DNA from: Psychrobacter sp. Ps6
GTDB lineage: Bacteria; Pseudomonadota; Gammaproteobacteria; Pseudomonadales; Moraxellaceae
Direction of reading: 5' to 3'
Length of the DNA stretch: 64,000 bases
Assembly: GCF_022129235.1 (NCBI RefSeq)
Contig: NZ_JADQAI010000006.1
Span: 124,001 to 188,000 of the forward strand
Below the pieces are notes generated by a model. That model was not told the DNA's origin, made no database searches, and was given only the letters and a program-made list of their open reading frames with translations. This document shows positions 1-64,000 of the stretch, piece by piece. The stretch's first letter is position 1, and the number at the start of each line of letters is the position of its first letter. The position numbers were made by a program, and so were the translations under genes.

Positions 1-324
1 GACAACAGGCTCTAAAATCATACGCGACCTTATCAGCTCTGCCTCTGCTTGGGCTTTACTAACTTCCGACCCAACTAACTCAGAAATATCAGCCCCTAGT
101 GCTGCCACTCCTTTGGAGTTCTCTTCAATTTGAATAAGTGCATCTGACTTAAAGGTAGGGTTGACATATCTACTATACAAAACCCCAATTACTAGGCCTA
201 ATACAGCAAAAAATACGATGATTTTCCAGCCGCGCAAAATGGCAAACAGCAGCGCCATAAGATCAATGTCATCATTATCTTCTTTCGAAACAGGTTTTGA
301 TAAATTTTTCGAATCTGTACTCAT
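1..324 (-). CDS. wzc: Wzc-like polysaccharide co-polymerase/tyrosine kinase, N-terminal part (runs off window)
   Basis: Only the first 108 codons are present; the frame is open to base 1 with an ATG at 324. The visible protein has a polar, acidic N-terminus, a hydrophobic membrane segment (about residues 36-50, with IIVFFAVLGLVIGVLY) and the start of a Wzz-type periplasmic domain. This is the standard beginning of inner-membrane chain-length regulators fused to a tyrosine kinase. The kinase part is outside the window, so kinase activity is inferred from the neighbours: wzb (phosphatase) and wza (outer-membrane channel) lie immediately upstream in the same direction, which is the classical wza-wzb-wzc export order. 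A short Wzz protein without kinase is the alternative. Confidence 0.8.
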   Translation of the reverse strand, partial: MSTDSKNLSKPVSKEDNDDIDLMALLFAILRGWKIIVFFAVLGLVIGVLYSRYVNPTFKSDALIQIEENSKGVAALGADISELVGSEVSKAQAEAELIRSRMILEPVV

Positions 325-369
325 AACTATAGGTCTACCACTTCAGCTTGTTCATCGGATAAGCATTAC

Positions 370-801
370 TTAGCTAATTTTATCGGCCCACTGATCGAGA
401 CCATCAACAATATCTTGATATGCTGTCTCAAAAGCGCTCATTTCATGTTTATATGGGTCAGCAATATCCTTATTTTGCCAGTGACCAAGCTTAAAGGTTT
501 TACCACGGCAAAATGGCCAACGTTCCTCAATCCATTTAGTCTGACTATCTGACATGGTAAAAATAAGGTCAGCTTTTTTTGCTAATTTTTCGTCGATTTG
601 TTTGGCTACATGGTCTGTAATATCTATCTGCTGTTCAGTCATAATTTTGAGAGCAGATGAATCTGCAGGATGTCCAATTAAAGCTCCAACGCCTGCAGAG
701 TCAATTACTTTGTTAGGATAACGCTTTTTTAGTAACGCTTCTGCCATCGGACTACGGCAAATATTACCAACACAAACGACCAAAATATTGTTAAACGCCA
801 T
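370..801 (-). CDS. wzb: Low-molecular-weight protein-tyrosine phosphatase (Wzb type)
   Basis: The protein is 143 aa, the normal length for this family. The phosphatase loop CVGNICR (C10 to R16, CX5R) lies at the N-terminus followed by SP, and the general-acid motif DPY is at residues 115-117, so the active site is complete. In capsule and exopolysaccharide systems this cytoplasmic enzyme removes phosphate from the C-terminal tyrosines of the Wzc kinase, which controls polymer assembly. The gene starts 12 bp downstream of wza and is followed by the wzc-like gene 45 bp later, so the three are probably one transcript. A general arsenate-reductase-type LMW phosphatase is less likely in this context. 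Confidence 0.93.
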   Translation of the reverse strand: MAFNNILVVCVGNICRSPMAEALLKKRYPNKVIDSAGVGALIGHPADSSALKIMTEQQIDITDHVAKQIDEKLAKKADLIFTMSDSQTKWIEERWPFCRGKTFKLGHWQNKDIADPYKHEMSAFETAYQDIVDGLDQWADKIS

Positions 802-813
802 AATTATCGTTAC

Positions 814-1923
814 CTATAGAGTTGAAAGAGATCTAAACGCAGTAGTGGAAGGTAGTAAGGCGCTAATAACACGATTCCAGCGTGTAAGACCAGTTGGGTC
901 AACATAGACAATATCATTAGGATACATCTCAAAACGATTAGCAAGCGCAAAGCTAGTAACCGTTTGCATATCCACATAATAAATATCAGTTGCTCTCGTA
1001 TTGAGATTGTCACGAACGACGTATATCTTGGCCGCATTAGCCGTATTAGAATTGAGACCTTTGGACTCCCCTAAAACTTGTGCCAAGCTGATACCTTGCT
1101 CTAAGATGGGTACTGGCTCCACTTGTCCAAACTCTCCCAACACATATACCTTATTACGTTCTTGGCTATTGACATGGATAGAGTCACCATCTTGTAAATA
1201 AATTTGGTTGGCAGAAGCACCCATCTGTCGTAACGACTGTAAACCTATATTGTAGCTTGTACCTTTACGGTTCAGCACAACATTGTTTGAATCACCTGTA
1301 GGCGTTGCACCACCTGCCATAGAAATTGCCCCATATAGAGAAACGGGCACATCAGCAATAGGGAACTCACCGGGCTGCTTAACTTCGCCATCGATAAAAA
1401 ACTTATTGCCACGATAATTAATGATTTTCACTTGTGGATCTGGATACCTGAGATAACGCTGAAGGCGACTTTGCAAGTTCGCTGTAAATTGTGGCACACT
1501 CATACCGCTAGCTTTTATACGACCAATAAGTGGGAACTGAATAAACCCTTGCTGATCTATAGGAAAACCAGATGCATATGGATTGGATGCACTACTACTG
1601 TTGGTCAAAGGAGGCGCTATGTCAGGATAACCTACCAACGTAATACCTAAAATATCTCCTTTAGCAATACGATAATCCACTTGACCAGACGTATTAATCA
1701 AACGTATTAAATCACTACTTGGTGTGATCGTTTTTTTCGGTGGTAATGTTGCTAAATTTAAGGGCTGGACATTAAATTCTATACCATTCTCTGCAGTAAA
1801 AGATCCACTGGGTGGTAACTGACCAGCTTGAAGCCCAGAATTGATGGTTGTAGTAGCACATCCATAGAGCATACTACTAGCTAACAAACATGCTGCACTC
1901 AACAACTTAGTTGTTTGTCTCAT
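814..1923 (-). CDS. wza: Wza polysaccharide export outer-membrane lipoprotein
   Basis: The 369-aa protein starts with a lipoprotein signal peptide ending in the lipobox LYGC (acylated Cys at residue 22). A polysaccharide-export domain follows (about residues 80-170; DYRIAKGDILGITLVGYPD), then SLBB-type beta domains (IDGEVKQPGEFPI, KVYVLGEFGQVEPVPI) and a C-terminal helix region. Wza forms an octameric channel that carries capsule or exopolysaccharide through the outer membrane and docks with Wzc. It is the first gene of the leftward wza-wzb-wzc group. The length matches E. coli Wza (about 379 aa). Confidence 0.93.
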   Translation of the reverse strand: MRQTTKLLSAACLLASSMLYGCATTTINSGLQAGQLPPSGSFTAENGIEFNVQPLNLATLPPKKTITPSSDLIRLINTSGQVDYRIAKGDILGITLVGYPDIAPPLTNSSSASNPYASGFPIDQQGFIQFPLIGRIKASGMSVPQFTANLQSRLQRYLRYPDPQVKIINYRGNKFFIDGEVKQPGEFPIADVPVSLYGAISMAGGATPTGDSNNVVLNRKGTSYNIGLQSLRQMGASANQIYLQDGDSIHVNSQERNKVYVLGEFGQVEPVPILEQGISLAQVLGESKGLNSNTANAAKIYVVRDNLNTRATDIYYVDMQTVTSFALANRFEMYPNDIVYVDPTGLTRWNRVISALLPSTTAFRSLSTL

Positions 1924-2473
1924 ATCAAAAAGCCCCTTCTATTACTGCAATCATATAAAACGACTAAAAACAGTTTTGTATTGATAATTTGCATCGACGT
2001 TATTTTTTACATCTTTCACAAAAATAATCGGCATCATAACATAAGTTAGCTAACTGTAACGAACGTTCTTATTGATTGATACAAAAAGCTATTTTTAAAC
2101 TAATTACTTGATGTGAGATATAAATTTTTTTTATCAATTACAGCTACATATATTACGTATATTAATAATTGATTGAATTTATACTAAATTCTTACACTGT
2201 TATATTGCTGCATATGTACGGTTATCTAAAAGATGTTAAACATTCTCAGTAAAAATATGCAAGATTTTGTTCAAATTGGCTTGAGTACAGTTGCAAGGTA
2301 TATAAATCAGAGAAATAAGCCAAAAAATACAGTGTAAGCAGTCTTTTACTAGTATAATGCTGCTCACAGCAAACAATGCATATTCTTACCTATTATAATT
2401 TATAATCTGGTATAAACAATTGTTAATCATTATACATTGAGAAATGTAAACCCACCGACTCAAGGACATTCAG
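1924..2473. other. 550-bp AT-rich divergent intergenic region between wza and rluB
   Basis: No convincing gene is visible. The region must hold the promoters of wza (leftward) and rluB (rightward). A perfect 10-bp palindrome GTTAGCTAAC lies at 2045-2054 and GAACGTTC at 2061-2068, about 120-145 bp upstream of the wza start. A good -10 hexamer TATAAT is at 2353-2358 on the rightward strand without a good -35. I did not find a JUMPstart element of the kind known upstream of enterobacterial polysaccharide operons. Confidence 0.5.
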
Positions 2474-3400
2474 ATGAAAGATGAAAAATTACAGAAAGCA
2501 CTAGCCCGTATGGGACTTGGTTCACGTCGCCAAATGGAAGAAGTGATTAAAGCAGGTCGCGTCTCTGTTAATAATGGTCCAGCAACGATTGGTGACCGTG
2601 TAACACCAGGCGATGAGATTCGTGTGGATGGTCGTCAGATCAAATATACTGCCGAAAATGAGAAGCGTCGCCGAGTGATCGCTTATTACAAGCCTGAAGG
2701 TGAAGTCTGCTCAGCCAAGGATCCAGAAGGTCGTCCGACCGTATTTGAGCGCTTGCCAAAGCTCACTCATGATCGCTGGGTTATGGTGGGACGCTTGGAT
2801 ATCAATTCAACTGGCTTACTATTATTTACCAATGATGGTGAGATGGCGCATCGCTTGATGCATCCTTCTAGCGAAGTGACACGTGAATATGCCGTTCGTG
2901 TGTTGGGTGAAGTCACTCCTGATATCGCCCGTACCTTGACTGCTGGTGTTATGTTAGAAGATGGCATGGCGCAGTTTGACGACATCAAAGAAGGCGGCGG
3001 TGAAGGCGTTAATAAGTGGTATCACGTCCAGCTCAAAGAAGGTCGTAACCGTGAAGTACGTCGTTTATTTGAGTCACAAGGTCTGAAAGTTAGCCGCCTA
3101 TTGCGTACACGCTACGGTACGATTGCCTTACCAAAAGAGTTACGTACAGGTCGTTTCTTAGAGCTCGATAAAAAAGAGATCAATACGTTGACCGATTTGG
3201 TGAGCTTACGTCCACGTTATGGCACAGGCCTACATGGCGCGGCTAAAGAAAAGCAAGAGCGTATCAGAAACAAGCCGCTTAAAGCGCGTCGTACGGACAC
3301 TCGTAATGACAACCGCAACAGCAGCGCGAAGCCTAAAAGTAGTGCTAGCCCTGCCAGCCGCGGCACGCGTAATACTCGTGACCGCAACGATAAGCGCTAG
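2474..3400 (+). CDS. rluB: 23S rRNA pseudouridine(2605) synthase RluB
   Basis: This 308-aa protein converts a uridine in helix 93 region of 23S rRNA to pseudouridine. An S4 RNA-binding domain occupies about residues 4-50 (KALARMGLGSRRQMEEVIKAG), followed by the RsuA/RluB catalytic domain with the motif GRLDINSTGLLLFTNDG, where D109 is the catalytic aspartate, and GRNREVRRLFE near residue 190. The tail after about residue 255 is basic, serine- and asparagine-rich and probably disordered, as in many gammaproteobacterial RluB proteins. It is monocistronic, with a strong hairpin terminator after the stop. RluE/RluF are alternatives, but the S4 domain and motif spacing favour RluB. Confidence 0.93.
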   Translation: MKDEKLQKALARMGLGSRRQMEEVIKAGRVSVNNGPATIGDRVTPGDEIRVDGRQIKYTAENEKRRRVIAYYKPEGEVCSAKDPEGRPTVFERLPKLTHDRWVMVGRLDINSTGLLLFTNDGEMAHRLMHPSSEVTREYAVRVLGEVTPDIARTLTAGVMLEDGMAQFDDIKEGGGEGVNKWYHVQLKEGRNREVRRLFESQGLKVSRLLRTRYGTIALPKELRTGRFLELDKKEINTLTDLVSLRPRYGTGLHGAAKEKQERIRNKPLKARRTDTRNDNRNSSAKPKSSASPASRGTRNTRDRNDKR

Positions 3401-3451
3401 TTCAGTTTATTTAACATTATTCTAAATTTTTGATAGATTTAGAATAAATAT

Positions 3452-3492
3452 AAAAAAGCGGTCAATGACTATTCATCATCGACCGCTTTTTT
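3452..3492 (+). terminator. Rho-independent terminator after rluB (probably bidirectional)
   Basis: The inverted repeat AAAAAAGCGGTC ... GACCGCTTTTTT has 12-bp perfect arms around a 17-nt loop. The A-run on one side and T-run on the other let it serve both rluB and the leftward gene ending at 3540. Confidence 0.9.
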
Positions 3493-3539
3493 GTGTCTCT
3501 TTTACAGGCGTCACAGTTGCTCAGTATAAAAATAACGGC

Positions 3540-4091
3540 TCAGCTATCGTGGCTATTAATATAATGCTTCATGACTCGCAGCTCTTTTAGCTGCTCCTCG
3601 TCCATTTGTGCCAGTAGTCTATCCAACCGCTGTTCGATATTATCTAAAACACTTTGCAATAACTCACTAGCCTCTAACCTCTTTTCACTATTCTCACTAG
3701 TGACATTTATATTTGTTAATTGGTAGTGACTGGCTAGCATTTCAGGTAGCCGAGTTTGCAGCATTTTGTTCAATACAAACTGTGCTTCTGTTATAGCAGG
3801 CGTTTTATGTTGAGCTTGTAATGCTGCCTGATAAGCTTGATAACTATCCACTTTGTTATCGATACGTTGTAGTTGCCGTAGCTGCTGATCTGACAAGCTT
3901 TTTAAGTGCTTTTTATTCAAGTTAAGCTGTTGCCAACTTAACGTAGCCAGTGACAATGGCGCATGATCATCTTGATATATAAGCACACCTGGGGTAATAC
4001 CGACCGCTTTGTGCAAGGCATGCCAGCCTTTTCTACCTAGATAAAAAGTCGTGACGGTCGTTACAATACCGATGCCTATTAATATACTCAT
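3540..4091 (-). CDS. Uncharacterised membrane-anchored protein, paralogue family member 1
   Basis: I do not recognise this 183-aa protein. It begins with one hydrophobic segment (about residues 2-18) followed by a positively charged GRKGWH, so it is probably a single-pass protein with a cytoplasmic helical body. The body is rich in Gln, Leu and charged residues. Two segments, about residues 100-127 (TEAQFVLNKMLQTRLPEML) and 143-180 (LLQSVLDNIEQRLDRLL then KHYINS), line up with segments of the two genes upstream (4145-4813 and 5020-5814). The three look like diverged tandem duplicates. It lies 53 bp downstream of the second member and ends before a shared terminator. No catalytic motif is visible. 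Confidence 0.7.
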   Translation of the reverse strand: MSILIGIGIVTTVTTFYLGRKGWHALHKAVGITPGVLIYQDDHAPLSLATLSWQQLNLNKKHLKSLSDQQLRQLQRIDNKVDSYQAYQAALQAQHKTPAITEAQFVLNKMLQTRLPEMLASHYQLTNINVTSENSEKRLEASELLQSVLDNIEQRLDRLLAQMDEEQLKELRVMKHYINSHDS

Positions 4092-4144
4092 AACTGCTCG
4101 CTACTTATCACTCAATTCTATGTATGACTACTTATCGTTGGCAT

Positions 4145-4813
4145 TTAGCGTTTGATATCTTCTGCTACTGGATTTTTCACATCCGTGCTACTCAAAGTAG
4201 GTGACTCAATAGCCTCTGTTTTCTTACTAAGATTACTCAACGGCTGCATCGTTGACTCCGCAGTTGGATGATCAAAGCGTGTTTGCAGATAGCGATTGGT
4301 CGCGAGCAGTTTTTGGCCATCTTGATGGTATGAGGCATTGAGTAAGTCATCAAACTGTGTGTTGATCGTCTTAAGCACTTCTAACAATGCTTGTTTGCCA
4401 GTGACATCTGAATGTTTGATCTTAGTGGTATCAGCGCGCGCGCCATCCGCCACATCTAAGTCATGCAAGCGGCGATAATCGGCCACTGCTTGTGGTATAT
4501 GTCGATCCATCAGATTTTGAATCATGATATAAGTTTCATTGATGGTGTCTTTATCGTCTATTTTGCCGTCATTATTGGTATCACCATAAATCAAGCGGAG
4601 TTTTTTGCCTTTTCGATTGATTTGCTCAAGTGCAGTTTTAACATCAACTGGCAAGCTCTTTTCTGGTATATAGCCCAGTTGCGGCATGGCAGTATATTCC
4701 AGCATTTTGGGAGCGGTAACTTTCTTAATACCACGATACCCCAGATATAACCCAGCGGCCGGCAGCACTCCGTATAGTACAAACATCACTAACATAGCAG
4801 TCACTTGGGTCAT
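4145..4813 (-). CDS. Uncharacterised membrane-anchored protein with EF-hand-like loop, paralogue family member 2
   Basis: This 222-aa protein is unrecognised. It has an N-terminal hydrophobic segment (about residues 6-27) and a helical body. Residues 78-89, DTNNDGKIDDKD, match an EF-hand or dockerin-type calcium loop, with acidic or Asn ligands at positions 1, 3, 5, 9 and 12, Gly at 6 and Ile at 8. Segments at about 91-118 (INETYIMIQNLMDRHIPQAV) and 142-180 (ALLEVLKTINTQFDDLL then NRYLQTRF) correspond to segments in both neighbouring genes. The calcium loop is absent from them. The C-terminal 40 residues are Ser/Thr-rich and polar. It has its own upstream gap of 206 bp, which contains the terminator of the third member, so it probably has its own promoter. 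Confidence 0.7.
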   Translation of the reverse strand: MTQVTAMLVMFVLYGVLPAAGLYLGYRGIKKVTAPKMLEYTAMPQLGYIPEKSLPVDVKTALEQINRKGKKLRLIYGDTNNDGKIDDKDTINETYIMIQNLMDRHIPQAVADYRRLHDLDVADGARADTTKIKHSDVTGKQALLEVLKTINTQFDDLLNASYHQDGQKLLATNRYLQTRFDHPTAESTMQPLSNLSKKTEAIESPTLSSTDVKNPVAEDIKR

Positions 4814-4933
4814 CGGGTTGTCCTTATTGTTTGACAGAATAGTTTGACAAATTTCTTATTATTTTAATCAGTATTTTAAGCTAAGCGATTTTGGTGTCGT
4901 CAACTTTATTGCTTAGCACTGCTTTTATTAAAC

Positions 4934-4963
4934 AAAAAAATAAGGCTCTGTTAAAGCCTTATA
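4934..4963 (-). terminator. Rho-independent terminator of the leftward gene at 5020-5814
   Basis: Read on the minus strand, AAGGCT and AGCCTT form a stem around a 7-nt loop, and the sequence runs into ATTTTTTTG. It separates the transcript of the 5020-5814 gene from its downstream relatives. Confidence 0.75.
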
Positions 4964-5019
4964 TTGTTATACATTGAGTCTGTTATGTTTTTGGATAATC
5001 TTTTATTTTATAAAATACG

Positions 5020-5814
5020 CTAGCTTTGCGTGCGACTCTTGACGTAACGATGGGTTGAGGCAAGACGATTTAAAACGGTTTGATGCAGCTCGTCCAATAA
5101 CTCATCAAGCTCATAATCAATCTCTAAAAACAAATCTGTCAGCATATCGCCTGCAGTCATCTTGCCTTGTACCATATTGTTTTTGGTGCGATGCGGACTA
5201 AAGCGTTGTAGCTGCTCATAATGATGTAGCGCTTCAGGGATACTTTCGGACACGAGCTTGTCAATGACAAACTGACGTTCATTATGTTGCTGTTGCTCGT
5301 TTAGCTCACTACTCCACTCACGATAGCGTTTTAGCTTACCATTGATACGATCTAATATCGCAACGGCTTCGATAGGCATCGCATTTAGGGTGGCCTCATC
5401 GACCACATCAACAAGCTCAGTCATAATCGGACAACGTCCATGTTTGAGATACCATAAAGTAACGGGGTCAAAAGGCGGTCTGTTGGTCGGGCGTATGTGA
5501 GCACGATTGGATAAATAGCGATCAGTCAATGGGGTTGATGAGCGAATATCGTTCACTTGCGCCAATGCATCACGTATACGGTCTACCCGCTCAGGCGGCG
5601 TTAGTGCAGCACGCTCGTGATTTGATTGAGCGGCGTCATTATTATGATGGATATCGACATTATCACTATTGTCATTCAAGTTATGATTAACGCCCATCTC
5701 CTGCGCATTGTTGGCAGCTAACGTTGGTAGGTCATCTTGAGCTTGCCCAAATGACTTTAGCATTCTTGTCAAACTGACTACCATGACTTGCTCTGCCCCT
5801 CGTCTAATACGCAC
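5020..5814 (-). CDS. Uncharacterised soluble protein, paralogue family member 3
   Basis: This 264-aa protein is unrecognised. Unlike its two relatives it has no clear N-terminal membrane segment. Residues about 30-75 are Asn/Asp/His-rich and probably disordered. The C-terminal half carries the shared helical pattern: about 178-205 (NERQFVIDKLVSESIPEAL) and 222-260 (MLTDLFLEIDYELDELL then HRYVKSR). The reading frame opens at a GTG (5814); an ATG at 5784 with a GAGGGG sequence 11 nt upstream is an alternative start, so the first ten residues are uncertain. A terminator follows at 4934-4963. No enzymatic motif is visible. Confidence 0.68.
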   Translation of the reverse strand: MRIRRGAEQVMVVSLTRMLKSFGQAQDDLPTLAANNAQEMGVNHNLNDNSDNVDIHHNNDAAQSNHERAALTPPERVDRIRDALAQVNDIRSSTPLTDRYLSNRAHIRPTNRPPFDPVTLWYLKHGRCPIMTELVDVVDEATLNAMPIEAVAILDRINGKLKRYREWSSELNEQQQHNERQFVIDKLVSESIPEALHHYEQLQRFSPHRTKNNMVQGKMTAGDMLTDLFLEIDYELDELLDELHQTVLNRLASTHRYVKSRTQS

Positions 5815-5942
5815 TCGTTGTGCTCGTATTGCATACGTTCATTCAATAGCGTATCTTAACAGGTTTTTGCTGACCTGCCAGTACGCAAAGTGTCAACATT
5901 CCTACTCTCTCCGCTCACTTCTTAAATGCTAAGCGCCTTGTT

Positions 5943-6545
5943 ATGAATGCTCCCGATTATATCTCTGGTTTCCTGCTTGGATTATCACTCATTATCGCCA
6001 TTGGCTCACAAAATGCCTTTGTACTCAAGCAAGGTCTCAAACGCGAGCACATATTTTTTGTTTGTCTGTTTTGTGCGGTAAGCGATGCGCTATTAATATC
6101 AGCGGGCGTTGGCGGATTTGGGGCGGTCACCGCACGCTATCCGCATGTGGTAGATATTGCAAAAATAGCAGGCGTTTTATTTTTATTGGGCTATGGCTTA
6201 CAGAGCCTGTATGCCAGCGTACGCGTATCACACGCTTTGAATATTGATGGGCAAGTAGTGACCAGCTTAGAAAAAGCGCTACTACTCTGCTTTGGTTTTA
6301 CTTGGCTAAATCCACATGTCTACTTAGATACATTGGTACTCGTTGGGATGGTTTCAACAGGCGCAAGTAGTAAGCTCACTTTTGCCGTTGGGGCAATTAG
6401 CGCCTCGTTTTTTTTCTTCTTTGCCCTAGGTTATGGCGCACGCTTGCTCAGACCGCTATTTGCGAAGCCAAAAGCGTGGAATATACTGGATGCGTTGGTA
6501 GGACTGCTGATGTTGTATCTGGCTTGGCATCTATACCAAAGCTAA
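5943..6545 (+). CDS. argO: LysE/ArgO-family amino-acid exporter
   Basis: The 200-aa protein has about six hydrophobic segments and the LysE-family N-terminal signature GLSLIIAIGSQNAFVLKQG, followed by a conserved segment around CFGFTWLNPHVYLDTLVL, typical of ArgO/LysE rather than RhtB. These inner-membrane carriers export arginine or lysine and prevent toxic accumulation. Length matches E. coli ArgO (about 211 aa). It stands alone in its direction between the uncharacterised family and marC. The substrate (Arg versus Lys) cannot be settled from sequence; no ArgP/LysG-type regulator is adjacent. Confidence 0.88.
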   Translation: MNAPDYISGFLLGLSLIIAIGSQNAFVLKQGLKREHIFFVCLFCAVSDALLISAGVGGFGAVTARYPHVVDIAKIAGVLFLLGYGLQSLYASVRVSHALNIDGQVVTSLEKALLLCFGFTWLNPHVYLDTLVLVGMVSTGASSKLTFAVGAISASFFFFFALGYGARLLRPLFAKPKAWNILDALVGLLMLYLAWHLYQS

Positions 6546-6620
6546 ATACAACATTAGGCATTCAATCTAGATAAATTAAGAGGATTTTAAGTGCTCAATA
6601 TTAGAGACAGAATAAATAGC

Positions 6621-7262
6621 TTAGATCAAAGCAGGAAACAGCGTACGCAGACCGCTAACGATAATCTCGATAGACACGGCTGCCAATAGCATACCCATGA
6701 TTCGGCTCATAATATTCAGACCAGTATCACCCAACAAGCGACTGATACGACCAGCTGCCATCAATGCCAGATAGCAAAATAGACTAATGAAGAGACCAGC
6801 AATGATAATGGCAGATACCTGCAAAATTCCTGAGACTTGTGATGAATAAATAATAACGGTAGAAATACCACCTGGTCCAATCATCATCGGTATCGCAAGG
6901 GGTACCACTGCTGAGGCCATCGTCGGCGGCGCATCTTGCACGTGGTCGACATCGAAGTTCTCTTGATCAGGCTTAACAGGATTACCTTCACCGTTCATCA
7001 TATTTAGTGAAATCAAGAACACCAATATACCACCAGCCAGCTGAAACGAGCCAATAGAAATACCTAGTGCTTTTAGTAAGGTCTCACCCGCCACCGTAAA
7101 AAAACTGATGGTGATAAAAATGGTCAGACAAGCAACACGTGCAACTTTACGTCGATTATTCATCGAATAGCCGCGAGTCAAATCCAAGAACAACGTCAAT
7201 GCGCTAAATGGATTGATCAATACCATAAAGGCTAGGATTATCTTGATAATTTCAGTATTCAC
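6621..7262 (-). CDS. MarC-family integral membrane protein
   Basis: This 213-aa protein is almost entirely hydrophobic with about six membrane segments. It has the family's early motif around INPFSALTLFLDLTRG, a central glycine-rich stretch IPMMIGPGGISTVIIYSS, and a terminal segment IMGMLLAAVSIEIIVSGL. MarC/UPF0056 proteins are inner-membrane proteins whose transport substrate is not established; the original link to multiple antibiotic resistance was not upheld. It converges with the ArgO-type gene and is monocistronic. Confidence 0.88.
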   Translation of the reverse strand: MNTEIIKIILAFMVLINPFSALTLFLDLTRGYSMNNRRKVARVACLTIFITISFFTVAGETLLKALGISIGSFQLAGGILVFLISLNMMNGEGNPVKPDQENFDVDHVQDAPPTMASAVVPLAIPMMIGPGGISTVIIYSSQVSGILQVSAIIIAGLFISLFCYLALMAAGRISRLLGDTGLNIMSRIMGMLLAAVSIEIIVSGLRTLFPALI

Positions 7263-7493
7263 TGAGCGCTCGCTTGTCTATTGATACCGCTTGTGCAAAA
7301 AGATAAGGCCATCGTGCGAGTGCGACGATGACCCAATAGGCAATTCATAATAGTATTGTAACATAGGCAGATAAGCGAGTTAAATCATTAACTTTGCTCG
7401 GTTACCCTCCTATATCATCTTGGCGAAAAATCCAGCGAATATAAAGCGAATATAAAAAGCGGCGGCTCAGATTAAGCTGAAATAATTGACAGC

Positions 7494-8354
7494 CTATGCA
7501 CTAAAATCTAAGCCGATATCCAAAGCAGTAGTACTGTGCGTTAGGTAGCCCATCGCAATAAAATCGACTCCTGTACTGGCAGCTGCTTGTACCGTTTCAG
7601 GCGTAATACCACCAGAGGCTTCAGTCTTTGCGCGACCTTTACACATGGCAACCGCTTGCGATAAGACTTCTGGCGACATATTGTCTAGCAATACCAAACT
7701 CACACCTGCCTCTAATGCCTGCTCTAATTGCTCTAGTGTATCTACTTCGACTTCAATTGGAATCAGATGCCCAGCAAAATGTTGTGCTTGCTCGATAGCG
7801 GTTTTTATGTCACCAGCAATGGCAATATGATTGTCTTTGATTAAAATCGCATCGTCCAAACCCAAACGATGATTGCGACCGCCACCGCAGCGTACCGCGT
7901 ATTTTTGTACAATACGCAAACCTGGAATGGTCTTACGCGTACAAGTAATTTGTGCCGGATATTGCGCCACGCTATCGACAATCTGGCGGGTCGCTGTCGC
8001 AATACCGCTAAGATGCGTCATAAAATTCAATGCTGTACGTTCTGCTGTTAGCAGACGGCGTGCATTACCTTTTACAGTAGCCAATACAGCACCGGCGGCG
8101 ACTGTTTCGCCATCCTGCACTTGAGCCACAAACTCAATGTTTGCATCAACTAAGGCAAAAGATAAACGCGCCAAATCCATACCACATATCACACCTGATT
8201 GCCGCGCCTTGATCTGTAATTGTGCTTGCATATCTGCTGGGATAGTGGCTTGCGAGGTGACATCACCACGTCTGCCCAAATCTTCCGCTAGCGCATCTTC
8301 TACCAAGGGTTTAAGCAATACGTCATCCAATGCTGGCTCTTTTTCAATTGTCAT
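7494..8354 (-). CDS. nadC: Nicotinate-nucleotide pyrophosphorylase (quinolinate phosphoribosyltransferase)
   Basis: The 286-aa enzyme converts quinolinate and phosphoribosyl pyrophosphate to nicotinate mononucleotide with loss of CO2, the third step of de novo NAD synthesis. Seen are the phosphate-binding and catalytic segments TRKTIPGLR, KYAVRCGGGRNHR, DDAILIKDNHI, and the barrel strands EVEVDTLEQLEQAL, LVLLDNMSP and EASGGI, in the expected order. The length is normal. Its promoter region carries a palindrome (8439-8459) related to the one on the nadA promoter, and a Nudix-related regulator gene lies directly upstream. This points to joint repression of nadC and nadA by NAD status. Confidence 0.97.
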   Translation of the reverse strand: MTIEKEPALDDVLLKPLVEDALAEDLGRRGDVTSQATIPADMQAQLQIKARQSGVICGMDLARLSFALVDANIEFVAQVQDGETVAAGAVLATVKGNARRLLTAERTALNFMTHLSGIATATRQIVDSVAQYPAQITCTRKTIPGLRIVQKYAVRCGGGRNHRLGLDDAILIKDNHIAIAGDIKTAIEQAQHFAGHLIPIEVEVDTLEQLEQALEAGVSLVLLDNMSPEVLSQAVAMCKGRAKTEASGGITPETVQAAASTGVDFIAMGYLTHSTTALDIGLDFSA

Positions 8355-8438
8355 CTTTGTCCCTCATGTAAGCATGATACGAATAAATAGGCGTAATATG
8401 GATAAATAGACATGATATGAATAAAAACGTCTAAATAT

Positions 8439-8487
8439 TTAAACTCAAAATGAGCATAAATATAGCGTAAAGTTGCCGGTCCTGCAA
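8439..8487 (-). promoter_or_regulatory. nadC promoter with NAD-type operator
   Basis: On the minus strand, -35 TTGCAG (8482-8487) and -10 TATATT (8459-8464) are separated by 17 bp. Just downstream, at 8439-8459, lies a 21-bp imperfect palindrome with arms TTATGCTCA and TGAGTTTAA around a 3-nt centre (two mismatches). It overlaps the last base of the -10 and the probable start site, a repressor position. The same 21-bp element, with perfect arms, sits in the nadA promoter. Confidence 0.72.
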
Positions 8488-8562
8488 GGAGAGGTGACAA
8501 GTTTTTTATTAAGCAAGTCGATTTCTGTATGAAATTGACCTAGCTGTATTCGTTAGTAGCCA

Positions 8563-9594
8563 CTATTTGCGCTTAGGAAGCTTGCTGTCCATCAATAAGC
8601 TTTGTAGCTCAATATCATGACGAAAACGATAGAGTTTGGCAGGGCGACCACGCTGAGCATTACTACTCTCTCCTGTCTCCGTCACGAGATTCTGTGACTC
8701 AAGCAAACGGCGAAAGTTTTGCTTGTGCAAGCGTATACCTGATAATGCCTCAACACTATGCTGTAACTGCGATAACGTAAACACGTCAGGTATCAACCCA
8801 AAAATAAGCGGTCGATATTCAATTTTGGCGCGTAGTCTTGAAATAGCAGTAGCAATCACGCGGCGATGATCGTAATACATCGGTATGCCGATACGCTGAG
8901 ACCAGTCGCTTGGCAATTCAACTGTTTGGTAATTGGGTGGATAATTAGGCGCTTCAGGTATTAGTCCTGCCTCGTAAAGCATTTCGTACCGTAGCAACAC
9001 ATGCTCTGCGATCCATTCTCTGCTTTCATCAGTCTTATCGCCAACTGATTCAGTTTCTATGAACTCGCTATCTGTCAAAAATCCTTCACTCAATCCCCAA
9101 CACAAACCAATACGTTGACGCCTACGCTGCCGGGCAACTGAGTCTTCAGCGGTACTTGCCCACTCCAATAGCATAGGGATGATAAAGTCCATAATGATAC
9201 TAGGCATACCATCTAGATGGTTCTCCCATGGAAAATAATCATACCAATCTCGCCATAACGCCTTGCTTTGGAGCGCCTGCGTTTGCGTCTCTTGCACTAG
9301 GCCCAAATAGCTAACATAGACGAGCGCATGACCGTCAATGTTACGTCTATTGGTATCGACAAAGGTATATAACTGCTCCAAATATCCGAGTGGCTGCTGC
9401 GTCTGCTCTTCTACCCATTGACGTACGCCAGCTTGCAACGAGCGATGTAGCGGCATGAGTGGACCATTTGGCAATAGCTTACCTTGGTCAACGGTTAGGA
9501 CACGAGCGATATGATCGGTAATCGCGACCAATACGGCGACCACTTCTGTTGTGCCGCTACCTTGCTGGTGCGCATGTGAATAAGACAACGTCAT
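8563..9594 (-). CDS. Nudix-related winged-helix transcriptional regulator of NAD synthesis (NrtR/NadQ-like)
   Basis: The 343-aa protein has an N-terminal Nudix-fold region (about residues 15-105: VVAVLVAITDHIARVL, then WVEEQTQQPLGYLEQLYTF and a conserved DTNRR region) and a C-terminal winged helix (about 255-330: LIPDVFTLSQLQHSVEALSG, QNFRRLLES, GRPAKLYRFR). The catalytic Nudix box GX5EX7REUXEEXGU is degenerate, with the GX5E part missing, so it should bind but not hydrolyse a nucleotide. Regulators of this type (NrtR, and the longer NadQ-like proteins) sense NAD-pathway metabolites. The position between nadC and nadA, plus a shared palindrome on both their promoters, supports local repression. 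No copy of the palindrome is seen before its own start. An insert of about 100 residues separates the two domains. Confidence 0.82.
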   Translation of the reverse strand: MTLSYSHAHQQGSGTTEVVAVLVAITDHIARVLTVDQGKLLPNGPLMPLHRSLQAGVRQWVEEQTQQPLGYLEQLYTFVDTNRRNIDGHALVYVSYLGLVQETQTQALQSKALWRDWYDYFPWENHLDGMPSIIMDFIIPMLLEWASTAEDSVARQRRRQRIGLCWGLSEGFLTDSEFIETESVGDKTDESREWIAEHVLLRYEMLYEAGLIPEAPNYPPNYQTVELPSDWSQRIGIPMYYDHRRVIATAISRLRAKIEYRPLIFGLIPDVFTLSQLQHSVEALSGIRLHKQNFRRLLESQNLVTETGESSNAQRGRPAKLYRFRHDIELQSLLMDSKLPKRK

Positions 9595-9849
9595 AGTTTT
9601 GGGGATTATCCTATCTCTTTAAAATGGCATAAAAGGGATATCAAGGCTGATAGTGATGGTACGCCTCAAATCTAAAACAGTATAACGTGAATCTTGAAAT
9701 ATCATAGTCTGGCGTTGTAATCGTAAAACATCAAAATCAATCGCTAAACGTCAGCTTCTGTATAAAGACAAACTAAAAATGCAGACCATTTAGCTAAATC
9801 GCAAGTAATGAAAATAGCTGTACTTAATCAGCAGGTATACAAAAAATAC

Positions 9850-9877
9850 TTGTATTTATGCTCAAAATGAGCATAAT
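9850..9877 (+). promoter_or_regulatory. nadA promoter overlapped by a perfect 21-bp palindromic operator
   Basis: TTATGCTCA-AAA-TGAGCATAA at 9856-9876 has perfect 9-bp arms. It lies exactly between a -35-like TTGTAT (9850-9855) and a -10-like CATAAT (9872-9877) spaced by 16 bp, so a bound protein would block RNA polymerase. The rest of the 368-bp divergent gap (9595-9962) shows no further copy and no gene. Confidence 0.8.
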
Positions 9878-9962
9878 TAAAACAATGAATTGATTTTATC
9901 TTGCCAAACGTCTTGTTTTAGCACACCCATTTATCACTATAGCGCCAACAGAGGTTGCCATT

Positions 9963-11102
9963 ATGAAAATTTACCCTTACGACGCACCCATCATGAGTAC
10001 CGACAATCGCATCGCCACACAGATGAATATTGAATATGCCAAAGCAAAAATGCCAGCAGACTTGCCTCGTGCTGAACGCATTATGGTTGAAGAAAACATC
10101 AAAAAATTATTGAAAGATAATAACGCCGTACTGGTGGCACATTACTACGTTGATCCTTTTATCCAAGACTTGGCCCTCGCGACAGGTGGCTGTGTCGGTG
10201 ATTCGCTTGAGATGGCACGATTTGGACAAGCCCATAGCGCCCAGACGCTAGTCGTCGCTGGCGTACGCTTTATGGGTGAATCGGCAAAGATTTTAAGTAT
10301 GGAAAAAACCGTACTCATGCCAGATTTGGAAGCAGAATGTTCGCTCGATTTGGGCTGCCCAGCTGATGAGTTTTCCGCATTTTGTGATGCTCACCCTGAG
10401 CGTACCGTCGTCGTTTATGCCAATACCAGCGCCGCGGTAAAGGCGCGCGCTGACTGGGTCGTAACATCATCGGTCGGTATCGACATCGTCCGTCATTTGC
10501 ATGCGCAAGGAGAGCCAATCATTTGGGGGCCTGACCGTCATTTGGGCAAATACATCGCTCGTGAGACGGGTGCAGATATGCTGCTTTGGCAGGGTTCTTG
10601 CCTTGTGCATAATGAGTTTAAAGCCACTGAGTTACTGCAATTAAAAGCCGAATACCCAGAAGCCAAAGTCTTGGTACATCCTGAGTCGCCCGATAGCGTG
10701 GTGGCACTCGCTGATGTCATCGGCTCTACCAGTAAACTATTGCAATCAACGTATGAGATGGATGCTGACACCTTTATCGTTGCGACTGACCTAGGGATAT
10801 TGCATGAGATGCAAAAACGCTCGCCGAACAAACGCTTTTTGGCAGCGCCTACCGCTGGTGAAAGCGCGAGCTGTAAGAGCTGTGCGTTTTGTCCTTGGAT
10901 GGCGATGAATGGCCTAAAAGGTATCGAGCAATGCCTAACAAATAACAGCGGTGAGGTACTAATGACGCCTGAGCTTGCCGCCGCCGCTAGAAAACCTTTA
11001 CAGCGCATGCTTGATTTTGCTGAATCGCAAAAGCAACGTGTGGCCGCCAGTGGCGATATCGTCCAAGACCGTGCATTGTTTGCCAATGTTGGAGCAGCCT
11101 AG
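9963..11102 (+). CDS. nadA: Quinolinate synthase (4Fe-4S)
   Basis: The 379-aa enzyme condenses iminoaspartate (from NadB) with dihydroxyacetone phosphate to quinolinate, using a 4Fe-4S cluster. Conserved segments are visible in order: [104 protein letters not shown] and [14 protein letters not shown]. Cluster cysteines are present in the GCP, GSC and SCKSCAFC regions. The ATG at 9963 is used; ATGs at 9993 and 10023 would shorten a non-conserved leader. It carries an operator-overlapped promoter and is followed after 82 bp by nadB. Confidence 0.97.
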
Positions 11103-11184
11103 CATGAGTAAGCCGCGCTCAGCCAATCAAACCCGCATCACCATTCCTGATAACCGTATTCTTGATAACTATAGGAGTAGTCGC

Positions 11185-13071
11185 ATGAGCCATATCATAA
11201 ATACTGATGTCCTTATCATTGGTGCTGGTCTGGCAGGCTTGAGTACAGCGTTATCGCTACCAAAGTCACTGAATATCACGGTTTTAAGCAAAGCAGCACT
11301 TGAGGTTTGCTCAAGTCACTATGCACAAGGTGGTATTGCTGCCAGTCTAGACAAAGATGACTCTGTATCTGACCATGTTACTGATACCCTAGTAGCTGGT
11401 GCAGGGCTTTGCACACCTGATAATACTGCCAGTATCTTGGGTGCAGGACAACAAGCGGTGCAGTGGCTATGTGCGCAAGGTGTCCCTTTTACGCAAAACT
11501 CACCTATCGCTTTGAATAATGCAAGCGCACAGGACTTCTCTCAGTTACAGACTAGCGACTTGCATTTAACAAAAGAAGGCGGTCACGGCTGTAGACGCGT
11601 CGCCCATGCAGATGATGCGACGGGTCGACACGTGATGGACGCTTTGACCATCAAAGCGCAAGCTGCTACCAATATCACTATCTTGCCTTATCATGAAGCG
11701 CTTGAGTTACTGACATTACCTATAGCGAGTAGCCAGACTTTTTTTACAGATGGTAGCGATGCTAAGCATTGCCGAGGCGCAATTGTCTTTGATCATATCA
11801 ATGGACGCCCGCTCACCTTTCATAGTCGTGCAGTAGTACTGGCTAGTGGCGGCTTAGGTCAGTTATTCAAGCGTGCCAGCGCGCCTAACGTCTGCGTCGG
11901 TGATGGTGTCATGATGGCATGGCAAGCAGGCTGCCGCTTGGCAAACTTAGAGTTCATTCAGTTTCACCCAACAGGCTTAGCGTTAGATGACAGCAGCTTT
12001 TTGATATCTGAAGCACTGCGCGGTGAAGGGGGACGATTATATTGTCCGCAAACTGGTATCCGCTTTATGTTGGACGTGGACGCACGTGCTGAATTGGCAC
12101 CGCGAGATATCGTCGCTCGGGCGATAGCTACGCAGATTGATAACAATGGATTTGGCTACGTGCATCTTGATGTCAGTCACTTGCCTGCTGACTTTGTAAA
12201 AGCGCATTTCCCGCAGATTTACCAAACGCTATTAACGCTTGGGATTGATATCACGACAGATCCTATTCCAGTCGCCCCGACAGCGCATTATAGTTGTGGC
12301 GGTGTGGTGACTGATGCCCATGGGTTGACGGATGTGCCAGGACTTTATGCGGCTGGTGAAGTGGCTTATACGGGGCTACACGGAGCAAATCGCTTGGCGA
12401 GCAACTCTCTACTAGAGTGCGTGGTGGTTGGTCGTAATATTGCAGCCCACCTACCTCAGTATTTAGAACGTTTAGAAGACTTAGAAGAGATAAATGATGA
12501 CATTTATTATGAGGCAGCTCAATCAGCTACTACTGTTTGGTCAGCGCCAATTCTTACAGATATGCAGCCTGTGGTCTTGCCTATCTCTGGGCTTGTCGCA
12601 CAACAATATGGTCATGGCGATAAAACACTCGATGTTGTTGACACTAATCTCGCAAAAACTGATGTCGCAACCATAGCCACAGAACTAAAAGCGCTCATGA
12701 CCACTAACATGGGTATCACCCGTAGCGCCAGTCAATTAGAGCAAGCACTAACCCAAATACAAAAGTGGCAAGACTGGCTCACAGATGCTGAGTCTGAGCA
12801 ATCCGATGCAAGTAATAGACGCAGCCCTACTACTGCTAGCGGACTTGCATGCTTTCAATTAACAAGGCAGCTTGAATTAGCAACTTTAATTATTCAGTCT
12901 GCTTATCAACGTTTTGAAAGTCGCGGTGGGCATTATCGCCTTGATTATCCAAATCTAGCGGCTACTCCTCGAACGAGTGTGGTTGAGTCGCTAAAAAAAT
13001 CCACACTTGAATCATTCATTAATATCATAGAAGAAGAGAGAATGCGCGTGCCTATTATAGAAAGCACTTAA
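11185..13071 (+). CDS. nadB: L-aspartate oxidase
   Basis: The flavoprotein oxidises aspartate to iminoaspartate, the first step of de novo NAD synthesis. The FAD-binding GAGLAGLSTA is at the N-terminus; SSHYAQGGIAAS, EFIQFHPTGL, SEALRGEGG, LAPRDIVARAI, HYSCGGVVTD and GLHGANRLASNSLLECVV follow. The C-terminus ends in the usual SRGGHYRLDYP. I chose the ATG at 11185, preceded by AGGAG 7 nt away; an in-frame ATG at 11104 lies directly after the nadA stop but its 27 residues are not NadB-like. At 628 aa it is about 90 residues longer than E. coli NadB (540), the excess lying in the linker before the C-terminal helical domain (about residues 440-580). It is co-transcribed with nadA. Confidence 0.96.
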   Translation: MSHIINTDVLIIGAGLAGLSTALSLPKSLNITVLSKAALEVCSSHYAQGGIAASLDKDDSVSDHVTDTLVAGAGLCTPDNTASILGAGQQAVQWLCAQGVPFTQNSPIALNNASAQDFSQLQTSDLHLTKEGGHGCRRVAHADDATGRHVMDALTIKAQAATNITILPYHEALELLTLPIASSQTFFTDGSDAKHCRGAIVFDHINGRPLTFHSRAVVLASGGLGQLFKRASAPNVCVGDGVMMAWQAGCRLANLEFIQFHPTGLALDDSSFLISEALRGEGGRLYCPQTGIRFMLDVDARAELAPRDIVARAIATQIDNNGFGYVHLDVSHLPADFVKAHFPQIYQTLLTLGIDITTDPIPVAPTAHYSCGGVVTDAHGLTDVPGLYAAGEVAYTGLHGANRLASNSLLECVVVGRNIAAHLPQYLERLEDLEEINDDIYYEAAQSATTVWSAPILTDMQPVVLPISGLVAQQYGHGDKTLDVVDTNLAKTDVATIATELKALMTTNMGITRSASQLEQALTQIQKWQDWLTDAESEQSDASNRRSPTTASGLACFQLTRQLELATLIIQSAYQRFESRGGHYRLDYPNLAATPRTSVVESLKKSTLESFINIIEEERMRVPIIEST

Positions 13072-13170
13072 GTCTACTAAAATCAGTATCTAACGCTATA
13101 GTTAAAGAGGTATTTAAGCTATCATTACAGATAGGCTCTAAATATCCTCTACTATTTGAGTGTTAAAGGT

Positions 13171-14064
13171 ATGGCTTCTGACATTTTGTTTGTGATTGCC
13201 CTGATGATGGTCGTCAGTTTGGTTTGGGGCGCACTTGCCATCCCTTATCTGCGCAAACGTTTACCGAAGATATACTTAATTGCGCGCTCTTGGTGGCTGA
13301 TGTTAGCGACGCTATGCACGTGTTATGTGATTGCAAAGATAGCGAACGACAACCAAAGTGCCAATTATCAAGCGCATCCCTATCAATGGCTGATTGTTTT
13401 ATTCTTTATCTTAATCGGTTTACGCGGTGGCTATGAGATCAAACGCCTGTGGTGTCTGCGTAGTAGAGAAACCCTTATTCAAAAACTCCGAGCACGCGGT
13501 TTGCAGCCAGACTCTCTACGCTGTCCTAATGCCTCCTTAGACGCTACGCAAAACTATACGCGTCTTAACTTTTTAGATTTGCTATTCAGCGTTGTCTTTG
13601 CCTCCCTAATAGTTAGCCTAATCGCCTTACAGAAATTGACGTGGCAACGCGAACAATACGGTGTGTTGCTCTTCGTACTATTTGCCAGTCAGTTTAATGA
13701 TATTGCCCAATATCTATGCGGGCGATTGCTGGGGCGCAAACTGTTTCAACGAGGACTCGCCCCAACGATTAGCCCCAATAAAAGCATTGAAGGTGCTGTC
13801 TTTGGCAGTTTTTTTGCAGCGATATTGGCAGCATTATTGGGTCTTTGGCTCACCCCTTTTAATGGGTGGGTATGCCTGCTAGCAGCCTATGGCTTGGCAG
13901 TCAGCGGTATTTTTGGCGATCTATTAGAATCAGCGTTTAAACGCCAGCATGGGGTAAAAGATACGGGAACCATGCTCGCTGGACATGGTGGCGTATTAGA
14001 TAGGATAGACAGTTTGCTCATCGGCGTCCCGCTATTTACCGTATTTTACTGGCTACTTGGTTAA
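13171..14064 (+). CDS. YnbB-like phosphatidate cytidylyltransferase (CDP-diglyceride synthase family)
   Basis: The 297-aa membrane protein has about seven hydrophobic segments and the CdsA-family C-terminal signature: [13 protein letters not shown] at mid-length, [18 protein letters not shown], and [12 protein letters not shown] near the end, with the expected Asp and Lys residues. Such enzymes make CDP-diacylglycerol from phosphatidate and CTP. Its length and sequence style fit the E. coli YnbB subgroup (298 aa) better than essential CdsA. The reading frame also opens at a TTG (13156); neither start has a good ribosome-binding site. It converges, with a 26-bp gap, on an operon holding a YnbA-YnbC-like fusion, so it may supply that enzyme with activated lipid. 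Confidence 0.87.
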
Positions 14065-14090
14065 CTGTACTAACAGTACGGATAGCAACA

Positions 14091-14918
14091 TTATCTGGTT
14101 TTATCCAATTTGCTGCGTAATAGCCAATTGAGTACAGGCTTAGGCAAATGATTTAAGACGCTCGTGATATATCGCATCGAACGTGGAAATATTGCCAGCT
14201 CTACATCATCGTCAATTGCTTGCATGACATGACTGACTGCTGTTTGCGTACTCATGATAAATGGCTTATGACTAGCATCACCATTATTCAAATCACGTAA
14301 CGCTTGGGTGTCGATATAGCCTGAGGCAATAGCATTCACTTGAATATCATAAGGGGCAAGTGCCGCTCGATATGCGCTGGCAGTCGCAATCATCGCGCGT
14401 TTGCTTTTTGCATAAAGACTGGCATAAGGATATTCCATCGTACCTGCGATAGAAGCGATACAGACAAGGCTTGGTCTGCTACATTTGGTCAAATCCAATG
14501 CCTGATGTGATTGTTTCAACTGCTGCTTTAATTGACTGCTTGCCCATTTAAAAATCTGCTCAAATGCTTGTAAATTAATCGCTAGCATTTGATTGCTGTC
14601 GGCTTGGTTCAACTGATGGACACGCTCATTAGTATAGCTGCCAGCACTATAGATAAGCCTTTGAAATCTAATATCGGATAGACTGTCCAACAACGCTTGT
14701 GTCTGATTCTGATCGGTCAAGTCGCATGCATAGGTCACGATAGTAGGATATTGGCTGTTGATATCGGCTATCTTTGCCGTATTACTCCCCACAACGCTCA
14801 CTTGCCAGCCAAGCGCTTGATGATGCAGCGCCAATGCCAAGCCAAGACCGCTTGTACCACCAACAACGATAATATGCGGTGTGTTGTTCATATAATTAGA
14901 TGATGTAGCGTATTTCAT
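14091..14918 (-). CDS. Short-chain dehydrogenase/reductase
   Basis: The 275-aa protein has the Rossmann nucleotide-binding motif VVGGTSGLGLALA near residue 20, the Asp of VTYACDLTD, and the catalytic Ser (CIASIAG) and YAKSK (YxxxK). The active site is therefore complete. The family oxidises or reduces alcohols, ketones or acyl chains with NAD(P); its substrate here is unknown. Its start overlaps the stop of the patatin-like gene by 4 bp (ATGA), so it is translationally coupled and last in the operon. An ATG at 14891 could be used instead; it drops nine non-conserved residues. Context suggests a lipid-related substrate. Confidence 0.9.
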   Translation of the reverse strand: MKYATSSNYMNNTPHIIVVGGTSGLGLALALHHQALGWQVSVVGSNTAKIADINSQYPTIVTYACDLTDQNQTQALLDSLSDIRFQRLIYSAGSYTNERVHQLNQADSNQMLAINLQAFEQIFKWASSQLKQQLKQSHQALDLTKCSRPSLVCIASIAGTMEYPYASLYAKSKRAMIATASAYRAALAPYDIQVNAIASGYIDTQALRDLNNGDASHKPFIMSTQTAVSHVMQAIDDDVELAIFPRSMRYITSVLNHLPKPVLNWLLRSKLDKTR

Positions 14919-16117
14919 AGGTCATGCTGCTGTATGTAATCGGTCGTACGTTGGTAGCCGTACTGCCATTGCGCCTGCATTTGCTGCACAAATCCATCAT
15001 AGTCACGATGTATGAGCTCAACGGTCATTTGTTTTAGGTTAAAACGCTTTTGCACATTTTTCCCTATTAGTTGCTGCGCGTTATCTGCGAATGGCAGCCA
15101 ATGTAGCTGATGGTTTTTACTAGTAGTATGCGATGGCTCTTTCATTGGGTTATAACCATGCACTTGTGCCAATCGGTCATTGGGGTCAAAACCAAAAACA
15201 CGCTGAATCGCTGGGACAGCAAGCCATGAGTCATATCCCGCCTTGGTCTCGGCAAATACTGTCTCAGCCAACTGACAAGCCAGCTCGATCGGCGTAAGAT
15301 TAATCACGCCGCCCAAGCACCAGCCAAGCTCTGTGATATGCGTGGGCGGTAAATAATACATATCAGCCATAGAAGCGCGAACCACTGAGGCAAAATCCCA
15401 TTGAGTTTGTACTTTTACAGACGGGTGTATGCGTCCATTAGCGAACGTATGCGCTGATGACATTATTTGCTCGTCGGCCAGACTTGATACTGAATTTGAC
15501 AAATTTGCTAAGCGCGGTGGCGCAAATAATAACTCTTGCAGTGTTAGTGTTGTATTAAACGAATCATCAGTAGGCGCTTGATACAAACGGCTAGCAATGA
15601 TAGCTATCTCTGGTGACGCTTTATGAGCAGCGCTATTATCGTCGCTACCGTTATTGTTACTAGTAGCAAACTGCGACAATTCATCGAGCCACTCTGCCTC
15701 GTTATCGATACGAAACATTGCTAACTGCTGTAACTCATTTAACAGTCGCTCGTAGCTGTCTGCTTGACGTTGTCCTTGTCCATTGTCTCGCAACTTTGAT
15801 AACCACCAACGTTTGAGTGCATAGGTCATATAACGCAGCTTTAGAAGTTTATTGGCTTCATCTGGCGCAACATGTCGAATTGCAGTAATGACACGATACA
15901 GTTCGCGACTGCTCATGAGTTCCTGTAAGTGCTTAGGATCAGGCGCAAGTTGTACTAAGTAAGCAGACAGACTACCACCGCAAGTACCAACGATAATGTC
16001 TGGCGTTAAGTCATGAGACGCCAAGGCTGCGTAGCTACCCAAATAATAACCAAAGCGTGAGCCACCACCTGAAAAAAGCTGCACACGCTCGTAAGGCTTG
16101 ACCCGCTCATTATTCAT
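14915..16117 (-). CDS. Patatin-like protein with degenerate catalytic dyad
   Basis: The 400-aa protein has the patatin fold landmarks: an oxyanion-hole loop FSGGGSRFGYYLG (about residues 15-27) and a nucleophile elbow at 41-51. The usual GxSxG reads G-T-C-G-G, so the catalytic serine is a cysteine (C46). The usual DGG/DGA near residue 267 reads L-G-G in WCLGGVINLTPIELA, so the catalytic aspartate is lost. Classical Ser-Asp phospholipase chemistry is therefore unlikely; it may be a lipid-binding or regulatory subunit, or use cysteine. It sits between the SDR (4-bp overlap) and the trifunctional gene (3-bp gap) in one leftward operon. Confidence 0.8.
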   Translation of the reverse strand: MNNERVKPYERVQLFSGGGSRFGYYLGSYAALASHDLTPDIIVGTCGGSLSAYLVQLAPDPKHLQELMSSRELYRVITAIRHVAPDEANKLLKLRYMTYALKRWWLSKLRDNGQGQRQADSYERLLNELQQLAMFRIDNEAEWLDELSQFATSNNNGSDDNSAAHKASPEIAIIASRLYQAPTDDSFNTTLTLQELLFAPPRLANLSNSVSSLADEQIMSSAHTFANGRIHPSVKVQTQWDFASVVRASMADMYYLPPTHITELGWCLGGVINLTPIELACQLAETVFAETKAGYDSWLAVPAIQRVFGFDPNDRLAQVHGYNPMKEPSHTTSKNHQLHWLPFADNAQQLIGKNVQKRFNLKQMTVELIHRDYDGFVQQMQAQWQYGYQRTTDYIQQHDL

Positions 16118-16120
16118 CTA

Positions 16121-18820
16121 TTATTCATCATCAGTTTGTGCGGTTTTAATCGCTAATGACACGGTAAAAATACCAAAGCGATCGATACGCATCGTGACTT
16201 TCTTAAAGCCTGCGCGCTCAACAAGTTGATCCATTTCCGCTTGCGAGCGACAGCGCATGACCCAACTGCTACCATGGTGATTGTTCAATGTTTTACTGAT
16301 GAACTCCTGCTCAGGATGCCAAGGTTGATTGGTATAAATCAAATAACCACCCAATTTTAGGCTGTTATAAATACCAGCCAATGCCGTCGCTGGTAATGTA
16401 TTATCAGAGAATAGTTCAAACAACCCAGAAGCGATAGCGATATCAAATGTTGTCGTATCCGTACTGGCATCTTTCGTCCGTACATTGGTATAACTGGCAG
16501 GATCAAAGGCATCTTTTTTGCTTATCACTACCCTACTAGCCATTGCCAGTTGCTCTGCTTTTGCTTGCAGCGCTTCGATATTATACATCTCATAATCACG
16601 TAGCTCAGCGTGCAGATCTGCAAACTCTGTCAGTAGATCAAACGCATAAAAACCATGACCACTCGCGATATCTAACAGTTTTGGTTGGTATGCTTTATTG
16701 CTGCTTTGGTTTTTATCTTTGATATCTGCGAGTGCTAAACGTGCCAGCTCTAATATATGCTCACGGCGAATGCGTATACCCTGCCAGCCAATATTATTTA
16801 GATAGAATTTATCGACTGCCTGTCCAAATTTGTTCTGACCGCTGGGCTGATTGTAATAGACATGATCCAGCGAATGACCAGAATCAAACCCATGCTCCAG
16901 CCCTGTAGCAATCGCAGCGCTGACATGACCGAATTTCTGCATCGCAAAACGGGTAATCGCAAAGTTTGGATTGAACGGCTTAATCGCCAACCGATCCACT
17001 TTATCTTTACTGGCGCTGTTTAAATGGGCGGTACTCAAATCAGGCGCTTGTACTTGTGTGCTAAATACCTGCTCGGCAAACTCAATACAGTCTGCGAATA
17101 CGTCGGCTTTATTGGTTTCATGAAAAATTGCATGATAGCTATCTGGGTATAACTGCCAGCGTTTGGTCGGGGTATTAATCGCTTCATAAAATGTCCGCTC
17201 AGCCTGCTTATCGACCACATAATCCTTACCCGCGCATAAGACAAACGTCGGCACGGTGATAGCCCCTGCATCATCGAGCAAGCGCTTACCCGTCGCATGA
17301 GTGTCGATGAGCAAGTCGGTCGAGATACTGTTAGATATTAACGGATCCGCATTATAGGCTTGCTGCGCGTCTTTATCATGAGTCAGTACTTGTGCTTTGA
17401 CATAGCTGCTGACACGTGACATTAGGCCTAGTGTACGTGCTACCTTGAGCGACGGTATGGCAAAGGGCAAATACAGACGAATACTGAGCGCAGGCGTGCC
17501 CAATATCATCCCGCGAATATTGGGTGCATAATCATGTACCCATGCGGCTGCTAGTACTGCGCCAATACTACTGGCGACAATCAGCGTGTCTTCGATAGCG
17601 ATGCTAGTTTGTCCCATGACCAATTGCACAAAACCGTCTAAATCGCGCTCAAGCTCTGTGACGCTCTCAGCATGATCTTTGATACCGCCTGAGCGACCAT
17701 TGCCGCGTGCATCCCAAGCAAATACTTGATAGCCCGCTTTTGCAAACTGCTCTCCTAGCTCTGCCAATCGCCCCGAGTGCTCATGACCTCGGTGCAATAA
17801 AATAACTTGGCGTAATGGTTGACTGGCTTCTTTTATCTGCTCTAAAGACATCGTTAGCCAATAGCGATAATAAATAGCCGTACCATCGTAAGCGTTATAG
17901 CAGCTTTCACCATTGATAACCTTCTCCTCAGGAACATGAATACCGTCGTTCATATCCTTTGAGGTATCTTTGGTATTTTCAGAAATAGATGGCATTGTTT
18001 TGGACTCCAAAAAGGAAGCTTGAGTAGCAGAATTTGACATAGAAAAGTTGGAAACAGAGCCGTCAGGAGATAAAGTATCAGCTTGAATAGAATCGTTATG
18101 GCAGATCATAAGAGGAGCGGATTTGTCTGACCGACATACAGGCGGGTTACGCATCAAGTATAACGCTGCCATATAGCGCAGTCGATTGAGGCAAGTCTTT
18201 AATAACATGACCTCTATCAGTATAAGAAATTGTCCCATTCTGGGATGAAACCATGATATCGGTGCTTTCATATATATTGGTGTTTTAATACCCATAACCG
18301 CACCAAGCGCACCCAACACAAAAGCACGGTCGCTTTTACCCAAAGGCCCTTGATTGGCACGGTTGCCTAAAACTGCATCACTGGCTATACCCAACAATTC
18401 GGTGCTGATACTAAGCGCGATCAAACTAAAAATGTGCTGCTGATGAGCTGATAAACTGATTACTGACGCATCACTTTTCTGGTCAGCGACATGAGGTAAC
18501 AGACTCGCTAGCAACGCCGTATCGGCAACGATATCACCTACTTCGTTCAGTACGGCACCTAGCGTTGACGCTTGATTATGTTCACGTGCCATCATACCGT
18601 CGATGGCATTGAGTGCCATACGTACAAACAATGAGGATGGTAATAAAAGCCATAATCTTTGTTTTTCGACGGCAGGTTTGGCAACCACATATGCCGTACC
18701 CACGCTTAATAGTACAGCAGATACTGTCACTTGATTGGCAGTCACATTTTGCTCGACCAGCGCATTACTTATCGGACGGAGCTGATCTTGAAAGTTAGAT
18801 TTGAGCTGGTATAGCGACAT
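16121..18820 (-). CDS. Trifunctional fusion: CDP-alcohol phosphatidyltransferase - alpha/beta hydrolase - SAM methyltransferase (YnbA-YnbC-like)
   Basis: This 899-aa protein joins three enzymes. Residues 1-230 are a membrane CDP-alcohol phosphatidyltransferase; its signature reads N71-AI-DG-MM-AR-x8-G-AVL-N92-EVG-D96, with Asn at two of the four usual Asp positions. Residues about 290-590 are a monoacylglycerol-lipase-like hydrolase: LLHRGHEHSGR, WDARGNGRSGG, elbow VASSIGA (S about 418) and a late YPDSYHAIFHE histidine. Residues about 620-899 are a class I methyltransferase with LLDIASGHGFYAFDLL (about 708) and IASGLFELF. E. coli carries the first part as YnbA and the other two as YnbC. The frame opens at TTG 18832; I prefer ATG 18820. 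It heads an operon with the patatin-like and SDR genes. Confidence 0.88.
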   Translation of the reverse strand: MSLYQLKSNFQDQLRPISNALVEQNVTANQVTVSAVLLSVGTAYVVAKPAVEKQRLWLLLPSSLFVRMALNAIDGMMAREHNQASTLGAVLNEVGDIVADTALLASLLPHVADQKSDASVISLSAHQQHIFSLIALSISTELLGIASDAVLGNRANQGPLGKSDRAFVLGALGAVMGIKTPIYMKAPISWFHPRMGQFLILIEVMLLKTCLNRLRYMAALYLMRNPPVCRSDKSAPLMICHNDSIQADTLSPDGSVSNFSMSNSATQASFLESKTMPSISENTKDTSKDMNDGIHVPEEKVINGESCYNAYDGTAIYYRYWLTMSLEQIKEASQPLRQVILLHRGHEHSGRLAELGEQFAKAGYQVFAWDARGNGRSGGIKDHAESVTELERDLDGFVQLVMGQTSIAIEDTLIVASSIGAVLAAAWVHDYAPNIRGMILGTPALSIRLYLPFAIPSLKVARTLGLMSRVSSYVKAQVLTHDKDAQQAYNADPLISNSISTDLLIDTHATGKRLLDDAGAITVPTFVLCAGKDYVVDKQAERTFYEAINTPTKRWQLYPDSYHAIFHETNKADVFADCIEFAEQVFSTQVQAPDLSTAHLNSASKDKVDRLAIKPFNPNFAITRFAMQKFGHVSAAIATGLEHGFDSGHSLDHVYYNQPSGQNKFGQAVDKFYLNNIGWQGIRIRREHILELARLALADIKDKNQSSNKAYQPKLLDIASGHGFYAFDLLTEFADLHAELRDYEMYNIEALQAKAEQLAMASRVVISKKDAFDPASYTNVRTKDASTDTTTFDIAIASGLFELFSDNTLPATALAGIYNSLKLGGYLIYTNQPWHPEQEFISKTLNNHHGSSWVMRCRSQAEMDQLVERAGFKKVTMRIDRFGIFTVSLAIKTAQTDDE

Positions 18821-19029
18821 AATGCTAGCCAAATATTATCAGTGCCTTAATGTATCAATAAAATTTTGTTTGGTAAAGAATTATAGCGCCTTAAGCTATT
18901 ACTGATCGACAATCAACGCCTGATAATTTTCTATACATCCTCGTTGCCCATGTCAGTATTGCTAAGATGATATGCTACAATCGCAAGCTTCTTAAAATAT
19001 CTTGTTAAAAATGCTGCGAGCCGACCACC

Positions 19030-19941
19030 ATGCAAAGCCTAATTACCCTCGTTTTGGTCTTGATGCCAATGTTTATTGGCTTTGCCATTCCCTCTAACCC
19101 GACCTTGACCAAACTTGCCGATAAAGGCTTGTCGTATTTGGTCTATCTTATCTTGGCATTGATCGGTATTGAGCTATCACAGGTAGAAGGGCTGGGTAAT
19201 CAAGTTGGCGAAATTGCCTTGTACGTGACCGTCTTATCTATATTGACGATTGGCACAGGATTGTTTGCACTTATGCTGTTTGACCGTGTACGACCATGGC
19301 ATGCCAAAAAACCAAGCGTCAAATCCAAAGAGCATCGTGTCAGTATTCGAGGCAGCTTAGCTCAGGTCGTTTGCGTCGTGATTGGCATGGTAATTGGTTA
19401 CTTCTTGCCTACTGATTATATGCCACCTGAAAACTCTATGACGGTCATGCTGATGATTTTGATCTTGTTGGTAGGTATTGGTCTCAAAGGCTCAGGTATT
19501 ACGCTAAAAGAAGTCATGCTCAATAAGCGCGGCGTCGAGATGAGCATTATTTTTACGCTATCGGTGCTAGTTGGTGGGCTTGTGTTTGCTTTGCTGTTCT
19601 CAGATGTGTCATGGACGAAAGGCTTGGCAATGGCATCAGGGTTTGGTTGGTATTCGCTATCAGCGATTGTCATGACCGATGCTTACGGCGCGGTATGGGG
19701 CAGTGTCGCGCTATTTAATGATTTGGTACGGGAGTTCTTTGCGCTGCTATTCATTCCTGTATTTATGCGCAAATATCCTTCGGCTGCTGTCGGGCTTGGC
19801 GGTGCGACCAGTTTAGACTTTACCTTGCCTATTATTCAACAGTCAGGTGGACTAAAAGTTGTGCCACTGGCAATCAGTTTTGGCTTTTTGATTAATATTG
19901 TCTCTCCTGTACTGATGGTGTTCTTTTCGGCATTGGGGTAG
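19030..19941 (+). CDS. lysO: LysO-family lysine exporter
   Basis: The 303-aa protein has about eight membrane segments and the LysO (YbjE, DUF340) features: an N-terminal half with KGLSYLVYLILALIGIELSQVEG and a C-terminal half with SGFGWYSLSAIVMTDAYG, ALFNDLVREFFALLFIPV and GGATSLDFTLPIIQQSGG. The conserved acidic residues within the membrane segments (D in TDAYG, and NDLVRE) are present. LysO proteins export lysine and toxic analogues. It is transcribed alone. With the ArgO-type gene at 5943 it gives the region two basic-amino-acid exporters of unrelated families. Confidence 0.92.
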   Translation: MQSLITLVLVLMPMFIGFAIPSNPTLTKLADKGLSYLVYLILALIGIELSQVEGLGNQVGEIALYVTVLSILTIGTGLFALMLFDRVRPWHAKKPSVKSKEHRVSIRGSLAQVVCVVIGMVIGYFLPTDYMPPENSMTVMLMILILLVGIGLKGSGITLKEVMLNKRGVEMSIIFTLSVLVGGLVFALLFSDVSWTKGLAMASGFGWYSLSAIVMTDAYGAVWGSVALFNDLVREFFALLFIPVFMRKYPSAAVGLGGATSLDFTLPIIQQSGGLKVVPLAISFGFLINIVSPVLMVFFSALG

Positions 19942-19968
19942 ATACAGATTTTTAAGATTGAGTACGAT

Positions 19969-20604
19969 TTAGAACTCGACACATATCTTTGAAGCTGAGT
20001 CAGCCGGATCATTATAAGCGTTTATTTTTGGCTCTGTCGCTAGTCCATAGACTCGACGATTCATGGATTTTCCCTCTTCGGTGTCAGCTGATGCAATAGG
20101 CGCTCTGATACCACAGTCAAAAGCACTCAAACGACTAGGCTTGATGTCGTGTTTTAAAATAAGGTAGTTTTTGACCATCATAGCTCTATTTTTAGATAAA
20201 GTATTTAACGCCTGCCCCATTTCATCTTCCGAAATATGAGCTTCAATTTTCATAGTAGCGGTATCGTACTTATTCATCTGCTCTGCTACTTTATCAAGCT
20301 CAAGCTGATACTCTTTTGATAGCTCACTACTACCCTTTGTAAAAAAAGCACGATACTCCATTTTTAGACCTACTCCAATACCTGCAATAGGACAACCTAC
20401 TTCATCTATTATCACCTTCCAAGGTGTAGCTGGACACTCATCTATCGCATCAAGTACACCATCCCCATCGCTGCCTAAAATAACTTCTACAACTGGTAAA
20501 TCAGTAGTTTGAGTTGTTTGATTTTGCGAAACAGATGTTTGGCAGGCTGATAGCGCCAAAGCGCTTACCAAAATTAAAAATATATTTCTTAATTTGGTTT
20601 TCAT
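19969..20604 (-). CDS. OmpA-family lipoprotein, copy A
   Basis: The 211-aa protein starts with a lipoprotein signal peptide (ALALSAC, acylated Cys at residue 21). A short thrombospondin-3-like calcium segment follows (SDGDGVLDAIDECPATP ... GCP), then an OmpA C-terminal domain (about residues 75-200) with LNTLSKNRAMMVKNYL and MNRRVYG. The arginine of NRRV that contacts peptidoglycan is kept, but the loop normally reading GHTD reads AHIS, so the diaminopimelate-binding aspartate is missing. It is 12 bp downstream of a second OmpA-type lipoprotein with the same change; both end in Cys-x-EF. A structural outer-membrane role is likely; peptidoglycan binding is uncertain. Confidence 0.85.
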   Translation of the reverse strand: MKTKLRNIFLILVSALALSACQTSVSQNQTTQTTDLPVVEVILGSDGDGVLDAIDECPATPWKVIIDEVGCPIAGIGVGLKMEYRAFFTKGSSELSKEYQLELDKVAEQMNKYDTATMKIEAHISEDEMGQALNTLSKNRAMMVKNYLILKHDIKPSRLSAFDCGIRAPIASADTEEGKSMNRRVYGLATEPKINAYNDPADSASKICVEF

Positions 20605-20616
20605 AATATTTTGCCT

Positions 20617-21234
20617 TTAAAATTCTCTACAATCTAAGAGTGTATGATCATACCTGTCTCGTGCTGATATCCAACCGAACACTCGATGATTCATAATAGC
20701 TCCCTCCTCAGTATCATTAGGGGCAATAGGATTATCAGCGCTACAATCAAAGGTGCGAATTCTATGCGCTGGCAGGTCAAGATTAACCAAGTAATTTTTG
20801 ATACTTTGTGCACGAGCACTCGCTAATGGGTTAGAGTCCAGTTGCTGAGACGAGCCTTCAAGATGTAGAGCTTTCTCGTCAATGGCTTGCTGTTCAATTT
20901 TGGAGGTATGCCCTTGGACAAAAAAAGTCAGATTAGAACAGCGATCCGCGAACGCTATGATCTTATTTAATTCCGGAGTATATTGTTCCTTTATTTCGGC
21001 ACTATCTTTATCGAAAAACACTCGTAACTCCATAGACAATGTATCGTCCAAATCCACTGGCATAGGTTTGCCATTTTCATCAACAGGTGGCGGTTCAACC
21101 ACGCAAATGGAGGGCTTTAAAACCTCTTGTGCAATGTTACTTGTGGCTGGAGTCACTGACTGGCAGCCTGCTATTACCACAGCTCCTATCATCCATAAGG
21201 CAGTAGATAATTTTGTTGTCTTGAACGTCGTCAT
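20617..21234 (-). CDS. OmpA-family lipoprotein, copy B
   Basis: The 205-aa protein has a lipoprotein signal peptide (GAVVIAGC, Cys about residue 24) and an OmpA-type C-terminal domain (about 65-195). Landmarks are MELRVFFDKDSAEIKEQY, FFVQGHTSKIEQ, ASARAQSIKNYL and MNHRVFG. The peptidoglycan-binding Asp after GHT is Ser. An insert rich in Glu, Leu and Ser (about residues 115-135) replaces the usual short loop. It shares DTEEG, the ARAQ/NRAM helix, a Phe-Asp-Cys strand and the terminal Cys-x-EF with the gene 12 bp downstream, so the two are tandem duplicates in one operon. It lacks the thrombospondin-3-like segment. Confidence 0.84.
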   Translation of the reverse strand: MTTFKTTKLSTALWMIGAVVIAGCQSVTPATSNIAQEVLKPSICVVEPPPVDENGKPMPVDLDDTLSMELRVFFDKDSAEIKEQYTPELNKIIAFADRCSNLTFFVQGHTSKIEQQAIDEKALHLEGSSQQLDSNPLASARAQSIKNYLVNLDLPAHRIRTFDCSADNPIAPNDTEEGAIMNHRVFGWISARDRYDHTLLDCREF

Positions 21235-21317
21235 AGTGAATGCCTTACTAGTTATGATAGGCCATACTTATACTCATGCCATGTCACTAACTCTGTGTCA
21301 CTAAAAAATAAGCAACC

Positions 21318-22577
21318 TCAAACCCCACTCGCCTGCTTCGCAAACAAGCGCATCAATGGTTTAATTTTACCAACGCGGTACATGCCTTCATTACGGATCT
21401 GCTGCACGGGGCGCGCTTGGGCAAGCGACCCTGCAAATAGCCAATTAAGGGCAGAAAAGCTGTGCATCATTAGGCTATTATGCGGACGGCGCGAACGCTC
21501 ATAATGACGCAGCGTTTGGTTAGCACCCCACAGCGTGCCGCCACTACGGGTAAAGTCATGTGCCAGTTGCTCACATAATACTTTTACATCGAGCATGCCG
21601 AGGTTCAATCCTTGACCTGCCAGCGGATGCACGCCATGAGCTGCATCACCGATGAGTACCAAATTGTCAGCTACGTAGCTTTTTGCTTGCTGTGCCGCTA
21701 AAGGAAAGCTGGCAATGGACTCAATCTGCTTGATAGCACCCAGCTCGTAATGGCTCGCTGCCGCAAGTTTGTCCGCGATAAAGCGGTCGTCTTCCTCTAT
21801 CAATGCCAATGCCTGATTACGCGGCAATGTCCATACGATTGACTGCCAATGCTGCGGATTTACTTTATCAGTCTTAGTGATATCCGCTAAAGGCAAGAGC
21901 GCTAGCGTACCAGTCGGTAACATGGCTTGGCGGGCAGTCGCTTGATGCGGTTTTTCAGTTTGAATCGCACAGCAAATCGCCGTTTGATTATAATCAAGCG
22001 TATCGAGCCCAATCCCTGCTTGCTGACGGACAAATGAGCCCCGACCATCAGCCCCGACCAATAGACGCGCCTCAATCGCTGTCCCATTATCTAAGGTCAC
22101 ACGGTAGCCTTGCTGCGCGCCTAGCCAGTCCATATTCACTACTTTGTGACCAGCGATAACGGTCAGATAGTCGCTGATATCCGCTTCATGCAAACGCTGC
22201 CATAATGCATGCTCAATAACGGCAGGCTCCACCATACTACCGAGTATCTCAGGTACAGCGCTTTGATCATAACTATCACCAAATAATAGCTCGCCCATGC
22301 CGTTCAGTTGCCAGACCTGCATTTGGGAATAGTCGGCTTTACGCTGAGATGCGGCAATGTGTTGCCACGCGCCAACCTCTTTGAGTAAGTTAATACTCGC
22401 CAGACTGAGTGCATAGACACGCGCGTCACGTTTGCTTAGCACCGCTTGCCACGCTGACTCGTCACGGGCAGGACAGGCATCAACTAAGGTCACTGGCATT
22501 TTATCCTGCGCCAGCTTTAGCGCGAGCGTCGCGCCAACGATACCGCCACCGATAATCAGCGTATGATTGTCTTTCAT
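21318..22577 (-). CDS. UbiH/UbiF/VisC-family FAD-dependent hydroxylase
   Basis: The 419-aa flavoprotein monooxygenase has the GxGxxG FAD motif GGGIVGATLALKLAQ at the N-terminus, the DG motif LLVGADGRGSFVRQQAG near residue 175, and the second FAD motif GDAAHGVHPLAGQGLNLGMLDV near 310. The GDAAH form of the last motif places it with UbiI/UbiF rather than UbiH, which has GNAA. These enzymes hydroxylate the aromatic ring in aerobic ubiquinone synthesis. It is transcribed in the same direction as, and 108 bp downstream from, a UbiH-like gene. Which ring position it modifies cannot be told from sequence alone. Confidence 0.9.
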   Translation of the reverse strand: MKDNHTLIIGGGIVGATLALKLAQDKMPVTLVDACPARDESAWQAVLSKRDARVYALSLASINLLKEVGAWQHIAASQRKADYSQMQVWQLNGMGELLFGDSYDQSAVPEILGSMVEPAVIEHALWQRLHEADISDYLTVIAGHKVVNMDWLGAQQGYRVTLDNGTAIEARLLVGADGRGSFVRQQAGIGLDTLDYNQTAICCAIQTEKPHQATARQAMLPTGTLALLPLADITKTDKVNPQHWQSIVWTLPRNQALALIEEDDRFIADKLAAASHYELGAIKQIESIASFPLAAQQAKSYVADNLVLIGDAAHGVHPLAGQGLNLGMLDVKVLCEQLAHDFTRSGGTLWGANQTLRHYERSRRPHNSLMMHSFSALNWLFAGSLAQARPVQQIRNEGMYRVGKIKPLMRLFAKQASGV

Positions 22578-22685
22578 AAACTATCCTTTTTGGAGCATTG
22601 TCCGTCCATCATTCTATAAACGATGCACGGACGACTCCCCTCTTATTTATTGTATATTTTGAAAAAATCGTATTTTTATGCGCTG

Positions 22686-23993
22686 TTATGACTTTAGACC
22701 CATCGCGTAGGTCGCAACCAATGGCTTGATATTTGGCAATTTATCAAAGGCCAGTAATGCCATATTTCGTGCCAGCTTAATGGCGGGATTAGGATGGGTA
22801 AAGCCATGTACCACGGCATCACAGAAGCGAATCACCCGCTTTTGATCGGTTTGACGTGCCTTCTCATAGCGCTGTAGTAATTGTGCATTACCGATGTCTT
22901 CGCCTTTGAGCACTTGTGAGCTCATCATTTGTGCCAATACATGCGCATCGCGCATACACAGATTGAACCCTTGACCCGCGACAGGATGCAAAGTATGAGC
23001 GGCATTGCCCATGATAACGCAGCGACCCTCGACCTGCTTGTCTGCTAGCACACGGGACAACGGATACGCGCCGCGGCGACCAGTAGTAACGAACTTGCCC
23101 GAGCGCTGTCCAAACGCTTGCTGTAGCGTCTGCAAGAAATGTGCGTCGTCTTCTAGATATCTGGTTTCTTCGCCTATTGGACAGACCCAAACCACAGAGC
23201 GTCTATGACCTTGTTGATACTCATTATTGCCGTCGCCCTCTGGATCCGTCAGTGGTAGCACCGCTAGTGGCCCTGCTGGGCTAAAACGCTCAATCGCTAC
23301 ATGCTCATGCGGCTTATCCGTCTCGACCACACCAACGATAGCCGTTTGCTGATAGTCATAGGTGGTAGTGCCAATATTTAACAACTGACGTACGGTAGAA
23401 TCGCGTCCATCACAAGCGACTAATACGCTGGCTTGTAGCTGCTGCTCACTTTCTGCTGCGTCATGGTTGCTAAAACTCAGCGTCACGCCGTCCGCTTGTT
23501 GGGCAACGGTGTTGACACTGGCATTATCAATCAAGGTAACAAGTGGCGACTGCTGTGCGGCTAATAAGAGCTTACGTCCTAGCCAAGCGTTTTCAATGAC
23601 TTGGCCAAAGGATTCTACTTTCTCTTCAGCTTTATTCAGCTGCGCGCGCCCAAAGCTACCTTGCTCACTAATCTGCACGCTATCAATACGGCACGCATGG
23701 CTTTGCAATTCATCCCACAGTCCAATCTCTTGATAGATCTGTACCGTACGCCGCGATAATGCCGTATTACGACTGTCCAAATAATGACTGCGCGTACGGT
23801 CATCGGTCGGACTGATGGTTGGATAACGGTTTTTTTCTAATAGCGTGCTAGCAATGCCGTGATGTGCCAGTAGTAAGGCAAAAGACAAACCGACATGACC
23901 GCCACCAACGATAAGCACTTGCTGGTCGGTGATTGCTTCTCTTTTTTCAGGTAGGCTTTTAGAATTGGATAAAGGTGAACCTGTCTCTTGCAT
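22686..23993 (-). CDS. ubiH: 2-octaprenyl-6-methoxyphenol hydroxylase (UbiH)
   Basis: The 435-aa enzyme has the FAD motif VLIVGGGHVGLSFALLLA, the mid-protein VACDGRDSTVRQLL, and GNAAHTLHPVAGQGFNLCMRDAHVLAQ, whose GNAA form is characteristic of UbiH. It hydroxylates the ring of 2-octaprenyl-6-methoxyphenol in ubiquinone synthesis, acting at the inner membrane with O2 and reduced flavin. I chose the ATG at 23993, which has AGGAAC 7 nt upstream; an in-frame ATG at 24050 adds 19 residues but lacks a binding site. The gene leads a two-gene leftward unit with the UbiI/UbiF-like hydroxylase. Confidence 0.92.
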   Translation of the reverse strand: MQETGSPLSNSKSLPEKREAITDQQVLIVGGGHVGLSFALLLAHHGIASTLLEKNRYPTISPTDDRTRSHYLDSRNTALSRRTVQIYQEIGLWDELQSHACRIDSVQISEQGSFGRAQLNKAEEKVESFGQVIENAWLGRKLLLAAQQSPLVTLIDNASVNTVAQQADGVTLSFSNHDAAESEQQLQASVLVACDGRDSTVRQLLNIGTTTYDYQQTAIVGVVETDKPHEHVAIERFSPAGPLAVLPLTDPEGDGNNEYQQGHRRSVVWVCPIGEETRYLEDDAHFLQTLQQAFGQRSGKFVTTGRRGAYPLSRVLADKQVEGRCVIMGNAAHTLHPVAGQGFNLCMRDAHVLAQMMSSQVLKGEDIGNAQLLQRYEKARQTDQKRVIRFCDAVVHGFTHPNPAIKLARNMALLAFDKLPNIKPLVATYAMGLKS

Positions 23994-24590
23994 CGTTGTT
24001 GTTCCTATTATAATTTTCGGGCAGACACGTCTTTGGTGATCGATAGCCATTTTATTGGATAGTCTTTATCTGATAAAGGCCGCTTTTTACTCAATCGTAA
24101 AGCGTTGTAATATCGCTCATAGATTACCACAAATTGCCTATCATGCTGCGCTCTTAACCGTAGACAAATCGTTCGTCCATCCTTATCGCAAGCAAGGTTT
24201 ATATTGGTAAAATCAGTAAAAACTTAACTTATCAATATCTCAATGCGAGCGTCACTTTTCACTGATGATGTTATCTAACCGATAAATGAACTTAATAGAT
24301 ATTCCGTTGACTCAATTTAGAGTAGGCCTGTGCATTGATTGCAATCGACATACAAAAACAACGCTATCTGCTCAATGTATCGCTTGAATTTTAAAAATTC
24401 TCTACCATAATGAAGGCAAGACTTTTATTTATTATCTTCCACAAAACCAACAATAATATTACCGTCACTTTTAGTATCTACTATAACTACTCGACACCCA
24501 TATAACGCCATTAACCATTTTATCTCTGAAAACCCGTGACGCTATCAAAATTAAATCACAGCGCCGGGCACACAATACAAGGATAATCGC
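23994..24590. other. About 600-bp divergent intergenic region between ubiH and phoH
   Basis: No gene, RNA fold or clear repeat was seen. The region is AT-rich near 24360-24500 and should contain the promoters of ubiH (leftward) and phoH (rightward); I could not identify either with confidence. Only the ribosome-binding site AAGGA at 24580-24584 before phoH is clear. Confidence 0.4.
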
Positions 24591-25688
24591 TTGACTGATA
24601 CCATGAGCCGCCGTATAAAGTTTGAATCCCTAACGCCAGCACAGCTCAAAACCGTGCTAGGTGAATACAACAATCACATGAAATACATCCAAGAACGCCT
24701 CGATATCAAAATCATGCAACGCCAAGGCGATTTTTGCTTGAGTGGCGATGTGACCGCTGTCGAGCGCGGTGAACGTATCATCTATAAGATGGTCGATGAA
24801 GCCCAAAACACCAAAGATATCAGCGCAGAAGAGCTGCATCTGATTATCCAATCTAGCATCTCACGTGATGAGGATATGGACGACGATGAGCAGGATGATG
24901 ATATCGAGGATGCAGAATCAGATGAGGCTAATGAGTTTACGCCTGTTAGCTTACGCACACGTAAGGGTCGCATCATACCACGCGGTGGCAACCAGCAGCG
25001 CTATGTAAAAAACGTCTTAAGCTCTGATGTGTCGTTCGGTATTGGTCCTGCTGGTACTGGTAAAACCTATCTTGCGGTGGCTTGTGCAGTCGATATGCTA
25101 GAACGTAACGAGATTGAGCGTATCTTGCTCGTACGCCCAGCGGTAGAAGCTGGCGAAAAGCTGGGTTTCTTGCCAGGTGACTTGACGCAAAAAATTGATC
25201 CTTACTTGCGCCCATTGTATGACGCGCTCTATGAGATGATAGGTTTTGAGAAAGTTGGCAAGATGATCGAAAAACAAATCATCGAAATCGCCCCGCTTGC
25301 TTATATGCGTGGTCGTACGCTCAATAATTCATTTGTCATTTTGGACGAAGCACAGAACACCACGCCCGAACAAATGAAAATGTTTTTGACTCGTCTGGGC
25401 TTTGGCTCACGAGCTGTCATTACTGGTGACATCACGCAGGTCGATTTGCCGCGCGGTCATAAGTCAGGTCTTGCGCAGGCGATGGAGATCTTAAAAGACA
25501 TCGAAGAGATTCATATCACCAAATTTGATTCAAAAGACGTGGTACGCCATCAGTTGGTACAGCAAATCGTTGAAGCTTATGATGTATATGATGAAGAGCA
25601 AATGGCTTTAGAAGAAAAACGTAAGTTTGAACGTATCAAAGAGCAAGAACGTAGACAAGCTGTGGCTAATGCTGCTGCCAAACTGTAA
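24591..25688 (+). CDS. phoH: PhoH family ATPase
   Basis: The 365-aa cytoplasmic ATPase has a Walker A motif GIGPAGTGKTYLAVA (about residues 146-160), LLVRPAVEAGEKLGFLPGD, a Walker B-like SFVILDEAQNTTPEQMKMFL (about 247) and the sensor segment VITGDITQVDLP. The N-terminal 90 residues hold an Asp/Glu-rich linker (about 95-115). The TTG at 24591 is the better start: AAGGA lies about 6 nt before it, whereas the ATG at 24603 is too far from any Shine-Dalgarno. It is followed by ybeY, the common PhoH-YbeY pairing linked to 16S rRNA maturation, although a terminator at 25731 separates them. Confidence 0.94.
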   Translation: MTDTMSRRIKFESLTPAQLKTVLGEYNNHMKYIQERLDIKIMQRQGDFCLSGDVTAVERGERIIYKMVDEAQNTKDISAEELHLIIQSSISRDEDMDDDEQDDDIEDAESDEANEFTPVSLRTRKGRIIPRGGNQQRYVKNVLSSDVSFGIGPAGTGKTYLAVACAVDMLERNEIERILLVRPAVEAGEKLGFLPGDLTQKIDPYLRPLYDALYEMIGFEKVGKMIEKQIIEIAPLAYMRGRTLNNSFVILDEAQNTTPEQMKMFLTRLGFGSRAVITGDITQVDLPRGHKSGLAQAMEILKDIEEIHITKFDSKDVVRHQLVQQIVEAYDVYDEEQMALEEKRKFERIKEQERRQAVANAAAKL

Positions 25689-25730
25689 TAATGCTAGAAC
25701 AATTCACTATAAAGATTTATATTGCATAGA

Positions 25731-25762
25731 AAAACCGGATTACTAAAGTAGTCCGGTTTTTT
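25731..25762 (+). terminator. Hairpin terminator between phoH and ybeY
   Basis: AACCGG and ACTA pair with TAGT and CCGGTT around AAG, with a small bulge, followed by TTTTTT. It may only attenuate, since ybeY usually follows phoH in one operon. Confidence 0.75.
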
Positions 25763-25865
25763 CTTGGCAAAGATTGCTTAGGTTTAGCATTACTTGGGTG
25801 AGGAATGGTCTAGATTGAGTATAGCCGACTAAATACGCCCATTCATAATAAAACAGGACAACGAT

Positions 25866-26471
25866 ATGAACCAATTTGACAGTAATAATAGCCACCAAGA
25901 TCATAGCGCCACTAATGACGATGACAGCTTGGTAGCACTGGATATTAATGCAGCCGATGGTATCGATGATGAGACGCTTGATACGTTTTATGATCGTAAG
26001 TATCTATTATCTGTCATGATGGCGACTTTAGATTATATGAATGCGCGCATCAATGAAGGTCTGACGCTACCCTACTTTGCAGATATCGATTCTGAGCTGT
26101 GGCAAGAAAAATCCAAAACCTTGGACATATACATTACAGATGAAATCGAAGGCCAAGCCCTTAATTTAGAGGCACGCGGTAAGGACTACGCGACCAATAT
26201 TTTGTCTTATCCAAGCGAGTTGCCTGTCGCCATCATCGGATTAATGCCAACACTGTCTCTTGGTGAGCTTATTATCTGTCATGAGGTCATAGTACGTGAG
26301 GCACAAGAGCAAGACAAAACCGTGGCACAGCACATCAGTCATTTGCTGATACATGGCGTGCTGCACCTACTGGGTTTTGATCATGAGCTCGGAGAGGCTG
26401 AGCAAGATGAGATGGAGCGCTTTGAGATTGAGATTTTGGCAGGCCTAAACCTACCAAACCCCTATCTTTAA
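25866..26471 (+). CDS. ybeY: Endoribonuclease YbeY (16S rRNA maturation)
   Basis: The 201-aa metalloprotein has the zinc-binding signature HGVLHLLGFDHELGE (H-x3-H-x5-H) near the C-terminus, and the upstream TNILSYPSE and LGELIICHEVI segments of the family. YbeY trims the 3' end of 16S rRNA and takes part in ribosome quality control. The N-terminal 40 residues are Asp/Asn-rich and extend beyond the E. coli length (155 aa). It starts 103 bp after the phoH terminator and ends 11 bp before the convergent mscS stop. Confidence 0.95.
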   Translation: MNQFDSNNSHQDHSATNDDDSLVALDINAADGIDDETLDTFYDRKYLLSVMMATLDYMNARINEGLTLPYFADIDSELWQEKSKTLDIYITDEIEGQALNLEARGKDYATNILSYPSELPVAIIGLMPTLSLGELIICHEVIVREAQEQDKTVAQHISHLLIHGVLHLLGFDHELGEAEQDEMERFEIEILAGLNLPNPYL

Positions 26472-26482
26472 CTCGGTCTTAA

Positions 26483-27358
26483 TCAGTCTTTAGTGGTCGG
26501 CAGCTTTTGCGCTTGACCCATTTGATTGATCATTTGATCCAAGCCTTTGACATGGACGCTACGCTGCGGGAATGGAATCTCAATCTTCTCGTCATCCAAC
26601 GCGTGTTTGAACTGCTCAAGTAATTGGCACTGCATGGTCCACCAGTCAGCATTGGTTGTCCACACGTTCAATGTCAAATCAACTGAATTGTCACCAAGAT
26701 TGGTCACTCGTACAATAGGCTCAGGATCGGTAAAAGACAACGGGTTATTTCTGGCTAGGCTCAGCATCAGATCTTTGGCTATTTTGATATCCGCATCATA
26801 GCCAATACCTACTGTGATATCGACGCGGCGATTGGGTAGTGCTGTATAGTTGACCACCGCTGATGTTGTGATGTCGCTATTAGGAATAATGATATCATGA
26901 TTATTAATGGTCGTTAGATGGGTGTTGACCAAGGTAATCTCGGTCACCGTACCCGTATAGCTGCTGATTTGCACATAATCACCGCGCACAAACGGGCGAA
27001 AAGTCACGATCATAATGCCAGCGGCAAAATTCGATAGCTGGTCCTTCAGTGACAAACCAACCGCAACCGCGGCACCGCCCAAGATAGCAACGACCGATGT
27101 GGTCTGTACGCCAACTTTGCTAAGTGCGGCTAAGACCACGACAACCAATAGCACGCCATACAACAGACGGCTTAAAAAGCCAGAGACTGTTTCATCTAAA
27201 TGACTACGCGTCATTAGACGACCAGAGAAGTCGACGGCTTTTTTGGCAAGCCAACGTCCAACGATAAATATAATTATTGCCAAAGCCACCTTGATGACTA
27301 TCTCTAGTGCATTGCTGGTGAGCGTTGCAACATCTACTGTAAAACCTAAAAATTCCAT
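26483..27358 (-). CDS. mscS: Small-conductance mechanosensitive channel (MscS family)
   Basis: The 291-aa protein has the MscS core: membrane helices at about 15-45 and 65-90, and the pore helix with its Gly/Ala pattern VVAILGGAAVAVGLSLKDQLSNFAAG (about 92-118). The beta domain FVRGDYVQISSYTGTVTEITLVNTHL and the alpha-beta C-terminal domain follow. The channel releases solutes on osmotic downshock. The length matches E. coli MscS (286 aa). It is probably monocistronic; 159 bp separate it from the TonB-family gene upstream. Confidence 0.93.
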   Translation of the reverse strand: MEFLGFTVDVATLTSNALEIVIKVALAIIIFIVGRWLAKKAVDFSGRLMTRSHLDETVSGFLSRLLYGVLLVVVVLAALSKVGVQTTSVVAILGGAAVAVGLSLKDQLSNFAAGIMIVTFRPFVRGDYVQISSYTGTVTEITLVNTHLTTINNHDIIIPNSDITTSAVVNYTALPNRRVDITVGIGYDADIKIAKDLMLSLARNNPLSFTDPEPIVRVTNLGDNSVDLTLNVWTTNADWWTMQCQLLEQFKHALDDEKIEIPFPQRSVHVKGLDQMINQMGQAQKLPTTKD

Positions 27359-27517
27359 ACTAACTCTTTACTCTATAGCGGTGTGTTATAAATTTGGGTG
27401 TCGATCAATCTTTATTATTATCGTCGAATATTATGACGTATTCATTGATATTCTATGTTTATTTATCGTGTCACTGATTTTTTATCGCTTTAGTTTTGTG
27501 GTTTTAGTTTTGTGGCG

Positions 27518-28405
27518 TTAGTAAGTAACATCCACTTCGTCGCTATAGCGATAAGTACGTATCAGTCGTAACTCCACAATATCACTCATCTCTTTGGTGA
27601 ATTGTCCAAAAGGTGCTGCTTGCCGTACTGACTGTTTTGCGGCCTCATCCAGTATCGTCGAATTTGAGCTTTCTAGCAGACGAATGGCTTTAATATTGCC
27701 ATTATTACTAATGATGACCATGAGCCGCACTTCACCAGTAATGCCTTGCGCCCGTGCTTGCACAGGATAATGCAGATTGCCGACACGCTCGACATGCTCA
27801 CGAAAGGTATTGATATAGTCGGCTGCTGCCCCACGCGTGGTCGAGTTACTATCCATAGTGACCACTTTGGATTTGGTCGCATAGACTTGCTGGCGCTGAG
27901 ACAATTGCGCTTCTAAAGTAGCGATTTGCTTACGCAGACGCGCTTCTTGTGCCATGATGTCATCTTGTGCTTGTTTGCTATCATTATCCGACTCTACGCT
28001 CGCCTGACGCCAGCTTAATGTGGTGCGCAGATAGCTCTCTTGGTAGCGCTGCTGTCGAACTTGGCGCTGTAGATTGATGACGTCTTGTGTCTCGCTCATT
28101 TGCTCAGCAGACAATGGACTCATTTGGTCATTCTCTTGTCTCAGCCGCTCCTCTATGGTACCGCCGCCTTCTTGTGAGGCGTTGGCAATAAAATGCGCGT
28201 CTTCGTTTGGCTTCATATTATCGGTGAGCGCCTTTGCCACATCCTGCATCATGGCCGCAGGGTCTTTACCCATCGAAAAGCTGATGCCAAAAATAATCAA
28301 CACGTGTATGGCGACCGCAATGACAATCGCTACAGGTAAGCTCACATCACGCTTGGGAGGCTGCGCCGAAAAATGGTAGCTTTGTGAGTCTTTGATATAG
28401 GCCAC
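27518..28405 (-). CDS. TonB-family protein (energy transducer)
   Basis: The 295-aa protein has one N-terminal membrane helix (about residues 24-44, PVAIVIAVAIHVLIIFGISF). A long charged and Gln-rich coiled-coil region follows (about 95-185), then a TonB C-terminal domain (about 210-290: NLHYPVQARAQGITGEVRLMVIIS, AIRLLESS, LDEAAKQSVRQAAPFGQF). TonB proteins pass proton-motive energy to outer-membrane receptors. It lacks the Pro-Glu/Pro-Lys spacer of classical TonB and has no exbB/exbD beside it, so it could be a TolA-like or specialised TonB. The start at 28405 follows a 343-bp gap. Confidence 0.85.
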   Translation of the reverse strand: MAYIKDSQSYHFSAQPPKRDVSLPVAIVIAVAIHVLIIFGISFSMGKDPAAMMQDVAKALTDNMKPNEDAHFIANASQEGGGTIEERLRQENDQMSPLSAEQMSETQDVINLQRQVRQQRYQESYLRTTLSWRQASVESDNDSKQAQDDIMAQEARLRKQIATLEAQLSQRQQVYATKSKVVTMDSNSTTRGAAADYINTFREHVERVGNLHYPVQARAQGITGEVRLMVIISNNGNIKAIRLLESSNSTILDEAAKQSVRQAAPFGQFTKEMSDIVELRLIRTYRYSDEVDVTY

Positions 28406-28748
28406 AATGGGTCTCAGCTAATAGGTGGCGCGTATGCGTGTAGAGCATTCATTAATGAGCACTACAACGATATGCACGATGTATGTTGGCGCTATCATAA
28501 CATGACGTAGAATTATGTCGCTAGCCTAACCGTCAATGTCAAAATTATGGTCCAGCCATTCGATGTTTATGACCTTTCATCCATTTAAGAAAAAAACAGG
28601 TCATCGAAAATGTTATAAAACCAATATCGTGTTTATAGTGTCAAATGAATTGTCATAAAACGCATGTGTCCATTTTGAAGCCACGGTATTTGTTATATAC
28701 TGTTTTAAAACGCTGGTGCTAAGCCCTATAATTGTAAGGATAATAAGT
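28406..28748. other. 343-bp divergent intergenic region upstream of the TonB-family gene and an unknown gene
   Basis: No gene is visible. An inverted repeat ATGACCT ... AGGTCAT (28569-28575 and 28598-28604, spacer 22 nt) is present. A ribosome-binding site TAAGGA at 28735-28740 serves the TTG start at 28749. Confidence 0.4.
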
Positions 28749-29528
28749 TTGAGCGACTTTGATAACGTGAACAATTCAGACAATTTTGACGAGTTCTTTG
28801 AGAACACCGGCTATCGTTTTGATGAGTCACTTGGTAGTGGTTGGGAGCGTATCGCTCAATCGGTTAAAGACATCTATCATAAAACGACAGACAAACTCGA
28901 AGATGAGATCTCCTTACCAGTCGCGCAAAAATACGTCAACGAGGCGCTACAAAGCTTTGTAACGGATAATGTAAAAGCCATACTAGAGCTGCGCGTTGAG
29001 ATGCATGATGATTGGTTTCGCTTATACTGCACGGTTGATGCTGGCGGCATTTATGCTGAAGTGGCCAGTAATTTTAGTTTGATCCATGTCCAACTCGATC
29101 GCAATGTCCAACGCTTTGTATTCGGTCAGCAGACGTATACCGATATATTAAATCTGCGCTGCGAGTCTTTTGTTAAGCGCCAAGGTGTCAAACTGGCTAT
29201 TTGGTTTTATCATAGCGTCCTCAAAAAAGACCCATTGGGCTTTATTCTCTCCTACGTCAATATTGCTCGCCCAAAAGACGAAGTGATTTACCTCGATATT
29301 AACCGCTGGCTAAAAAACAACAAAAAGATTATGAGTACATTGTATAAAGTACAGATCAACTATGGAAAGCTTGAAGAAGAGCAAATGGTTTTGAAGGCGC
29401 AGATTAACTATCGTGATCTATTGGCCTCAAGCAATAACGAAGATATCATTAGCGACGATGATGAGCCGCAATTGATGCAAGGCCCCATCAATCCGATAGA
29501 CGATGCCACCGAACCAAGCCAAGAATAA
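28749..29528 (+). CDS. Uncharacterised 259-aa protein
   Basis: I do not recognise this protein. It is soluble-looking, with no signal peptide or membrane helix. The N-terminus is Asp/Asn-rich (about 1-20), the middle is mixed alpha-beta with strands such as ILELRVEMHDDWFRLYCTVD and aromatic-rich segments (LAIWFYHSVLKKDPLGFIL), and the C-terminus is acidic (about 225-259). The TTG at 28749 has TAAGGA 8 nt upstream and is the best start; an in-frame GTG lies at 28716 without a site. A strong terminator follows at 29555-29605, so it is monocistronic. Codon use looks like that of its neighbours. No catalytic motif is evident. Confidence 0.75.
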   Translation: MSDFDNVNNSDNFDEFFENTGYRFDESLGSGWERIAQSVKDIYHKTTDKLEDEISLPVAQKYVNEALQSFVTDNVKAILELRVEMHDDWFRLYCTVDAGGIYAEVASNFSLIHVQLDRNVQRFVFGQQTYTDILNLRCESFVKRQGVKLAIWFYHSVLKKDPLGFILSYVNIARPKDEVIYLDINRWLKNNKKIMSTLYKVQINYGKLEEEQMVLKAQINYRDLLASSNNEDIISDDDEPQLMQGPINPIDDATEPSQE

Positions 29529-29554
29529 CTATTCAAGATAAATCACTTCTCCAT

Positions 29555-29605
29555 AAAAAACGCTGCATCTGTAAGGCTAATAACCTGTAAGATGCAGCGT
29601 TTTTT
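29555..29605. terminator. Bidirectional terminator between the 28749 gene and fpr
   Basis: Perfect 16-bp arms AAAAAACGCTGCATCT and AGATGCAGCGTTTTTT enclose a 19-nt loop. The A- and T-runs on the two sides let it end both convergent transcripts. Confidence 0.92.
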
Positions 29606-29632
29606 ATGAATCAAGATAATCGTCAGCTGCCC

Positions 29633-30496
29633 CTACCAATAGTTCTCAACAGCGATATTACCCTCACCGCGTCGATTCATCACTAAGCCTAGTGTTTTGA
29701 GCGCTTCTTTGGTGTCATCCACCATATCTGGGTTACCGCATAGCATGACATGCGTCGTATCGACATCCAAATCAATACCCGCGCGCGCTTGCAATGTCCC
29801 TTCTAATAATAGCTTTGGCAGACGTTCTGACAATGCCCCGTCGACAGACTCTCGGGTGACGATAGGAATGAAGATCAGCTTTGCTGGATTATCCACCAAA
29901 GTGCCAAAGTCTTCTTGCAAGCGCTCGATTTGCTCAACGTAAGCAAGTTCATCGAGCGAACGTGCGCTATAAGCCAATACAATGTGCTCGTAATCTTCCC
30001 ATGTCTTTAAATCTTGCAGCATTGACAAAAACGGTGCTAAACCAGTGCCTGTTGCCAGCAACCATAAGTCTTTTGGCAGTGGTTTTTGGTAACGTGCTAA
30101 AGTCAAAAACCCAAATGGCATGGTGTTGAGCAGCAGTTCATCACCCACTTGTAAATGCTGCAATTGCGAGGTAAATGCACCATCAGGAATCACGATAGAG
30201 AAAAACTCTATCACCTCATCGAATGGCGAAGACACAATCGAATACGCTCGAAAGATATCTTCATTCAATGCTTCATCAGAGGCTTCATCAGAGGCTTCAT
30301 CAGAGGCTTCATCAGAGGCTTCATCACTTGCCTCAACCTGCTGGTAATATTTCAACTGGCTGGGATTGACACCCAAACGCACAAACTGTCCGGCGGTAAA
30401 CTTAAAACTATCGGGACGGCTGACGGTAAAACTAAATAAATTGGGCGTCCATGTGGTTTTGCTGAGCACCGTGACCGTTTGGATATTATCACTCAT
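29633..30496 (-). CDS. fpr: Ferredoxin-NADP(+) reductase
   Basis: The 287-aa flavoenzyme has the FAD-binding RAYSIVSSP (RxYS), an N-terminal barrel segment FTAGQFVRLGV, the NADP-binding LLATGTGLAPFLSML (GTGxxP), LAYSARSLDELAY, and the C-terminal MLCGNPDMVDDTKEAL ending in ENYW. It shuttles electrons between NADPH and ferredoxin or flavodoxin. It is about 40 residues longer than E. coli Fpr (248 aa); the main insert is an acidic repeat of Glu-Ala-Ser-Asp (about residues 57-77), encoded by the 12-bp tandem repeat at 30270-30326, lying between FAD-domain strands. A bidirectional terminator follows. Confidence 0.94.
   Translation of the reverse strand: MSDNIQTVTVLSKTTWTPNLFSFTVSRPDSFKFTAGQFVRLGVNPSQLKYYQQVEASDEASDEASDEASDEASDEALNEDIFRAYSIVSSPFDEVIEFFSIVIPDGAFTSQLQHLQVGDELLLNTMPFGFLTLARYQKPLPKDLWLLATGTGLAPFLSMLQDLKTWEDYEHIVLAYSARSLDELAYVEQIERLQEDFGTLVDNPAKLIFIPIVTRESVDGALSERLPKLLLEGTLQARAGIDLDVDTTHVMLCGNPDMVDDTKEALKTLGLVMNRRGEGNIAVENYW
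30270..30326 (-). repeat. 12-bp tandem repeat inside fpr
   Basis: The unit GCTTCATCAGAG (plus strand) occurs four times perfectly (30270-30317) plus a partial fifth. On the coding strand it gives repeated EASD. Because 12 is a multiple of 3, copy-number change would lengthen or shorten the protein without a frameshift. Confidence 0.93.
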
Positions 30497-30568
30497 AACT
30501 GTTCATCACTCATATTCTATTAAACTGTGTTTTTATAATATAACTTTGCCAAAGACAGAAAAGTAAGC

Positions 30569-30618
30569 AAAAAAAGATGCGCCAAGCTTATCATAAAGCA
30601 GGCGCATCTTGGTTTTTT
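30569..30618 (-). terminator. Rho-independent terminator of the nuo operon
   Basis: Perfect 10-bp arms AAGATGCGCC and GGCGCATCTT flank a 17-nt loop; on the minus strand the stem is followed by TTTTTTT. It lies 56 bp beyond the nuoN stop. Confidence 0.88.
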
Positions 30619-30673
30619 AACCGTAACAACAGATAGATCGCAGCGACTTATCTGCCGTATTGACTCAGCGACA

Positions 30674-32152
30674 TTACCAAATGCGAGCCAAACTTGCCCA
30701 TTCGATCATACTGTTTGGCAAGATACCAAAGAATAGAATAATCGCTGTCACAGCAATGACCATAATACCACCGGTACGAATACCCCATTGTCCAGACACG
30801 TCAAACTCGATGAACTGCTTAGGACGTTTGAACAGTGTGAGTAACACGCGCAAGTAGTAGAATAGACCAATCGCACTACCTAGGATAATCATCGCCGCTA
30901 AGAACCAGTTGGTTCCTTGTACAGCAGCCAATATCGCAAATAGCTTGGTGATAAAACCGGCGGTCAATGGAATACCAGCCAATGATAACATCATGATAGT
31001 CATCACAGCCGTCAATACTGGACGACGCCAGAACAACCCCTGGTAATGAGTCAACTCATCGGCCTCGCCAGACAGGCGATATGGACTCGACATCAATGTC
31101 ACCACACCGAAGGCACCGATAGATGTAAAAGCATATACCGCCATATACATACTAGAGATGCTATCAGCAGCAGCGCCAATACTGACGATAACGATCATCA
31201 CATAACCCATATGGGCAATAGATGAATAACCCAATAGACGTTTTAGGCTGGTCTGACGCACAGCCAACAAGTTACCTACCAAGATAGACAAGGTTGCCAT
31301 CACCATTAGTAGCATTTGCACCGATGGCAATGCCAATAAAGAGGTATCGATTAGGAATCGAACCGCCAGCGCCATCATGGCAACTTTTGAGACGGATGCC
31401 AAAAAGGTCGCGATAGGAACAGGCGCGCCTTCATAAACATCTGGCGTCCACATATGGAACGGTGCAGCCGAGAGTTTAAATGCAATACCAAACATCATCA
31501 TCGCCGCACCCAATATCAGTAGTGGCGATTCAAACAAATTGCCTAGCACCATACTGATTGGCTTAAATGCTAGTGAGCCTACTTCTGCATAGATAAAGGC
31601 CATACCCATGAGCAAAGTCGCTGACGCTGTCGCCGACAATACCAAATACTTCAGCCCCGACTCAAGCGAGCGGTTGCGCATATAAGTGTAAGCGAGCAAA
31701 CCATACAAGGGCACTGACAACATCTCTAGACTCATAAAGAACGACGCCATGTGCTGCGCGCTTACCATTAGTAATGCACCAATGGTCGATAGCAGCATGA
31801 GCAAGTATAGCTCTTCTTTATTGTCTTTGAGGTTGGCCAAATACGCATACGATAGCGTACAACAAGCCAGGGCGCAGATCAGGATCACCGCCATATTGAA
31901 CTGAGCAAAGTTATCAACCACAAATAACTGCTCAGCATTTGGCGCGATAGCGCCACTCTCGATAAAGCCCGTCATTTGCCCAAGTAACGTAACCAGCGCA
32001 ATATTCAAACCGACTACGGTGATTGTACCAGTGACCATATGCGAGCGCTTGATAGTGATGGCAATCATTACCACGAGTACCGTAATCACTACGGCGATAA
32101 TCGGCGCGTAAGGCACAAGCCCTATCAAATCATTCATTGTAATCTCATTCAT
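30674..32152 (-). CDS. nuoN: NADH-quinone oxidoreductase subunit N
   Basis: The 492-aa protein has about fourteen membrane helices and antiporter-like features of the complex I proton-pumping arm: LLMLLSTIGALLMVSAQHMASFFMSLEMLSVPLYGL, the conserved Lys in GLKYLVLSA, HMWTPDVYEGAPVPIATFLAS and LLGYSSIAHMGYV. It is the last gene of the operon, 3 bp after nuoM, and is followed by a strong terminator. NuoN forms one of three antiporter-like channels. Length is close to E. coli NuoN (485 aa). Confidence 0.97.
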   Translation of the reverse strand: MNEITMNDLIGLVPYAPIIAVVITVLVVMIAITIKRSHMVTGTITVVGLNIALVTLLGQMTGFIESGAIAPNAEQLFVVDNFAQFNMAVILICALACCTLSYAYLANLKDNKEELYLLMLLSTIGALLMVSAQHMASFFMSLEMLSVPLYGLLAYTYMRNRSLESGLKYLVLSATASATLLMGMAFIYAEVGSLAFKPISMVLGNLFESPLLILGAAMMMFGIAFKLSAAPFHMWTPDVYEGAPVPIATFLASVSKVAMMALAVRFLIDTSLLALPSVQMLLMVMATLSILVGNLLAVRQTSLKRLLGYSSIAHMGYVMIVIVSIGAAADSISSMYMAVYAFTSIGAFGVVTLMSSPYRLSGEADELTHYQGLFWRRPVLTAVMTIMMLSLAGIPLTAGFITKLFAILAAVQGTNWFLAAMIILGSAIGLFYYLRVLLTLFKRPKQFIEFDVSGQWGIRTGGIMVIAVTAIILFFGILPNSMIEWASLARIW

Positions 32153-32155
32153 GAC

Positions 32156-33781
32156 TTAACGTGCCTCCATTACATCAAGCAGTTGCGACGCATCTACCTG
32201 TGTCACTTGACTGTATATATATGCATTATTGATCCACTGCATCGCGTGACTTGAGGTATCAAGGAACGGCTGTGGATATAATCCGAGCCATACCAAACCA
32301 GCCGCTAACATCAATAGTAATGACAGCTCGCGCTTGCCCAAGTCTTTTAATCTACGCGCAGGCAAGCCATGTGACTTAGTCTCTCGCTCTGCCAATGCGG
32401 CAATATTATTTTCACCAAATAACGCGCGATGAATCAAAATGAGCGAGTATAGCCCTGCTAGTACCAAGCTGAATGTCGCAAATACTACAAACACAGGATA
32501 CTGAGCAAAGGAGCCGAATAAAATCATAAACTCGCCAATGAAGTTACCTGTCCCTGGAATACCAAGCAATGCCGCACAGAAGAACATCAATATCGGCGCG
32601 TAGTAGCGGAACTGCCCCCACATACCACCCATCAAGGTCAAATCACGCGTATGCAGACGCTCGTACAACTGCCCTGCCATAATGAACAATGCCGCTGAGC
32701 TAAGCCCATGTGCGAGCATCTGGATCATCAAACCTTGCAAACTGAGTAACGTTCCTGCATAGATCGCCAGTACCACAAAGCCCATGTGCGAGATACTGGT
32801 ATACGCAAGCAAACGCTTCATATCCGTTTGCATAAAGGCGAGCCACGCACCGTAAAAGATACCAATCGTACCTAAGGTTATCGCTATCGGCGCAAACTCT
32901 TGTGACGCTACTGGAAATAGCGGCAGAACAAAACGAATCAAACCGTAGGCAGCTGTCTTAATAAGTACCCCTGCCAAATCCACTGAACCTGCCGTTGGTG
33001 CCTGCGCATGCGCATCTGGCAACCAGCCGTGGAATGGAATAATTGGCAACTTCACCGCAAAACCAATAAAGAAGCACAGCATAATGGGATATTCCCAGCC
33101 GCCAAGTGACGTACCGAGCAAGTCATTGTAGTTAAAGCTCACTACCCCTGTTTGGGCGTAGCTGATAATGACCAATACCAAAATACCGATGAGCATGATA
33201 AGCCCAGACGCTTGGGTATAGATAAAGAACTTGGTGGCTGCGTATTCTTTGGTTTTGCCAACCACATCATGACCCCAAATGGCGATCAAGAAATAGATAG
33301 GAACCAGCATCATCTCCCAAAAGAAGAAGAATAAGAACAGATCAATCGCTAAGAAAACCCCGATGACACCGCCCAAACTCCATAGCAAGTTCAAATGGAA
33401 GAAACCAACGCGGCGCTGAATCTCATTCCACGAACAGGCAACAGCTGCCACACCAAGAAAGCCTGTTAAGGCTACCATCATCAGTGATAAACCATCTAGC
33501 GCCAAATGAAAACTAATACCAAAGCTCGGTATCCATGGCACACTAAATTCAGCGACCCAAGGCACCGCAGCATCTGGTGCAATAACCTGCTTACTCATGC
33601 CACTAAAATCGCCCTGCTGCCAAAGCACCAATGACAAAGCAAAGGTCAACATCATACCGATCAAGGCAATCCAGCGCGGCAGACGTTTATTAAATCGCTC
33701 TACCACCCAGCATAATAATCCTGCAATAAAAGGAATTGCAATTAATGCTGGTAGCATCCACGTTTGTTGTAACTCAATCAT
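32156..33781 (-). CDS. nuoM: NADH-quinone oxidoreductase subunit M
   Basis: This 541-aa membrane subunit belongs to the antiporter-like pumps of complex I. Visible landmarks are FFFWEMMLVPIYFLIAIWG (with the key Glu), the KFFIYTQASGLIMLIGILVL helix, LPIIPFHGWLPDAHAQAPTAGSVDLAG, LLAYTSISHMGFVVLAIY and GTGNFIGEFMILFG. The length exceeds E. coli NuoM (509 aa) by about 30 residues, mostly at the C-terminus. It is separated from nuoL by 1 bp and from nuoN by 3 bp, indicating tight translational coupling. Confidence 0.97.
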   Translation of the reverse strand: MIELQQTWMLPALIAIPFIAGLLCWVVERFNKRLPRWIALIGMMLTFALSLVLWQQGDFSGMSKQVIAPDAAVPWVAEFSVPWIPSFGISFHLALDGLSLMMVALTGFLGVAAVACSWNEIQRRVGFFHLNLLWSLGGVIGVFLAIDLFLFFFFWEMMLVPIYFLIAIWGHDVVGKTKEYAATKFFIYTQASGLIMLIGILVLVIISYAQTGVVSFNYNDLLGTSLGGWEYPIMLCFFIGFAVKLPIIPFHGWLPDAHAQAPTAGSVDLAGVLIKTAAYGLIRFVLPLFPVASQEFAPIAITLGTIGIFYGAWLAFMQTDMKRLLAYTSISHMGFVVLAIYAGTLLSLQGLMIQMLAHGLSSAALFIMAGQLYERLHTRDLTLMGGMWGQFRYYAPILMFFCAALLGIPGTGNFIGEFMILFGSFAQYPVFVVFATFSLVLAGLYSLILIHRALFGENNIAALAERETKSHGLPARRLKDLGKRELSLLLMLAAGLVWLGLYPQPFLDTSSHAMQWINNAYIYSQVTQVDASQLLDVMEAR

Positions 33782-33782
33782 C

Positions 33783-35657
33783 TTATACCACCGTCATCAT
33801 TACCAGCACTAGCAATACAGTCATACCCAAGCCAAAGCTTGTGGCATAACCTCGAAGTGACCCTGTTTGCGTCGCAGACAATACCTTATTACCTGCTGAG
33901 GCCAGCTTAGGCAAGATATACCACGTTTTATCGATAGGGTCGGCTTTTAATAAGCGGCCGATGAACAAAAAGGGTTTTACAAAAATTACATCATATAGTG
34001 CGTCGAAGCCTAGGCCATGGTAGCACCAGTGATATAGCGCCCCGCCAATACGAGAGCGCTTAAAGCTAGTGAGCATGCGACCTTTATTGACCACATATAG
34101 TAGTGCAGCTATTATCAAACCTGCTGCCATGGCACCCATCGCGATATACTCTGCGGTATGCTTAGCATGTGCTTGACCAGCAACTTCTAATAGATGGCCA
34201 ACGCTCTCTGGCAATACACCCTCTAATGGTGGCGTAATCCAAGCACCAACGGCTGTAGATAGCACTAGCAACACGGTCAAAGGCAACCAATACGATACCC
34301 CTGATAGTTTATGCGCATGGGTCTTTTCTTCACCAAAAAATATGATCCAAATCATACGGAACGTATAAATCGCGGTTAAGAAAGCACCAAATACACCCAT
34401 ATAGAACAATACTAAGTGACCTGTTGCATAGGTTTCCCAAAGAATCGCTTCTTTAGAATAGAAACCAACGGTAACCCAAGGTATCGCAGCGAGTGCACCG
34501 CCACCGATGATATAGCACCAAAATACCAATGGTATCTTTTTGCGCAGACCACCCATCTTAAAGATATCTTGCTCGTGATGTACCGCAAGAATGACCGCCC
34601 CTGATGATAAGAATAATAATGCTTTAAAGAAAGCATGGGTCATCAAATGGAAGATCGCGCCTTGCCATGCACCCACGCCCAACGCCAAAAACATATAGCC
34701 AATCTGACTCATGGTTGAGTAAGCGAGGATACGTTTAATGTCCGTTTGTGCGAGTGCACAGAATCCAGCAACGACCAGCGTTAACGCCCCAACACCGCCT
34801 ACCCAATACAATAGAATACCTGGTGTCAACTCAAACAATGGATGTAAACGGGCAATCAAATAAACGCCTGCCGTAACCATTGTCGCAGCGTGAATCAATG
34901 CCGATACTGGTGTTGGACCTGCCATCGCATCCGCAAGCCATGTGTGTAATGGCAGTTGCGCAGATTTACCCATCGCGCCGCCGACCAACATCATGGTGGT
35001 TAGCATCATTATTGGGTTATTGACATCAAACACTTCTGGCGCGCGCGTAATAATCTCTTGGATATTAAGCGTGCCGAATTCGCGGAATAATAAAAACAAA
35101 CCAAAGGCTAAGAACACATCACCAACACGCGTGACGGTAAAAGCTTTCATCGCGGCACGGCCGTTGGCTCTGTCGTGGTAATAATAACCAATCAATAGGT
35201 ACGAACAGATACCCACGCCTTCCCAACCGAGATATAGCAAGAACAAATCATCTGCGAGTACCAGTAACAACATACTGGCCACAAACAAATTCATATAGCT
35301 AAAGAAACGGGCAAAGCCAGTGTCGCCTTTCATGTACCAAGAGGCAAACAGATGAATCAAAAAGCCAATCCCAGTAATGATGCCTGTCATGGTCAATGCA
35401 AGACCATCAAAGCTCAAGCCAAAATGCGGCGCAAAGTCGCCAACTTGGAACCACGTCCACAGCGGAACTTCAATTACCGTTCCAGCTGGATTGGTGGTCA
35501 AAAAGGTATAGCTAACCACTAGCGTGCATAGTGCTGATAACAGCATGCTACCCACGCCAACAATCGCTGCGACCGTCTCTGATAATTTGTCGCGCATAAA
35601 GGCTAAAATCAAAAAGCCAATGAGCGGGAATATAAAGGTTAATGGTAATAAACTCAT
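33783..35657 (-). CDS. nuoL: NADH-quinone oxidoreductase subunit L
   Basis: The 624-aa protein is the distal antiporter-like pump of complex I. It shows YLGWEGVGICSYLLIGYYYHDRANGRAAMKAF, QLPLHTWLADAMAGPTPVSALIHAATMVTAGVYLIARLHPLF, LAYSTMSQIGYMFLALGVG and HAFFKALLFLSSGAVI, plus the lateral-helix C-terminal extension. About sixteen membrane helices are predicted, as in the family (E. coli 613 aa). The gene lies between nuoK (4-bp gap) and nuoM (1-bp gap). Confidence 0.97.
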   Translation of the reverse strand: MSLLPLTFIFPLIGFLILAFMRDKLSETVAAIVGVGSMLLSALCTLVVSYTFLTTNPAGTVIEVPLWTWFQVGDFAPHFGLSFDGLALTMTGIITGIGFLIHLFASWYMKGDTGFARFFSYMNLFVASMLLLVLADDLFLLYLGWEGVGICSYLLIGYYYHDRANGRAAMKAFTVTRVGDVFLAFGLFLLFREFGTLNIQEIITRAPEVFDVNNPIMMLTTMMLVGGAMGKSAQLPLHTWLADAMAGPTPVSALIHAATMVTAGVYLIARLHPLFELTPGILLYWVGGVGALTLVVAGFCALAQTDIKRILAYSTMSQIGYMFLALGVGAWQGAIFHLMTHAFFKALLFLSSGAVILAVHHEQDIFKMGGLRKKIPLVFWCYIIGGGALAAIPWVTVGFYSKEAILWETYATGHLVLFYMGVFGAFLTAIYTFRMIWIIFFGEEKTHAHKLSGVSYWLPLTVLLVLSTAVGAWITPPLEGVLPESVGHLLEVAGQAHAKHTAEYIAMGAMAAGLIIAALLYVVNKGRMLTSFKRSRIGGALYHWCYHGLGFDALYDVIFVKPFLFIGRLLKADPIDKTWYILPKLASAGNKVLSATQTGSLRGYATSFGLGMTVLLVLVMMTVV

Positions 35658-35661
35658 GACA

Positions 35662-36069
35662 TCATCCTTTCATCTCATTGGCGCTATCGACATCGAGATG
35701 CCCACGCTGATGATAAAAACGCAATAATATTGCCAGACCAATTGACGCTTCAGCCGCAGCCAAGGTCAAGATAAAGATAAACATAATCTGTCCGTCTGGA
35801 TCGACCCAGCGACTACCTGCTACTACAAATGCTAGTGCTGCCGCATTCATCATGATCTCAAGACTCATGAGCATAAATAGGAAGTTACGTCGTACCATGA
35901 CGCCGCACAGACCGATAGCAAATAAAATACCTGCCAAAATCAGTCCATGGCTCATGGGTATCATACCCAGTACATTGTGCGCCTCAGCAACTGGCTGTAC
36001 TAAGCCTGCCACCTCGTGGGCAAACGGCACGTTTGACACATCTTGTGCCACGCTTGCTGCTAGTACCAT
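35662..36069 (-). CDS. nuoK: NADH-quinone oxidoreductase subunit K with N-terminal extension
   Basis: The conserved NuoK core (about 100 aa) starts at [21 protein letters not shown] and includes the essential Glu in [20 protein letters not shown] and the later [16 protein letters not shown]. Upstream of it the frame continues for 35 more residues. The upstream ATG at 36069 has a strong AAGGAGG 7 nt before it and overlaps the nuoJ stop, whereas the ATG at 35964, where other NuoK proteins begin, has no such site. I therefore annotate the long form (135 aa); the extension is hydrophilic and of unknown use. NuoK carries two of the proton-path glutamates of the membrane arm. Confidence 0.9.
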
Positions 36070-36812
36070 TAGTCTGCCTCCTTGCGCGTAACTTTGTTCG
36101 CACCTACTTGACTGCCTGCTTTCATGCCTACCTTCATACCAACATAGTCATGCGGGTCAACATCTTTATATTCGTAAGGCTTAGCCATTTCTACGCCATC
36201 ATACTGTGTAAGCGTACTGTCATTGTCGTACTGCTTGATACTGCCTACGCTTGGCTTGAAGTTTTGGCTATCATTACCGATGACCTCATCGTCGACTGTC
36301 TCTTTACCTAAATGATAAGCGGCGACCAAGGCTGCGAGTAGTAATAACGCTGCAATTTCAACCAGCATGATATATTTAGTAAATAGTACTGTACCGACTG
36401 CTTTGGCAGAGATAGTCGTGCCACCCATCATGACCGCTTCATCATGATTAAGACCAATCATCGCGTATAGCACAACGGCAATGATTATCGTCAATCCTGT
36501 CGGTATCGCCCAAGTGCCGGCATCAAGCCAACGCTCTTCACGTTCGTCATTACTCATGCCCAAATTAAGCATCATAATAACGAAGACAAATAGCACCATA
36601 ATGGCACCTGCATAAACAACAATCTCTAGCGCACCCGCAAACGGCGCACCTAATACAAAAAATATCCCAGCAATTGCCAGCAACGACACAATCATCGATA
36701 AGATAGCATGCACTGGATTGGCCTGAGTCACGACGCGCAGGCTGGCAAATATCGCCACTGCTGCAAGCGAATAAAACCCAGCCAGTTCAGGATGGTTTAA
36801 AATATTCATCAT
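36069..36812 (-). CDS. nuoJ: NADH-quinone oxidoreductase subunit J with C-terminal extension
   Basis: The 247-aa protein has the five-helix NuoJ core (about 1-175: [59 protein letters not shown]) and the family's helix around [23 protein letters not shown]. The polar C-terminal part (about 180-247) is longer than in E. coli (184 aa total) and has no recognisable domain. Its start overlaps the nuoI stop by 4 bp and its end overlaps the nuoK start by one base. It forms part of the proton path near the quinone cavity. Confidence 0.95.
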
Positions 36813-37357
36813 GGCAGCAAACTCCTTAGATCAATCGGTGCCGCTTCATTTTGCGCGGCGCCTTTTGGTTTGTCCGCTACCGCCATACCCGTCACACGAT
36901 AATAGTTATAATCAGGGTATTTACCTGGTCCTGAAATGAGCAAATGCTCTTTTTCATAGACCAAATCTTGGCGCTTATATTCACCCAGCTCAAAATCTGG
37001 GGTCATTTGAATCGCTGTCGTTGGACAGGCTTCTTCACACAGTCCACAAAAGATACAGCGTGAGAAATTAATACGGAAAAACTCTGGATACCAGCGTCCA
37101 TCTTCACGCTCGGCTTTTTGTAATGAGATACACCCTACCGGACATGCCACCGCACACAAGTTACAAGCGACGCAGCGCTCGTCTCCATCAGGATCACGTG
37201 TGAGGACAATACGTCCACGAAAACGCGGCGGTACAGGTACCGGCTCTTCAGGATAAAGGATGGTGTCACGCGGTCTAAGCGCATGACTATTGACCATCCA
37301 CATGCTGCGGACAATGGTAAATATACCAATGACGGTCTTTTTTATGGTAGTAAACAT
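36809..37357 (-). CDS. nuoI: NADH-quinone oxidoreductase subunit I (two 4Fe-4S clusters)
   Basis: The 182-aa peripheral-arm protein has two ferredoxin-type cluster motifs, [15 protein letters not shown] and [15 protein letters not shown], each CxxCxxCxxxCP, which bind clusters N6a and N6b in the electron path from NADH to quinone. The N-terminal region includes [18 protein letters not shown], also conserved. The length equals E. coli NuoI (180 aa). It is preceded by nuoH after 58 bp, the largest gap of the distal operon half. Confidence 0.97.
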
Positions 37358-37415
37358 GGGATTATTATCCTTATCAGCTTTACCCTAGTTCATCAGTGAT
37401 GGCTACTAGTAATGA

Positions 37416-38459
37416 CTATAACGTTGGAGAAAAGATCAAAATGACCGCAGCCGTAATCAACAGATTGATCAAGGTTACGGGCAGGCATACTTTCCAGCCA
37501 AAGTTCATCACCTGATCATAACGCGGACGCATGAGTGAGCCTCGAGCCAAAACAAACATAGTCATAAAGAACAGCGTTTTAATCATGAACCAAAAAGCTG
37601 GTGGAATAAATGGAATATCTAAATTGAACGGCGCAAGCCAACCGCCAAAAAACAAGCAAGTCATCAAGGCAGAAATCAAGACAACGTTGACATACTCACC
37701 AATAAAGAACATACCAAACTTCATGCCAGAATATTCGACATGATAACCTTCAGCCAGTTCTTGCTCTGCTTCTGGTTGGTCAAATGGATGCCTATGGGTG
37801 ACAGCAACACCAGCCACTACAAAGGTCAAAAATCCAAAAAACTGCGGAATGATATACCAGCCGTCCGCTTGTGACTCAACAATGGCACGCAAGTTAAACG
37901 AGCCTGTTAATGCAACCACACCCATCAATGACAAGCCCAAAAACACTTCGTAACTGATCGTCTGTGCAGCAGAGCGTAAACCACCGAGTAGCGAGAACTT
38001 GTTGGCAGAGGCCCAACCGCCGAACATCACCGCATAGACAGCAATACCTGCCATGGCAAAGAAAAACAGAATACCAATATCCCAATCAACTACGCCAAGC
38101 GTTGGCGAGATAGGAATAATGGCAAATGAAGCCAAGGCAGTAAACATCGCGACCGCAGGTGCCAACGTGAACATAAACTTATCGGTAAAGTTTGGTGTCC
38201 AATCTTCTTTAAAGAAGATTTTGAGCATATCAGCGACTAACTGCAATGAACCAAAAGGCCCGACACGGTTTGGACCGTAACGATCTTGCCACAAGGCCAA
38301 CATACGGCGCTCATAAATAATCATCATCGCCGCAACCAATACCACGACCAAAAAAATGACTAGCGATTGACCCACCAAAAATAGAATAGACCAAATATCA
38401 AAGCTCATGCTATTGGCCAAAAAGCTTGGCACATCAGGGATAATACGGGTAACTTGCAT
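37416..38459 (-). CDS. nuoH: NADH-quinone oxidoreductase subunit H
   Basis: The 347-aa membrane protein has eight helices and the quinone-chamber features: [26 protein letters not shown] near the N-terminus, [11 protein letters not shown], the conserved [12 protein letters not shown] loop, [31 protein letters not shown], and the C-terminal [17 protein letters not shown]. NuoH joins the peripheral arm and the membrane arm at the quinone site. It has the normal length (E. coli 325 aa) with a short N-terminal extension, and lies 1 bp after nuoG. Confidence 0.97.
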
Positions 38460-38460
38460 A

Positions 38461-41400
38461 TTACACCTCCTGTGTGGTGGTCGGCGCTGCGTTAATTTGC
38501 GCTGTATCGTTGTTGTTCATCATATCGTTAGCTATGCTACCCATCATCGTCACTGGTGCGTCTACTTTACGTACCGACGCTGGCATGGATGGGTGAATGA
38601 TACTCACCTGCCCGACTGGGTAACCGATACAGCCTTCTGCCAAATAGCCGACCAGCTGTACTGGCAAGGTGATTTGTTGCTTGTCAATCTCTATCGCCAA
38701 GTAATCACCAGCAGCTATATTCCAGTCTTTGGCATCGTCTATACCGATACGCCATGCAGCAACAGGTAGTTGCTCTGCGACGATTGGGCTACGTGATGCC
38801 ATCATTGAGCTGGCATAGATATTATGAATCGGTACCAGTTTCGCTTGGCCGTGCTGCAAGTCAGTTGTATTCGAAGACATCGCTTCTGGCGCCACATATT
38901 GACGAGTGGCTAGGCGCTCTAGCTGATCGAACAAGCGCACACCTGGATCACCATTTTTCAGATGACCACCGACTTTGTCTTGGTATTTGTTCCACGCTTG
39001 CGGTGAGTTCCAACCTGCCACATTGGCAAAAGGAATCATCGAGCTTGGTGTTTCTTTACCGCTATAACCTTCCATTGAGAAGGTCAGACCAGTGTCCAAA
39101 TCTTTTGGCTGCATTGGCTCGTGCACTGAGATTGGCGCACGCATAGCAGTACGACCTGAATAACGACGCGGTTGACGCGCGATTTTCAGACCCGTTATAC
39201 GGTAGTCAGCATCAGGCGCGGCACCTTTAATGCCTGCAAGCTTAGGATGGGTAGCAATCAATGCATTGATAACATCATCTAATTGCGTCCAGTCGACATC
39301 ACGACCTTCAATGCTGCTATGCACAGCATGTATCCAGCGCCAACCTTCTTTAATGCTGCTCATCGGATGGTAGTATTCGTTATCGTAAACTTGGAAGAAG
39401 CGCTGCGCACGGCCCTCAGCTGATATCAATGTACCATCCGCTTCTGCAAAGCTTGCCGCTGGCAATACGATATCTACGTCTTTATGCCAATCAAGGAGCT
39501 GATGATCTAATGCAATAACCGTTTTATCAGTCAGTAGCTGCGTCAATTTATTGGCATCAATCGCATCTGTTAGCTGGTTTTCTGCAACCACAACCACATC
39601 GTAATCAGTGGCTAGCAGCTCTTCAACTGACTGACCGCCAAGCATACAAACGCCCATGCTATTGGCATCAGGAACCGTTAGATAGATACCTGCCTGTGCC
39701 TGATACTGTGCGTTCACTTCTTTTAACTCAAGGTTTTCAGCAGGTGCGCGTTCGACATCATCCTGCGCTTCTGTATTTACACCTGTTTCAGTTTTGTTTG
39801 GCTTGGCAGATAAATCTTGGTCTTCTTCAGGCTGGTCATTAGCCGCTTTCGCTTGTGCTGCCTGTACTTTGGCATTATGTGCCTCAACCTGCTGTTGCTC
39901 GGTCGCTTTTATTGCCGCGCGTTTTTGGGTCAATGCTTGGGTAATCTGTGCCGCTGCTTCTATCAATGCGGTAGAAGACAAGCTACTACCCGAGACAACT
40001 AACGGCTTATCAGCTTGAATCAAGTCATAAGCGATTTGCTGCGCCAACGCTTGCATACCGTCAGTTTCAGCACTTGCATCAGCTGTTTGTGGATCTGCTA
40101 TGTCTGCTAAATCATCAGCGAAATTAGCGATTTCATCAGCAACCTTGAAGCCAAGTTTAGTGATATCTTCAGGGGTCGCCACTACGCTCACTTTACTGAT
40201 ATCTTCTAACTTAGTTTGCGTTACATCGATGACATAGACTGGGCTTAGCGCATCTTGAGCGATACGCTTAACTGGTTCAGCAAGCCACGGTTGCGTTTGC
40301 AGCGCCGCCGCCATTTTCAAGCCTTCATTTTTTGCGGCTTGACGTACTGACAGGGCGACACGTGATGAAGTTTGCGTGATATCTTCACCTAATACGAGCA
40401 CTGCATCATACGTTTCGATATCAGTCATGCTAGGGTTATAAATGCCTTCCGTGCTAAGCACTTCGATACATTTATTGACCAGTGCTTGCTGCTGATGATT
40501 CAGACCTGTTGAGAAGTTATCAAAGCCGACCAGATTTTTTAGCGCAAAGTTAGTCTCTAGACTGGCGCGCGGTGAACCAATACCGATGACTTTTTTATCT
40601 TTGATACGCTTAATGGTTTCATCTAATGCGTAGTCAATATTGATTTTGACATGCTTATCATTGATACGTTCAAGCGCTTGCGTTGGACGATCATCACGAT
40701 TGACATAGCCATAACCAAAGCGACCACGGTCACATAAGAAATAGCGGTTTACTTCACCGTTATAGCGGTTTTCGATACGGCGCAATTCACCATAACGCTC
40801 GCCCGGTGAGATATTACAGCCAGCCGAGCAACCATGACAGACGCTTGGCGCATACTGCATATCCCATTTACGGTTGTAGCGCTCAGAGTGGGTTTTATCA
40901 GTAAACACACCCGTTGGACATACTTCGGTTAAATTTCCTGAAAATTCGCTTTCAAACTGACCATCTTTGTCACGGCCAAAGTAAACACGATTATTTGAGC
41001 CATAAACGCCCAAATCCTCTCCGCCCGCGTAGTCTTTATAAAAACGCACACAGCGATAGCAAGCGATACAACGGTTCATCTCATGTGCGATAAATGGACC
41101 AAGTTCTTGGTTGTGGTGCGTGCGTTTGGTAAAGCGATAGCGACGACGGCTATGACCTGACATGTAAGTCATATCCTGCAAATGACAATGTCCACCCTCT
41201 TCACAAGTTGGACAGTCATGTGGATGGTTGGTCATGAGTAGCTCAACCATCGACTTGCGGAATGCTTTGGCTTCATCGTCAGTGACCGAGATGTACATAT
41301 CATCGCCAGGAGCGACCATACAAGACATCACAAGGCGACCGCGACCTGCTTCCATATCGTCTTTATTCTGGAATTGCTTAACCGCGCACTGACGGCACGA

Positions 41401-41529
41401 GCCTACTGAGCCAAGGGCTGGATGATAACAAAAATACGGCACATCAATGCCGAGTGATAAGCAGGCTTGTAGTAAGTTGTCGCTGCTATCTACTTCGACA
41501 GTGGTTCCATCAATATGTATGACTGCCAT
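38461..41529 (-). CDS. nuoG: NADH-quinone oxidoreductase subunit G
   Basis: The 1022-aa iron-sulfur subunit shows the N1b 2Fe-2S ligands ([15 protein letters not shown] ... C), the N3 motif [14 protein letters not shown], the N4 cysteines ([11 protein letters not shown] ... EVCPTGVF), and an N7-type set CHGCSAGC with a later CDRG, as in E. coli. A molybdopterin-like domain of the family follows. It is about 115 residues longer than E. coli NuoG (908 aa). A clear extra segment, Gln/Ala/Lys/Glu-rich and without predicted fold, occupies about residues 535-605 ([20 protein letters not shown]). It is 10 bp downstream of nuoF. Confidence 0.96.
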
Positions 41530-41539
41530 GCCGCTCTCC

Positions 41540-42964
41540 TTATTTCACTACTGGCTGTTGGTTGGCTGCCGCATCAATAACATCGACACCAACCGCCTGC
41601 GCGATTTTTTGATCAAACTCTGGACGGAAATATTTAATCGCACTCATTAGTGGTTCCATCGCACCTGGAGCATGCGCACAGAATGTTTTACCAATCCATA
41701 AGTCACGCGTCAGGCCTTCTAGTTTTTCTACATCGCCAACTTGCCCTTCACCATCATTGATGGCGGTAAGCAGTTTAACGCCCCATGGCAGACCATCACG
41801 GCATGGTGTACACCAACCACATGACTCGCGCTGAAAGAAAATCTCAAGGTTGCGCAGTAATGGCACCATGTCTTGTGACTCATCAACGACCATGATAAGC
41901 CCTGTACCCATACGGCTACCCGCGTTTTGAATGGTGTCAAAATCTACCACCACATCCAAATGATCAGCGGTTAAAAAGTCAGTCGATGCGCCGCCCGGCA
42001 GCCAAGCTTTGAGCTTTTTACCATCTTTCATACCGCCAGCCAAATCTTCAATGATTTCGCGTGCCGTATAACCAAACGGTAATTCCCACAGGCCTGGATC
42101 GTTGACCAAGCCTGAGCAGCCAAATAGTTTGGTGCCTGGTGTTTTACTGGTGCCTTTAATATCAGATAACGACTGATACCATTCGACGCCATGATTCAAA
42201 ATCGCTGGCATATTACACAGGGTTTCAACGTTATTGACAACGGTTGGACGACCCCATGCACCAGAGATTTGTGGAAACGGCGGCTTGGTACGTGGGTTAG
42301 CACGGCGGCCTTCTAGACAGTTAATCAATGCGGTTTCTTCACCGCAGATATAACGTCCAGCACCCGTATGCACATGCAAATTAAAGCTAAAGTCTGAGCC
42401 TAAAATATTGGCGCCCATGAGATTATTTGTTAGGCACTCTTCGATAGCAGCGACCAAACGCTGGGCTGCCAAGATATACTCACCACGGATAAAGATATAA
42501 CCGTCGGTTGCACCGATAGCATGGGCAGTAATGAGCATACCTTCGATAAGCTGAAACGGTAGACGCTCCATGAGCAAACGGTCTTTAAATGTGCCCGGTT
42601 CCATTTCATCCGCATTACAGATGAGATAACGCGGCAAACCATCCGGCGGCGACATAAATGACCACTTTAGACCCGCGTTAAAACCTGCACCACCGCGACC
42701 TCGAACATTGGCCGCTTTAATCATATTACCAACGTCTTTAGGCGACTTAGATAGCGCTTCTTTTAGACCGGTAAACCCTTTTAGAGATTCGTAAGTAGCC
42801 AAATCAAGCACGGCATCATGATGCGCCAAACGCCATGTCAATGGTTTGGTTTCGCTAGTCGCTGTGTCTTTATCGCCATAGATCGGAACACGCTGTGCAT
42901 TCAGCTGGCTTGGCGCTTGGCCTTGACCGCGACGAGCAATTTGCTCTGAAATCGTTAAACTCAT
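41540..42964 (-). CDS. nuoF: NADH-quinone oxidoreductase subunit F (NADH-binding)
   Basis: The 474-aa subunit binds NADH, FMN and cluster N3. It has the NADH loop [11 protein letters not shown], the FMN region [14 protein letters not shown], and the cluster motif ESCGWCTPC with the distant Cys of TFCAHAPGA. The electron entry point of complex I is thus complete. Its start overlaps the nuoE stop by 4 bp. Length fits E. coli NuoF (445 aa) with a longer N-terminus. Confidence 0.97.
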
Positions 42965-43494
42965 GCGTATAGCTCCAATAATTGCGCGACCTCAGATGGC
43001 TGGACAGGGCCGTAAGTGTCTTCATCAATCAGTACCGCTGGTCCTTTATCACAGTTGCCCAAGCAGCAAATTGGTAGTAGGGTGAAACGACCGTCAGCAG
43101 TTGTCTGACCGTACTCAATACCCAGCTGCGATCTGATCTCAGCTGATAGCGCCTCATAACCGGTCAAATAACAAGCCACTGAGTCACAGATGAGAATCAC
43201 ATGGCGACCGACAGGCTGGCGATAAATACGGTTAAAGAAAGTCGCAACCCCATCCATATCTGACATTGGGATATCTAGGATGTTGGCAATAGCATTCGCT
43301 TGCGCATCATCAACCCAGCCGTTGCGCTTTTGCACGATTTTTAGCGCATCTAGCGAAGCGGCACGTGCCTGCGGGTAATGGTGCATAAACTCATGAATGG
43401 CAGCAATTTCATCACTGGTGAGAATGCTTTCCACATCTACTTTTGGCATTTTATCGGAAACAATTTTCATAATCTTCTGTCTTTCCTCACTCAT
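42961..43494 (-). CDS. nuoE: NADH-quinone oxidoreductase subunit E (2Fe-2S)
   Basis: The 177-aa thioredoxin-like subunit carries the N1a cluster ligands: CDSVAC (C-x4-C) and CCLGNC (C-x3-C, using the second Cys of the pair). The N-terminal helical part includes [21 protein letters not shown]. It works with NuoF and NuoG in the NADH dehydrogenase module. The gene overlaps nuoF by 4 bp. A 143-bp gap separates it from nuoCD; no promoter or hairpin could be assigned there. Confidence 0.97.
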
Positions 43495-43637
43495 CCTGCT
43501 CCATCACTAGACAATATCAGTCTCATTAAAACTGGGTTATATCGATAAGCGACCGCATTTTGGTGTGCCATCAGGCAATAATATATTGATGAACAAATAC
43601 TTTTGAAGCAGCGGTTTTAATCTTAAAGATCAAGATC

Positions 43638-45413
43638 TTAACGATCACAATCCGCCATCACAATATCGATCGATGCCAAATACATAATGGCATCAGAAAC
43701 CAGCGAGCCATTGATGACCGATGGCATCTGCTGCAAATGCGCAAATGTCGGCGTACGAATACGGGTACGATAGCTCATCGTAGCCTTGTCTGAGGTGATG
43801 TAATAACTGTTCAGACCTTTAGTCGCCTCGACAATCGTCGTACATTCGCCCGCTGGCATCACAGGACCCCAAGATACTGAGATAAAGTGATTAATCAATG
43901 TCTCAATATCATTTAGCGTACGGTCTTTTGGCGGTGGTACGGCCAGCGGATGATCCGCTTTATAAGGGCCTTGCGGCATATTGTCCATACATTGACGAAT
44001 GATACGCAATGACTGACGCATCTCTTCGACTTTGACCATACAGCGGTCATAAGCGTCGCCGTTATAGCCGACAGGTATTTCAAAGTCGTAATTCTCATAG
44101 CCCATGTACGGACGTGCTTTACGCAGATCGAAATCCACACCTGTCGCGCGCAGACCAGCGCCGGTCACACCCCAAGCCAATGCTTGCTTGGCATTATACT
44201 GAGCAACACCTTGAGTACGACCTTTTAACACACTGTTTTGCAATGCTGCTTTGACATATTCGTCCAAGCGTTTCGGCATCCAATCTAAGAACTCACGAAC
44301 CAGACGCTGCCAACCACGTGGCAAGTCAGCCGCAGTACCGCCGATACGGAACCAAGCCGGATGCATACGATAGCCCGTCACCGCCTCGATAACGTCATAG
44401 GCTTTTTGGCGATCGGTAAACATATAGAATACAGGCGTCATACCACCCGCATCCTGAATAAACGTACCAACGTATAGCAAATTGTTGGTGATTCGGAAAA
44501 ACTCACTCATCATTACGCGAATGGTTTCAGCGCGCGGTGGCACGGTAATCCCGGCAAGCTTTTCAACCGACATGATATATGGCAGCTCATTCATCACACC
44601 GCCAAGATAATCGATACGGTCGGTATAAGGGATAAATGAGTGCCACGTTTGACGCTCAGCCATCTTTTCTGCACCACGATGGTGATAGCCAATATCAGGG
44701 ATACAATCGACGACTTCTTCACCGTCCAGCTGTAGTACCAAACGGAACGCACCGTGAGCCGAGGGATGATTAGGACCGATGTTCAAGAACATAAAGTCTT
44801 CATCACGACCTGAGCGCTTCATGCCCCACTCTTCTGGGACAAAACGTAGGTTTTCTTGCTCGTATTGTTGCTTGGCGGTATTCAGGAAGTATGGGGTAAA
44901 TTCAGTCGCACGCGCATGATATTCTTTACGCAGTGGATGACCTTCCCAGTATTTTGGCAATAAAATACGGGTCAAATGCGGATGACCTGTAAAGACAATA
45001 CCGAACATGTCCCACACTTCGCGCTCGTACCAGTTGGCATTTGGCCAAATATTCGTCGCACTTGGAACATTGAGGTCATCTTCGCTCAGCGCGACCTTGA
45101 CACGTATATCACTATTGCGCTCAAGCGACATCAGATGATAAAACACCGTAAAGTCACTGTCAGGCAAACCCGCACGATGCTGACGCAGACGCTCGTCTAT
45201 CGCTGATAAGTCAAATAGCATAACGTATGGCTGAGGCAGTTTGCGCAAAAATAAGAGAACGTCTAATAAATCAGCACGCGCCACCCAAACCGTTGGAATC
45301 TCATCCACAGTGTGCTGCACGACAAATTTACCAGCGTACTTCTGCTCAAGCTCTGTGATGACTGCTGGGATAGGCTTAATATTAGGATCTGTGTTTTCGA
45401 CTACCGTGACCAT
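43638..45413 (-). CDS. nuoCD: NADH-quinone oxidoreductase fused subunits C/D
   Basis: The 591-aa protein fuses the 30-kDa NuoC domain (about 1-190: [52 protein letters not shown]) to the 49-kDa NuoD domain (about 205-591: [60 protein letters not shown]). NuoD supplies the quinone-site His and Tyr next to cluster N2. The fusion is the usual form in gammaproteobacteria such as E. coli and Pseudomonas. It is flanked by two direct-repeat clusters at its upstream end (45432-45591). Confidence 0.97.
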
Positions 45414-45431
45414 GAATGACGTATTCCTTCA

Positions 45432-45491
45432 TTAATCATAACTAAACTATGTCAACCATAACTGAGCTATGTTAATCATAACCGAACTATG
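45432..45491. repeat. Three 20-bp direct repeats between nuoB and nuoCD
   Basis: The units TTAATCATAACTAAACTATG, TCAACCATAACTGAGCTATG and TTAATCATAACCGAACTATG lie head to tail without spacers. They sit 19 bp upstream of the nuoCD start and differ at a few positions. Confidence 0.85.
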
Positions 45492-45540
45492 ATAAGCGCA
45501 TAAAATATTGAAGTTATTGCTGTGAATCTAAATGCTATCT

Positions 45541-45591
45541 AAACTTAGATGCTGTCTAAACCTAGATGCTGTCTAAACCTAGATGCTGTCT
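45541..45591. repeat. Three 17-bp direct repeats across the nuoB stop codon
   Basis: AAACTTAGATGCTGTCT followed by two identical AAACCTAGATGCTGTCT units, plus a shortened fourth copy at 45528-45540. The last unit includes the nuoB stop codon and final residues, so the array seems to have grown from the gene end outward. Confidence 0.87.
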
Positions 45592-46256
45592 GGGCTACGT
45601 AAGTTTTTGACAGCGATACGATCTGCTTGCTTACGGTCACGCTCAGGCGTCATTTGCGGCTGATAGATACCCTGCTCATTGACATGGATACCTAACGGGC
45701 GACGCTCTTTGGTGATAGATTCTTGCAATAACATCAAGCCTTGAATCAACGCTTCTGGACGCGGGGGGCAGCCTGGTACATACACATCGACAGGGATAAT
45801 TTTATCCACGCCTTGTACAACAGAGTAGATATCATACATACCGCCTGAGTTGGCACAGGCACCCATAGAGATGACCCATTTTGGCTCAAGCATTTGCTCA
45901 TAAAGACGCTGAATAACAGGGGCCATCTTAACAAAGCAAGTGCCGGCAACGATCATCACGTCTGCCTGACGAGGCGAGGCACGAATAACCTCTGCCCCAA
46001 AGCGTGACAAATCATGAACAGCGGTTAAGGTAGTGGCATATTCGACATAACAGCAAGACGTACCAAAGTTAAATGGCCAGAGTGAGTGCTTACGCCCCCA
46101 GTTTGCTGTCGAATGAACGAGGTCTTCGAGACGACCCATAAAGACGTTTTTATTCACTTCATCTTCGATAGGGTCACTGACCGTTTGGCGGGTCTGTGCA
46201 GGATAGGTATCTGCATCAGGGTTGGCTTTTGTTAATGTGTATTTCATAACATACAA
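45579..46256 (-). CDS. nuoB: NADH-quinone oxidoreductase subunit B (cluster N2)
   Basis: The 225-aa subunit holds the terminal 4Fe-4S cluster N2. Ligands are present: tandem cysteines in [19 protein letters not shown], and the C-terminal [14 protein letters not shown], with [12 protein letters not shown] between. The length is as in E. coli (220 aa). The stop codon lies within a 17-bp direct-repeat array. The gene is separated from nuoA and nuoCD by about 165 bp on each side, unusually wide gaps for this operon. Confidence 0.97.
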
Positions 46257-46422
46257 CCTTCATATTAGGCTTGGCGTGGCAATCATCTTGCTCGCGCTGT
46301 CGCCATAATTTTATTAATAATAAGTGGCTAATCATCAGCGATCATCGATATAAACAGGCTGGTGTCTTTATATCTTGCTGCCTGTCTTTACATATACTAT
46401 GGTCTACAACCATCAACTGGCA

Positions 46423-47046
46423 TTAACGCGCAGCTTTATCTTTTTGACTAGACATCGCAAAATCCACAGACGTTACATTACCTGTGGTATTGATATGATC
46501 GATGTTTTGTAGATGACGGCGATTGGTCTCAATATTGTTTGAGACATTGATTTGACCGGATGATTGCGCGGGTACTTTACCAGTAGGATCGACCATCAGC
46601 TCGTGAGCACCATCAAACTTAGTAATATCTGCTAAGTTAAAGCCAGCAGGCGCGGCATATAGACGTGCCTTTTTGCGTAGCTTGTCAGCAGGTGCCCAAT
46701 TCATCGCGCCTAAGCTCAGCTCATAAATCAAACCAATAATCAAAATAGTGATAAAGGTAGCAGCAGCAGCAAAACCAAGCCAGCCAGCCTCTCGTACTGA
46801 CACAGAATACGCGTAGAGATACAGCGCCTCTAAATCGAAAATCACAAAGAAAATCGCGACCAAATAGAATTTAGCAGACAAACGAATACGGGCGTTGCCA
46901 GATCCGACAACACCCGCTTCAAATATCTCTTCTTTTTGTAAGCCTTGAGAGCGACCGCCAAGTAAACGCGGTACCACCAGCATAAAGACAACTAGCCCAA
47001 TGGCGGCTAAGATAAAAGCAACTGCTGACCAATTAAAAGCAGACAT
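46423..47046 (-). CDS. nuoA: NADH-quinone oxidoreductase subunit A with C-terminal extension
   Basis: The three-helix NuoA core (about residues 5-130) has FEAGVVGSGNARIRLSAKFYLVAIFFVIFDLEALYLYAYS, with the conserved acidic residues. The C-terminal 75 residues are polar and Asn/Thr-rich, making the protein 207 aa against about 147 in E. coli. NuoA lies beside NuoH and NuoJ in the membrane arm. It is the first gene of the operon, so the promoter should lie in the 801-bp gap upstream. Confidence 0.94.
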   Translation of the reverse strand: MSAFNWSAVAFILAAIGLVVFMLVVPRLLGGRSQGLQKEEIFEAGVVGSGNARIRLSAKFYLVAIFFVIFDLEALYLYAYSVSVREAGWLGFAAAATFITILIIGLIYELSLGAMNWAPADKLRKKARLYAAPAGFNLADITKFDGAHELMVDPTGKVPAQSSGQINVSNNIETNRRHLQNIDHINTTGNVTSVDFAMSSQKDKAAR

Positions 47047-47847
47047 GATAATACGTGCTCCTCACCCAATCGAGTGTTAGACACAGCGTAGGCACTGACC
47101 CATTAAGGTCGCCTCACGACAGGTATAACGCAGACAAAAACACAAAGCAGTTGTCATTCACTGACACTGTGTTTAAGTAACTGTCATTGAGTCACATGTT
47201 AGGTATTTTGCTGGTAATAACCAATTATCAAGCTTATTAACGACGATGTCAGACCTGACCAACTGTAGAGATTCCGGTATGCGCGCGGATAAAGGCTGGT
47301 CGCCCAACGCATCTTCTAACAACGTAAGATCAACGTATTAAATCAATATCATATCTGACTGCGTACTTAATTGATTTAATAGCTCATTACACGTGGTTAA
47401 CAATGACGTGACAACTGGCATAAATTATTTACGTACTATACGCATATCAGTGCCTAAAAGCTAGTTTTTAACTGTATTCGACGGTCATTTTCTATGAAAC
47501 AAAATGTGTTTTTTTTACCAAAAATTATGATATAGACGTTACCTTATATTAACCCCAAATCCATGCTTTGTTCGATACGCAAACGCTGTCAAGCTATTTA
47601 CCAAAAATCAAGTGCGCTCATACCCTATTTTCATCATCCAACTCCTCCCCCAAAGTGACCGTTTTTGCTTTATAATGACCCACCTAATTTTACGATAGGT
47701 CATCATCAAACCTTAAATTCTATTATCCTTATAACAAACATTATTAAGATATCACTACGATATTAATTTTGGTGATACACACCGCATTCATCTACTTGTG
47801 CTATATCAGCGCTACCCTCTTTTTGCTTTTGTCTTACAGGTCACGTT
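47047..47847. other. 801-bp divergent intergenic region between nuoA and rep
   Basis: No convincing coding frame, tRNA or terminator. It must contain the nuo promoter(s) and the rep promoter, none of which I could fix. A perfect 12-bp AT-rich inverted repeat, TATTAAATCAAT and ATTGATTTAATA, lies at 47336-47381 with a 22-nt spacer, 290-335 bp before nuoA. A long upstream region is common for regulated nuo operons. Confidence 0.5.
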
Positions 47848-49881
47848 ATGAGTCAACTCAATCCCAAACAACAAGAAGCCATGCTCTACGTATCCGGTCC
47901 ACTACTTGTGCTCGCAGGTGCTGGCTCCGGTAAGACCTCGGTGATCACGCGTAAAATTGCGTATCTGATTCAAGAGTGCGACATGCCAGCTGAGCGCATC
48001 ACTGCCGTGACCTTTACCAATAAGGCGGCACGTGAAATGAAAGCCCGTGTCAGCAAACTACTACCAAGCGAAAAAACGCGCGGTTTGACTGTATCAACCT
48101 TTCACCAATTTGGTCTCCAGTTTTTGCGCTATGAGCTGATGCATACTCCGCTAAAAGGTAACTTTTCTATCATGGACAGCGATGATAGTAAGCGCCTTTT
48201 GATGGAGCTGATGATGCGCGACAACCTAAGTGGCGCTGAAAGTCGTGAGCTGGTTGGTAAAGCGATCAAGATGATCTCTGATTGGAAAAACGATTTGATT
48301 GAGCCTGACAAGGCGATGGAGACGTTAGACGATCCAGAAGACATGATTTTTGCAACCTTATACGCCCTTTATGAGCGTAACTTGCGTGCGTATAATGCGG
48401 TCGATTTTGATGATTTAATTGTACTGCCAACCAAAATCTTGCGTGAAAATAGAGAACTGCGAGACAAATGGCAGAACCGTATTCGTTATCTATTGGTCGA
48501 TGAGTATCAAGATACCAATACGGCCCAGTATGAGATGATTAAGCATTTGGTTGGGCCGCAAGGTCGTTTTACCGTGGTGGGTGATGATGACCAGTCTATC
48601 TATGCGTGGCGCGGGGCGAAGCCTGAAAACATGGCACTGCTAAAAGAAGATTTCCCAAAACTAAAAATCGTCATGCTGGAACAAAATTATCGTTCTACCA
48701 CCCGTATTTTGACCTCTGCCAATGCTGTTATTTTGAACAACGAGCATTTATTTGAAAAGAAGCTATGGTCAGATAAAGGCCAAGGCGAAAAAATTCGGAT
48801 CATCAATTGCCGTAATGACGACGATGAATCTGAGCGCGTCGCCAAAGAGATCGTCACTCATAAGCTGCGTTTTGGTAATGAGTGGGAGCAGTATGCAGTA
48901 CTCTACCGCAGTAACTTTCAGGCACGTATGCTAGAGGCACAATTGCGCCAGCTACAAGTGCCTTATAAGTTATCGGGCGGTCAGTCGTTCTTTGCCCGTA
49001 GTGAAATCAAAGACATCATGGGCTATCTACGCCTGATATTAAATCCCGAAGATGACAGCGCGTTTTTGCGTATTATTAATACCCCCAAACGCGGTATGGG
49101 ACCTGCCACGCTAGAGAAGCTTGGCTTGTTTGCACAAGAACACAGCATATCGCTATTGGCTTCTTGTACTCATGCCGGCTTGGCTCATGTGTTGCCATCC
49201 AAGGCTTACGGCACGATAAAAGAGTTTGGCGAATTCATCGAGCACTATACACGCGAGCTGGACCAACACTCAGATCCTGTGCCGATCGTACGCCAGATGA
49301 TTGATGAGACGGGCTATATTGACTTTGTCCGTAGCGATGCCAAAACCCCACAGCAAGAAAAAAACCGTATTGATAATATTGATATGCTGTATACCAGTAT
49401 TCAATCTCTCATTAATCGCGCTGAAGAAGACGAAGATCGTACGATTGATACCATCATTCGTAAGCTGGTCTTGCTCGATATGCTCGAGCAGCAGCAAGAA
49501 GAAGAGAACACCAACAAAGTCAATCTAATGACCTTGCATGCCGCAAAAGGCTTGGAGTTTGATTTTGTTTATATCATGGGACTTGAGGAAGAGATGCTAC
49601 CGCATCGCAACTCTATCATGAGTGACACAGTGGAAGAAGAGCGTCGTCTGATGTACGTAGGCATTACCCGCGCGCGTCGTGAACTGACTTTGACGCTTGC
49701 GACCCAGCGCCGTGCTGGTGGCCAGATGCGTGTCACCTCAGAGTCCAGATTCTTGGATGAGTTGCCAGAAGATCATATCGACTGGCCCGCCAAGGCCAAA
49801 AAGAAAAAAGCCACCAAAGATCCAGAAGCGGTCGCTGATGAGTATTTGGCCAATATTCGCGCTTTATTGGGTAAACGCTAA
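47848..49881 (+). CDS. rep: ATP-dependent DNA helicase Rep
   Basis: The 677-aa superfamily 1A helicase has motif I LAGAGSGKTSVITRKIA, Ia VTFTNKAAREMKARV, II LLVDEYQDTN, III VVGDDDQSIYAWRGA, IV LEQNYRSTTRIL, V MTLHAAKGLEFDFVYIMGLEEE and VI EERRLMYVGITRARREL. Overall layout and length (E. coli Rep 673 aa) fit Rep rather than UvrD, for example WKNDLIEPDKA and the KLSGGQSFFARSEIKDIM segment. Rep moves 3' to 5' and clears proteins ahead of replication forks. Its C-terminal tail is Lys-rich. It appears monocistronic. Confidence 0.94.
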   Translation: MSQLNPKQQEAMLYVSGPLLVLAGAGSGKTSVITRKIAYLIQECDMPAERITAVTFTNKAAREMKARVSKLLPSEKTRGLTVSTFHQFGLQFLRYELMHTPLKGNFSIMDSDDSKRLLMELMMRDNLSGAESRELVGKAIKMISDWKNDLIEPDKAMETLDDPEDMIFATLYALYERNLRAYNAVDFDDLIVLPTKILRENRELRDKWQNRIRYLLVDEYQDTNTAQYEMIKHLVGPQGRFTVVGDDDQSIYAWRGAKPENMALLKEDFPKLKIVMLEQNYRSTTRILTSANAVILNNEHLFEKKLWSDKGQGEKIRIINCRNDDDESERVAKEIVTHKLRFGNEWEQYAVLYRSNFQARMLEAQLRQLQVPYKLSGGQSFFARSEIKDIMGYLRLILNPEDDSAFLRIINTPKRGMGPATLEKLGLFAQEHSISLLASCTHAGLAHVLPSKAYGTIKEFGEFIEHYTRELDQHSDPVPIVRQMIDETGYIDFVRSDAKTPQQEKNRIDNIDMLYTSIQSLINRAEEDEDRTIDTIIRKLVLLDMLEQQQEEENTNKVNLMTLHAAKGLEFDFVYIMGLEEEMLPHRNSIMSDTVEEERRLMYVGITRARRELTLTLATQRRAGGQMRVTSESRFLDELPEDHIDWPAKAKKKKATKDPEAVADEYLANIRALLGKR

Positions 49882-49989
49882 CATCAATATTGGCAGTGCT
49901 GATGCCAAAAAGAACTGACTCGGCAAACGCTAACCCGACGTTTTGCCATTTGCTATTATTGACACTTTATAAAAGATATTGGAATACTT

Positions 49990-51393
49990 ATGCCTACCTC
50001 GATGCCCGATCAGGAACGACCATCAGTGCTACCAGGAGATTATAATCCGGCTGAATACAGTGCCGAATATAAACTGCTGTATTTGCAGGATTTGGTTGCT
50101 GATAAAGCATATGAGGCGATTACAGAATTTTTAGAAAAGCAGTCTGAGTATGAGATTGCAAGCCTACTAGAATCTTTCCCGACTCAAAACCGCCTACTCA
50201 TCTGGGAGCAAGTACCAGAGGGCATTAAAGGTGAGGTACTTGCTGAGCTCGAGTACGATACCCGCCAGCCATTATTAGAGAATATTTCTTCTCAAGAAAT
50301 CTCGCTATTTACACAAGATCTTGATGCCCAAGACATCTCTGAGATTTTGGATACCGTTACTGAGAGCGTGCGTACCTCAGTCATGGCAACGCTCGATGAA
50401 GAAACGCGCGTCCAAGTCAATAAACTTGATACGTATGATGACTGGGAAGTTGGGAGCTACATGGATCCTGATATTATCCAAATACGGGATGATATCTATC
50501 TGGCGGATGTACAGGATTGGCTGCGCGAAAACGAGGATCTACTCGATGACGAAAGCCAAGAGCTGCTCGTGGTCGATCAAAGCCAGCAATTACTTGGGCT
50601 ATTGAGTCTGGTAGATCTGATTAAACATGACCAAAAAACGTTAGTGTCAGAACTGATTGATACCGCTATCACGATTAATGATCGCCTAGATATCCAAGAT
50701 GCCGCGGCGATTTTTCGTTCAGAAGATATCCGCTTTGCCCCTGTGACAAACAGCTATGGCGAGCTGGTTGGACAGCTAAATGGCGAAGACATCATGGAGA
50801 TTATCCAAGATGATGTCGACAGCACTATGAAAAATCTTGCTGGTGTTAGCCAAGATGAAGAGCTGTTCGCGCCTATTTTGACCAGTGCTAAAAGCCGTAG
50901 TGTCTGGTTGGGCATTAACCTCTGCACCGCGCTTTTAGCAGCAGCAGTGATTGGACAGTTCGAGGAAGTGTTGGCAGAAGTGGTGGCGCTGGCGATATTG
51001 ATGCCGGTGGTCGCTAGTATGGGCGGTATTGCAGGCTCGCAAACCTTGACAGTCGTTATCCGCGGTATGGCAATGGGTCAAATCGGTGGTTCTAACCGAG
51101 TCTGGCTCCTTAACAAAGAGCTATGGGTTGGCGCGATAAACGGTATCATTTGGGCGATAATCATGGCATTTATTGCCCAATTATGGTTTCATGACATCGA
51201 AATTAGTGCTGTCATTGGCTTTGCCATCGCGATCAACATGACGGCGGCGAATGTCTCGGGAATTAGTATACCGCTGATGCTAAAACGTATGAATATCGAT
51301 CCTGCACTATCCGCCTCAGTGATTCTAACCACTGTTACAGATATTGTCGGTTTTATGTCATTTTTAGGCTTGGCGAGTGTGTTAATACTCTAG
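49990..51393 (+). CDS. mgtE: Magnesium transporter MgtE
   Basis: The 467-aa protein has the MgtE cytosolic N domain (about 20-150, superhelical, FLEKQSEYEIASLLESFP), two CBS domains (about 150-275: GSYMDPDIIQIRDD and DRLDIQDAAAIFRSEDIRFAPVTN) and five membrane helices (about 310-465). The membrane part carries ALAILMPVVASMGGIAGSQTLTVVIRGMA and the pore segment NMTAANVSGISIPLMLKRMNIDPALSASVILTTVTDIVGF, with the key Asp. It is a Mg2+-gated Mg2+ channel. Monocistronic between rep and dut. Confidence 0.96.
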   Translation: MPTSMPDQERPSVLPGDYNPAEYSAEYKLLYLQDLVADKAYEAITEFLEKQSEYEIASLLESFPTQNRLLIWEQVPEGIKGEVLAELEYDTRQPLLENISSQEISLFTQDLDAQDISEILDTVTESVRTSVMATLDEETRVQVNKLDTYDDWEVGSYMDPDIIQIRDDIYLADVQDWLRENEDLLDDESQELLVVDQSQQLLGLLSLVDLIKHDQKTLVSELIDTAITINDRLDIQDAAAIFRSEDIRFAPVTNSYGELVGQLNGEDIMEIIQDDVDSTMKNLAGVSQDEELFAPILTSAKSRSVWLGINLCTALLAAAVIGQFEEVLAEVVALAILMPVVASMGGIAGSQTLTVVIRGMAMGQIGGSNRVWLLNKELWVGAINGIIWAIIMAFIAQLWFHDIEISAVIGFAIAINMTAANVSGISIPLMLKRMNIDPALSASVILTTVTDIVGFMSFLGLASVLIL

Positions 51394-51519
51394 TGAATTG
51401 TTAAATAATAAAGTATTCAATAAAAATATAGCATTGCTATTTATATATCATTGTTGTTTATACAATAATGTTGAATGGTCTTAATTTATAAAACTTCTAA
51501 ATCGTTAAGTGAGTGTGTT

Positions 51520-51984
51520 ATGCAAGCTGTACAAGTGAAAGTGGTTAACCCTAAGATTACTGAAGATGAAGCATTTTCTTTGCCAACTCGTGCCACCGAT
51601 GGCAGTGCTGGTATCGACTTACGTGCTTGTATTGATGAGCCCTTAACGATCAAAGCAGGCGAAACTCACTTGATAGGTACAGGCCTTGCCGTTTATATTC
51701 AAGACCCTAATTATGCCGGTATGATATTGCCGCGCTCAGGACTTGGCCATAAGCATGGCATCGTCTTGGGTAACTTGGTTGGGCTGATTGATGCTGACTA
51801 TCAGGGTGAGCTGATGGTCAGTATTTGGAATCGCAGTAACGAAGACTTTACTCTGAACCCTGCAGAGCGCATGGCACAGTATATCGTGGTGCCTGTTGCT
51901 CGTCCTGAGTTTGAAGTGGTTGCAGAATTCAGTGATGAAAGCGTACGCGGTGCTGGCGGATTCGGACACTCAGGTCGTCAGTAA
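51520..51984 (+). CDS. dut: Deoxyuridine 5'-triphosphate nucleotidohydrolase (dUTPase)
   Basis: The 154-aa trimeric enzyme hydrolyses dUTP to dUMP and pyrophosphate, keeping uracil out of DNA and feeding thymidylate synthesis. The five family motifs are visible: [43 protein letters not shown] and the C-terminal [11 protein letters not shown] place the start at 51520, which gives the family length; the frame also opens at 51475, but the added 15 residues are not dUTPase-like. dut next to a phosphomannomutase and argB is the arrangement of Pseudomonas. Confidence 0.96.
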
Positions 51985-52148
51985 CCATTCATTGGCAAGT
52001 AAGTTTTGGACAGCGACTTAGATCGTCATTAAGCCAAATCGTAACCAAGATAGCGACTAGAATTTATCTGTTTACATTAATAGAATATTGCGCTGTCCAT
52101 TTTGTATTCATAATCACCTATTTACCACGTCAATAAGGAGAATAAGCC

Positions 52149-53996
52149 ATGCCATCTTTTGCGGCGCAGCAATCCTTATTTCGTGCTTATGATATCCGTG
52201 GTACAAACACGCATTTTACCGATGAGTTTGTACAAGCGCTCGGCAATCGTTTTGCTCAGCTCTATGGCTCTCAACGCAGCCAATTCACAAAAAATGGTAA
52301 TGCCCAGGCTGCTACTGCTGTTACTTGCCCTCCCGATAACACCGTTAACGTCCAGCAGAATATAGCAGCCGAAATTATCGTCGTTATTGGCTATGACATG
52401 CGCCATGGCAGCGAATCGATTGCACGTACACTCTCTACTGTATTAGCCCAACAGGGTTTATGCATTATCCAGCTTGGTCTTGTTACCACACCCATGATGG
52501 CATTTTGGGCAAAGCAATATCAAGGTCATGGCATTATTGTAACCGCCAGTCACTCTGCCAGAGACATATTGGGTATCAAGTGGCTGGTCAATCATAAATC
52601 TCCCAGTAATGTAGAGATACAAACCCTGTATCAACAATTAATCTCTCATACTCATTACTCATCTAAAAACCAAGTCGAGCAAGCAACCTTAGACTCAGAA
52701 CCAGACTCACGTCATACAAATATTAGCAGCAGTACTGAATTGTCTAGAACGTTGCCTAAAGAACTGCCTGCCAAGCAAGTAACAGACGTCTATATCGCGG
52801 CTATCGAGCAAGTCTTTTGTCAGTTGACGCAGGATAATCAAGCAGCACCTACAAACAACCAAAAAACAGCATCTAAGCTTAATCTGGTTGTGGTTATTGA
52901 TTGTATGCACGGTGCCACTGGCAACATCACTCAGCGCTTATTTGACCGTTTTTGCCAGCATGTTATTGTGCTCAATGACACGCCAGATGGCAGTTTTCCT
53001 CTGGGTAATCCTGATCCAGCCGAGCCCAACCGTCTAACCGCGTTGCAGCAAGCTGTCATTTCTCACCATGCCGATATTGGTCTGGCATTTGATGGTGATG
53101 GTGATCGTTTGATGATCGTTGATAATAACGGCAAAGTGGTCATGCCTGATCACCTACTCTACTTATTGGCACGCATTGCCGTTACAGAGCGTCCTGATTC
53201 TTTGACCAGCTCCTTAGCGTCTGAGGTGCTATTTGATATTAAATGCGCGCATCATCTGCCAAAGCTACTGGCGGATCTTGGCGCGATGCCAGTGATTAGT
53301 AAGACTGGTAGCAGCTTTATGCGCCAACAGGTACAGCATCCTAATAGTCAAATTGTCTTTGCTGGCGAGCTATCAGGGCATTTTATTTTTAATGATGGCC
53401 GCTTTATCCCTTATGATGATGCCATATATGCTGCATTGCGCTTACTGCATTGGTTTGCCAAGCCTCGTAATATCTTAGATGATAAAAATGCGCTATCAGA
53501 TATTCTTCAACGCTTGCCCGCCATGGTCAGTACGGCTGATCATTATTTGCCGATGCCGCAGACTGCTAGGACAGATTGCTCAATTATGGAGCAATTAACG
53601 AGGGTTTGTACCTACTTGCAGCAGCTAGCGAGCGTGACTACTCATGCTGATTTGTTTGATATTTCTGATTACCGACTAGACGCCGCTGATCTACCAGCTG
53701 CTATATGTGAGTCACCAGTCTGTACTTGCTCCACTGTCAGATCACATATAGCCGTCGAACAAGCCAAGTCTTTATTGCCAGCTGGCACTAGACTTAGCTG
53801 CATTGATGGTGTCCGCTTGGATTTTGCGCACGGATTTGGCGTATTACGTCAATCAAATACCAGTAATAGCCTGACTGCACGCTTCGCTGGTGACAGCATG
53901 GATGACCTAAAAGACATTCAAGCGACCTTTGCCGCGTTATGTCGCCCATTTAATACAGATCTGGCAACACAGATTGTCGCCATGCCTGCTGAATAA
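52149..53996 (+). CDS. Phosphomannomutase/phosphoglucomutase (AlgC-like, with inserts)
   Basis: The 615-aa enzyme interconverts hexose 1- and 6-phosphates for sugar-nucleotide and polysaccharide synthesis. Landmarks are FRAYDIRG at the N-terminus, the phosphoserine loop VTASHSARDILG, the metal loop AFDGDGDRLMIVD, the sugar-binding GELSGHFIF and the phosphate-binding RQSNTSNSLTARF. The phosphoserine loop reads SHSAR where the family usually has SHNPP. The protein is longer than the usual 460 aa, chiefly from Gln/Asn/Ser-rich inserts (about residues 45-75 and 165-250). Its neighbours are dut and argB as in Pseudomonas algC. Wza-dependent export at the left edge may use its products. Confidence 0.9.
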   Translation: MPSFAAQQSLFRAYDIRGTNTHFTDEFVQALGNRFAQLYGSQRSQFTKNGNAQAATAVTCPPDNTVNVQQNIAAEIIVVIGYDMRHGSESIARTLSTVLAQQGLCIIQLGLVTTPMMAFWAKQYQGHGIIVTASHSARDILGIKWLVNHKSPSNVEIQTLYQQLISHTHYSSKNQVEQATLDSEPDSRHTNISSSTELSRTLPKELPAKQVTDVYIAAIEQVFCQLTQDNQAAPTNNQKTASKLNLVVVIDCMHGATGNITQRLFDRFCQHVIVLNDTPDGSFPLGNPDPAEPNRLTALQQAVISHHADIGLAFDGDGDRLMIVDNNGKVVMPDHLLYLLARIAVTERPDSLTSSLASEVLFDIKCAHHLPKLLADLGAMPVISKTGSSFMRQQVQHPNSQIVFAGELSGHFIFNDGRFIPYDDAIYAALRLLHWFAKPRNILDDKNALSDILQRLPAMVSTADHYLPMPQTARTDCSIMEQLTRVCTYLQQLASVTTHADLFDISDYRLDAADLPAAICESPVCTCSTVRSHIAVEQAKSLLPAGTRLSCIDGVRLDFAHGFGVLRQSNTSNSLTARFAGDSMDDLKDIQATFAALCRPFNTDLATQIVAMPAE

Positions 53997-54061
53997 CGGC
54001 ATTAAACCTGTATCGATTAAATATGCTAAAAAGAACAACCCATTTAAAACCCGCCCTTTAG

Positions 54062-54973
<912 letters not shown>

Positions 54974-55010
54974 AACAATAACACGTGACTATTATCAGCT
55001 GTTAATATAC

Positions 55011-55045
55011 AAGAGCCCAAGCTAATGCAAAGCTTGGGCTCTTTT
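55011..55045 (+). terminator. Rho-independent terminator after argB (bidirectional)
   Basis: AAGAGCCCAAGCT pairs perfectly with AGCTTGGGCTCTT around a 7-nt loop and is followed by TT. The A/T flanks let it serve the convergent gene at 55128 too. Confidence 0.92.
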
Positions 55046-55127
55046 CTGTTTTTTTAAACTTTTTGGCTTTTAGGGTAGAAATACTTGAACGCTGGTCATG
55101 TAGAATAATAAATAGAAAGTTACCTCT

Positions 55128-55499
55128 CTACGAAAAAGCCGTCTCAAACTCCGCTTCATCAAAACCGCATAACAAGATTGACTGATCTTGATCTGCTAGC
55201 TGACCTTCTACAATCGGACGTTTAATCATACTGGTTTTTTCAATCAATAGCTCAATGGCATTGTCCACACTGGCGTCAGCCGCTTGCTTTTGGCTCTCCT
55301 CTAGCTTGCGCCATGTCGTTCCACGCTTATTGAGCACTTTATCAATCCCTAGCTCATTTACCCAGCGCTGTACTGTATCTTTATCAATACCTTGTTTTTT
55401 ATAATCATGAAAATCATAGCTGACGCCCAGCTCGTCTAGCTTAGTAAACGCTTTTTTCATCGTGCTACAAGACTTGATACCGTAAATGGTGATGGTCAT
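55128..55499 (-). CDS. ArsC/Spx-family protein (YffB-like)
   Basis: The 123-aa thioredoxin-fold protein has IYGIKSCSTMKKAF at the N-terminus with a single redox-type Cys (C11), FHDYKKQGID, LNKRGTTWRKL and the C-terminal IKRPIVEG, all typical of the E. coli YffB subgroup (118 aa). YffB proteins resemble arsenate reductases but lack demonstrated arsenate reductase activity and have been proposed as glutathione-dependent thiol reductases. No arsenic-resistance genes lie nearby. Monocistronic, convergent with argB. Confidence 0.9.
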   Translation of the reverse strand: MTITIYGIKSCSTMKKAFTKLDELGVSYDFHDYKKQGIDKDTVQRWVNELGIDKVLNKRGTTWRKLEESQKQAADASVDNAIELLIEKTSMIKRPIVEGQLADQDQSILLCGFDEAEFETAFS

Positions 55500-55735
55500 G
55501 TTGACTCCTTATTATTGCTCATAAATGCTTGTGAATATTTCTATTATACCGAAGGCTGACTGGATATAGAGAATGCATTACTTTTAATCGTCAAACCTGG
55601 TAAGCGAATGCATCATATCGTCGCAATTTTTGCCAAATTACGCTATGCTATGGCATTGTCAAATTCCACCTATTTTGAACAGTATTAAACAAATCCGTAT
55701 TAAATAAATCAGTATCAACCAATTTCGAGCCGACT

Positions 55736-58423
55736 ATGAGCAACGCCGTGACAGCAGACCAGACCGACAACCATTATTATAACCCACAAGCGATAGAAGC
55801 CGCGCAGCAAACCAAATGGGCCACTGACAAGCGCTTTGAGGTCAGCAATGAGCCAAGCGACAAACCAAGCCGTTACATGCTGTCGATGTTCCCTTACCCA
55901 AGCGGCAAGCTGCACATGGGCCACGTACGTAACTATACGATTTCTGACGTATTAAGCCGTTATTATCGCCTAAAAGGCTATGAAGTCATGCAGCCAATGG
56001 GCTGGGATGGTTTTGGCTTGCCAGCAGAAAACGCAGCGATTGCCAACCAGACCCCACCTGCTGCATGGACATTTGCCAACATCGACAACATGCGTGCGCA
56101 GCTTAAATTGCTAGGACTGTCCATTGACTGGTCACGTGAATTTGCCACTTGTAGCCCTGAATACTATCAGTGGGAGCAGTGGCTATTCTTGCAGTTGTAC
56201 AAAAAAGGCTTGGTTTATAAAAAGCTTTCAACAGTTAACTGGGATCCAGTTGACAATACTGTCCTAGCAAACGAGCAAGTCATCGATGGTAAAGGCTGGC
56301 GTAGTGGAGCTGCCGTTGAAAAGCGCGATATCCCAATGTACTACTTCAACATCACTGACTATGCTGATGAGCTACTAGACGATTTGGATCAGCTAGAAGG
56401 TCACTGGCCGTCTGAAGTATTGACCATGCAGCGCAACTGGATTGGTCGTAGTGCAGGTATGGAAGTCCACTTCCCTTATGAGCTTGCTGGCGAAGAAAAC
56501 ACGCTAGATGTATTCACCACTCGTCCTGATACCTTGATGGGTGTGACCTATGTCGCCGTTGCCGCAGAGCATCCACTTGCACAATACGCTGCTGAAAATG
56601 ATGACATGATCGCTCAGTTCTGCACATTGTGTAAAAAAGGCTCAGTGGCTGAAGCGGATCTTGCCAAAGCTGAAAAAATCGGTATGGACACAGGTCTGAC
56701 TGTGACGCATCCACTGACTGGGGAAGAAGTACCTGTTTGGGTCGCCAACTACGTGTTGATGAGCTACGGCTCGGGCGCAGTTATGGCCGTTCCTGCTCAC
56801 GATGAGCGCGATTATGAGTTTGCGGTTAAGTACAATCTACCGATTAAGCAAGTTATCCATACGCCTGATGGCTATTTTGACGACGCTAAAGCGGATGCTA
56901 AAGCAAACGAGACTGAGGTTAATCTTGCTTACACTGAGCGCAATACTTTGGTCAACTCAGGTGAGTTTGATGGCCTAGACTTTGAACAGGCGTTTGAAGC
57001 AATGCTTGCCAAACTTGAGCCAAAAGAGCTTGCCAAGAAAAAAATCCAATATCGCTTGCGGGATTGGGGCGTGTCGCGCCAGCGTTATTGGGGCTGCCCT
57101 ATCCCAATGATCAACTGTGAGCATTGTGGTACGGTGCCTGTTGAAGAGCAAGACTTGCCAGTTGTGTTGCCGACTGATGTCGTGCCTGATGGTCGCGGTA
57201 ACCCACTCAAAAACATCCCAGAGTTTGTAAATACTACTTGTCCTAAATGTGGCAACCCTGCCGAGCGTGAGACCGATACCTTTGACACTTTTGTAGAGTC
57301 AAGCTGGTACTACGCCCGCTTTGCTAGCCCGACTGATGCGCAAAACATGGTCAACAAGTCTGCTGCCAACAAATGGCTGCCGGTTGATCAATATGTGGGC
57401 GGTGTCGAGCATGCGGTAATGCATCTGTTGTATGCACGTTTCTTCCATAAGCTCATGCGTGACGAAAACTTAGTCACTGGCGACGAGCCATTTGCCAACT
57501 TAATGACGCAAGGTATGGTACTCGCTGGTACCTTCTACCGTGTCAACGCTGATGGCAGTACGACTTACTACTTTGCAGAAGATATCGATATTGACTTCAA
57601 TGAACGTGGTCAACCGATCAAAGCCATCTTAAAACTAGATGGTCAGCCAGTCACGATTGGTAAAATTGAGAAAATGTCTAAGTCGAAAAACAATGGCGTT
57701 GATCCCCAGCTAACCATCGATAAATATGGTGCAGATACGGTTCGTTTATATACGCTATTTACCGCACCTGCTGACCAGACGCTTGAATGGTCAGATGATG
57801 CGTTAAAAGGTCCTTATAACTTTGTGAAAAAAGTATGGCGCATTGCCAATGATCATATGCAAGCGCTAACGGCCGCCAATATCAGCATTGATACGCTGAA
57901 CGGTGCTATCTTGAACACAGAGGGCCTGAGCAAAGAAGCTAAAAACTTACGCCGTAAAACGCACGAAACCATTGCTAAGATTGATAGTGACTTGGGTGAT
58001 CGTTTGGCACTCAACACCCCAGTATCAAGCCTGATGGAACTTGCGAATGAGCTGACTTCTTTTAACGCCAGTAGCGAGCAAGAGCTACACGTTAAACACG
58101 AAGCATTGACCAATCTGCTGATTATGCTGTCTGTCTATGCGCCGCACGTTGGTGAGCATTTGCTTGAGCAGCTAGGCCTTGATACTTTAACGTTGGACTA
58201 CCCAGCCGTTGATGAAAGTGCGCTGGTACAGGACATGATCACGATGGTGGTACAGGTCAATGGTAAGATGCGTGGTAAGATGGATGTGGCACCAAACAGC
58301 GATCCTGAGCAGCTAAAAGCACAGGCTCGAACGATGGAAAGCGTGGCAAAGTTCATCACAGGCGAGATCAAAAAAGAAATCGTCGTACCCAACAAACTGG
58401 TCAATATTGTGGTTGCAGGCTAG
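55736..58423 (+). CDS. leuS: Leucyl-tRNA synthetase
   Basis: The 895-aa class I synthetase has the HIGH motif PSGKLHMGHVRNYTI, an editing domain (about residues 225-430, with TTRPDTLMGVTYVAVA and VPAHDERDYEFA), a zinc-ribbon CEHCGTVP ... CPKCGNPAERETDTFDTFVESSWYY, and the KMSKS loop EKMSKSKNNGVDP. A C-terminal tRNA-binding domain ends with VVVQVNGKMRGKMDVAP. The whole enzyme is present. A hairpin terminator follows within 10 bp, so downstream lptE and holA probably have separate or attenuated transcription. Confidence 0.98.
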   Translation: MSNAVTADQTDNHYYNPQAIEAAQQTKWATDKRFEVSNEPSDKPSRYMLSMFPYPSGKLHMGHVRNYTISDVLSRYYRLKGYEVMQPMGWDGFGLPAENAAIANQTPPAAWTFANIDNMRAQLKLLGLSIDWSREFATCSPEYYQWEQWLFLQLYKKGLVYKKLSTVNWDPVDNTVLANEQVIDGKGWRSGAAVEKRDIPMYYFNITDYADELLDDLDQLEGHWPSEVLTMQRNWIGRSAGMEVHFPYELAGEENTLDVFTTRPDTLMGVTYVAVAAEHPLAQYAAENDDMIAQFCTLCKKGSVAEADLAKAEKIGMDTGLTVTHPLTGEEVPVWVANYVLMSYGSGAVMAVPAHDERDYEFAVKYNLPIKQVIHTPDGYFDDAKADAKANETEVNLAYTERNTLVNSGEFDGLDFEQAFEAMLAKLEPKELAKKKIQYRLRDWGVSRQRYWGCPIPMINCEHCGTVPVEEQDLPVVLPTDVVPDGRGNPLKNIPEFVNTTCPKCGNPAERETDTFDTFVESSWYYARFASPTDAQNMVNKSAANKWLPVDQYVGGVEHAVMHLLYARFFHKLMRDENLVTGDEPFANLMTQGMVLAGTFYRVNADGSTTYYFAEDIDIDFNERGQPIKAILKLDGQPVTIGKIEKMSKSKNNGVDPQLTIDKYGADTVRLYTLFTAPADQTLEWSDDALKGPYNFVKKVWRIANDHMQALTAANISIDTLNGAILNTEGLSKEAKNLRRKTHETIAKIDSDLGDRLALNTPVSSLMELANELTSFNASSEQELHVKHEALTNLLIMLSVYAPHVGEHLLEQLGLDTLTLDYPAVDESALVQDMITMVVQVNGKMRGKMDVAPNSDPEQLKAQARTMESVAKFITGEIKKEIVVPNKLVNIVVAG

Positions 58424-58429
58424 TCGCCT

Positions 58430-58453
58430 AGGCTTAGTACTCTAAGCCTTTTT
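58430..58453 (+). terminator. Hairpin terminator between leuS and lptE
   Basis: AGGCTTAG and CTAAGCCT form a perfect 8-bp stem around TACT, followed by TTTTT. leuS-lptE-holA is commonly one operon, so this may be an attenuator. Confidence 0.8.
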
Positions 58454-58473
58454 ATCATATGAGGATAGCGTTT

Positions 58474-59187
58474 ATGTCATACAAGCATCGAGCTGGACAG
58501 TCACAACCAACGCCAAGCGCACTGCACTTTGGTGCAAAACAATCTGGTGGGCGTAAGCTTGCAACCGCAATGCTCGCAGCATTACCTATGTTTGCGATAT
58601 TGGGTGCAACGGCGGGTCTAAGTGGTTGCGGTTTTCAGCTACGCGGTTATGACACCCCTATGCTGCTTAATGACAGTAAGACAGCCGTCATTATCGAAGA
58701 TAATCGCACCTCATTTCCTCTAAAATTGCCATTGACACGCCGCCTAACCACATTAGGTGTCGATGTCATTGACAATATGACAGTTGATGATGTGATTCGC
58801 AGCAATCAACAAGCTGATGCTAAACCGATTGCAGCGATCGATATCAGTAACGTGCGTTTTAAACGTTACGAGTTGGTGGGTGTATTGACAGAGATTCGCT
58901 TGGTACTCTCCGCCGATGTCAGCTACCAGACGATCGAAAATGGCAAGCCCGTCACGCTTACCAACCCCATTCAAGTCGAGCGTAGCTATCAGTACAATGA
59001 AGCCTCCGTCAGTACTGACGATCAGCAAGGCGACCAGATTCGTGATTGGCTCTATGACAGCTTAGCACGCCGTATCACGGATCAATATGTGGCGATTTCG
59101 CTACCGAAAGTCGCACCTGCTGCCAAACAGTCTGTACTGATGAATAAAGGCGCAACGCCAACGGTTGTTGTCGTACCTGAGAAGTAA
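58474..59187 (+). CDS. lptE: LPS-assembly lipoprotein LptE
   Basis: The 237-aa outer-membrane lipoprotein plugs the LptD barrel for lipopolysaccharide insertion. It has a signal segment MLAALPMFAILGATAGLSGC (acylated Cys about residue 52) followed by GFQLRGYDTP, and a LptE-like fold with RRLTTLGVDVIDN and VERSYQYNEASV. I chose the ATG at 58474 (AGGA 8 nt upstream) over 58459; both give an unusually long, basic leader before the hydrophobic core, so a start nearer 58570 is possible. The gene sits between leuS and holA, its usual place. Confidence 0.93.
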   Translation: MSYKHRAGQSQPTPSALHFGAKQSGGRKLATAMLAALPMFAILGATAGLSGCGFQLRGYDTPMLLNDSKTAVIIEDNRTSFPLKLPLTRRLTTLGVDVIDNMTVDDVIRSNQQADAKPIAAIDISNVRFKRYELVGVLTEIRLVLSADVSYQTIENGKPVTLTNPIQVERSYQYNEASVSTDDQQGDQIRDWLYDSLARRITDQYVAISLPKVAPAAKQSVLMNKGATPTVVVVPEK

Positions 59188-59308
59188 CTTTTAACAAATA
59201 CTGTTATGAAGCTCTACCATTTGCAGTCATTTAAGTATGAAGAACAACGAGCGTACGCACTATATATACTTAGTTAGCTAAGCAAGTTCGACAGCGCTCG
59301 TCATATTT

Positions 59309-60439
59309 TTGCAAATACTATCACCTGCTTACCAACCTGTGTCCTACCACGCTATGCAAAATACCTTTATACAAGCTTATCCAAAACTCCTGCAATCTTC
59401 GGTTGCGGTAGCGGGCTTGTGGCTGGCGCATGGTGATGCGCCATTACTCAGTCAATGGCTGATTGATGCGCTGCGTCCGCATTGGCGCGCGCAAAACTAC
59501 GCTATCAAGCGCATAGAGCTGATATCGGTGAAGAGTTGGCAAGAAGTGTTGTCAGAGCTTGGCAGCCAGTCTTTGTTTGATGATGCCAGTGCAGTAATCG
59601 TGACTGGCAACCATAAGCCTGATAAAGCAGTTATTGCTGAGCTTGAGCGCTTTGCGGTTGAGGCGCAAACAGGTGCGCACAGTCATAGCGTATTATGGTT
59701 AACACCCAAGCAAGACAAACGCAGTCAGAGCAGTAAATGGTTTACCCCTTTTGCTCAATACGGCACTGTCATTGATTGCAATTTATACAACGAGCAGCAG
59801 CGCCAGCAGTTGTTGCAGATACAGGCGCAAAAGTTTGGGTTAAGACTCTCGCAAGAAGCGTGGCAGCTATTGATGTCACACACTGAGCACCATCTACTCA
59901 GTGCTTATCAAACGCTATGGCGACTGTCCTATTTGTTTGCACCGCAATTAGCGGTTAGCAACAGTGATAATCATGAAGATAACGAGCACTCTAATAATTC
60001 TACGCAGCCGGTAAACAACGTGGCACTGGACATCAAAGACTTGCAAGCCGCTTTGGTCAGTGACGCTCAATTTAGTGTGTTTGACTTGTCTGATGCGATG
60101 CTCGCGGGCAATAGTACGCAGGTTGCCAAAATCATGTTTCAGCTAAAGGCGACAGATGAGCCGACCACCTTGGTGCTTTGGGCAATCAGTAAAGACATGC
60201 GGCAAATTATACAACTGATGGATGGACAAGACCCGCAAGCATTAGGCATTTGGCGTAGCAAGCAGGGTCTTTATCAACAAGCCTGCCGTCGTCAGTCAAA
60301 GTCCCAAACTGCCGAGTGGCCTGCTTTGCTCTATCGTTGTGACCAAGCCATAAAAGGCCTTATTCGCCAGCCAGCATGGGAGCTTCTATTGCAAGCAGCA
60401 TTAGAGCTTGCAGGTAAGCGTTTGTTTGCGATGCGATAG
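59309..60439 (+). CDS. holA: DNA polymerase III subunit delta
   Basis: The 376-aa clamp-loader subunit opens the beta clamp. Recognisable segments are LWLAHGDAPLLSQWLIDALRP, SQSLFDDASAVIVTGNHKP, a domain II region near residues 150-210, and FDLSDAMLAGNSTQVAKIMFQLKATDEPTTLVLWAISKD followed by helix LWLLYRCD-like ALLYRCDQAIKGLIRQ and a C-terminal LLQAALELAGKRL. The start is a TTG at 59309; an ATG at 59354 is an alternative. An Asn/His-rich insert lies at about residues 215-235. It follows lptE, its usual neighbour. Confidence 0.93.
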   Translation: MQILSPAYQPVSYHAMQNTFIQAYPKLLQSSVAVAGLWLAHGDAPLLSQWLIDALRPHWRAQNYAIKRIELISVKSWQEVLSELGSQSLFDDASAVIVTGNHKPDKAVIAELERFAVEAQTGAHSHSVLWLTPKQDKRSQSSKWFTPFAQYGTVIDCNLYNEQQRQQLLQIQAQKFGLRLSQEAWQLLMSHTEHHLLSAYQTLWRLSYLFAPQLAVSNSDNHEDNEHSNNSTQPVNNVALDIKDLQAALVSDAQFSVFDLSDAMLAGNSTQVAKIMFQLKATDEPTTLVLWAISKDMRQIIQLMDGQDPQALGIWRSKQGLYQQACRRQSKSQTAEWPALLYRCDQAIKGLIRQPAWELLLQAALELAGKRLFAMR

Positions 60440-60718
60440 ACGAGCCGCTAATGATTGGGCATGCCTTTCTATTTTTCCCCCTTTCTATTACTTTTTTGTC
60501 AAAGTCATCCTACTGAAAACATTTTCTAAAACATACCTTTTTCTTATCCATTGCTAAATATATTCTTTCTAATATCCAACCATTAGCAGCCACTTATTTT
60601 CTGTCATGTTATCTGTTCTAAACAAGCCTTAACCTTTCGTAAACTAATTATCATTCCCTTTCGTACATGAAGTCTCTACTATATCTACACTTGATTTAAT
60701 TGTGATTGGATTGTTGTC

Positions 60719-62038
60719 ATGCGCAAAATAAGCAGAAAATCTGCTATTAAATGGGGTGTCATCACCTTAATTATCTTAGCATTAGGGGCTTTGGCCTATA
60801 CTTTTTTAAAACCAGAAGAAACCACACCTAACTATTTAACCGCAACCGTTGAAGTCGGTGATATTGAAAACAATGTCATGGCGTCTGGTAAAGTAAAAGC
60901 GTTGAATACCGTTGATGTCGGCGCGCAGGTATCTGGTGAAGTAAAACGCCTATACGTCGAAGTCGGTGACGAAGTCAAGCAAGGCGACTTGATTGCACAG
61001 ATTGATCAAGTGACCCAAAAAAACAACCTGAGCAACGAACAAGCCAGCCTTGAGCAAAGTGAAGCTGCGCTACAAAGTGCGCAAGCAGAATCGCTCAGCA
61101 AACAGGCAGCACTAAAAAGTGCCTATTCCGATCTTGCTAGCCGCCAGTCTGAGCTCAAACAAGCACAGTCTGATTTTGCGCGTTTGCAAGACTTAGTCGC
61201 TATCGATGCCATCTCCCAGCAAGAATATGACACGCAGGCGACCAGTGTCGAGACTGCAAAAGCAGCCGTTGCCAATGCACGTGCGGCTATCGACACAGCT
61301 AAAGCCGCGATTGCGACCACAGAAGCCAATATCAACAGTCAGCAAGCAGCATTACGCAAATCACGAACCAACGTCAGTACTGCTGAAGAAGATCTCAGCT
61401 ATACCACGATTCGTGCACCAATATCAGGTACAGTCGTTTCTATTACGACTGAGCAAGGCACTACGGTCAATGCTAACCAAACGGCGCCCACATTAGTGAC
61501 GTTAGCAGATTTATCGACCGTACGTATCAACGCGCAAATCTCAGAAGCTGATGTCATTAACGTCAGTGCTGGTATGCCTGCTTATTTCAATATTATCGGT
61601 AATCCAGACAAGCAGTATGATGCGACATTAACTGCTATCGAACCTGCCCCAGAGCAGATCAGTAGCACCAGCTCGACAGACGCTGCTATCTATTACGTCG
61701 GCTACGTAGAAGTACCAAACCCTGACCGCTTGTTCCGAATCGATATGACGGCACAGATATATATCATCGTCAACGAAGCCAAAAACACTCTATTAGTACC
61801 ATCAACAGTGATACAAGAAAAGCGAGCTAAAGAAAAAGGCAAATCAACAACGGGCAAGTTTGTACGTGTATTAAAAGATGACGGAACCGTAGAAGAGCGT
61901 ACTGTAGAAGTCGGTATTGATAACCGAGTAAACGCGCAAATCTTAAGTGGTTTGAAAGAAGGGGAAGAAGTAATCATCAGTGAAGAAAGCGGTAAGAAAT
62001 CAGGTAGCGGCCGCGTACCTGGTGGACCTCGAATGTAA
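60719..62038 (+). CDS. macA: MacA-like efflux periplasmic adaptor
   Basis: The 439-aa protein has an N-terminal membrane helix (about 11-30), a lipoyl-like half (VMASGKVKALNTVDVGAQVSGEVKRLYVEVGDEVKQGDLIAQID), and a long alpha-helical hairpin rich in Ala/Gln/Glu (about 100-220). The second lipoyl half (YTTIRAPISGTVVSITTEQGTTVN), a beta-barrel and a membrane-proximal domain follow. It links an inner-membrane MacB transporter to a TolC channel. The macB gene begins 100 bp downstream. The Gly/Arg-rich C-terminus is polar. Confidence 0.94.
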   Translation: MRKISRKSAIKWGVITLIILALGALAYTFLKPEETTPNYLTATVEVGDIENNVMASGKVKALNTVDVGAQVSGEVKRLYVEVGDEVKQGDLIAQIDQVTQKNNLSNEQASLEQSEAALQSAQAESLSKQAALKSAYSDLASRQSELKQAQSDFARLQDLVAIDAISQQEYDTQATSVETAKAAVANARAAIDTAKAAIATTEANINSQQAALRKSRTNVSTAEEDLSYTTIRAPISGTVVSITTEQGTTVNANQTAPTLVTLADLSTVRINAQISEADVINVSAGMPAYFNIIGNPDKQYDATLTAIEPAPEQISSTSSTDAAIYYVGYVEVPNPDRLFRIDMTAQIYIIVNEAKNTLLVPSTVIQEKRAKEKGKSTTGKFVRVLKDDGTVEERTVEVGIDNRVNAQILSGLKEGEEVIISEESGKKSGSGRVPGGPRM

Positions 62039-62138
62039 CTTGTGTTTTGACTATGTTGAGTAAGAAAGGCTTGCTAAACATAGCAGCCCTTTCATAACAA
62101 CACTATAACGCTTATTAGCCTTTATTAAAGACACTGCT

Positions 62139-64000
62139 ATGACTATATCTCAATCCCCTAAACCGTCGACTGAAGATAGCTCTGAAAGTAGCACGGCTCA
62201 AAACTTAGGGTCACACACTTTTGCTAATCGCTCAAACAACTCAGCAAAAACCAATACCGCTAACCACTCTGCATCAGGCAAACCCATTATGGAACTATCT
62301 GGCATTATCAGAGAGTTCCCTGCTGGTGAGCAAACCATTCGCGTCTTGCATGATATCAATCTGACGATTTACCAAGGTGAGATGGTCGCTATCATTGGAC
62401 AGTCAGGCTCTGGTAAGTCCACCTTGATGAATATCTTAGGTTGCCTAGATCAAGCCACTGCTGGTGATTATAAGATTTATGGTCAATCCGCCCGTAAGCT
62501 TGATGCCGATCAGCTAGCAGAACTGCGCCGTGAGCACTTTGGTTTTATTTTTCAGCGCTATCATTTGCTTGGTGATATCAGTGCCAAAGACAACGTCGCC
62601 GTCCCTGCCGTGTATGCGGGCATGGATACCGAGGCACGCACCAATCGTGCTGAGAAGCTACTAACTGACCTCGGCCTTGGCAATAAGGTCAACAATCGTC
62701 CCAATCAGCTCTCAGGTGGACAGCAGCAGCGTGTTTCTGTCGCTCGTGCACTGATGAATGGTGGCGATGTTATCTTAGCAGATGAGCCAACTGGTGCCCT
62801 AGACAGTAAGTCTGGCGAAGATGTCATGGCGATTTTGCATGACCTCAGCGCACAAGGTCATACCATTATCATGGTCACTCATGATCCAAAACTAGCAGCA
62901 CAAGCGGAGCGTGTGATTGAGCTAAAAGATGGCCATGTCATCGCTGACTATCAAACTGAGCATTATAAGCACACAGACAAAAAACCAGAATCTATCCTTG
63001 GCGAGCATCGCAAAAGTGCCTTTGGTAGTTTTATTGATCGACTGCTTGAAGCTTTCAAAATGTCTTTGCTTGCCATGCGTGCGCATAAGATGCGTACCCT
63101 ACTGACTATGCTCGGCATTATCATCGGTATCGCTGCGGTTGTATCTATCGTAGGTCTTGGACAAGGCTCTCAGCAGCAAATCCTCGCCAATATTAGCTCG
63201 CTAGGCACCAATACCATTACCGTCAATGATGGCTACCCTAGAGGCGACCCTAGACGCCGTTATAATGATGACAATTTGACACCAGAAGATGCAGAGGCGG
63301 TCGGCAATCAGCCCTATATTATCAGTGTCAGCCCTCAGGTAAATGCCAGCTCTAGTGTCCGCTATCGTAATATACAGGAGGATGCTACCGTCAATGGCGT
63401 TGGTGAAGACTATCTCACCGTCACTGGTGAGACATTAGCATTGGGCCAAGGGTTTGATGCAAAAAGCATTACATTACGTAGTCAAGATATCATCATCGAT
63501 GACAACGCTAAACAGACCTTTTTCTCAGATATTGATAATCCTGTTGGCGAGGTAATATTGGTTGGTAGTGTGCCTGGACGCGTGATTGGCGTACTTGAAG
63601 AGAGCGATGGTGGCTTTGGCCCCAGTGTAACGACGCCTACTATCTATATGCCTTATACGACGGTGATGTCGCGCGTCACCGGTAGTACCAATATTGACCG
63701 CTTTGTGGCGTTGCTAGATGATAGTATCTCTTCTAGTGCCGCAGAGACGGCCATTTCTGACTTGATAGAAAGTCGCCATGGCAAAGATGACTTTGAGCTA
63801 CGAAATTCAGACTCTATTCGCCAGACGATTGAGTCAACGACAGGTACAATGACCCTACTTATCTCATCAGTTGCAGTTATTTCGTTGATTGTTGGTGGTA
63901 TTGGGGTCATGAACATCATGCTAGTCTCTGTCACCGAGCGCACTAATGAGATTGGTGTTCGTATGGCAGTCGGTGCGCGTCAAAGCGATATCATGCAGCA
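62139..64000 (+). CDS. macB: MacB-like ABC transporter, ATPase and permease (3' end outside window)
   Basis: The frame is open from ATG 62139 to the window end (620 codons). The N-terminal 50 residues are Ser/Asn-rich and absent from E. coli MacB; an ATG at 62289 would start at the canonical [15 protein letters not shown]. The ATPase domain has Walker [10 protein letters not shown], a YHLLGD-type Q-loop region, signature [15 protein letters not shown] and Walker [13 protein letters not shown]. The permease part begins with [23 protein letters not shown] and continues into the periplasmic domain and a second membrane segment [31 protein letters not shown]. It pairs with MacA for export of macrolides, peptides or heme-type substrates. 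Confidence 0.93.

Follow-up and report, generated by a model that had tools for sequence, protein, structure and literature searches.

The window (the whole stretch of 64,000 nucleotides that was analysed) carries, between nadA–nadB and a lysO-like gene, a four-gene cluster that is a real, co-inherited gene set and belongs to the widespread ynb/arc1 cluster as a divergent sub-type. The locus spans positions 13156–18832 in a genome of 3.48 Mb (G000) and encodes YnbA, YnbB and YnbC homologues together (Table 1). The original prediction had described a cytidylyltransferase gene meeting an operon of three further genes, and all four are present on the strands claimed, both as open reading frames and by their Pfam matches. 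The ends that it gave, 13171 and 18820, are the first ATGs inside frames whose upstream TTG starts lie at 13156 and 18832. The minus-strand genes for the YnbA–YnbC fusion, the patatin-fold protein (Pat) and the short-chain dehydrogenase/reductase (SDR) form one tight run, with a spacing of 3 bp between Pat and the fusion and an overlap of 4 bp between SDR and Pat, and the SDR gene converges with that of YnbB across a gap of 26 bp. Promoter and terminator scans gave sites no more numerous than in shuffles.

Table 1. Features of the cluster and its right-hand neighbour (window positions)
Feature	Position	Strand	Remarks
YnbB-type CDP-diacylglycerol synthase	13156..14064	+	likely start ATG 13171
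Short-chain dehydrogenase/reductase (SDR)	14091..14918	-	PF00106; cofactor and catalytic residues intact
Patatin-fold protein (Pat) without catalytic dyad	14915..16117	-	PF01734; Cys46 for Ser, Leu268 for Asp
YnbA–YnbC fusion, 903 aa	16121..18832	-	likely start ATG 18820; blastp to YnbC and YnbA
YnbA part of the fusion	18150..18820 (approximate limits)	-	motif N..DG..AR..G...N...D
LysO-like exporter, flanking, outside the cluster	19030..19941	+	PF03956, E=1e-51; right border of the insertion/loss site

The layout recurs in about 20 congeneric genomes as well as in Moraxella lacunata and Vibrio xiamenensis, which places the cluster beyond chance. YnbB and the PF12147 domain of YnbC co-occur perfectly, both being encoded in 23 of 36 congeneric genomes and neither in the other 13 (Fisher 4e-10, kinship ignored), so that the co-occurrence which the original prediction had proposed to look for in other genomes is all-or-none in the genus (23/23 vs 0/13). 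CdsA, which has a separate homologue at another site of the genome of the window, is present in all 13 cluster-minus genomes except the incomplete G014, which showed neither CdsA nor YnbB. Eleven of the cluster-minus genomes have a clean nadA–nadB–lysO site without the cluster. In one congeneric genome (G022), YnbB and SDR still lie at the nadB–lysO site and the fusion and Pat about 0.77 Mb away, and in another (G035) YnbB is likewise far from the fusion; the co-occurrence of YnbB and YnbC persists despite this separation. Such linkage-free co-inheritance in Psychrobacter yields a small set of four to five genes that could be reconstituted in a laboratory strain. A known anti-phage system was ruled out, as no PADLOC model matched the cluster at E values up to 0.01. 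Beside lysO, positions 19969–21234 of the window encode two OmpA-like lipoproteins in tandem, of which one has a repeat-like DSDGDGVLDAIDECP stretch, and the number and kind of these lipoproteins differ among relatives.

Direct blastp homology to E. coli YnbA, YnbB and YnbC bears out the Ynb relationship that had been proposed for the locus. With ynbABCD (b1408–b1411) it shares these three homologues, the YnbC part at full length, and the same Asn-substituted motif in YnbA, but it differs in that YnbA and YnbC are fused, YnbB is convergent and not in the operon, YnbD is unlinked, and SDR and dyad-less patatin-fold genes have been added, neither of which has a counterpart in E. coli ynb. The E. 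coli cluster is likewise without the acyltransferase (arc1E). The match of gene classes with ynbABC thus stands, although the description of that set as uncharacterised is incomplete, since its arc1 counterpart has a published defence phenotype (PMC8926400). In P. aeruginosa, PA2541–PA2536 constitute arc1A–F, antagonism resistance cluster 1, which is controlled by Gac/Rsm and required for survival when B. thailandensis attacks with its T6SS (PMC8926400); the text of that paper gives no functions for the arc1 genes and does not mention ynb. A search of genomes with its primer pattern for PA2541 found one genome (G551), in which three primer parts have exact matches where they are expected. Through the published primer sequences its genes are tied to PA2541 and PA2536. 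Some of the other primers are inexact, so that this genome may belong to a close relative and not to PAO1's own species. Its gene order is YnbA, YnbC, YnbD, a 150-aa ORF, an acyltransferase and YnbB, and by position and sequence arc1A, arc1B, arc1C and arc1F are YnbA, YnbC, YnbD and YnbB, respectively. Because primer matches and gene order agree, ynb and arc1 are one and the same cluster, and this joins two problems, as E. coli ynb is without an assigned product and arc1 defence without a described chemistry. The YnbC part of the window aligns with its arc1 counterpart at 37% over 600 aa (E=4e-134); the window locus differs from arc1 in lacking the arc1E acyltransferase and the 150-aa arc1D, and has the SDR and patatin-fold genes instead. 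The ORF at the arc1D position (L148:12733-13182, 150 aa) lies between YnbD and the acyltransferase and has no Pfam or NCBIfam match, and several other clusters have an unassigned gap of 0.3–0.6 kb at this place.

A scan of GTDB genomes with the YnbC alignment confirmed at least 507 relatives, and the loci of the best 80 of these, plus others, were mapped with HMMs. In the mapped loci, the common cluster consists of YnbA, YnbB, YnbC, YnbD and a PlsC-type acyltransferase and occurs in phyla that include Proteobacteria, Verrucomicrobia, Acidobacteria and Planctomycetes; the pairing of ynb genes with the acyltransferase in standard clusters extends to at least five phyla. Pat and SDR accompany the cluster, among the mapped loci, only in Psychrobacter, Moraxella lacunata and Vibrio xiamenensis, and no patatin-bearing locus has a match to the acyltransferase (arc1E, family F4). 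YnbA and YnbC are fused in Psychrobacter and are separate genes in M. lacunata and V. xiamenensis, where YnbD adjoins YnbB. In the YnbC tree a single deep clade (100/100) contains the Pat-bearing group together with two non-bearers, Marinobacterium being inside it; a single origin of the group without losses was rejected, as the tree requires three changes. Pat was not found in the genomes of P. coccoides (L079) and Marinobacterium lutimaris (L084), whose YnbA–YnbC are of the same clade, and it is therefore not strictly obligatory. Pat was also discarded as a common class-wide gene: among 369 class genomes, full-length profile matches are confined to its own genome, and the others are short glycine-loop matches.

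The gene set originally described holds for its four genes and had missed a partner, YnbD, a PAP2 plus DSP phosphatase that is not at the window locus. A relative of 521 aa, with a PAP2 region and an HCxxGxSRS motif, is encoded unlinked in the same genome (G000:C190:273465-275024). Intact YnbD is found in 15 of the 23 cluster-plus genomes and in 0/13 cluster-minus genomes, two broken remnants occurring among the latter, and it is not detectable in 8/23 cluster-plus genomes. The unlinked gene is divergent from an operon of 283-aa, AMP-ligase-like, TauD-like and SDR genes (L156:9309-13779, C190), which in the relatives seen has no connection with the ynb cluster.

On balance, we favour a model in which the cluster forms a self-contained route to a minor, modified phospholipid, and its product would harden the envelope against rivals. 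This pathway would run parallel to CdsA–PgsA–Pgp. YnbB would convert phosphatidic acid and CTP to CDP-diacylglycerol, the YnbA domain would transfer phosphatidyl to a phosphorylated alcohol (X-phosphate) via a non-canonical Asn/Asp metal site, and YnbD, encoded elsewhere in this genome, would strip the head-group phosphate from phosphatidyl-X-phosphate. Within the YnbC part, the lipase domain may edit an acyl chain and the SAM domain may methylate the product. In the Psychrobacter/Moraxella/Vibrio sub-type, in which SDR and dyad-less Pat would replace the PlpB/PlsC-like acyltransferase of the standard cluster, the SDR is predicted to oxidize or reduce the lipid, with Pat as a binding partner. 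By homology to arc1, whose role in defence was measured in P. aeruginosa (PMC8926400), the product might protect the envelope from bacterial attack. We infer the steps, X, the methylated atom, the product and the protective phenotype, and observe homology, gene content, co-occurrence and residue conservation. Of the lipid pathway first imagined for these genes, the lipid sense and the co-occurrence are retained and the acyl trimming assigned to the patatin-like protein is lost.

The fusion is a trifunctional protein, as had been foreseen, with CDP-OH_P_transf, Hydrolase_4 and Methyltransf_20 domains recognized by Pfam in one chain of 903 aa. Its YnbC part matches Hydrolase_4 (E=5e-56) and Methyltransf_20 (PF12147, E=2.5e-88), and the fusion aligns with E. 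coli YnbC at 40% over 604 aa (blastp, E=8e-158). The Ser-Asp-His triad of the hydrolase is kept among YnbC relatives (Ser in 110/112, Asp in 112/112 and His in 111/112), and the SAM motifs are conserved. In the AlphaFold model of the fusion (mean pLDDT 88), the hydrolase domain compares with the monoglyceride lipase Rv0183 of M. tuberculosis at a TM of 0.88 (target-normalised), and by its modelled fold it would belong among the monoacylglycerol lipases. It shares fold and triad with Rv0183 and human MGLL, but differs from them in being fused to a Methyltransf_20 domain, for which no informative relative was found among solved structures. Literature searches for fused hydrolase/methyltransferases, or for the function of E. 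coli ynbA/C/D, returned nothing useful.

Pat matches the Patatin family (PF01734, E=7.8e-16), and its AlphaFold model (mean pLDDT 72.6) gives weak to moderate matches to the folds of PlpD, CapE, CapV and VipD. It has in common with PlpD, CapV and CapE the fold and the glycine-rich oxyanion motif, whereas the dyad is replaced in all orthologues: aligned to PlpD, Pat has Cys and Leu in place of Ser and Asp, and these positions hold Cys in 38/38 and Leu, Ile or Met in 38/38. An active acyl hydrolase was therefore rejected for Pat, and trimming of an acyl chain by this protein, as originally proposed, is unlikely. Pat is probably a lipid-binding or scaffolding partner, and the acyl hydrolase, if any, would be the monoacylglycerol-lipase-like domain inside the fusion, where the triad is intact. 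The SDR matches adh_short (PF00106, E=7e-27), and its GGTSGxG motif and Asn-Ser-Tyr-Lys tetrad are invariant in 36/36 orthologues.

The cluster could alternatively serve the repair or recycling of lipids, the hydrolase and Pat sensing or removing lyso- or damaged phospholipids and YnbB and YnbA rebuilding them, with no novel lipid being made. The closeness of the hydrolase domain to monoacylglycerol lipases and the lysophospholipid-acyltransferase-like gene of the standard cluster are consistent with such a role, as is the defence of arc1 homologues against T6SS antagonism, one arc1 gene having helped cells to withstand the phospholipase toxin Tle3 (PMC8926400). Repair is nevertheless an unlikely explanation, as it offers no obvious part for a SAM methyltransferase or an SDR, the acyltransferase is missing from this sub-type, and the arc1 defect is not relieved by single-toxin deletions (PMC8926400).

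The YnbA domain matches CDP-OH_P_transf (E=1.5e-5), and the fusion aligns with E. coli YnbA at 39% over 215 aa (blastp, E=7e-36). Class I CDP-alcohol phosphotransferases bear the signature D1xxD2G1xxAR...G2xxxD3xxxD4, which is reported to be absolutely conserved in active enzymes (PMC4634129), D1–D3 binding metal and D4 acting as the base (PMC4634129, PMC6506517). Counted by alignment column in 109 YnbA sequences, D1 is Asn in 108/109 and D3 is Asn in 109/109, and D2 and D4 are kept; three other CDP-alcohol phosphotransferases of the same genome, taken as controls, carry all four Asp. The canonical four-Asp signature is therefore absent from YnbA, and of the CDP-alcohol transferase domain originally proposed the homology to YnbA survives and the canonical motif does not. 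With Asn at D1 and D3 across the YnbA proteins, catalysis by YnbA is not assured, and the family-wide replacement of two metal ligands would suit a catalytically dead domain, a membrane anchor or CDP-DAG binder that merely delivers YnbC to the membrane. We regard this as quite improbable, since nearly all 109 sequences retain D2, the base D4, G1, A, G2 and both acceptor arginines, which goes beyond the needs of an anchor, and in most genomes YnbA has a gene of its own. The closest solved relative of YnbA is the PIP synthase 6h53 (E=2e-15), that is, mycobacterial PgsA1 (6h53/6h59; PMC6506517), which shares both phosphate-binding arginines with YnbA and differs from it at D1 and D3 of the signature, where YnbA has Asn. 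In MtPIPS, R155 and R195 bind the phosphate of inositol phosphate (PMC4634129), and their equivalents are kept in 108/109 YnbA sequences each, which suggests a phosphorylated acceptor, with the YnbD phosphatase fitting as the next step.

YnbB matches CTP_transf_1 (PF01148, E=1.8e-42) and aligns with E. coli YnbB at 46% over 120 aa in the catalytic half (blastp), and the CDP-diacylglycerol synthase signature S..KR....KD........HGG..DR.D is kept in 96–97 of 98 YnbB family members. In E. coli, a ynbB knockout has no growth phenotype (PMC6362211). It is very unlikely, and ranked below the pathway set out above, that the cluster serves the glycolipid MPIase (GlcNAc-pyrophosphoryl-DAG) or alike, with YnbB converting CDP-DAG to a glycolipid precursor and the others modifying it to aid membrane protein integration: E. 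coli MPIase does rise on YnbB overproduction, and YnbB is no substitute for CdsA in bulk phospholipid (PMC6362211), but deletion of ynbB leaves the MPIase level unchanged, so that the effect is marginal (PMC6362211), YnbA, YnbC and YnbD go unexplained, and the 13/36 congeneric genomes without YnbB keep CdsA (the incomplete G014 showing neither).

The phospholipid pathway therefore remains the preferred reading, and it predicts a cluster-dependent methylated phospholipid that matters in bacterial antagonism. A bolder version can be put forward tentatively, in which YnbA represents a class of CDP-alcohol phosphotransferases that are active with an Asn/Asp metal site. The product of the cluster would then be a new methylated phospholipid that protects the envelope, and in this sub-type the SDR, aided by Pat, would change it further. 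Two enzymes of the cluster, YnbA and Pat, have unusual active sites that are conserved across the relatives examined. Both features, the conserved Asn in a signature held to be absolutely invariant and the loss of the patatin dyad in every orthologue, depart from known enzyme chemistry in ways that can be tested.

Some relatives present irregular copies of these genes. In V. xiamenensis the variant cluster is present twice, on different contigs (L082, L083), with identical HMM-mapping scores. In one relative, the Pat gene is interrupted by about 1.9 kb with a 441-aa ORF, probably an insertion element (L052:8233-10568), and in one relative the fusion gene is broken into two ORFs that overlap (481 and 460 aa), through a frameshift or an assembly error (L042:4328-7049).
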